Shown: positions 1 to 30,700 of the stretch, one piece after another
Numbering within the stretch: the stretch's first letter is position 1
Layout: every line of letters begins with the position of its first letter
Notes under the pieces: generated by a model
The model's database searches: none
What the model saw: the letters and a program-made list of their open reading frames with translations, nothing else
Told to the model about the DNA's origin: nothing
Made by a program: the position numbers and the translations under genes
IMG/VR virus record: IMGVR_UViG_3300036766_000055
Span: 1-30,700 of that record
From: a virus
Direction: 5' to 3' (one strand)
DNA length: 30,700 nucleotides

Positions 1-39
1 ACCCTCACCGTGCTGCGGCTGATCGAGGAGACACCGTGA
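1..39 (+). CDS. 3' end of a small hypothetical protein (partial)
   Basis: Only the last 12 codons are in the window, reading TLTVLRLIEETP and then TGA at 37-39. The stop overlaps the GTG start of the next gene. The tail matches the end of the 85-residue protein at 29812-30069 (LTALLIEETA), and the following gene is also a near copy of the gene that follows that one. This is therefore very likely the C-terminus of a paralogue of the 29812 protein. Function is unknown. Confidence 0.6.
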   Translation, partial: TLTVLRLIEETP

Positions 40-161
40 CTACCGACATCTACGGCCCCAACACCATCGCCGTGGCCGCCTTCATCGAGCGCCTGCGGAC
101 GCTCACCCCGGAACAAGCGGACCGACTCGCCGCCGCATGGGACGCCGCCGCAGACGCCGCA
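19..161 (+). repeat. Left copy of a near-identical direct repeat
   Basis: Bases 42-161 are identical to 30072-30191 (120 bases without a mismatch by eye), and 19-33 are identical to 30049-30063. The few differences fall around the start codon (GTG here, ATG there) and at base 41. Past 161 the copies diverge quickly although the proteins stay alike. The offset is 30,030. The repeat covers the end of one gene and the first 42 codons of the next, so it is a gene-pair duplication and not a terminal repeat of the usual kind. Confidence 0.9.
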
Positions 162-269
162 TTCGCGCTCGTCGTCCGTGACCGCATCAGCCCGGAGCAG
201 TTCGCCACCCTCGTCGCCCCGTTCGTGGATGCGGGCTTCGGGGAGTGGCTGGAGGAGATACCCGCATGA
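36..269 (+). CDS. Small hypothetical protein, paralogue of the 30066 gene
   Basis: The 77-residue protein is Ala-rich and predicted mostly helical, with no membrane segment and no motif I recognise. It starts at GTG 36, overlapping the stop of the previous gene, with GAGGAG about six bases upstream. Residues 1-42 are identical to those of the 133-residue protein at 30066; after that the two stay similar (ISPEQFATLVAPFVDAG against ISPEHFALLVAPFVDTG) until this copy ends early at EWLEEIPA. The longer copy continues with about 55 extra residues, so this one is either a short paralogue or a truncated one. Function is unknown. Confidence 0.75.
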   Translation: MTTDIYGPNTIAVAAFIERLRTLTPEQADRLAAAWDAAADAAFALVVRDRISPEQFATLVAPFVDAGFGEWLEEIPA

Positions 270-487
270 CCGCACACGTCGCCATGAGCATCGACACGGC
301 CACCCGCATCGAGAGTCACTTCGTGGACGGCTCGGCGCCACCCATCGGGGTCGTCAACTTTGACCATGACGTGGCGATCTACATCTACTCCGAGGACACC
401 CGTCGCCGCCTGTTGGCCGCGATCGAGGCGATCCACCTCCTCGCGGTCACCGAGGGCGAGGCGCGGGCGATGGACGGCAACCGATGA
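266..487 (+). CDS. Small hypothetical protein
   Basis: The protein has 73 residues. ATG 266 was chosen over the upstream GTG 245 because it sits in an ATGA overlap with the previous stop and has a strong GGAGGAGA Shine-Dalgarno at 251-258. The sequence begins MTAHVAMSIDTATRIESHF and then carries an alternating beta-like stretch (VVNFDHDVAIYIYS) followed by an amphipathic helix (RRRLLAAIEAIHLLAV). No known domain is recognised. It is one link in a translationally coupled run of tiny early genes. Confidence 0.75.
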   Translation: MTAHVAMSIDTATRIESHFVDGSAPPIGVVNFDHDVAIYIYSEDTRRRLLAAIEAIHLLAVTEGEARAMDGNR

Positions 488-627
488 TCGCCATCCCGAC
501 CGAGGAGGAGCCGGAGGTCTGCGCCATCTGCGACGGGGAGATCGAGGAGGACGCCGATCGCGCGTGGTCCCCCATCTTCGACGGCCCCGTCCACGTCGAG
601 TGCTGGAACCTCTGGCGCGAGTCATGA
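484..627 (+). CDS. 47-residue putative zinc-binding protein
   Basis: The gene runs from ATG 484, in an ATGA overlap with the previous stop, to TGA at 625-627, which again overlaps the next ATG. The product contains CAIC at residues 13-16 and HVEC at 40-43, a CxxC plus HxxC arrangement with a 23-residue acidic loop, as in small zinc ribbons or treble-clef knuckles. The tail is aromatic (WNLWRES). The four-base overlaps on both sides support real translation. Metal binding is inferred from the Cys/His spacing only; the role is unknown. Confidence 0.7.
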   Translation: MIAIPTEEEPEVCAICDGEIEEDADRAWSPIFDGPVHVECWNLWRES

Positions 628-839
628 GCGGCTGCTACGTCCGCGTCGGCAAGCTCACCCCGTGGGCCGAGGGGATGCTCTCCCGCGCGGAGGTCATCCT
701 CGTCCGCAAGTCCAAGGTCACGAGCGTCAGCGGCAAGTCGGCCCGTGGGCCGTGGAAGGCCGTGGGGCCGGGTGGGACCTGCGAGGGGCCGCATATCCGT
801 CAGGTCATCAACGCAGCAGCAGGGGAGACACTGGTATGA
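624..839 (+). CDS. Small basic hypothetical protein
   Basis: The 71-residue protein starts at ATG 624 in an ATGA overlap and ends in another ATGA overlap with the ERF gene. It is basic, with a KSKVTSVSGKSARGPWK stretch, and ends IRQVINAAAGETLV. Two Cys residues (positions 4 and about 53) do not form a clear metal site. No domain is recognised. Its direct coupling to the ERF annealing protein suggests a part in DNA metabolism, but that is only position-based. Confidence 0.7.
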   Translation: MSGCYVRVGKLTPWAEGMLSRAEVILVRKSKVTSVSGKSARGPWKAVGPGGTCEGPHIRQVINAAAGETLV

Positions 840-1663
840 GCGACTACGGGCCGCTCGCGGCGGCGCTTGCGAAGGCGCAGGCAGCCTTTCCGCCCATCTC
901 ACGGGACAGGGAAGTCACCGTGCAGATGAAGACCGGCGGATCGTACAAGTTCAAGTACGCGCCGCTTGACTCCCTCCTCTCGGCCGTCCGGGTGCCGCTC
1001 GCGGCCAACGGGCTGGCCATCGTGCAACTGCTCGATGAGGACGTGCTCGTCACGTCCCTCCTCCACGAGAGTGGCGCGATCCTGTCCGGTCGGACACCAA
1101 TCCCGGCCACGGAAGGCGTACAGGCCTATGGCTCCGCGATCACCTACCTCCGGCGATACAGCATCCAGGCATTGCTCGGCATCGCTGCCGAGGAAGACGA
1201 CGACGGCAACCAGGCCGCTGGCAACCGGGCGACATTCTCCGCGCGGCAGCAGGCGACGACGCCCGCCCATGTCTCGATCCCGCAGCCCGCGCAGATCACG
1301 GGCACCGTGTCCTATGGCACCTCGAACCAGTCGGACGGCAACCTCCGCGAGACACCGGACGGCTGGGCGCTCGGCTTCAACCTCACCACCGGACCGAAGG
1401 CGTGGGTACGGGTGCTGGTGGAGGGCGACCTTGCGCTCGCGCTGGCGGGGATGAGCGGGGCGCTCCGCCCCGGCCTCGGGCTCCGCATCCACGGCACGGT
1501 GGAGAAGGTGGAGGATCAGGTGAAGGATCGCGTCGTGCGCTATGAGCGGATCACCGCCGAACGGATCACCGCCGACGAATGGGAGCTCCCCCGGCCACAG
1601 GCACCGTCCGTCGCCCTGTTCGATGAGTCCGAACTGGATGCGGCATTGGAGCGGCTGCCATGA
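836..1663 (+). CDS. erf: ERF-type single-strand DNA annealing protein
   Basis: The 275-residue protein would bind single-stranded DNA and anneal complementary strands in phage recombination. Residues 1-125 fit the ERF superfamily: an N-terminal helix (LAAALAKAQAAFPPISRD), then YKFKYAPLDSLLSAVR and LAANGLAIVQ, and the hallmark YGSAITYLRRYSIQALLGI at 99-117 followed by the acidic AEEDDDGN. After a Gln/Thr/Pro-rich linker (about 131-170), residues 175-255 form a second, beta-rich part (GWALGFNLTTGPKAWVRVLV ... LRIHGTVEKVEDQV) that looks OB-fold-like. The end, LFDESELDAALERLP, is acidic. ATG 836 overlaps the previous stop. Annealing is the family role; the OB reading is my inference. Confidence 0.88.
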   Translation: MSDYGPLAAALAKAQAAFPPISRDREVTVQMKTGGSYKFKYAPLDSLLSAVRVPLAANGLAIVQLLDEDVLVTSLLHESGAILSGRTPIPATEGVQAYGSAITYLRRYSIQALLGIAAEEDDDGNQAAGNRATFSARQQATTPAHVSIPQPAQITGTVSYGTSNQSDGNLRETPDGWALGFNLTTGPKAWVRVLVEGDLALALAGMSGALRPGLGLRIHGTVEKVEDQVKDRVVRYERITAERITADEWELPRPQAPSVALFDESELDAALERLP

Positions 1664-1773
1664 GCGCCTGCCACGTCTGTACCCGCTGCGGGGGCAAGGG
1701 CACCACGTGGACCGGGCGCGATGTCATCCCCTGCCCTGTCTGTGGCGGGACGGGATCGGGGCTCCGGCGATGA
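1660..1773 (+). CDS. 37-residue DnaJ-type zinc-finger micro-protein
   Basis: This tiny gene lies between ATG 1660, overlapping the ERF stop, and TGA 1771-1773, overlapping the next ATG. The product has CxxC pairs CHVC (4-7) and CPVC (26-29), with the Gly-rich CGGKG and CGGTGSG motifs of DnaJ-type zinc fingers (CxxCxGxG). The two half-sites are about 16 residues apart, enough for one complete zinc site. Such stand-alone zinc knuckles are common in phage early regions, with unknown roles. The perfect overlaps on both sides are the main evidence that it is expressed. Confidence 0.72.
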   Translation: MSACHVCTRCGGKGTTWTGRDVIPCPVCGGTGSGLRR

Positions 1774-1979
1774 CGCAAGCCGACCGACTCCTGCGCTGGA
1801 TCCGCGCCAACCCCGGCACGTCCTCGCTCGAGATCACCGTAGCCCTCGGGATCGTCAACACGACCGGGAGGATCAGCGACATCAGGGCCGCGGGTCACGT
1901 CATCGAAGCCAAGCGGGACCGGGACGGCGTGTTCCGGTACTGGCTCGTCACCGAGGGCCAACTGGCGCTCGCGCTATGA
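1770..1979 (+). CDS. Small winged-helix DNA-binding protein
   Basis: The 69-residue protein reads MTQADRLLRWIRANPGTSSL and then EITVALGIVNTTGRISDIRA. This is a helix, then a helix-turn-helix (about residues 17-42), then a wing (HVIEAKRDRDGVFRYWLV). It matches the small phage helix-turn-helix proteins that resemble the N-terminal winged domains of restriction- or replication-linked regulators. It likely binds DNA, as an early regulator or replication accessory factor. ATG 1770 overlaps the previous stop, and the stop overlaps the next start. Confidence 0.75.
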   Translation: MTQADRLLRWIRANPGTSSLEITVALGIVNTTGRISDIRAAGHVIEAKRDRDGVFRYWLVTEGQLALAL

Positions 1980-2272
1980 CCGGCCTGCCGGATCCGTTGT
2001 GCATGACCCCGGACGAACTGGCGGGCTGGCACGCGGCCAACGATCTGCTCAGTGCCCGGCAGCCGAGCCGTGATCCTTGCTCGGACTGCCTCGTGGCGTT
2101 CGCCCGCGACATGATGGCCGAGGGCCGCTGCAACGGCATACCGGGACTGGGCCGCAAGCCGCGCGCGGAACCGCCGCATCCAGCGTGGCGGGAACGGAAC
2201 CGGCTGGACTACTTCGCCCGGCGACTCGGGGATATGGGCCTTCCCCGCGAGCACGCGCGGGTGGTAGCGTAG
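1976..2272 (+). CDS. Hypothetical protein with Cys pair
   Basis: The 98-residue protein starts at ATG 1976 in an ATGA overlap. Residues 3-25 (LPDPLCMTPDELAGWHAAND) look helical. A CSDC pair near 39-42 is followed by FARDMMAEGRCNG with a third Cys, which could form part of a metal site. The C-terminal third is basic (WRERNRLDYFARRLGD). I recognise no named family. The TAG stop overlaps a GTG that may start the next small gene. Confidence 0.7.
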   Translation: MTGLPDPLCMTPDELAGWHAANDLLSARQPSRDPCSDCLVAFARDMMAEGRCNGIPGLGRKPRAEPPHPAWRERNRLDYFARRLGDMGLPREHARVVA

Positions 2273-2412
2273 TGGCACGCGGGCTTGGCTACGTCTCCCC
2301 GGCTTGGTGGAGTCCGCGCAATGATGCAACGGGGCTGGGCTGCGGACCGCAAGCCTGCGCCCGGCCCCGCTGCTCTCCTGGCCCAGGTTGGGCCGAGCTT
2401 GCGGAGGATTGA
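2272..2412 (+). CDS. Possible 46-residue Cys-containing micro-protein
   Basis: An open frame from GTG 2272, overlapping the previous TAG, ends with TGA at 2410-2412, just ahead of the next ATG 2417. It contains three Cys in a short stretch (GCGPQACARPRC) and a WW pair near the start. It fills a 144-base interval that would otherwise be empty in a region where genes are contiguous. The ribosome site is weak (GGGTGG) and no family is recognised, so it could also be non-coding spacer. Confidence 0.42.
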   Translation: MARGLGYVSPAWWSPRNDATGLGCGPQACARPRCSPGPGWAELAED

Positions 2413-2416
2413 GCAC

Positions 2417-2926
2417 ATGAGCAGGGACGATGGGTTCCCGATCGTGGACCTCTCGACCGACTTTCTCAATGACCCGAAGTGGCGGCGCCTATGCCGTGCG
2501 AGCCCTGACTTGTTCCCTCCCTCGGTCGTGGCATACACGGCCGTGCTCTGTGAGAGCTGGAAGGCCGGGCGGCGCGTGACGATCGAGGATGCCTGGCCGT
2601 CGATCCTGCCCTATGACGCGGCGATCGTCGCGGCGCTCCGCGCCGTCACGTTCATTGACCGCCGTGGCATGATCGCCACCCACAGTTGGGATGGCTGGTT
2701 CGGGCCAGCCTATCGCCGTCGGGAAGCGGCGCGGGCCGCCGGTCGGGATGGGAACGCGCGGCGATGGGGTAGCGATCGGGTGGCGATCGGGTCGGGATCG
2801 GGTGCCGATCCCCGTTCCTATCCTTCCGTTCCTTCCGGGCCTACCGTACCGTCAAAGAAGAACGGTATACCTATCAACGGGCCGGCGGAGGCTGGAGGGT
2901 TCCCGCCCATGAGGCCCGGAAAGTGA
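2417..2926 (+). CDS. Probable phage replication protein (winged-helix type)
   Basis: The product has 169 residues. ATG 2417 is preferred over the upstream TTG 2285 because GGAGG lies at 2404-2408 and the protein then begins MSRDDGFPIVDLSTDFLNDP, the usual opening of phage replication-initiation or replisome-organiser proteins. Residues 1-105 would form the winged-helix part (ends THSWDGWFGPAYRRREAA), followed by a basic segment (RAAGRDGNARRWG) and a low-complexity Ser/Pro tail, also typical of this group. It would bind the replication origin or load the helicase. The repetitive GATCGGGT bases at about 2770-2805 sit at the junction. The assignment rests on pattern, not on a catalytic motif. 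Confidence 0.5.
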   Translation: MSRDDGFPIVDLSTDFLNDPKWRRLCRASPDLFPPSVVAYTAVLCESWKAGRRVTIEDAWPSILPYDAAIVAALRAVTFIDRRGMIATHSWDGWFGPAYRRREAARAAGRDGNARRWGSDRVAIGSGSGADPRSYPSVPSGPTVPSKKNGIPINGPAEAGGFPPMRPGK

Positions 2927-3318
2927 AGACGTACAGCCGGGCTGTCTGGGAGGAAGCGCAAGCCGCGTGGGAGGCCGGGGAGTTCTCCGACGAATGGAAG
3001 CAGGTACGCCATGAGGCCGCGATGAAGGGGATGCTGTTCCCGCCGTCCGGGTCGAAGTGGGACTCGTGGGGCGACGACGATCCCTCCGAACGGGCCATGC
3101 TGATCCGGGCGCTCCGGGAGACGCCGAACGTGCTCAACCGGGCCATTCAGGCGCGGTCGTCATGGGCGGGCGTCGTCGCCTACGTCGTGCGGCAGCGGGA
3201 CGATTGGAGCGCCGAGCAGGAACGGATCGCCCGCAGCGAACCCGCCGAGGAATCGCCCGATAGCCGCGAGGCGACCGTCATCCTGAAGCGCGTTCTGGAT
3301 CGGATCGGCAACTCATGA
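2923..3318 (+). CDS. Hypothetical protein linked to replication genes
   Basis: The 131-residue protein starts at GTG 2923 in a GTGA overlap with the previous stop. The sequence is acidic and Trp-rich (VWEEAQAAWEAGEFSDEWK, SKWDSWGDDDPSERA), then helical (LIRALRETPNVLNRAIQ), and ends in a charged tail. It carries no ATP-binding motif, so it is not a helicase loader of the DnaC type. Its place directly behind the probable replication protein suggests a partner in replication, but I cannot name a family. Confidence 0.7.
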   Translation: MKTYSRAVWEEAQAAWEAGEFSDEWKQVRHEAAMKGMLFPPSGSKWDSWGDDDPSERAMLIRALRETPNVLNRAIQARSSWAGVVAYVVRQRDDWSAEQERIARSEPAEESPDSREATVILKRVLDRIGNS

Positions 3319-3329
3319 AGGGGAGACAA

Positions 3330-5522
3330 ATGGACTACGCGACCTTTCTGGCGTCGAAGCGCCTGACCGTTGAAATGCACGGTCCGAAGATTGACCCCGG
3401 AGCGGTGCATCCGCTGCTCTTCCCGTTTCAGCGGGACCTCGTGACGTGGGCCGTTCGCAAGGGTCGGGCGGCGCTGTGCGCTGACACCGGGCTCGGAAAG
3501 ACGCTCATGCAACTCGAATGGGCACGCCTGATCGGGGCGGAGCGAACGCTGATCGTCGCCCCGCTGTCCGTCGCTCGACAGACAGTCCGCGAGGCAGAGA
3601 AGATCGGCCTCCGTGTCCACTACACGCGGGGCGATCTGTTCGATGGTCTCTCGATCACGAACTATGAAATGCTCGAACACTTTGACCCGGCTAGTTATGG
3701 CGCGGTCGTGCTGGATGAGTCGAGCATCCTGAAGGCGCTGGACGGCAAGACGCGGCGGCGGCTAACGGAGATGTTCGCTGTGACGCCATATCGACTCTGT
3801 TGCACGGCCACTCCAGCTCCGAACGACATCTCGGAGATCGGCAATCATTCCGAGTTCCTTGGTGTGCTGGCGCACCACGAAATGCTCTCGGCGTTCTTCG
3901 TCCATGGCTCGCTCGGGGAAGGGGAAAAGGACGGCTGGCGGCTGAAAGGCCATGCCGAGGACGCGTTCTATCGCTGGCTCGCATCCTGGGGGATGGCGAT
4001 CCGCAAGCCGTCCGACCTCGGCTATGCCGATGACGGGTTCGCGCTCCCGCCGCTGACCATTCGCCCGGAGTTCGTGACCGCCGAATACGTCCCGGAGGGG
4101 CAACTGTTCTTCGCCGGTCTGAAAGGCGTCACGGATCGTGCGGCGGTCCGAAGAACGACGCTGGACGATCGCGTGGCCCGCGCCGCCGCGATCGTCAATG
4201 CCTCTACGGATCAGTGGATCGTCTGGCACGGGCTGAACCGGGAGGGGGACGAACTCCTGAAGGCCATTCCCGGAGCGGTGCTGGTCGAGGGATCGCAGTC
4301 ACCAGAGGAAAAGGCGTCGGCGCTGGAAGCGTTTCAGGATGGCGCGTTCCGCGTCTTGCTCACGAAACCCTCCATCGCCGGGTTCGGCATGAACTTCCAG
4401 AACGCGCACCGGATGGCGTTCGTCGGGCTCTCTGACTCGTGGGAGTCGTACTACCAGGCGATCCGTCGATGCTGGCGGTTCGGCCAAGCGCAGCCGGTGG
4501 AGGTCGCGATCGTGCTCTCGGATGCTGAGGCCGCGATCTATGAGAACGTCATGGGCAAGGAACGGGAGGCTCTACGGATGCAAGCACGGCTGATCGAACA
4601 TGTGGCCGCGTTCGAGCGCGACGAACTGACTGGCAAGGAAGACACCTTCATCTACGAAACCGAGACGATCGTGCGGCCTGAGTGGACGATGATGCTCGGG
4701 GATTCCGCCGAGCGTATCCGCGAGATCGCCGACGCCTCGGTGGACCTGTCCGTCTTCTCCCCGCCCTTTCTCAGCCTGTTCACGTACTCGCCCTCCGAGC
4801 GGGACATTGGCAACGCCCGGAACGACGCGGAGTTCTGGACGCATTTCGGCTATCTGATCGATGACCTGTTCCGGGTGACGAAGCCGGGCCGCAACTGCGC
4901 CGTCCACGTCCAGCAAGTCCCGACCACGATGGCACACGACGGCGTGACCGGGATGAAGGACTTTCGAGGCGACACGATCCGAGCGTTCATCGCGCACGGG
5001 TTCGTGTTTCACGGCGAGGTGACGATCGACAAGGATCCGCAGGCGCAGGCGATCAGGACGAAGGCCAAGGGCCTCCTGTTCGTCCAGAAGGCTCGGGACC
5101 GGTCGTGGCTCCGCCCTGCCTTTGCCGATTACATCCTCGTCTTCCGCAAGCCTGGCGAGAACGCCGTCCCGATCCTGAACGATGACGTAAGCAACGACGA
5201 ATGGATCGAATGGGCGCGACCGATCTGGTACGGCATCCGTGAGTCGCGGACGCTCAACGCGGCCGAGGCGCGGGACGAGAAAGATGAACGGCACATCGCG
5301 GCGCTCCAACTCGAGACCGTCCGCCGCTGCATCAAGCTCTGGTCGCAACCGGGCGAACTCGTGCTCGATCCGTTCGCCGGCATCGGCACCACGGGCTATG
5401 TCGCACTCCAGAATGGCCGACGGTTCGTCGGCTGCGAGTTGAAACGGTCCTACTTTGAGGCGGCGTGTCGGAACATCGAACGGGCCTCGAACGTGATCAC
5501 GCTCGGGCTCGACTTGGACTGA
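3330..5522 (+). CDS. SF2/SNF2-like helicase fused to beta-class DNA methyltransferase
   Basis: The fusion protein has 730 residues. ATG 3330 is preferred to ATG 3315 because AAGGGGAG lies just ahead of it. Residues 28-430 are a compact SF2 motor: FPFQRD (31-36), Walker A ADTGLGKT (51-58), motif II LDESS (128-132), motif III TATP (159-162), and the SNF2-style end GFGMNFQNA (351-359) with QAIRRCWRFGQ (376-386). Residues 450-720 are a DNA amino-methyltransferase of permuted (beta) order: catalytic SPPF at 477-480 comes before the SAM-binding DPFAGIGTTG at 680-689. SPPF fits N4-cytosine or N6-adenine transfer. No nuclease domain is visible, so it is not a complete restriction enzyme. All key motifs of both halves look intact. 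Likely roles are self-methylation against host restriction or replication-linked modification; this is inference. Confidence 0.9.
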   Translation: MDYATFLASKRLTVEMHGPKIDPGAVHPLLFPFQRDLVTWAVRKGRAALCADTGLGKTLMQLEWARLIGAERTLIVAPLSVARQTVREAEKIGLRVHYTRGDLFDGLSITNYEMLEHFDPASYGAVVLDESSILKALDGKTRRRLTEMFAVTPYRLCCTATPAPNDISEIGNHSEFLGVLAHHEMLSAFFVHGSLGEGEKDGWRLKGHAEDAFYRWLASWGMAIRKPSDLGYADDGFALPPLTIRPEFVTAEYVPEGQLFFAGLKGVTDRAAVRRTTLDDRVARAAAIVNASTDQWIVWHGLNREGDELLKAIPGAVLVEGSQSPEEKASALEAFQDGAFRVLLTKPSIAGFGMNFQNAHRMAFVGLSDSWESYYQAIRRCWRFGQAQPVEVAIVLSDAEAAIYENVMGKEREALRMQARLIEHVAAFERDELTGKEDTFIYETETIVRPEWTMMLGDSAERIREIADASVDLSVFSPPFLSLFTYSPSERDIGNARNDAEFWTHFGYLIDDLFRVTKPGRNCAVHVQQVPTTMAHDGVTGMKDFRGDTIRAFIAHGFVFHGEVTIDKDPQAQAIRTKAKGLLFVQKARDRSWLRPAFADYILVFRKPGENAVPILNDDVSNDEWIEWARPIWYGIRESRTLNAAEARDEKDERHIAALQLETVRRCIKLWSQPGELVLDPFAGIGTTGYVALQNGRRFVGCELKRSYFEAACRNIERASNVITLGLDLD

Positions 5523-5528
5523 CGGGTA

Positions 5529-5557
5529 TTGCGCTCGGTATCGGAGGCGCGTAGGAT
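5529..5557 (+). promoter_or_regulatory. Sigma70-like promoter, probably leaderless
   Basis: TTGCGC (5529-5534), a 17-base spacer and TAGGAT (5552-5557) lie right after the helicase-methyltransferase stop. Seven bases after the -10 comes ATG 5565, where transcription itself would begin. The layout is almost the same as at 27909-27946. It would drive the lysis and packaging block. Confidence 0.6.
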
Positions 5558-5564
5558 GCGGCTC

Positions 5565-6038
5565 ATGGGAACATCCTCCTCCCTGAGCGTCACGACTGAT
5601 CCCGCCGACCCGCGTCTGACGCGCGGCGCCGACACGGGACCCGCGGCGCAGGCCGAGGTCTACCTCGTGCTCTCCGAGGAGGAACGGGCCAAGGGCTGGG
5701 TCCGCCCCTACCGGGATGCCTACCGGCACGTCGGCGCGCGCCCGGTTCACCCGACTCGTGACCTGACGAACGAACAGGTCGAGCAATACGCGGGCAAGGG
5801 CTATGGCTATGTCGCCTACGAGCCTTACCCCGACGGCGGCGACATCGTCGGTCGGTATTGGACCGCAGCCCAACTGGCGTCGGGCTGCGGGGCGGTCACC
5901 ACGATGGGCCGCGCGCTCTCCGAGACCTACGCTCGTGACCCGGGGTTCTACGGGGCGACGTTCTGCGTCGCCTGCTCGATGCACCGCCCGGTCGAGGAGT
6001 TCGTCTGGGTTGCCGATGGCACCGTGGTTGGCGCCTGA
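5565..6038 (+). CDS. Phage hypothetical protein with Cys pairs
   Basis: The 157-residue product starts at ATG 5565, which lies seven bases past a -10 element; the in-frame ATG 5556 overlaps that -10 and would not be in the transcript, although GGAGG at 5542-5546 could serve it on a read-through message. The N-terminus is loose (MGTSSSLSVTTDPADP). The core EVYLVLSEEERAKGWVRPYR leads to GCGAVTTMGRALSETYARDP and ends in FCVACSMHRPVEEFVW. The CVAC pair together with the earlier Cys suggests a zinc site. Proteins of this pattern are common in tailed phages of high-GC hosts, but I know no assigned function. Confidence 0.75.
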   Translation: MGTSSSLSVTTDPADPRLTRGADTGPAAQAEVYLVLSEEERAKGWVRPYRDAYRHVGARPVHPTRDLTNEQVEQYAGKGYGYVAYEPYPDGGDIVGRYWTAAQLASGCGAVTTMGRALSETYARDPGFYGATFCVACSMHRPVEEFVWVADGTVVGA

Positions 6039-6185
6039 ATGGCCGCCGAGCTCGCCTACGTCATCGGACTGATCGAGGGCATGGTGCTCGGTGCCACCCT
6101 CGCCCTCCTCGCCGACCGTTGGATCCTCCAGCCGACCGTGCGCGGCCTGCGCCATGTCACCCGTCGGCGACATGGCCGGTCGTGA
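6039..6185 (+). CDS. Small single-pass membrane protein
   Basis: The 48-residue product starts at ATG 6039 immediately after the previous TGA. Residues 4-26 (ELAYVIGLIEGMVLGATLALL) form one hydrophobic segment with two acidic residues near its outer end, followed by a strongly basic tail (RGLRHVTRRRHGRS). This fits a type of small inner-membrane protein that stays anchored by positive charges. It is the first of three small membrane proteins around the lysin candidate, so it may be a lysis regulator or spanin-like helper. The overlap with the next reading frame is short. Confidence 0.6.
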   Translation: MAAELAYVIGLIEGMVLGATLALLADRWILQPTVRGLRHVTRRRHGRS

Positions 6186-6372
6186 TGGCCCCCCGGATGA
6201 TCCGACCCTCTACCGGCAGCCCCGGACGATTGCGGGTCTCGCCCTCGTCGGCCTCGTCATGGCGCTCGCCCTCATCCATGCCCTCCAGCGGACCGCGCCG
6301 GACCCGATCGAGCTCGGCCTCTTCCTCGGCGCGGCGCTCCTGCTCTTCGGGATCCGGGATCGGCTGAGATGA
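6172..6372 (+). CDS. Two-pass small membrane protein, possible holin or antiholin
   Basis: The 66-residue product from ATG 6172 (ATG 6154 is an in-frame alternative adding six residues) overlaps the end of the previous gene by 14 bases. Two hydrophobic segments, LALVGLVMALALIHAL (about 24-39) and LGLFLGAALLLFG (about 49-61), are joined by a short loop QRTAPDPIE. The end is basic (IRDRLR). Size, two-pass topology and position right before the lysin candidate fit a class II holin or antiholin. No sequence family is recognised. Confidence 0.6.
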   Translation: MAGRDGPPDDPTLYRQPRTIAGLALVGLVMALALIHALQRTAPDPIELGLFLGAALLLFGIRDRLR

Positions 6373-6950
6373 CCGCCCCGCTCCTCCAGGGCCGCAAGCT
6401 CCCGGTCAACGACTTCGAGGGCGACGACGCCACCCCGGGTGCCAAGGGCAAGTGGGTCACCTGCGTCGATTCGAGCGGCGGGCGCGCGGTGGCCTTCGCG
6501 ACGAATGGCCGGGTGGACAAGGACGGCACGGTCTACCGCGCGGCGTTGCCGACGCCCGACCCTGACGGGATCCGGTACGACCAGCTCGCCGAAGCCATCC
6601 ACAAGGTGGCCGGGCTCGGGCTCGCCATCCCGACCGGCTGGGACTTGGCCGATGTCGAGGCCCACCTGACCCCGACGGCGACGCATAAGAGCCCCGGCCT
6701 CATCGTCATCGGCCAGTACGACCGCATCCTGCCCAACCACCGCAGCCAGGCCGGGGATGCCGCCTTCCGGCACGGGATGTGGTTCAGCCACCGGAGCCTG
6801 ACCGGCTACGGCGGCAAGCCCGGTGCCCGCATGTGGGACGCGCTCGACAAGGGCAAGGGCCATGGCCGCTGGATCAGCGAGGCCGAGTTCCGCGCATTCG
6901 TGGCGAGCGAGGGCTACCTCGTCGCCTACGTCCCGCTCCAGCCACTCTGA
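6369..6950 (+). CDS. C39/papain-like cysteine peptidase-fold protein, candidate endolysin
   Basis: The 193-residue protein has the pattern of papain/C39-like proteins found in phage lysis regions: a Cys near the N-terminus (TCVDSSGG, Cys32), a middle helix region (YDQLAEAIHKVAGLGLAIPT), a beta core (GLIVIGQYDRILP, about 110-122), then FRHGMWFSHRS (His135) and MWDALDKGKGHGRWI (Asp157). Cys32/His135/Asp157 would form the triad. No signal peptide and no recognised cell-wall-binding domain are seen. Between small membrane proteins and upstream of terminase, it is best read as a peptidoglycan peptidase or amidase. Confidence is limited because the Cys motif is not the classic NCGP type. ATG 6369 overlaps the previous stop. 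Confidence 0.55.
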   Translation: MTAPLLQGRKLPVNDFEGDDATPGAKGKWVTCVDSSGGRAVAFATNGRVDKDGTVYRAALPTPDPDGIRYDQLAEAIHKVAGLGLAIPTGWDLADVEAHLTPTATHKSPGLIVIGQYDRILPNHRSQAGDAAFRHGMWFSHRSLTGYGGKPGARMWDALDKGKGHGRWISEAEFRAFVASEGYLVAYVPLQPL

Positions 6951-6963
6951 AAGGAGGCACCGC

Positions 6964-7137
6964 ATGGGCACCATCCTCGGTCGCGAACCGATCCTCATCT
7001 ACGGGCTCGTCCAGACGGCGATCACCCTCGCCGTGACGTTCGGCCTGCATCTGACGGTGGAGCAGATCGGGGCGTTGCTCGTGTTCACGGGTGCCGTCCT
7101 GTCGGTCATCGTGCGCGGCAAGGTCACCCCGGTCTGA
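6964..7137 (+). CDS. Small holin-like membrane protein
   Basis: The 57-residue product starts at ATG 6964 behind an excellent Shine-Dalgarno, AAAGGAGG at 6950-6957. It reads MGTILGREPILIYGLVQTAI, then TLAVTFGLHLTVEQIGALLV, then a second hydrophobic run ending in a basic VIVRGKVTPV tail. This pattern (REP-ALI, a first hydrophobic helix, a short 'GLHLTVEQ' turn, a second helix, 'KVTP' end) is widespread next to lysins in phages of high-GC bacteria and is usually called a holin. It would open the inner membrane at the end of infection. Confidence 0.7.
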   Translation: MGTILGREPILIYGLVQTAITLAVTFGLHLTVEQIGALLVFTGAVLSVIVRGKVTPV

Positions 7138-7138
7138 C

Positions 7139-7342
7139 GTGGACGCCTCCTACTTCCGCGTCGGCCAGTCCGCCTGGCACGCCCTCGACGACCGCTCCGA
7201 CCCCGATGACGAGTCCTACATGGGCTACTGCGGGCGGACCGCGACGGACCCGGTCGAGATCGTGGATCGCATCCCATCCGAGGGTCACCTGTGCGGCAGT
7301 TGCGGCCGGGTGATCGCGGCGCGAGCCGATATCGAGTCCTGA
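7139..7342 (+). CDS. Small zinc-ribbon-like protein
   Basis: The 67-residue product starts at GTG 7139, two bases after the holin stop. It reads VDASYFRVGQSAWHALDDRS (initiating as Met), then GYCGRTAT, and ends near LCGSCGRVIAARADIES. One Cys near residue 33 plus the CGSC pair near 54-57 and nearby His suggest a three- or four-ligand zinc site. It belongs to a class of small phage proteins with a 'WHALD...YCG...CxxC' order; the role is unknown. It sits just before the small terminase gene. Confidence 0.7.
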   Translation: MDASYFRVGQSAWHALDDRSDPDDESYMGYCGRTATDPVEIVDRIPSEGHLCGSCGRVIAARADIES

Positions 7343-7343
7343 C

Positions 7344-7739
7344 ATGGGCCGACACTCCAAGATCAGCGAGCCACGGACGGAGGCCGCCCTCCATGCCCTT
7401 CGGATGGGGTGTACCCGAGACGCCGCCGCAGGGGTAGCGGGTGTCGGTCGTTCGACGTTCTACCGCTGGCTTGAGGACGGGACGTTTCGGGATGAGGTCG
7501 AAAAGGCCGAGCACATGGCCGAGGCGGCCTACACCTACAGCGTCCAGGCAGCGGTCCCGAAGAACTGGCAAGCCGCCGCGTGGTGGCTCGAACGCCGCCG
7601 CCATGAGTCCTATGGGCGACGGGATCGGGTAGAGCTCGCGCTCGACCTCAAGGGGCTGGCCGTCAAGATGGCCGCAGCCGATGGCATGGACGCCGACGAG
7701 CTGATGGCCGAGGCCGAGCGCATCCTTGCCGTCGGCTAG
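7344..7739 (+). CDS. terS: Terminase small subunit
   Basis: The 131-residue protein recognises phage DNA for packaging. Residues 17-45 form a helix-turn-helix (LRMGCTRDAAAGVAGVGRST then FYRWLEDG), typical of small terminases. A helical oligomerisation region follows (RDEVEKAEHMAEAAYTYSV), with AAAWWLERRRHESYGRRDRV, a motif often seen in this family, and an acidic helical end. It directly precedes and overlaps the large terminase. ATG 7344 is separated from the previous stop by one base. Confidence 0.87.
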   Translation: MGRHSKISEPRTEAALHALRMGCTRDAAAGVAGVGRSTFYRWLEDGTFRDEVEKAEHMAEAAYTYSVQAAVPKNWQAAAWWLERRRHESYGRRDRVELALDLKGLAVKMAAADGMDADELMAEAERILAVG

Positions 7740-9084
7740 CCCGACTCTCGCCAAGCTCCCGCCCGATCAGGCCCGGATGGTGCTTGCCCTCGCCGCCGCC
7801 CGGATCAAGCAACGGCAGGCGCAGCCCGAGCGCCGTCCGCTGTATGCCCACCAGATACCGCCCCCGCTACCGTGGGCGATCTGGCTCCTGCTCGGCGGCC
7901 GTGGGGCGGGCAAGACGGAGGCCGGGGCACGCTACATCGACGGGCACGCCAAGGGACCGGCCTGTCTGGATGGGCATACCCCGCATCGGATGGCGATCGT
8001 GGCTCCCTCCCATGATGACGCCGTGAACACCTGTGTTCGGGGTGAGACCGGATTGCTCCAAGCCAACCGTTCGATCCGCTTTCACCCCGGCGCATCATTG
8101 ACCGCCGATCTGACGTGGCCGAATGGTGCCGAAGCGGCGCTGTTCGGTACCTTTGCGCCCGAGGATGTGGAGCGGTTCCGCGGCCCGCAGCACTGCCTTA
8201 TCTGGGGTGACGAGTTCGCCGCGTGGCGGAAGCTTGACGATGCCTGGGACATGATGGAATTCGGCCTCCGGCTCGGGCCACACCCGCACATGATCCTGAC
8301 CACCACCCCGAAGCGGCGGGCGAAACTGCGCGAGATCATGGAACGCCCCGATACCGTCGTGGTCCGGGCGACCACGAATGACAACCCCGGCCTCCCGGCG
8401 GATCGGCGCGCGGCGCTGTATGCCCGCTACGGCGGGACGGTGCTCGGACGGCAAGAACTGGACGCGGAGATCATCGAGGACGTAGCCGGCGCGCTCTGGT
8501 CCCGGTCCCGGATCGGCTATCGCCCCGAACCGCGGATCGAGGTCGCGGGTGTCCACCGTGCCAACCTTGCCCGCGTCGTGGTCGCCATCGACCCCGCTAC
8601 CACGTCGGGCGAGGATAGCGACGAGACCGGCATCATCGTGGCGGGGCTCGGGCATGATGCCAGAGGCTACGTGCTGGCCGACCTGACCGCCCGCTGCGGG
8701 CCGATCGAGTGGGCGCGGATCGCCATCGCCGCGCTGGCAACCTACGGCGGGGATCGGATCGTGGCCGAGTCCAACCAGGGCGGGGACATGGTGCGCACCG
8801 TGCTGGCAGCGGTCGATCCGCTGGCCCCGATCTCGCTGGTGCACGCCTCGCGGGGCAAGCGCACGCGGGCCGAGCCGATCGCCGCGCTATATGAGCAGGG
8901 GCGGATCAGCCATGTCGGGCCATTCCCGGAACTCGAGGACCAACTGTGCCAGTACACGGGTGCCCCGAACGAGGATTCGCCCGACCGACTGGACGCGCTA
9001 GTATGGGCGCTGTCCGAACTGTTCGGCGTCCAACTCGACGGTCAGTCATGGGGCGTTGGCGGGAAGGTCTGGGGCTCGGCGTGA
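7726..9084 (+). CDS. terL: Terminase large subunit
   Basis: The 452-residue packaging motor and nuclease would pump DNA into proheads and cut it. The ATPase half shows Walker A GGRGAGKT (57-64), Walker B LIWGDE (158-163) and coupling motif TTTP (192-195). The nuclease half shows VVVAIDPATTSGEDSDETG (Asp289 as first metal ligand), IVAESNQGGDMV (about 345-356) and DRLDALVWAL (about 420-429). The motor, nuclease and their order are complete. The start is uncertain: TTG 7726 overlaps the small subunit by 14 bases and gives a normal N-terminus, whereas the next ATG is 7777 and would still keep all motifs. Confidence 0.93.
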   Translation: MPSASPTLAKLPPDQARMVLALAAARIKQRQAQPERRPLYAHQIPPPLPWAIWLLLGGRGAGKTEAGARYIDGHAKGPACLDGHTPHRMAIVAPSHDDAVNTCVRGETGLLQANRSIRFHPGASLTADLTWPNGAEAALFGTFAPEDVERFRGPQHCLIWGDEFAAWRKLDDAWDMMEFGLRLGPHPHMILTTTPKRRAKLREIMERPDTVVVRATTNDNPGLPADRRAALYARYGGTVLGRQELDAEIIEDVAGALWSRSRIGYRPEPRIEVAGVHRANLARVVVAIDPATTSGEDSDETGIIVAGLGHDARGYVLADLTARCGPIEWARIAIAALATYGGDRIVAESNQGGDMVRTVLAAVDPLAPISLVHASRGKRTRAEPIAALYEQGRISHVGPFPELEDQLCQYTGAPNEDSPDRLDALVWALSELFGVQLDGQSWGVGGKVWGSA

Positions 9085-9091
9085 GGTGGCG

Positions 9092-11191
9092 ATGACGAGC
9101 GAATGGAACGGGACGCCGTGGGGCGGTTCCGCCGTCCCCGCCAAGGCCATTACCGGGGCCTACGCCACGCGGGTCGAATACGGCACCTACCTCTCGGCCC
9201 TTGCCCGTAGCCCGCAGAAGTCGATGGCGCAGGCGCAGGCGCTCTACCACCAGAACCCGTGGGTACGGACGGCGGAGACGGTCGTGACCCGCCGCGTGGT
9301 GGGTCTCGATTGGCACCTCGAGGACGCGAACGACGAGGACATCCCCGACAATGCCCCGGGCATCCCGGGCGAGATCTACCGCCTCCTGGAACGCCCCCAG
9401 GCCATGCTCGAAGGCATCGGGCGCAAGATGACCCGGCGCGACATATGGTCGATCACCAGCCGGCATATCGGCCTCTGCGGGATGGCCTACTGGTACCTCG
9501 ACCAGATGAACGAGAACCGCCTGCCGCTCGGGATCATCTACGTCAACCCGGCGCGGGTATGGTGCGCGACCGACCCCAACGGCAATCTGACCGGCTGGGT
9601 ACTCGACGCCGCCGACGCCTCGGGACGGGGCGGCACCCCGCTCGCGCTGGACGAGCTGCTGCCGTTCTACCTCGACCCGCCCGATGGTGGGCACTATGGC
9701 TCGGGGCTGCTGGAGTCCGTCTGGCAGAAGGCCCAGATCACCACGCTCGCTGACCGCCACGCGGCCTACATCCTCGGGACGGGCGGGCGGCTGCCGGGCA
9801 TCGTCGCGCCGAAGGAAGGCACCATCCCCGACGAGCAGTACAAGGCGCTCGTCCAGGAGTTCCGCAACGTCAACGAGGCACCCGACGCGGCCAAGCGGAC
9901 GACGGTGGTGCGCGGCCCCATCGAGTTCATCGACACCAGCGCCGACCCCGCCGCTCTCCAGCTCATCCACCTCAGCAAGATGAACCGCGACGACATCCTC
10001 GCGGTGTGGGGCGTGCCGCCGTCGCAAGCCGCCATCCCGCAGCCGACCGGTCTCAACTCCGGCTCGACCAAGGGCTACGACGAGGCGATCCTCATGCAAG
10101 GCGCGGTCCACGATCGCGTCGCGGCGATGGTCGAGACCATCCAGTACGGCCTCCTCGACCGCTGGCTGAAGGTCGGCGTGACCGTCGAGCTCGAAGTCGA
10201 GGAACCCGAGTTCGATGATGCCACCCCGGCCTACGAGAACGCGCAGCGGGCGCTCAATATCCCGCTCACGAACGCGGAGCGGCGGGCGATCATCGGGCTC
10301 GCCCCGCTCGGCGATCCGGTGGTGGACGAGGCGATCCTGCTGCCGCTGAACCTGACCACCTTCGACGGCGCACCGCCACCCGTCGCGCCCAAGCCGCCAG
10401 CCCAACCGGGAATGCCGCCGCAGAACATGATGACGCCCATGAAGGCCACGGCCCAGCGGGCGTTCCTCGGACTGCGGGCCAAGATGGAGGCGCGCTGGGT
10501 GCCGACCTACCGCAAGGGCGTCCAGGCGGTGCTCCGGGCGCAGATGACCCACGTCGCCGGTCGCATCCGCGAGAAGGGCGAGGCCATCATCCGCAAGCCC
10601 GGCGATACGACGCTGTGGTGGGAGCCCAAGGTCGAGGACGAGCGGTTGGCGAAGGTTCTGGCACCGGCCGCGGATGGGGTTGCCACGTCGGTCGCCCGGC
10701 AGATCGGGGACCTCCTCGAGACCCCGAAGAAGGCCGCGCCCGTGGCGTATGAGGATGCCGTCGTCTCGTTCGTCGGGAAGCGCACGGCCGCGCGGGTGAA
10801 GGACATCAACGCCACCACGCGGGACGCCATCCAGGCAGCGATTGCGACCGGCTTTGACGAGGGGCTGTCACCCTCGCAGATCGGGGACCTGATCGAAGGG
10901 CTACCCGCCTTTGACGAGGCACGGGCCGAGCTCGTGGCGCGCACCGAAACGATGCTCGCATACAACGATGCGGCACTCACGTCATATGGCGAGTTCGGGG
11001 TGGAGCGCGTCATCGCCTTCGACGGCGATACCGACGAGGAATGCGCCACCCGCGATGGTCAGGAGTTCACGCTGGAGGAGTCCTACGATATCCTCGACCA
11101 TCCGAACGGGACGCTCGACTGGGCTCCGGTCGTGGGCCGGGCCTACTTCGACGAACCACCCGCCAAGGCCGAGACGCGGCAGCCGGGGTAG
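9092..11191 (+). CDS. Portal protein fused to MuF-type head morphogenesis protein
   Basis: The 699-residue fusion starts at ATG 9092 (GAGGTGG just upstream). Residues 1 to about 430 match HK97-like portals: SMAQAQALYHQNPWVRTAE, the stem/crown core and LSKMNRDDILAVWGVPPSQA followed by the Pro-rich PPPVAPKPPAQPGMPPQ linker. Residues about 450-690 match the phage Mu gpF-type domain: long helices, then LVARTETMLAYNDAALTSYG, IAFDGDTDEECATRDG and HPNGTLDWAPVVGRAY. The portal makes the DNA entry ring; MuF proteins help head assembly. The two are separate genes in many phages, but portal-MuF fusions are known. Neither half looks damaged. Confidence 0.88.
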   Translation: MTSEWNGTPWGGSAVPAKAITGAYATRVEYGTYLSALARSPQKSMAQAQALYHQNPWVRTAETVVTRRVVGLDWHLEDANDEDIPDNAPGIPGEIYRLLERPQAMLEGIGRKMTRRDIWSITSRHIGLCGMAYWYLDQMNENRLPLGIIYVNPARVWCATDPNGNLTGWVLDAADASGRGGTPLALDELLPFYLDPPDGGHYGSGLLESVWQKAQITTLADRHAAYILGTGGRLPGIVAPKEGTIPDEQYKALVQEFRNVNEAPDAAKRTTVVRGPIEFIDTSADPAALQLIHLSKMNRDDILAVWGVPPSQAAIPQPTGLNSGSTKGYDEAILMQGAVHDRVAAMVETIQYGLLDRWLKVGVTVELEVEEPEFDDATPAYENAQRALNIPLTNAERRAIIGLAPLGDPVVDEAILLPLNLTTFDGAPPPVAPKPPAQPGMPPQNMMTPMKATAQRAFLGLRAKMEARWVPTYRKGVQAVLRAQMTHVAGRIREKGEAIIRKPGDTTLWWEPKVEDERLAKVLAPAADGVATSVARQIGDLLETPKKAAPVAYEDAVVSFVGKRTAARVKDINATTRDAIQAAIATGFDEGLSPSQIGDLIEGLPAFDEARAELVARTETMLAYNDAALTSYGEFGVERVIAFDGDTDEECATRDGQEFTLEESYDILDHPNGTLDWAPVVGRAYFDEPPAKAETRQPG

Positions 11192-11308
11192 CCGCCGGGT
11201 ATGCGACAGCGCACGGCGCGACCACTACCTGGAACGATGACGAGACGGCCATGCTGTTCCTGCTTGGCGGTCTGTTCTGATGGCGTATAGTGCGCGAGGG
11301 GCTGGCGC
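11192..11308 (+). other. Intergenic region upstream of protease-capsid block
   Basis: These 117 bases carry no convincing gene. A 29-codon frame from ATG 11201 is Cys-rich but has no ribosome site. The main content is the promoter candidate at 11264-11291. Confidence 0.5.
11264..11291 (+). promoter_or_regulatory. Sigma70-like promoter candidate before prohead protease
   Basis: TTGGCG (11264-11269), a 16-base spacer and TATAGT (11286-11291) lie in the gap between portal-MuF and protease. The start would fall near 11298, leaving a short leader with GAGGGG ahead of GTG 11309. It would boost protease and capsid expression. Confidence 0.5.
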
Positions 11309-12142
11309 GTGAACGAGGTACTCATGGTCGGCCCCACCATCGGCAAGTCGGCGAACCCGCTGAAGGCATCCCTGCTCGACGATGACGCCTTCCGCCTGCT
11401 CGCCTTCCCGTTCGGCGGCCCCATCCCCCACCCTGCCTATCCCGGCGGGGTGGACGTGGACGGGCAAACCTTCTCTGCACGGACCGACATCAAGGCCGAC
11501 TGGTTCAGCACGCGGCTGGTGGACTGGTTCCACGGCAACGATCCCCGGTTCGGACGGGCGGTCCTCGGCAAGGCCGTGGACCTCGGGCGGTTCGAGGGCA
11601 AGTCCGCCGAACCCGACGAGGACGGCTGGTGGGTCACGGTCTGGCTGAAGCGCGGCGAGGAACGGGTCAACCTCGTCAAGCGCCTCGCAGAGCGGGCCAC
11701 GATCTATGGATCCAGCGAGACCGGGCCGGGCCTCGGGGCGGTCAAAGCCGTCGATGGCACCGTCCAGCCGTGGCGACGGGATCTCGTGGGTGAGATCGTG
11801 GCATGGCCCTACCTGCGCCAGACGCTCGCGGCCATCGCGCAGAACACCTACAGCATCATCCGCCCGCTGAAGGCGACGTTGGAGGACTACCTGTCCGAGA
11901 ACGAACCGCCCTCGGCGGGCTTCTGGTCCGACCTCGAAAGCGCGATGCGCGACCTCGGGACTGACCTGCGGGCGACCTTGGGCAACGGCCCCGGCGAGCC
12001 TTCGGCAAAGTCGGGGCAAGTGCTCTCCCGCATGAACGAGGAAGACCTCCGGGCGGCCTTGGAAGCCGCCAGATCAGCGTTGGATCGGCTGGAAACGGTC
12101 GTCCAGCGACAGCCCGACTATGGAGTCAATACCGATGCCTGA
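11309..12142 (+). CDS. Prohead protease with scaffold-like C-terminus
   Basis: The 277-residue protein starts at GTG 11309 with GAGGGG about eight bases upstream. The core fits U35-type prohead proteases: FRLLAFPFGGPIPHPAYP, then VDWFHGNDPRFGRAVLGKAV (His75), the strand pair DEDGWWVTVWLK, and LVKRLAERATIYGSSETG (Ser135/136), giving the His-Ser dyad of this family. Residues about 195-277 are acidic and helical with a coiled-coil-like end (EEDLRAALEAARSALDRLET), as expected of an internal scaffold. It would guide capsid assembly, then cut the scaffold. It lies right before the capsid gene, the canonical place. Confidence 0.65.
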   Translation: MNEVLMVGPTIGKSANPLKASLLDDDAFRLLAFPFGGPIPHPAYPGGVDVDGQTFSARTDIKADWFSTRLVDWFHGNDPRFGRAVLGKAVDLGRFEGKSAEPDEDGWWVTVWLKRGEERVNLVKRLAERATIYGSSETGPGLGAVKAVDGTVQPWRRDLVGEIVAWPYLRQTLAAIAQNTYSIIRPLKATLEDYLSENEPPSAGFWSDLESAMRDLGTDLRATLGNGPGEPSAKSGQVLSRMNEEDLRAALEAARSALDRLETVVQRQPDYGVNTDA

Positions 12143-13568
12143 GAAGTTCATCATCGAGGGCGTGGGTGCCGAGGGCACCACCGTCGTCCAGCAGATCGGG
12201 ACGATGGCCCATCGTCTCGAAGAGATCGCCAACGACATGGGCAAGGCCAAGGATGAGGACACCTCGCGCTACCAGGCACTGCGTGACGAGCAGGCCAAGA
12301 TCGCGACTGACCTCACGGCCCTGAAGGCCAAGCACGACGCCGATGTCCGGGAGACCGAGACGAAGGCGGCGCTCGAACTGGCGTCGGAGTGGCGCGCACG
12401 GTTGGCGGATGTCCGCGAGCCGAGCAAGGCGCGCATCATCGGGTCCGGGCAGGGCAAGTCCGCGAGTTACGAGCGCGGCTCGTTCCTCAACGGCGTGCTC
12501 TCGGCCGGTTCCAGCGACACCGAGCGGCAGGCACAGGGCAAGGCCACGCTGGCCGCGCTGGCCGAGCGGTTCGGCCCGCAACTGGAGAACGGCACGAAGG
12601 CGGCCACGCGCCAGGAGAACTGGGGCAAGTCCACCCTCGGCCTGACCGACGCGACCGGTGGCTGGATCATCCCCAACGCGATCGTGGATGAGTTCATCAT
12701 CCCGGCCGCGACCTCGAACATCTACCGGAACCTGATGACGGTCGTCAACGGCGTCACTGCCGCCACCATCGACATCCCGTTCCGCATCGCGGCGCGCACC
12801 GCGGCGACCGTCATCGCGTGGGGCGACACCAAGGAGAACGTCAACCTCGTGTACAACGGGTACACGGCGACGATGTACACGTTGGCCCGCATCTACGACA
12901 TCTCCAACCAGTTCCTCCGCCATAGCCAAGGCGCAGCCGAGCAGGACGTCCTGTCGGAGCTCGCCGCGGCCTTCGCGGCTGGTGAGTCCGACTACATCCG
13001 CGAGGGCACCGGGTCCTCGCAGCCGTTCGGCTACACCTCCGCCCTGACCAACGGCCCGGCGGCCTTCCGGTCCACCTTCAGCCCCTCGGCGACGACCCTC
13101 GCGGGTTCCGTCGCCAAGGCCATCGCGACCTCGGCCGGCGACCTTGCCGGGCGTGGCGTGACCACCGGTGGGCAGGGCCTCTCGGCGGTCCTCTCGGCGG
13201 CGCAGTACTGGAACATGTTGTCCCAGGGGACCGACACCGCGGGCTTCTTTTTCAACCCCGCCTCCGGCCCCGAGGCGATCAACGCCCCGGCCGGGACGCT
13301 CATCAGCCCGTTCGGCATCCCGGTCTACCCGGATGCGCGCTCGGACCAGCTCGGCACCGCGGCCGTGGTGGACAACCTCATCGTCGGCAACTGGAAGAAG
13401 TTCAAGCTCTACTTCGGTGAGTCCTACCGGGTCGATACCTCGGACCAGGGCTCCACGCGGTGGGACCTCAACCTGACCGGCTTCCGCGGTGAGGAGGAGA
13501 TGGGCTTCGACGCCCGCCCGGCGGTCTACGCCGGCTACTTCCAGATGATCACCGACATCGCCCCGTAA
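12135..13568 (+). CDS. HK97-type major capsid protein
   Basis: The 477-residue protein starts at ATG 12135, chosen over ATG 12120 because GGAG at 12122-12125 is correctly spaced for it. Residues 10-100 form a charged helical delta-domain (HRLEEIANDMGKAKDEDTSR ... ALKAKHDADVRETETK), normally removed by the prohead protease. The mature part has the usual HK97 features: GGWIIPNAIVDEFI, TIDIPFRIAARTAATVIAWG, the extended loop with ARIYDISNQFLRHS, REGTGSSQPFGYTSA (the 'G.GSGQP.G' motif), and GIPVYPDARSD with the C-terminal beta part RVDTSDQGSTRWDLNLTGFR. A hairpin pair follows the stop. Confidence 0.93.
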   Translation: MPEKFIIEGVGAEGTTVVQQIGTMAHRLEEIANDMGKAKDEDTSRYQALRDEQAKIATDLTALKAKHDADVRETETKAALELASEWRARLADVREPSKARIIGSGQGKSASYERGSFLNGVLSAGSSDTERQAQGKATLAALAERFGPQLENGTKAATRQENWGKSTLGLTDATGGWIIPNAIVDEFIIPAATSNIYRNLMTVVNGVTAATIDIPFRIAARTAATVIAWGDTKENVNLVYNGYTATMYTLARIYDISNQFLRHSQGAAEQDVLSELAAAFAAGESDYIREGTGSSQPFGYTSALTNGPAAFRSTFSPSATTLAGSVAKAIATSAGDLAGRGVTTGGQGLSAVLSAAQYWNMLSQGTDTAGFFFNPASGPEAINAPAGTLISPFGIPVYPDARSDQLGTAAVVDNLIVGNWKKFKLYFGESYRVDTSDQGSTRWDLNLTGFRGEEEMGFDARPAVYAGYFQMITDIAP

Positions 13569-13573
13569 CACCC

Positions 13574-13590
13574 CGAGGGCTCCGCCCTCG
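13574..13590 (+). terminator. Short GC hairpin after the capsid gene
   Basis: CGAGGGC (13574-13580), loop TCC, GCCCTCG (13584-13590) form a perfect 7-bp stem six bases after the capsid stop. There is no T-run, so it may stabilise the capsid mRNA end instead of ending transcription. Confidence 0.5.
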
Positions 13591-13599
13591 ACCATATGA

Positions 13600-13636
13600 G
13601 CGCCTCGGCGGTTGTTCAGCCCCTCCGCCGGGGCGC
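13600..13636 (+). terminator. Second hairpin after the capsid gene
   Basis: GCGCCTCGGCGG (13600-13611) pairs with CCGCCGGGGCGC (13625-13636), 12 base pairs with one G-U, across a 13-base loop. It is followed by TTCCACGTTTCC, which is a poor T-run. With the first hairpin it separates the capsid gene from the sugar cassette. Confidence 0.55.
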
Positions 13637-13643
13637 TTCCACG

Positions 13644-13672
13644 TTTCCGGGGTTGACGCGGGCGCGTACACT
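13644..13672 (+). promoter_or_regulatory. Possible promoter of the glycosylation cassette
   Basis: TACACT (13667-13672) makes a fair -10; the -35 at 17-base spacing is weak (TTTCCG, 13644-13649). A TTGACG at 13653-13658 is only 8 bases from the -10 and could be an operator or chance. The start would fall near 13680, just ahead of GAAAGGGG and ATG 13693. Confidence 0.35.
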
Positions 13673-13692
13673 GACCGTCGAAAGGGGCTGAC

Positions 13693-16374
<2,682 letters not shown>

Positions 16375-16378
<4 letters not shown>

Positions 16379-17016
16379 ACCCCCGGCTCGGGCTGCGCCT
16401 CCCGACGATGGCCCTTGCCTTGGACCTACTCGCGGAACGCGGCGGGACGAACATCCTCGAAACCGGCTGCGCCCGACAGGTGGACAACTGGGAAGGCGAC
16501 GGCATGAGCACTCTCGTCTTCGGGGAATGGGCGAGCGCACATGGCGGCCATCTCACGACGGTAGACGCCGACCCCGGCAATCTCGCCACCTGCCGGGGTA
16601 TAACGGGTCCGTGGGCCGACTGGATCACGTATGTGCAGGATGACTCCGTGCACTATCTCGGGACCCACACGGGCCGGGTGGACCTGCTCTACCTCGACTC
16701 CTACGATTACCCGCTGATTGACCTGCTCGAACTGGTCGGCGGGTTCGCGGACTTCGCCGGCAACGTCCAGAAACTCCACGCCCTCGGGGACGACTGGATC
16801 GTGGCGAACCACTGGGGCATCATCGCGGACGCGCAAACCCACGCCGAGCGCGAGATGCGGGCGGCGCTGCCGCTGCTCCACGACCGTTCGCTGGTGCTCA
16901 TCGACGATGCCAGCCTGCCCGGTGGCGGGAAGGCGCGACTCGCTCGGAAGGTATTGGCGGATGCAGGCTGGACGTGCCGCCTCGACGCCTATCAGACGCT
17001 CTGGGAGAAGCCATGA
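16375..17016 (+). CDS. Class I SAM methyltransferase-like protein
   Basis: The 213-residue product starts at GTG 16375 (GTGA overlap). Residues 27-35 (ILETGCARQ) look like the SAM-binding Gly loop, followed by LTTVDADPGNLATCRGI (60-76, acidic ribose-binding position) and VDLLYLDSYDYPLIDLLELV (about 102-121), the substrate-side acidic motif. The end VLIDDASLPGGGKARLARKV is a late strand-helix. This is the Rossmann methyltransferase plan, of the type found in glycan and secondary-metabolite clusters. The acceptor is unknown. It is the second methyltransferase in the cassette. Confidence 0.7.
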
Positions 17017-18065
17017 AGGTGCTCGCGGACCACCACCACTCCGACCTCTGGGAAAGCCTCGAGATGCTGTTCACCGACCGCTTCGGGTGGGACCTGTTCC
17101 GGCCCATCGGGATGGAGTGGTTCGATGAGGGGATCTGGAACTTCGAACGCAACCGGACATGGGAGCCCGAGTGGAAGGGCGACGAGGTTGCCAAGCAATA
17201 CCTCACCCCGTACTCCACCGACCGCCAGCTCGCGGACTGGTCCGAGCGCGATGACGACACGCATCCCGGGCGCGTCTACAAGATGGTCACGGTCGAGCAG
17301 GCGCGGGCGATGGGCCTCGACATCATCATCGCCTCGCTCGAGGCGAACGAGGAAGGGCTCGCAGGGCTGGCCCGCGAGGTCGGGGCGAAGTTCGGCATCC
17401 AGTGTGGCAACGAGGGGAGCAACAACCGGTACGACCTCGCGGACTTCGCGATGTTCAGCACGGGCCGGGAGTTCTACCCGACGACCTTCCCGTATATCAC
17501 CTACCGGCAGGAGTTCAGCCTGAAGGACTTCCGGTTCGAGTACCCGCCGACCGAGCCGGACACGATCGCGACATGGGTCCAATGCCTTCCCTCGGGGGAT
17601 GAGGACTGGGAGCGGTTCAAGGAGCTCGCGGTCGCCGTGCCGGAGATGCACTTCTACCACCACGGTCACTGCAACCAGGACTCGGGCTACTGGCGGTCCA
17701 ATGTCAAGACCACCCGCGAGGTCGCGGCGCAGATGCGGGCGGCCCGGATCGGCATCCATTTCAAGCGCTGGTCGGACGGCTACGGGCACGTCATCCACAA
17801 CCTGTTCGCGGTGGGCAAGCCGATCATCGCCACGGCCTACTACTACCGCGACAAGCTGGCCGCCTCGCTGTTCCTCGATGGCGTCAACTCGTGGGACGTG
17901 CAGACGCACTCCAAGGACGAGATCGTCGAGGTCATCCGGCGGCTGCACACCGACGACGACTTCCACCAGCGGGCGTCCGAGGCGTCACGGGACCGGTTCC
18001 ACGAGATCGTCAACTTCGACGCCGAGGCGGACGCCATCCGGGAGATGTTCACGAGGATCCTGTGA
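17013..18065 (+). CDS. Putative glycosyltransferase
   Basis: The 350-residue protein starts at ATG 17013 in an ATGA overlap. It opens MKVLADHHHSDLWESLEMLF, and its middle has GLDIIIASLEANEEGLAGLA and WVQCLPSGDEDWERFKELAV. Near the end, GIHFKRWSDGYGHVIHNLFA and VGKPIIATAYYYRDKLAASL (247-286) resemble the donor-binding half of GT-B enzymes ('G.g..i.ea...G.P.i'), followed by DDDFHQRASEASRDRFHEIV, a typical terminal helix of GT4 proteins. Phage and host clusters hold many such divergent GTs. The assignment comes from the C-terminal half; the N-terminal half is unfamiliar. Confidence 0.6.
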   Translation: MKVLADHHHSDLWESLEMLFTDRFGWDLFRPIGMEWFDEGIWNFERNRTWEPEWKGDEVAKQYLTPYSTDRQLADWSERDDDTHPGRVYKMVTVEQARAMGLDIIIASLEANEEGLAGLAREVGAKFGIQCGNEGSNNRYDLADFAMFSTGREFYPTTFPYITYRQEFSLKDFRFEYPPTEPDTIATWVQCLPSGDEDWERFKELAVAVPEMHFYHHGHCNQDSGYWRSNVKTTREVAAQMRAARIGIHFKRWSDGYGHVIHNLFAVGKPIIATAYYYRDKLAASLFLDGVNSWDVQTHSKDEIVEVIRRLHTDDDFHQRASEASRDRFHEIVNFDAEADAIREMFTRIL

Positions 18066-18142
18066 CCCTACTCGACGTGCCGCCAGGAGATGCGCCGAGC
18101 GACCTCGCTGATAACACCGACCGATACGAGGCCGGTGTATGA
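18062..18142 (+). CDS. 26-codon micro-ORF bridging two glycosyltransferase genes
   Basis: GTG 18062 overlaps the previous stop by four bases and TGA 18140-18142 overlaps ATG 18139 by four bases, so the short frame fits the gap exactly. The product, MTLLDVPPGDAPSDLADNTD and then RYEAGV, is acidic and has no motif. It may be a translational bridge that couples the two neighbours, or a real micropeptide. Confidence 0.45.
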   Translation: MTLLDVPPGDAPSDLADNTDRYEAGV

Positions 18143-19377
18143 CGAAGATTATGTTCTTTGGAGATTTAGCGCCCACGGGGTTCGGGACGGTCACGATGGA
18201 CCTCGGGCGGGCGCTGCTCGACCTCGGCCATGATGTCCGGTTCGTGTCGCAGAATGAGGCCGGCGAACTCCCCGAGCCGTTCGCTTCGCGCACGTTCGTC
18301 GTCAATGACCCGGCCATCGTCGATCCCGACAAGGCGGCCACCTTCGGGGTCGATAGCCTGTCCCTGACCGCGCTCGGGGTGGCCGGGATCATCGACGGGA
18401 CGCTCTGGAAGGACGGCTGGAAGGCCGAGGCTGGGGTCATGCTGGGCGACTTCACCGCCGCGCGAATGCTGGTCCTCGGGGACCCGCGCGCAACGGAAGC
18501 GTTCCGCTCGATCCCGTTCTTCCACTACGTCCCGATCGAGGGGATCGACCTCCCGCCCGGCTGGTGGGACCTGTGGGCGGTCGTGCATCCGGTCGCCATG
18601 AGCGAGTTCGGGGCGGACCAGATCGAGAAGGTCATCCACAAGCGCCCACCCGTCGTCTATCACGGGGTCGATACGACCGCCTTCCGGCCGGTCGAGGACA
18701 AGCGCCTCCGGCTCGGGGAGAAGCAACTCCGCGACAAGGCCGCCTGCAAGAAGTTCTTCGGCGGCGGCGCGCGCGGGCGCTGGCTGTTCCGGGCGGATCG
18801 GAACATGCCCCGCAAGCGCTACGCCTCACTGCTCCGGGCGGTCGCCCCGGTCATGGCCACCCGGCCCGATGTGTTCCTGGTCATCCATTGCCGGGCCTAT
18901 GATCAGGGCGGCAACCTGCACGACCTGATCTCCAAGTACCCCGCGCACATCGCGAAGCGGATCGTCCTGACCGGGCTGGTCGAGGAATACGGCGCGGTCC
19001 CGCGGGACATGCTGATCGCCCTTTACAACACGGCCGACGTGTACGTGTCCACGAGCGCGGAGGGGTTCGGGCTGACCATCGCGGAGGCGATGGCGTGCGG
19101 CGTTCCCGCCGTGGGGATGGCGTATAGTGCCGTACCAGAGGTCATTGGCCCCGGTGGGCTGCTGGCCCCTGTCGGCGGGCTGATCGACAACGAGTACGAT
19201 CACGCATGGGCGGGTGTAGATGAAGCGGCGTTCGGCATGCAGGTAGCCCGGTTGCTCGATGACCCCGCGCTGCGGGCGAGCATGGGCAAGGCGGCCCGCA
19301 AGCACATCGTGGCGTCGTTCTCGTGGGCGACCGCCGCGCGGCAGTTCTCGGACCTGTTCCTGGAGGCGACGGCATGA
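18139..19377 (+). CDS. GT4-family glycosyltransferase
   Basis: The 412-residue protein follows the GT-B plan closely: an N-terminal FFGDLAPTGFGTVTMDLGRA (6-25, GxG acceptor loop), a middle PPVVYHGVDTTAFRPV (170-185), WLFRADRNMPRKRYASLLRA (215-234), and the GT4 signature EGFGLTIAEAMACGVPAVG (308-326) with the E-x7-E pair, then SAVPEVIGPGGLLAPVG. The catalytic and donor site looks intact. The first ten codons are unusually AT-rich (ATGACGAAGATTATGTTC), which can ease initiation. It ends the sugar cassette and overlaps the next structural gene. Confidence 0.87.
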   Translation: MTKIMFFGDLAPTGFGTVTMDLGRALLDLGHDVRFVSQNEAGELPEPFASRTFVVNDPAIVDPDKAATFGVDSLSLTALGVAGIIDGTLWKDGWKAEAGVMLGDFTAARMLVLGDPRATEAFRSIPFFHYVPIEGIDLPPGWWDLWAVVHPVAMSEFGADQIEKVIHKRPPVVYHGVDTTAFRPVEDKRLRLGEKQLRDKAACKKFFGGGARGRWLFRADRNMPRKRYASLLRAVAPVMATRPDVFLVIHCRAYDQGGNLHDLISKYPAHIAKRIVLTGLVEEYGAVPRDMLIALYNTADVYVSTSAEGFGLTIAEAMACGVPAVGMAYSAVPEVIGPGGLLAPVGGLIDNEYDHAWAGVDEAAFGMQVARLLDDPALRASMGKAARKHIVASFSWATAARQFSDLFLEATA

Positions 19378-19580
19378 CGACACGATCGCAGTGGGGCATC
19401 AGACGCCCACATGGCGAGGATGACGAGGAAGACCGGCTCCGGGCAGCGGCCGACCGCCGCGCCGGGTCATCCATCGAAGCACACGACAACGAGGCAGAGC
19501 ACAAGGTCATCATCTACGGCCCGCGTGGTCAGGCGCTCGTGTCACAGAAGCCCCGCCCTGTCGGATTTAGATCGCGATGA
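19374..19580 (+). CDS. Small hypothetical protein at the head-tail junction
   Basis: The 68-residue product starts at ATG 19374, overlapping the GT4 stop. It is highly charged (RRPHGEDDEEDRLRAAADRR) and ends HKVIIYGPRGQALVSQKPRP followed by VGFRSR, an ending often seen in short proteins between capsid and connector genes of phages. It may be an accessory head protein, but nothing in the sequence proves this. It marks the return from the sugar cassette to the structural genes. Confidence 0.65.
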   Translation: MTTRSQWGIRRPHGEDDEEDRLRAAADRRAGSSIEAHDNEAEHKVIIYGPRGQALVSQKPRPVGFRSR

Positions 19581-20251
19581 CGGCACCGGCACTTGTCACG
19601 GCGGCCAGCGTCCGCGAATACATGGGCCTGAACGCTTCCAGCTCGGACTCGCGCTACTCGGACAGCACGATCGGGAGCAACATCCGCGCCGCGGGCGCGT
19701 TCCTCGAACGGCATACCGGGCGCTACATCGGGGACCAGACGCTCACCCTGAAGTTCACCACGGAGCAGCGGGCGTGGGTGCCCATCCCCGGCCTTCGCAC
19801 GGCGACGAGCGTGACCCTGAACGGCACCGCGCTGGTGGCCGACTCGGGCTACTACCTCATCCCGGACATGCAGCAGACGGGCGTCTACACCGGCATCCAG
19901 TTCCGGCCGTTCATTACCCGCGAGGCGAGCCCGTGGTGGCTCGGGCACTCGGACTGGTTCGACCGCGGGCTGGACCTGCGAAACCCCATGACCGGGACGG
20001 GCTACACGCGGAGCGTCCCGAACGATCTCGTGATCGCCGGATCGTGGGGTTACACCGACGCGATCATGCCCGAGGATGCACGCCACGCCGCCAAGGTGCT
20101 GGCCGGCTACATCACGAAACGCCCCGATGCCCTGCTGTCGGGCGGGGTCGCCACCGATAGCGGGACCTTCGACCTCAGCCAGTACCCGATCGAGGTCTCG
20201 GACTTCATCCACCAGTACGGCGCGTCCAGCTTTGTGCAGGGTGTCGGGTGA
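19577..20251 (+). CDS. Head-tail connector (gp6-like)
   Basis: The 224-residue protein starts at ATG 19577 in an ATGA overlap. ALVTAASVREYMGLNASSSD then SNIRAAGAFLERHTGRYIGD has the N-terminal helix pattern of phage connector proteins related to HK97 gp6, and the beta part (KFTTEQRAWVPIPGLRTATS) and helix (MPEDARHAAKVLAGYITKRP) agree. It would sit below the portal and join the tail. It is longer than the about 110-residue minimum because of the added beta insertion at about 50-150. Confidence 0.65.
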   Translation: MTAPALVTAASVREYMGLNASSSDSRYSDSTIGSNIRAAGAFLERHTGRYIGDQTLTLKFTTEQRAWVPIPGLRTATSVTLNGTALVADSGYYLIPDMQQTGVYTGIQFRPFITREASPWWLGHSDWFDRGLDLRNPMTGTGYTRSVPNDLVIAGSWGYTDAIMPEDARHAAKVLAGYITKRPDALLSGGVATDSGTFDLSQYPIEVSDFIHQYGASSFVQGVG

Positions 20252-20715
20252 GCGCGTTCGTTATCAGCGGATCGCAGCAGCTCGTGAACCGGCTGCGCTC
20301 GATTGCCGATACCGAGCACCTGCTGCGCGACGTGGCCCTGGAGTCGGTCGCGTCGGCCAAGAACCTCGTCCCCCGCCGAACCGGCAACCTCGCCCGCACG
20401 ATCCGGGTCCACCGGGTATCGAAAGACTTCCTCGAAATCGCGGCGGGCGGGCGGCGGGACGTGGGCTACGCGGCGGCGGTGGAGTTCGGGAGCAAGGCGC
20501 ACACGATCGTCCCGCGCAAGGCCAAGGTGCTGGCATGGGGCGGGGCGCGGACGCTCGGCGGACGGCTCCGCAAGGGGGCCAAGGCCGAGTTCTTCGCCAT
20601 GAAGGTCAAGCATCCCGGCAGCCGCCCACGGCCCTACCTCGTCCCCGGGCTGGAGTTCGGGGTCGCCAAGGTCGCCCTCCGTTCGATCATTGACGCCTGG
20701 AACCGCGGCGCATGA
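20248..20715 (+). CDS. HK97 gp10-like tail-joining protein
   Basis: The 155-residue product starts at GTG 20248 (GTGA overlap). It begins FVISGSQQLVNRLRSIADTE and shows the HK97 gp10 pattern: VASAKNLVPRRTGNLARTIR (about 34-53), then the beta part ending GYAAAVEFGSKAHTIVP and PGSRPRPYLVPGLEFGVAKV (about 117-136). The 'vP..TGnL..si', 'Ya..ve.Gt' and 'P.pfl.pa' order is the family signature. It acts in head-tail joining. Confidence 0.82.
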   Translation: MSAFVISGSQQLVNRLRSIADTEHLLRDVALESVASAKNLVPRRTGNLARTIRVHRVSKDFLEIAAGGRRDVGYAAAVEFGSKAHTIVPRKAKVLAWGGARTLGGRLRKGAKAEFFAMKVKHPGSRPRPYLVPGLEFGVAKVALRSIIDAWNRGA

Positions 20716-21164
20716 CGACCACGGCCCGCGTTGACCTGACCGGGGCGGTCGTGACCGTCCTGCAAGCGCAGCAGACGGCAACGCCGACGCTCCTGCGCGC
20801 GGTCTATGTTGCCCGACCGGGCTCGTTCACGGAGCTCCCCGCGGCCTACATCGGCAATGCCGACGAGCGGATCACCTACTCCGCCGGCACCCGGACGCGG
20901 ACGTTCCTCGGGCTGACCGCGGTCATCGTGGATGCGTTCTCGGATGCCATGGAGTCGGGCACGCGCATGGATCAGCTCATCGACCTGCTCGTGGATCGGT
21001 TCACGGCGGCCTATGCCACCGTGCCGGGCGGAGGCAACCTCCTCCAACTCAGCGGCGTCCGCGACACCGAGGTCACGGTGGAGGCCACGAGCGGAGTTGC
21101 GGCCATCTACCGGGGTGCTATTCTGGAGTTCGCGGAGACCTTCATCATGGAAGGCCGCACGTAA
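20712..21164 (+). CDS. Probable tail terminator protein
   Basis: The 150-residue product starts at ATG 20712, overlapping the gp10-like stop. It has RVDLTGAVVTVLQAQQTATP, ELPAAYIGNADERITYSAGT, a FLGLTAVIVDAFSDAMESGT strand-helix and ends VAAIYRGAILEFAETFIMEG, matching the compact alpha/beta plan of tail terminators (lambda gpU, HK97 gp10/gp11 region). Its order between the gp10-like gene and the major tail protein is the expected one. Sequence motifs in this family are weak, so context carries much of the call. Confidence 0.65.
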   Translation: MTTTARVDLTGAVVTVLQAQQTATPTLLRAVYVARPGSFTELPAAYIGNADERITYSAGTRTRTFLGLTAVIVDAFSDAMESGTRMDQLIDLLVDRFTAAYATVPGGGNLLQLSGVRDTEVTVEATSGVAAIYRGAILEFAETFIMEGRT

Positions 21165-21245
21165 TCGAATAGACGGGTCCTCCGTCCTCGCATCGCACAC
21201 ACCATCATCGCATCGCCGCTCTAGGGGCTGGACGGGAGGAACATC

Positions 21246-22265
21246 ATGGCCATTCAGGGCCTCGTCCGGCTGCGCACCAACCAGGTCGCCAAGCAGTCGG
21301 TTATCGGGACCGCCGTCACCGCCACCCGCCGGGTGCCGTGGCGCGGGGCCGTCGTTTACAACCCCAACCGAACCGATCCCGATGTGGACGTGGGTTCGCT
21401 CGATCCCGTCATCCTGCCGTACATGACGGCTCCCGAGGTGACGTGGAACCCCACCGGCCCGATGACCTTCAATGACCTCCCGATCCGGCTCTCGGCGGGC
21501 TTGCTCGGCGGGGTCGCCCCGACCGGCGGCGGCACGGCCAAGACATGGACCTACACCTGCGCCTCGCTCACGGCGGATGCGTTCGACTACTGGACGGACG
21601 AGTTCGCGGACGACACCGAGGCGACGGACGCGATCATCGCCTATGGCGGCGTGGCCGACTCCCTCTCGGAAACCCTGCCCGAAGGGCTCGGGCCGTGGGA
21701 GTTCTCCGATAACTGGTTCTTCGCCAACGCCACGCTCGGCAGCAATGGGACAAACTCGCTTGTCGTGGATGCCTCGCCCGTGTTCGCCTTCGGGGCGGAT
21801 ACCACGATCACCCTCGACTCGCTGCCCGGCAACATCGGCGTCGCGCCGCTGACCGACGCGGTACACGGGGCGCAGCTCACGATCACGAACAATCTGGACC
21901 GGAAGCGGTTTGCCAACGGCTCCAACTCCCGGTTCACGCTCGGCGGCTACGGGCGCGGGGCGCGGGTCATCGAGCTCGTCCTGACCCTTGCCAAGACGAC
22001 CGCGACCATCGCGGAAGCGGCCACCCTCGACGACACCCCGACCCCCAACCGGTATATCAAGATCAGCACGACCTCGACCGAACTGGCGCAGGCGGCCAAC
22101 CCGTATAAGTACGAGCGGTTCCTGCCGTGTCGGCTGTTCAGCCGGGCGGAGGGTGAGATCGGCGGCAACGCCACGATCGTCCTGACCTACCGGGCGTTCT
22201 ACGACAGTGTCCTTGCGTACGCCTACAAGGCGGTGGTCGTCAATACCCTCACCGCCCTCCCGTAA
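21246..22265 (+). CDS. Major tail protein
   Basis: The 339-residue protein starts at ATG 21246, behind GGGAGGA at 21234-21240, one of the clearest ribosome sites in the window and in keeping with high expression. The sequence is beta-rich, e.g. KTWTYTCASLTADAFDYWTD, SLVVDASPVFAFGADTTITL and GARVIELVLTLAKTTATIAE, and ends with a Tyr-rich strand (YDSVLAYAYKAVVVNTL). Its place between tail terminator and chaperone genes fixes the call. It is preceded by an 81-base non-coding gap without a clear promoter. Confidence 0.78.
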   Translation: MAIQGLVRLRTNQVAKQSVIGTAVTATRRVPWRGAVVYNPNRTDPDVDVGSLDPVILPYMTAPEVTWNPTGPMTFNDLPIRLSAGLLGGVAPTGGGTAKTWTYTCASLTADAFDYWTDEFADDTEATDAIIAYGGVADSLSETLPEGLGPWEFSDNWFFANATLGSNGTNSLVVDASPVFAFGADTTITLDSLPGNIGVAPLTDAVHGAQLTITNNLDRKRFANGSNSRFTLGGYGRGARVIELVLTLAKTTATIAEAATLDDTPTPNRYIKISTTSTELAQAANPYKYERFLPCRLFSRAEGEIGGNATIVLTYRAFYDSVLAYAYKAVVVNTLTALP

Positions 22266-22290
22266 GGGGCACCATGAAAGGGGCTGCGAC

Positions 22291-22758
22291 ATGGACACCG
22301 TAACGGTCAGGGCGCGCGACTGTGCGTGTCCCGCCACGCCGCACGAGGATGGCGATACCGTCACCATCCTCGCCCGGCCCTCGCTCGCGCTGGGCCTCGC
22401 GGCGCAGGCGGACATCATCGCGGCAGCGGGCGACGGGACGACCCTCGCCCAACGCTGGATGCTCACCTACATCCGGCTCGGGGCGGTCGGCTGGAACCTC
22501 GTTGACGCGGACGGGCTGGCCGTCCCGTTCGACGTGCAGTGCTTGCTCGATGACTACACCTTCGCGGTGGATGTCGCGGACAAGGCCGACGATCTCTACT
22601 CCGAGGCGATCCTCCGCCCTTTGACGGCGAGGCTGAACGGGATATCGCCGACTGGTCGGACGACCGCCTCGACCTCTCGGCGCGTTCGGTCGATCCCCAA
22701 GCGGCGCGCGCCATCCTCGCGCGGGAGTTCGGCGGCTACGGCGCGGTCGATGCCATGA
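22291..22758 (+). CDS. Tail assembly chaperone, zero-frame product (G-like)
   Basis: The 155-residue protein starts at ATG 22291 with AAAGGGG about ten bases upstream. It begins MDTVTVRARDCACPATPHED and has an alpha-helical middle (ALGLAAQADIIAAAGDGTTL, AQRWMLTYIRLGAVGWNLVD). After codon 111 it continues as Ser/Arg/Thr-rich low-complexity sequence, the usual sign that the true frame lies elsewhere. A slippery heptamer at 22617-22623 lets ribosomes move to the -1 frame and make the longer form. It would bind the tape measure during tail assembly. Confidence 0.78.
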   Translation: MDTVTVRARDCACPATPHEDGDTVTILARPSLALGLAAQADIIAAAGDGTTLAQRWMLTYIRLGAVGWNLVDADGLAVPFDVQCLLDDYTFAVDVADKADDLYSEAILRPLTARLNGISPTGRTTASTSRRVRSIPKRRAPSSRGSSAATARSMP

Positions 22759-22901
22759 CCTGGAGCGACTACCAGGCCGCCCTGCTCCTGCTGGCGGAGG
22801 AACGGATCGGCTCGCGCCTCCGGGCCGGGCAGCGAGCCGAAGATGCCGCCGTCGCGCGCAGTTTCGCGGGGCTGAAGAAGGATCGAGATGGGACTCGCTG
22901 A
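22291..22901 (+). CDS. Tail assembly chaperone, -1 frameshift product (GT-like)
   Basis: Slippage at CCCTTTG gives a 203-residue protein: 111 codons of the zero frame, then 92 residues read from base 22623: DGEAERDIADWSDDRLDLSA, then EFGGYGAVDAMTWSDYQAAL and LLLAEERIGSRLRAGQRAED. The fused part is acidic and helical with normal residue use, unlike the low-complexity zero-frame tail. The stop TGA 22899-22901 overlaps the tape-measure start by 14 bases. This layout is the classic lambda G/GT pair between major tail and tape-measure genes. The -1 part alone has no good start of its own (first ATG at 22755). Confidence 0.8.
22617..22623 (+). other. -1 ribosomal frameshift slippery site
   Basis: CCCTTTG is a canonical X-XXY-YYZ heptamer in the right phase (zero-frame codons CCT TTG). 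CGGCGA (22625-22630) and TCGCCG (22645-22650) can form a 6-bp hairpin just downstream, with only one base of spacing, closer than usual. The downstream frame codes for a normal-looking protein. Confidence 0.75.
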
Positions 22902-24621
22902 GACCGCCAACCTCGTCGCCCGGCTGTCGCTGAAGGACGACCTCAGCGGGAAGATCGGCGGGGTGGAGAGCAAGGTCGGGCGGATGAACCGTGCGCTCGG
23001 CACGACGGCCCGGAACCTCTCCCGTATCGGAGTCGTGGCCGGGACCGCGATCGCCGGGGCCTTCGCTCTCGCGATCAAGCAGGGCATCGGGAGCCTCGAA
23101 GACCTCGAGCGCGTCCAGAACCTGACGGCCGCCACAATCAAGTCCACCGGCTCGGCGGCGGGCGTGACCGCGCAGAAGGTGCGCGACCTCGCCATCGCGC
23201 AGGAGAACCTCACGACCGCCGATGACAAGATCGTCCAGGCGGGCGAGAACATGCTCCTGACCTTCACGGCCATCGGCAAGGACATTTTCCCGCGCGCGAC
23301 CGCGGCGATGGTGAACATGGGCATCGCCATGAATGGCGGCTCGATCGAGGGGCTCGACCTCCAGAAGACCGCCATCCAACTCGGCAAGGCGATGCAGGAC
23401 CCGGTGAAGGGCGCGACCGCGCTCCGCAAGTCGGGCGTGGCGCTGTCCGATCAGCAGCAGAAGCAGATCAAGAACTTCGTCAAGCTCGGGCAAGTCGGCA
23501 AGGCGCAGGCGATCATCCTGACCGAACTGGAGAAGGAGTTCGGCAAGGCGGGGGCCGCGGCGGGCACTGGTTTCGGGGCGGATATGCGGCGCTTCGATGA
23601 CGCCGTCGAAGAGTCGCGCATGGCCCTCGCCTCGGGCTTCCTGCCGGTGCTCTCCAAGGTCGCCAAGTTCCTGACCAACGAACTGGCCAAGCCGTCCACC
23701 GTCGCCATGATCACGAAACTCGGGAACACCCTCGCGGGCGCGTTTGATGAGGCCGTCACCTTCGCCCAGAAGATCCCGTGGTCCTCGATCGCGGACGCCA
23801 TGAGCATCGCCGGGGCCGGGGCGCGGGCCATCTTCGACGTGTTCAACGGGATGCCGGACTGGGTGAAGACCGCCGTGATCACCGGCTGGGGCGTCAATAA
23901 GATCACGGGCGGCCTGATCACCGATCTCGGGAAGGGGCTCATCAAGGGCGTGCTCGGGATGACGGCGGGCGTCGTGAACATCAACGCGGGCGTGGTCAAT
24001 GGCGGCGGCCTCGGCGGAGGACTGGGCGGCGCAGTCGCGGGCGTGGGCGGCAAGGTCGGTCTCATGGCACTCGTGGCCGAGGCGATCCCGTTCGTCCTCG
24101 GGGCGACCGCGGTCCTCGGCGTGGCCCTCGCGGTCGCCGGGGCCCTCGGTGCCGACAAGGGCGCTGGGGGGACGGGCGGGCTCGGGACGTACAACGGGCG
24201 CACCACGATTGCGAACCGCGGCGGCCGGGGGGGGTACATGCCCTCAGGCGGTGGCGGCCAGCGGGCCGGGAGTGGTCGCGTCTCGCCCCTGATCGGGGAC
24301 ACCCGCAGCGAGTCGGTCGGCGGGTTGCGCGGGCTCAACCCCGGCGTGGCGACGAGCCTCCGGCTGGTGGACGGGTTCACGAAGTCCACCTCGCCGTCCA
24401 TGAAGTCGATGGAGTCGCACCTCCGGGACATGAAGCGGATTGAGCAGAACATCCCGCATTCGGATCGGACGAATAGCTTGCTCATCACCGCGGCAGTCAA
24501 GGCGCTCGGAGACCGGATCGCGGCCATGCACTTTGTGGTGCAGGCCACGGCCAAGTCCAGCACGAAGGCCACCACGGCATGGAATAAGTCGGGCAACACG
24601 CAGCGGATGATCGCGTCCTGA
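22888..24621 (+). CDS. Tail tape measure protein
   Basis: The 577-residue protein starts at ATG 22888 with an AAGGA element upstream, overlapping the chaperone end. It begins NLVARLSLKDDLSGKIGGVE, the usual tape-measure opening, and has LSRIGVVAGTAIAGAFALAI (hydrophobic, about 45-64), a TMP-type helical domain with KSTGSAAGVTAQKVRDLAIA and QLGKAMQDPVKGATALRKSG, and a long hydrophobic run near 390-425 (VLGATAVLGVALAVAGALGA). The middle is Gly-rich. At 577 residues it is short, so by the usual 1.5 angstrom per residue rule the tail would be about 85 nm. It sets tail length and may help DNA cross the membrane. Confidence 0.87.
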   Translation: MGLAETANLVARLSLKDDLSGKIGGVESKVGRMNRALGTTARNLSRIGVVAGTAIAGAFALAIKQGIGSLEDLERVQNLTAATIKSTGSAAGVTAQKVRDLAIAQENLTTADDKIVQAGENMLLTFTAIGKDIFPRATAAMVNMGIAMNGGSIEGLDLQKTAIQLGKAMQDPVKGATALRKSGVALSDQQQKQIKNFVKLGQVGKAQAIILTELEKEFGKAGAAAGTGFGADMRRFDDAVEESRMALASGFLPVLSKVAKFLTNELAKPSTVAMITKLGNTLAGAFDEAVTFAQKIPWSSIADAMSIAGAGARAIFDVFNGMPDWVKTAVITGWGVNKITGGLITDLGKGLIKGVLGMTAGVVNINAGVVNGGGLGGGLGGAVAGVGGKVGLMALVAEAIPFVLGATAVLGVALAVAGALGADKGAGGTGGLGTYNGRTTIANRGGRGGYMPSGGGGQRAGSGRVSPLIGDTRSESVGGLRGLNPGVATSLRLVDGFTKSTSPSMKSMESHLRDMKRIEQNIPHSDRTNSLLITAAVKALGDRIAAMHFVVQATAKSSTKATTAWNKSGNTQRMIAS

Positions 24622-24622
24622 G

Positions 24623-26239
24623 ATGGCCATCCAGCATTGGTACAACGGGATCATCGTTCTCGATGCCGTGCAGTTGCGTGACGAACGCGGGTTCGCGGCG
24701 TCCGCCGAACTCGGGCAGGTCGAGGTCTGCTCGGTCATGGTCGAGGATGCCGGGGGGACGCGGGATTACGTCGGCCTGAAGTCCTGGCAAATCAAAGAAA
24801 CCGCCGCGAGCGATCCGGTCATCTGGAACGGGTTCGTGACCCGCCAACGCATCCACCGGGGCGAGAGCGACCGGCGCTTCCCGACCGGCGCGGGACGGGT
24901 CTGGGAGATCGAACTGACCGAGGGCAACGGGATGCTCTCGCGCAAGGTCATCCGTTCCGGGGCGAGCCGGGTGAGCGAGACGGTGGCCGTCCGGCTGACG
25001 TGGCTCCTGACCACGACCGGCATGACCGGCGTCGTCGTGGATCACGGGCTGGTGGAGTCCTGCTCCACGGTCATGGATGCCAACGACTACACCGGCCAAT
25101 ACGCGATGGACGTGCTGCGCGACCTCGCCCTGATCTCGGGCTGGAACTTCCTCGTGCGCTGGCGGGCGGCATCGTCGGACCTCGAACTCATCTTTTCCGA
25201 CTTCGACGTGTCGGCCCTCGATGCCTCCACCCTCCAGGTGTCCAACGTCCTGTCCGACGTGGATCAGGTCACGACGTGGTTCCCCGGTGGGGATGCGACC
25301 CTCGTGCGCGACCCCACCCGGATCGCGGCGGGTGTCTGGCTACCGTATGCCAACGGCAACGCCTACGGCAGCAACGCGACCACGGCGGCGACCTTCGCGG
25401 ATGTGGATCAGGTGGCCCCGACCCCGACCGTCAAGGACTCGGGAGCGGCGACGGCGCTGGTCAATCGGTTCCTCGCCAGCCACAACGTGCAGGACGAACG
25501 GCTGGAGTCGGTACGCCTGACCGTCCCGCGGGCCAACGTCAACGATGTCAAGCATGGGCAGATCATCCCCTCCGCCCGCTTCTCGCACCTGCCGGGCTGG
25601 ACGACCGCCCGCGGCGCGCGGGTGCTGTACAAGTCGGTTGGCCTATTCAGCGACAGCCCCGACGCCTACACGGTGGACCTTGTGCTGTCCCCGATGGCGC
25701 CGCTCGTGGCGTCCTATGCCCGCCTGACCCGCGGCGGCAACAACAACCCCGTCTACGATTACCGGACCAATACGCCCTTCATTTTGCAGTACGAAAATAA
25801 CGGCGACTATCCGCACGCCGGCGACGTGCTCGGCCCCACGCCGCTCGCCGGTCCCCTGGCCTATACGGCCACGAGCTCTCCGGCCGGTGGCCCCTACACC
25901 GTCCCGACGAACATGGGCATCGGCATCCAGTGTCTCGGGGCGGGGATCCTGAGTTCGATCACGCTGAGGCAGTCGGCCATCGAGGTTATCACCGGCACGC
26001 AGACCTATGTCGTCGAGATCCGGCGCAACGCGATAGTCGTAGGCTCGGCCTCCGTCTCGGTTGGCCCGGGAGCGGCGACGCCCGAACTCAGCGTCACTGC
26101 CACGAATGTCACCGTCAACATCGGCGATGTGATCTCGGGCTGGATCAGCGGCACCCAGCCGAAATGGCTTGCGCCGGCTGGAGTCGGCGCGGACATCTTC
26201 GCGCTCGTGGTCACCGGCAATCTGCGGGTCCGACCATGA
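24623..26239 (+). CDS. Tail hub/tip or baseplate protein
   Basis: The 538-residue protein starts at ATG 24623, one base after the tape-measure stop. It opens MAIQHWYNGIIVLDAVQLRD, and continues with ARVLYKSVGLFSDSPDAYTV (middle) and a C-terminal part from about 400 that looks like a beta domain (GIQCLGAGILSSITLRQSAI, VEIRRNAIVVGSASVSVGPG). Proteins right after the tape measure form the tail tip that sits on the host wall. The beta-rich C-terminus may be a carbohydrate-binding module, but I cannot name it. Call rests on size and position. Confidence 0.65.
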   Translation: MAIQHWYNGIIVLDAVQLRDERGFAASAELGQVEVCSVMVEDAGGTRDYVGLKSWQIKETAASDPVIWNGFVTRQRIHRGESDRRFPTGAGRVWEIELTEGNGMLSRKVIRSGASRVSETVAVRLTWLLTTTGMTGVVVDHGLVESCSTVMDANDYTGQYAMDVLRDLALISGWNFLVRWRAASSDLELIFSDFDVSALDASTLQVSNVLSDVDQVTTWFPGGDATLVRDPTRIAAGVWLPYANGNAYGSNATTAATFADVDQVAPTPTVKDSGAATALVNRFLASHNVQDERLESVRLTVPRANVNDVKHGQIIPSARFSHLPGWTTARGARVLYKSVGLFSDSPDAYTVDLVLSPMAPLVASYARLTRGGNNNPVYDYRTNTPFILQYENNGDYPHAGDVLGPTPLAGPLAYTATSSPAGGPYTVPTNMGIGIQCLGAGILSSITLRQSAIEVITGTQTYVVEIRRNAIVVGSASVSVGPGAATPELSVTATNVTVNIGDVISGWISGTQPKWLAPAGVGADIFALVVTGNLRVRP

Positions 26240-26841
26240 AGGTCAACAACTTTACGAACGAGATGGGCGATGTCGTCCAAGGCCCGTCCGGGCTGACGAG
26301 CTACACCACCGCCGTGGCCGTGGTAGCGGCGTCGCTGGCAACCCCGGCCATCGTCCTCGGCACCGCTGCGGCAGCGGGCGCAGCCGCGACCACCATCCGC
26401 TCGGACAGCACGATCGTGGCCTTCGATGCGACCTCCCCCACGACCTCTGCGGTCGGAGATGCGGTCGCCACCGGTTCGGTTGCCCTCGCCGCGCGGCGGG
26501 ATCACCGCCACGGACGGGAGGGGTTCGGCTCGCCGGTCGATATCGGCACCGGCAACGCGGACGGTAGCGCGGTCACAGTTTCGCGCAGTGATCACGTCCA
26601 TATGGGCGCGCTGCCCGAGTTCGATCACACGCACATCGTGGGTGAGGCGATGCTCGGCAACGGTTCCACCACCGTCTTCTACCTTGCCAATGAGGCATCG
26701 GAGGACCAGGAGCCTGCCGTCTATGTCAACGGTCTGCGGACGGACGTGACCCTCTCAGGCATGTACGACGCGATCACCTTCGCGGTCGCCCCGCCCGCGG
26801 CATCATCTATCCGCCTCGATTATGTTCCGGCCTTGGCCTGA
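26236..26841 (+). CDS. Tail fibre-like protein with DHxH motifs
   Basis: The 201-residue product starts at ATG 26236 in an ATGA overlap. It has a low-complexity Ala-rich region (AAAAGAAATTIRSDSTIVAF) and three DHxH motifs: DHRH (89-92), DHVH (119-122) and DHTH (130-133). HxH motifs coordinate iron in the tips of several phage fibres, such as T4 gp37. The C-terminal part (DQEPAVYVNGLRTDVTLSGM) looks like a small beta module. It lies between the tail tip and the last structural gene, so a fibre or connector to the receptor-binding protein is likely. Confidence 0.6.
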   Translation: MKVNNFTNEMGDVVQGPSGLTSYTTAVAVVAASLATPAIVLGTAAAAGAAATTIRSDSTIVAFDATSPTTSAVGDAVATGSVALAARRDHRHGREGFGSPVDIGTGNADGSAVTVSRSDHVHMGALPEFDHTHIVGEAMLGNGSTTVFYLANEASEDQEPAVYVNGLRTDVTLSGMYDAITFAVAPPAASSIRLDYVPALA

Positions 26842-26850
26842 AGGAGCGAC

Positions 26851-27873
26851 ATGAGCAACCTGCTGTACCAAGCCCGCGGTCGGCAGATCGTGGCCTTCCT
26901 CACCAATAAGTCCGGCGCGGCCCTCGCGGCGGGCGACGTGGTGATCCTCGACTCCGCGAACAACGAAGCCGTCACGACCACGAACACCGCGGCGGTCACG
27001 TCGGGCGTCGGGGTGGCGCAGGAGGCGATCTTCAATGGTTCCAATGGCCGGATTGCGATCGCCGGCCATGTCCCCTATATCAACGTCAACGGCTCCAACG
27101 TCAACCGCGGCGACTATGCCCGCACCGCGCTTGCGAAGACGGCGGGCGATGCGGGGGCTGCCCGGGCACAAGGGACCTTCGCGCAGTTCATGACCAGCGG
27201 GACCGCGCCTTCGGGGCTGCTGTTCCCGATCCCGGACGTCACAGGAACGCCGCTCAGCAATCCGATGACCACGACTGATGACATCATCCGGTCGGCAGAC
27301 AACTCCGGAACCCCCGCGCGACTGGCCAAGGGCTCCGCCGGGGCCGTCCTGGCCATGGGCAACTCGACGATCATCTGGAATGCCGGAACGTCGTTCCCCG
27401 CGAGCAAGGCCACGAATGATCGCCATTGGCGGACGGACATCCTCGGCGGGATGGGGTTCCTCTGGGATGGGACCCGCTGGGTATCGGATCATCTGTTCCG
27501 CGAGCCGTTCACCGTCGGCGACCAAGTGCAATCGGGGACGGTGACGCAGGCGGCCTTTTACCGCAACTATCTCGGCTGGGCCGGCGCCTATGACGTCTGG
27601 CATACCTCGATCTACTGCGATTCGTTTGTTTCAGGTACCAATAACGGCACGAACTACTGGACCGTGGCTGTGAGTCGTGCCCCGAGTGTCACGTCACTGG
27701 GGAGCTTTACGACGATCGCGGATGCCGGCAGCACGCACACGAGCCACACGATCGCGGTCAATGCCCTGGCTGGCACCTCCGATCTCATGACCATCGTCGC
27801 CATCACCAAGACACTATCGCCGGGGCCTCTCTTCCTGTCAGGCGTCATGTGTTACCGCATGGTCGCGACCTAA
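26851..27873 (+). CDS. Probable tail fibre / receptor-binding protein
   Basis: The 340-residue protein starts at ATG 26851 behind AAGGAG. It begins MSNLLYQARGRQIVAFLTNK with a beta-rich N-terminal part (GDVVILDSANNEAVTTTNTA), then a low-complexity linker, and ends in a distinct globular part (FREPFTVGDQVQSGTVTQAA, VWHTSIYCDSFVSGTNNGTN, YWTVAVSRAPSVTSLGSFTT). Base composition dips slightly in the last third, as often found in host-range modules. It is the last structural gene before a promoter and the XRE regulator. Receptor binding is inferred from position. Confidence 0.6.
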   Translation: MSNLLYQARGRQIVAFLTNKSGAALAAGDVVILDSANNEAVTTTNTAAVTSGVGVAQEAIFNGSNGRIAIAGHVPYINVNGSNVNRGDYARTALAKTAGDAGAARAQGTFAQFMTSGTAPSGLLFPIPDVTGTPLSNPMTTTDDIIRSADNSGTPARLAKGSAGAVLAMGNSTIIWNAGTSFPASKATNDRHWRTDILGGMGFLWDGTRWVSDHLFREPFTVGDQVQSGTVTQAAFYRNYLGWAGAYDVWHTSIYCDSFVSGTNNGTNYWTVAVSRAPSVTSLGSFTTIADAGSTHTSHTIAVNALAGTSDLMTIVAITKTLSPGPLFLSGVMCYRMVAT

Positions 27874-27908
27874 GACTACGAACGACAGGATCCCGGCCCC
27901 AATCATGC

Positions 27909-27938
27909 TTGACAGCGGTGTATAACGGGGCGTAGAGT
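27909..27938 (+). promoter_or_regulatory. Sigma70-like promoter, probably leaderless, of the right early block
   Basis: TTGACA (27909-27914, consensus), an 18-base spacer and TAGAGT (27933-27938) are followed seven bases later by ATG 27946, so transcription would begin at the start codon. An alternative -10, TATAAC (27921-27926), is too close to the -35. It mirrors the 5529 promoter down to the ATGGGA start. Confidence 0.65.
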
Positions 27939-27945
27939 TCGCGTC

Positions 27946-28152
27946 ATGGGAGACATGACCGAGACTACCATCCGCCGAATGCGGGAGGCCACGGGGCTTT
28001 CGCTGCGCGAGGTCTCCCGGCGTAGCGGGATCAACCCCGGTCGCCTTTCGATCATCGAGCGGGGCGTACTCGCCACCCCGGCCGAAACCCGCCGCCTGTT
28101 GGCGGTGCTGGCCGGATCACAAGGGGAGACCGATGGACGTACGTTGCCCTGA
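27946..28152 (+). CDS. XRE-family helix-turn-helix regulator
   Basis: The 68-residue protein has an XRE-type DNA-binding domain: IRRMREATGLSLREVSRRSG (8-27, helices 1-2), then INPGRLSIIERGVLATPAET (28-47, recognition helix and 'I..iErG...P' signature). It is small, with no extra domain, so it is likely a Cro/CI-type repressor or activator working as a dimer. No ribosome site precedes ATG 27946; the leaderless promoter would serve it. No second regulator and no integrase are seen, so lysogeny is not shown. Confidence 0.85.
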   Translation: MGDMTETTIRRMREATGLSLREVSRRSGINPGRLSIIERGVLATPAETRRLLAVLAGSQGETDGRTLP

Positions 28153-28243
28153 CCGGATGGGGCTGTCGCGCTGCGAGCAACCCGCCGGACATGTGGGGAT
28201 GCATCGCCGCGGCGACGACGCGAAACGGCGGAACCGGCGATGA
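28133..28243 (+). CDS. 36-residue Cys/His micro-protein
   Basis: The small gene runs from ATG 28133, behind AAGGGGAG at 28121-28128, to TGA 28241-28243, overlapping the next ATG 28240. The product [20 protein letters not shown] then [13 protein letters not shown] has C-x8-C-x5-H-x3-H, like the small zinc motifs ('C..P.GH.G.H') seen in phage proteins of high-GC hosts. The gene also overlaps the end of the XRE gene. Strong ribosome site and overlaps support expression; zinc binding is inferred. Confidence 0.65.
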
Positions 28244-29145
28244 CCGAGCGCGTAATCACGAACCGATCGGGGTCGGTGCTCTACATTGCCGAGGGAGCGG
28301 CGGATGTCCGAGCGGCCGTAGAGGCTGCCGTGAAGGCGCGCGCCGACCTCACGGACGCCAACCTCACGCGCGCCGACCTCACGCGCGCCAACCTCATGGG
28401 CGCCGACCTCACGGACGCCAACCTCACGCGCGCCGACCTCACGGACGCCAACCTCACGCGCGCCGACCTCACGGACGCCAACCTCATGGGCGCCGACCTC
28501 ACGGGCGCCAACCTCACGCGCGCCAACCTCACGGGCGCCAACCTCATGGGCGCCAACCTCACGGACGCCTACCTCACGGACGCCAACCTCATGGGCGCCG
28601 ACCTCACGGGCGCCAACCTCACGCGCGCCAACCTCACGGACGCCAACCTCACGCGCGCCGACCTCACGGGCGCCAACCTCATGGGCGCCAACCTCACGGA
28701 CGCCTACCTCACGCGCGCCAACGGCATCAATCCCTATCGGGTCAATCCGCTCCTCATGCTGCGCGACCAGCCGGGCACCATCGTGGCCTACAAACTGGTC
28801 GACGATGCGTACCGCAGCCCGATCCAGACAACAGGCAAGCTGACCTATCACCTCGGCGCGGTCATCAAAGTCCCGAACGCCGACACCGACGAGACGACCC
28901 AGTGTTCCCGGGGGGTCAACCTCGCAACCTTGCCCTGGTGCATGGCGCATTGGAGGCCCGGCTACCGCATCTTGCGCATGAAGTTCACCGCGGCGGACAT
29001 CGCCGCGATACCGATCGGCGACGGCAAGTTCCGCGTGCGTCGCGCAACGGTCCTCGCCGAAGTGGACCTCGTGGTCATCGGGCTCGTCGAGGCCAACCTG
29101 CCGGCGGCGGCTCCCGCGAAGAAGCGCCGGAAGGTGGCTCCCTGA
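28240..29145 (+). CDS. Pentapeptide-repeat protein with DUF5758-like C-terminal domain
   Basis: The 301-residue protein has an N-terminal stretch ([20 protein letters not shown], 14-33), then 25 unbroken pentapeptides of form A(D/N/Y)L(T/M)(D/R/G) at residues 35-159, forming about six coils of a right-handed quadrilateral beta-helix. Residues about 165-285 form a domain ([60 protein letters not shown]) that I match by memory to the DUF5758 domain often attached to phage pentapeptide proteins. The end is basic ([10 protein letters not shown]). Qnr and MfpA pentapeptide proteins mimic DNA to bind gyrase; whether this one does is unknown. Confidence 0.88.
28342..28716 (+). repeat. Tandem 15-base repeat coding the pentapeptides
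   Basis: Twenty-five 15-base units follow the pattern GCC (G/A/T)AC CTC (ACG/ATG) (GAC/CGC/GGC) with almost no synonymous change, although the amino acids vary. Such uniform DNA suggests recent expansion by slippage or recombination and should make repeat number vary between relatives. All three forward frames and some reverse frames lack stops here only because of this unit. Confidence 0.92.
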
Positions 29146-29366
29146 TGGCCCGGGTCGGTGTCTCGCCGTGGGCGCGCGCGGCCATCGGTGACCGCTGGGC
29201 GCTGCTCCGGGAGATCGGATCCCCCGACGACTACGTCTGGATCGGGGCGCGCTCGGTCCGCGGACCCTTCACGGCGTCGTGCGGGATGGCGCGAGCGGTG
29301 GCCCTCGATCCGATCGAGGCGGCGCGGATGGTGGTGGGGCTGGTTGCGGGGCGGGTGCCGGCATGA
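29145..29366 (+). CDS. Small hypothetical protein
   Basis: The 73-residue product starts at ATG 29145, two bases after the previous stop codon begins. It reads [20 protein letters not shown], then REIGSPDDYVWIGARSVRGP and an Ala-rich helix (MARAVALDPIEAARMVVGLV). There is no known domain. The repeated W-x-x-I/G positions suggest a compact fold. It lies between the pentapeptide protein and the RusA-like gene, and its stop overlaps the RusA start. Confidence 0.65.
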   Translation: MARVGVSPWARAAIGDRWALLREIGSPDDYVWIGARSVRGPFTASCGMARAVALDPIEAARMVVGLVAGRVPA

Positions 29367-29815
29367 CCGCCGCGGTTGGCCGCCTCGCCATCGCCGTCCA
29401 CGGGATCCCCGTCCCGCAAGGCTCACTGCGGGCATTCGCCCGGAACGGCCATGCCTGGGCGACCAGCGACAACCCGGCGACCCGCCCCTGGAAGGCAGCC
29501 GTGACCGCCGAGGCGGCACAGGTTGTCGAACGCTCCGGCCTGCCCTGCCCGGCCTTCGGTCGCGAGCCGGTCCGCGTCACCGTGACCTTCCGGCTCCCCC
29601 GTCCCAAGGGCCACTTCGGCGCTCGTGGCCTGCTTCCCTCGGCCCCGACGTTCCCCGCCGCGAAGCCGGACCTCGACAAGCTCGCCCGAGCCGTCCTGGA
29701 CGCCCTCACCGGGATTGTCTGGCGCGACGACGCCCAGGTCGTGGAGCTGGACGTTGCCAAGCGCTACGCCGATGGCGAGCTCGTCACGGTGATCGATGTG
29801 CAGGCCCTCCGATGA
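29363..29815 (+). CDS. rusA: RusA-like Holliday junction resolvase
   Basis: The 150-residue protein would cut four-way DNA junctions by dimeric metal-dependent cleavage. It opens with a beta strand (LAIAVHGIPVPQGSLRAFAR, the 'g.P.pk.R.R' region), then VRVTVTFRLPRPKGHFGARG, and the family hallmark KPDLDKLARAVLDALTGIVW followed by RDDAQVVELDVAKRYA, whose three Asp positions (the two in PDLD and one in RDD) match the catalytic acids of RusA. The lengthy insertion with PKGHFGARGL before the motif is common in phage RusA. ATG 29363 overlaps the previous stop. Confidence 0.9.
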   Translation: MTAAVGRLAIAVHGIPVPQGSLRAFARNGHAWATSDNPATRPWKAAVTAEAAQVVERSGLPCPAFGREPVRVTVTFRLPRPKGHFGARGLLPSAPTFPAAKPDLDKLARAVLDALTGIVWRDDAQVVELDVAKRYADGELVTVIDVQALR

Positions 29816-30069
29816 CCACCTTCGCCGAGCTGCTGACGAGGGCACTGGAGACCTTCCGTCCACCGGAGTCGTTCGAGGAATGGCGGGACGCCGTGGATCG
29901 CTCCTATGCGGACGATGCCGCACTGATCCTGCGTGCCATCGCCGCGGACCCCGAGACGATCCCCGTCCTCGCCGCGGCGCTCGAACAGGCCGAGAGCGGG
30001 GATGCTTCCACCTACGAGCACTTCGCCGCCGGCCTGCTCACCGCCCTGCTGATCGAGGAGACAGCATGA
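29812..30069 (+). CDS. Small hypothetical protein, partner of duplicated gene
   Basis: The 85-residue product starts at ATG 29812 (ATGA overlap). It is acidic and helical: MTTFAELLTRALETFRPPES, RDAVDRSYADDAALILRAIA and FAAGLLTALLIEETA. The last part matches the C-terminal fragment at bases 1-39, and the gene after each is the same family, so the two genes were duplicated as a pair. Function is unknown. Confidence 0.7.
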   Translation: MTTFAELLTRALETFRPPESFEEWRDAVDRSYADDAALILRAIAADPETIPVLAAALEQAESGDASTYEHFAAGLLTALLIEETA

Positions 30070-30191
30070 CCACCGACATCTACGGCCCCAACACCATCGC
30101 CGTGGCCGCCTTCATCGAGCGCCTGCGGACGCTCACCCCGGAACAAGCGGACCGACTCGCCGCCGCATGGGACGCCGCCGCAGACGCCGCA
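30049..30191 (+). repeat. Right copy of a near-identical direct repeat
   Basis: Bases 30072-30191 equal 42-161 exactly, and 30049-30063 equal 19-33. This copy has ATG where the left copy has GTG. The identity ends inside the gene, suggesting a recent duplication or gene conversion restricted to the 5' part. Confidence 0.9.
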
Positions 30192-30467
30192 GTCGCCCTC
30201 GCCCTCCGTGACCTCATCAGCCCGGAGCACTTCGCCCTCCTCGTCGCCCCGTTCGTGGATACGGGGCTCGGGGAGTGGGTCGGGATCGAAGGGGAGACAC
30301 CCGGCGAGTGGCGGCATCTCCCACAACGGCGTGTGCGGCTGCGCGATAGCGTGCCGGGGGATTACTGCGCGGTTGGCGATGGGCCGTGGCCCTGTGACGC
30401 CGAACGGATGCGTCTCCGCGCCGAGGCCGCCGAGGCCGAGTTGCGGGCATTGGCGGGCGACCGATGA
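30066..30467 (+). CDS. Small hypothetical protein, longer paralogue of the 36 gene
   Basis: The 133-residue product shares residues 1-42 exactly with the left-edge 77-residue protein and about residues 43-76 more loosely, then carries 55 extra residues: GEWVGIEGETPGEWRHLPQR, VRLRDSVPGDYCAVGDGPWP and a final helix (RLRAEAAEAELRALAG). The extra part may be a second small domain; the shorter copy lacks it. No family is recognised. Its stop overlaps the next ATG 30464. Confidence 0.75.
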   Translation: MTTDIYGPNTIAVAAFIERLRTLTPEQADRLAAAWDAAADAAVALALRDLISPEHFALLVAPFVDTGLGEWVGIEGETPGEWRHLPQRRVRLRDSVPGDYCAVGDGPWPCDAERMRLRAEAAEAELRALAGDR

Positions 30468-30700
30468 ACGCCCTCGACTTTGCGGACCACGAACTCGGAC
30501 GAGTGCTAGGGAATACCGACCACCCAATCCTTCAAGAGTTCCGTCGTTTGCGGGCTCTCACCGCCCTCCCCGACGAACCCGACTGGAAGGCCCGCGCCGA
30601 GGCCGCCGAGGCCCGGCTTGCTGACTCGCTGGACGCCGCATGGGCCGCTGCCGAGGCCGCGATGCCGGAGGGATGGGATATGGGACTGACCTGGGCTGAC
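30464..30700 (+). CDS. Hypothetical protein, cut by window edge (partial)
   Basis: The frame starts at ATG 30464 in an ATGA overlap and runs open to the last base, giving 79 residues: MNALDFADHELGRVLGNTDH, then a helical Ala/Glu-rich stretch (DWKARAEAAEARLADSLDAA) and GWDMGLTWAD. The RAEAAEA stretch resembles the end of the previous protein, which may be a shared helical tail. Function is unknown and the C-terminus is missing. Confidence 0.7.
   Translation, partial: MNALDFADHELGRVLGNTDHPILQEFRRLRALTALPDEPDWKARAEAAEARLADSLDAAWAAAEAAMPEGWDMGLTWAD

Follow-up and report, generated by a model that had tools for sequence, protein, structure and literature searches.

A predicted SNF2-type motor and N4-cytosine methylase on one chain in a widespread family of phage helicase/methylase proteins

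What might a phage gain by carrying, on a single polypeptide, a motor that moves on DNA and an enzyme that methylates it? The question is raised by a gene at positions 3330..5522 (+) of the window, the term used here for the whole stretch of DNA that was analysed, a 30.7-kb (30,700-nt) virus contig (IMG/VR record IMGVR_UViG_3300036766_000055) with recognisable ERF recombinase, small terminase, portal, major capsid, tape measure and RusA genes. The gene, delineated by its open frame, by Pfam and PHROG matches and by full-length relatives, encodes 730 amino acids (aa). Both the N-termini of relatives and an upstream ribosome-binding site, AAGGGGAG (3318..3325, +), recognised from its sequence and overlapping the stop of the preceding gene, point to a start at 3330; an alternative in-frame ATG at 3315, upstream of this start, would yield 735 aa. 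The single 730-residue chain described in an earlier note on this DNA is confirmed as an open frame with a supported start. Relatives share up to 83% identity with the protein over its full length, and such homologues, together with purifying selection, rule out a chance frame of a GC-rich genome. The AlphaFold model of the 730-aa protein has a mean pLDDT of 84.6 and a pTM of 0.76.

The N-terminal half (residues ~30-430; 3417..4619, +) was assigned to the SNF2-type (SF2) motors on the basis of Pfam (PF00271/PF00176) and Foldseek. Helicase_C is matched at residues 306-385 (E 3e-9), and SNF2-rel_dom (PF00176; E 1e-5) scores 25.2 bits, just above its cut-off of 24.9, while the structural matches of the motor (Mot1, CSB, Chd1 and Rad54 [1z3i]) are all SNF2 translocases. 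Motifs I, II, III and VI are all intact, and their conservation was assessed across 144 divergent relatives from which near-copies had been removed. The Walker A motif I, TGLGKT (residues 53-58; 3486..3503, +), has G54, G56 and K57 invariant in 142/142 rows; motif II, LDES (residues 128-131; 3711..3722, +), retains D in 143/144 and E in 144/144 rows; and the A, T and P of motif III, TATP (residues 159-162; 3804..3815, +), are present in every one of the 144 rows, as are Q376, R380, R383 and Q386 of motif VI, QAIRRCWRFGQ (residues 376-386; 4455..4487, +). The dN/dS ratio of the motor against the three nearest relatives is 0.10-0.16. SNF2 translocases travel on double-stranded DNA (dsDNA) without strand separation (PMC5512222), and the N-terminal half is most likely an ATPase of this type which tracks along dsDNA rather than unwinding it. 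The motor is named a helicase by PHROG and by many depositors, and it may unwind DNA.

The C-terminal half harbours a predicted amino-methyltransferase domain (residues 451-717; 4680..5480, +), supported by PF01555 and by the structure of TTHA0409 (TMt 0.82), with N6_N4_Mtase matched at residues 471-712 (E 5e-23). Its catalytic motif IV, SPPF (residues 477-480; 4758..4769, +), is followed by a putative target-recognition region and then by the AdoMet-binding motif I (FxG), DPFAGIG (residues 680-686; 5367..5387, +). An arrangement with motif IV first, the target-recognition region next and motif I last is that of the beta class (PMC2890505), to which the methylase is assigned. Conservation of motif IV is close to complete (S in 144/144, P478 in 139/144 and F in 143/144 rows), as is that of motif I (F in 142/143 and G684 in 143/143); the sole recurrent change among the catalytic motifs is SIPF for SPPF, in 5/144 rows. 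Relatives bearing SIPF are L070, L077, L085, L087, L149 and L254, the last being gp64 of mycobacteriophage Girr. With a dN/dS of 0.12-0.23 against the three nearest relatives, the methylase, like the motor, is under purifying selection. The enzyme of the window is very likely active. Intact motifs rule out a decayed motor or methylase.

As regards the product of the methylase half, SPPY is the motif of most N4-cytosine enzymes and DPPY that of N6-adenine enzymes (PMC8885841); the SPPF of the window fits an SPP(Y/F) pattern, the published rule being stated for SPPY. By structure, the annotated viral methylases that match best are the cytosine-N4 enzymes of Pandoravirus; pandoravirus genomes contain N4-methylcytosine, and its motifs have been attributed to methylases that these viruses encode (PMC7253447). 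The domain also aligns with methylases of CfrBI-type plasmid systems. Given the SPPF motif and the Pandoravirus matches, the product is most likely N4-methylcytosine, which stays a prediction because some depositors of distant relatives have written "adenine-specific." No nuclease was matched in the protein in Pfam, PHROGs or NCBIfam, the last of which returned only partial matches far below its curated cut-offs, and profile scans recognised no nuclease gene next to the helicase/methylase gene in the window; a nuclease-bearing restriction enzyme was consequently rejected. The helicase/methylase protein alone was also scanned with PADLOC, where the 25 of 53 matches listed comprise type II or orphan methylases and DpdE; nothing in this listing ties the protein to DISARM or BREX. 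The domain reading of the earlier note, namely a complete SNF2-like motor and a complete beta-class methylase with no nuclease, therefore holds by Pfam, PHROG and motif content.

The earlier note also implied that such a fusion was novel, and proposed a domain search for the full-length architecture. That search bore out the architecture and removed its novelty: PHROG 16 aligns with residues 19-719 (E 2e-62), both halves in one profile. The architecture is widespread, and it has been named both in a published screen and in GenBank, where "DNA helicase/methylase" is already used in Arthrobacter phage and mycobacteriophage records. In the phage collection, 502 records match the window protein, 304 of them over at least 80% of it, and the matching phages include those of Mycobacterium, Gordonia, Arthrobacter, Flavobacterium, Pseudomonas and others, plus one Methanosarcinales virus. 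Species-representative genomes contain at least 471 stretches that code for relatives, and the 80 stretches kept come from many phyla; two of the four isolate regions with listed open reading frames (ORFs) (L115 and L157) look prophage-like by eye, with SSB- or antirepressor-like neighbours. The motor rarely occurs in phages without the methylase, since the motor half alone, at 80% coverage, retrieves 316 phage records as against the 304 with the whole protein, and the pairing of the two is thus near-obligate in phages. The window protein is an ordinary member of a large, understudied phage helicase/methylase family, which matters for its size and for the strict conservation of both activities. 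In the open literature searched, no report was found of a target sequence or role for the family, and apart from the dyad paper and the Girr screen discussed below, the searches turned up no phage helicase-methyltransferase that had been characterised.

Near-obligate pairing does not entail a single chain. The two halves are joined by a variable linker (residues 431-450; 4620..4679, +), which has the top column entropy (3.28) and coincides with the gene boundary in two-gene relatives. Fused genes account for 42 of the best viral loci and pairs of adjacent genes for 37, and the corresponding counts for the genome set are 66 and 12, both sets having been picked by whole-protein similarity and so being biased toward loci with both halves. 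Mapping of the fused or split label onto a FastTree tree of the 144 rows gave 13 changes, 12 of which are forced by starred branches; the two forms have interconverted at least 12 times. In cluster F1 mycobacteriophages the split consists of a short overlap or a same-frame stop codon. Motif reading by eye placed HNH-like genes exactly between the helicase and methylase genes in two relatives (L050:9287-9868 and L057:3904-4583), as if homing elements target the junction. Because the two-gene form is frequent, a single chain is not essential, and mechanical coupling of motor and methylase may be absent.

The putative target-recognition region (residues 567-655; 5028..5294, +), placed by motif order between the catalytic and AdoMet-binding halves, bears on what such an enzyme might be for. 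Across the helicase/methylase family this region tracks the methylase core (Spearman 0.56), and at 60-80% core identity only 10% of pairs show it trailing the core by more than 20 points. In a control family of stand-alone phage methylases the correlation is -0.06 and 64% of such pairs lie more than 20 points below; the comparison rests on this one control family, with regions placed by motif position, a second family having yielded two relatives only and being unusable. Among the nearest relatives of the window protein the region has a dN/dS of 0.09-0.16. Within it, segment 571-600 is rich in basic residues and has a low pLDDT (53-64), as would be expected of a loop which orders on DNA. Because the recognition region evolves coupled to the core, a conserved target is favoured over the chasing of host restriction: the pattern suggests that a single target, or a small number, has been conserved instead of being exchanged often to follow host restriction enzymes, and it speaks against adjustment to the specificity of each host restriction system. 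This evolutionary pattern yields a testable prediction, that the motifs methylated by distant members would be identical or alike, with the methyl group probably on N4 of cytosine.

The setting of the gene is an early recombination, replication and DNA-modification module. Upstream of it lies a gene for an ERF-family single-strand annealing recombinase (830..1663, +; PF04404, E 4e-15; PHROG 2324), an early-module neighbour, and a RusA-like Holliday junction resolvase is encoded near the other end of the window (29363..29815, +; PF05866, E 5e-16; PHROG 140). Neighbours in relatives include RecT, SSB, replication initiation, primase/helicase, DnaB and HNH genes; clustering of the ORFs around the gene mostly grouped its own shadow frames, and neighbour content was also assessed by profile scans covering 149 such ORFs. 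Other DNA-modification genes occur near the family in L115, L254 and other relatives, these being C5-cytosine methylases, PAPS-reductase-like proteins and one Mom.

Elsewhere in the window, the two copies of a 231-nt direct repeat, 94% identical and spaced 30030 nt apart near the contig ends (18-248 and 30048-30278), each encode the first residues of one small protein (MTTDIYGPN...); the gene may have been duplicated, or the contig may be a nearly circular assembly whose overlapping ends differ through strain variation. A sugar/glycan cassette (13693-19377) separates the major capsid gene from the tail genes and encodes an FkbM methyltransferase, a GDP-mannose 4,6-dehydratase, a class I methyltransferase and two glycosyltransferases, possibly for modification of virion or host-surface glycans. 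A pentapeptide-repeat protein is encoded at 28240-29145, with a regular 15-nt repeat array of 26 registers; proteins of this kind can mimic DNA.

The explanation that we find best overall, at a probability of roughly 0.45, is that of an early protein which moves along the phage dsDNA and methylates it during recombination and replication. The protein would be made from a gene beside early recombination genes and would act on the DNA of the phage itself. Its motor, presumably by dsDNA translocation and mechanical coupling, would transport the methylase along DNA that has just been replicated or recombined, or clear proteins off it; target sites would thereby be modified before packaging, probably by N4-cytosine methylation, and the modification may mask the DNA from host nucleases or mark it for the phage machinery. 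What the data establish is the domain make-up, the intact motifs, purifying selection on both halves, the near-obligate pairing and an early-module setting. Protection of phage DNA is a plausible benefit, and the methylase-helicase dyad of phage P1 DarB is a precedent for the pairing of the two activities, although the conserved recognition region speaks against a protein that chases host restriction. A more specific proposal, which we regard as rather unlikely, is that of a motor-driven N4-cytosine methylase with one or a few conserved targets, maintained in some archaeal viruses and in phages whose hosts span many bacterial phyla. Were it true, the enzyme would serve phage replication or recombination, not the matching of host restriction enzymes, and would represent a processive phage DNA-marking system not described before.

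The frequency of the two-gene form, with its repeated interconversion, also lends itself to another account, possible if doubtful, in which two independent enzymes merely share a transcript or chain: a Rad54- or UvsW-like motor for recombination or replication restart would work with ERF/RecT and RusA, and the methylase would act separately. The linker as the most variable segment, the HNH-like genes inserted between the halves, the presence of both ERF and RusA within the window and that of Rad54 among the structural matches are all in keeping with such independence, but near-obligate adjacency and repeated fusion and fission at the same place suggest joint work, or at least joint production. 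It is distinctly improbable that the protein is an epigenetic switch which marks phage or host DNA and thereby controls gene expression or replication timing; its coupled, conserved target-recognition region resembles those of fixed-specificity orphan methylases, and sequence alone does not separate such a switch from protective methylation.

Two further alternatives invoke restriction. The first is a DarB-like counter-defence, in which the protein would protect phage DNA on entry against type I restriction or BREX; its model, P1 DarB, combines an SNF2 motor with a methylase and has a protective effect on DNA in cis (PMC5512222, PMC12707154). DarB, however, places a gamma-class NPP(Y/F) adenine methylase before its motor, whereas the beta-class SPPF enzyme of the window follows its motor and is encoded beside early recombination genes, not among structural genes, which renders this account improbable. 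Highly improbable is the second, in which the protein would be one partner in a restriction-modification system carried by the phage, an HNH protein encoded nearby supplying the nuclease. HNH genes do recur among the neighbours of relatives and adjoin the gene in several, for instance directly upstream in Cheoctovirus phages including Girr, but their presence is patchy, Girr gp63 is listed as a homing enzyme (PMC11075535), and in the window the protein has no nuclease domain and no adjoining HNH gene was recognised.

Among named proteins, Girr gp64 likewise carries an SNF2 motor followed by a beta-class methylase and is collinear with the window protein over its full length (30% identity, E 1e-90), differing in its greater length (839 aa) and in SIPF in place of SPPF in motif IV; its overexpression is mildly cytotoxic to M. 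smegmatis (PMC11075535). Arthrobacter phage Anekin gp77 is a PHROG 16 family member with the same order of motor and methylase, and gp62/gp63 of the cluster F1 phage Bubbles123 share both domains in that order, at ~51% identity over the whole protein, but as two adjacent genes instead of one chain. TTHA0409 (PDB 2zie/2zif/2zig) resembles the methylase half in class and fold (TMt ~0.8, 23% identity), yet stands alone without a motor. In type III restriction-modification an SF2 motor works with a methylase (PMC5512222); unlike such systems, the window protein lacks a nuclease domain. The general pairing is the methylase-helicase dyad described, with P1 DarB as its archetype, in a 2017 paper on polyvalent proteins, in which translocation along injected DNA was proposed to accompany methylation and such motors were reported to be widely coupled to adenine methylases in phages, as one chain or as neighbours (PMC5512222). 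The virion-carried DarB shares with the window protein the association of SNF2 motor and DNA methylase (PMC5512222), and differs in methylase class, active site and domain order, on which grounds DarB membership was rejected; by analogy, the window protein, while not a DarB, may nevertheless work in a related way.
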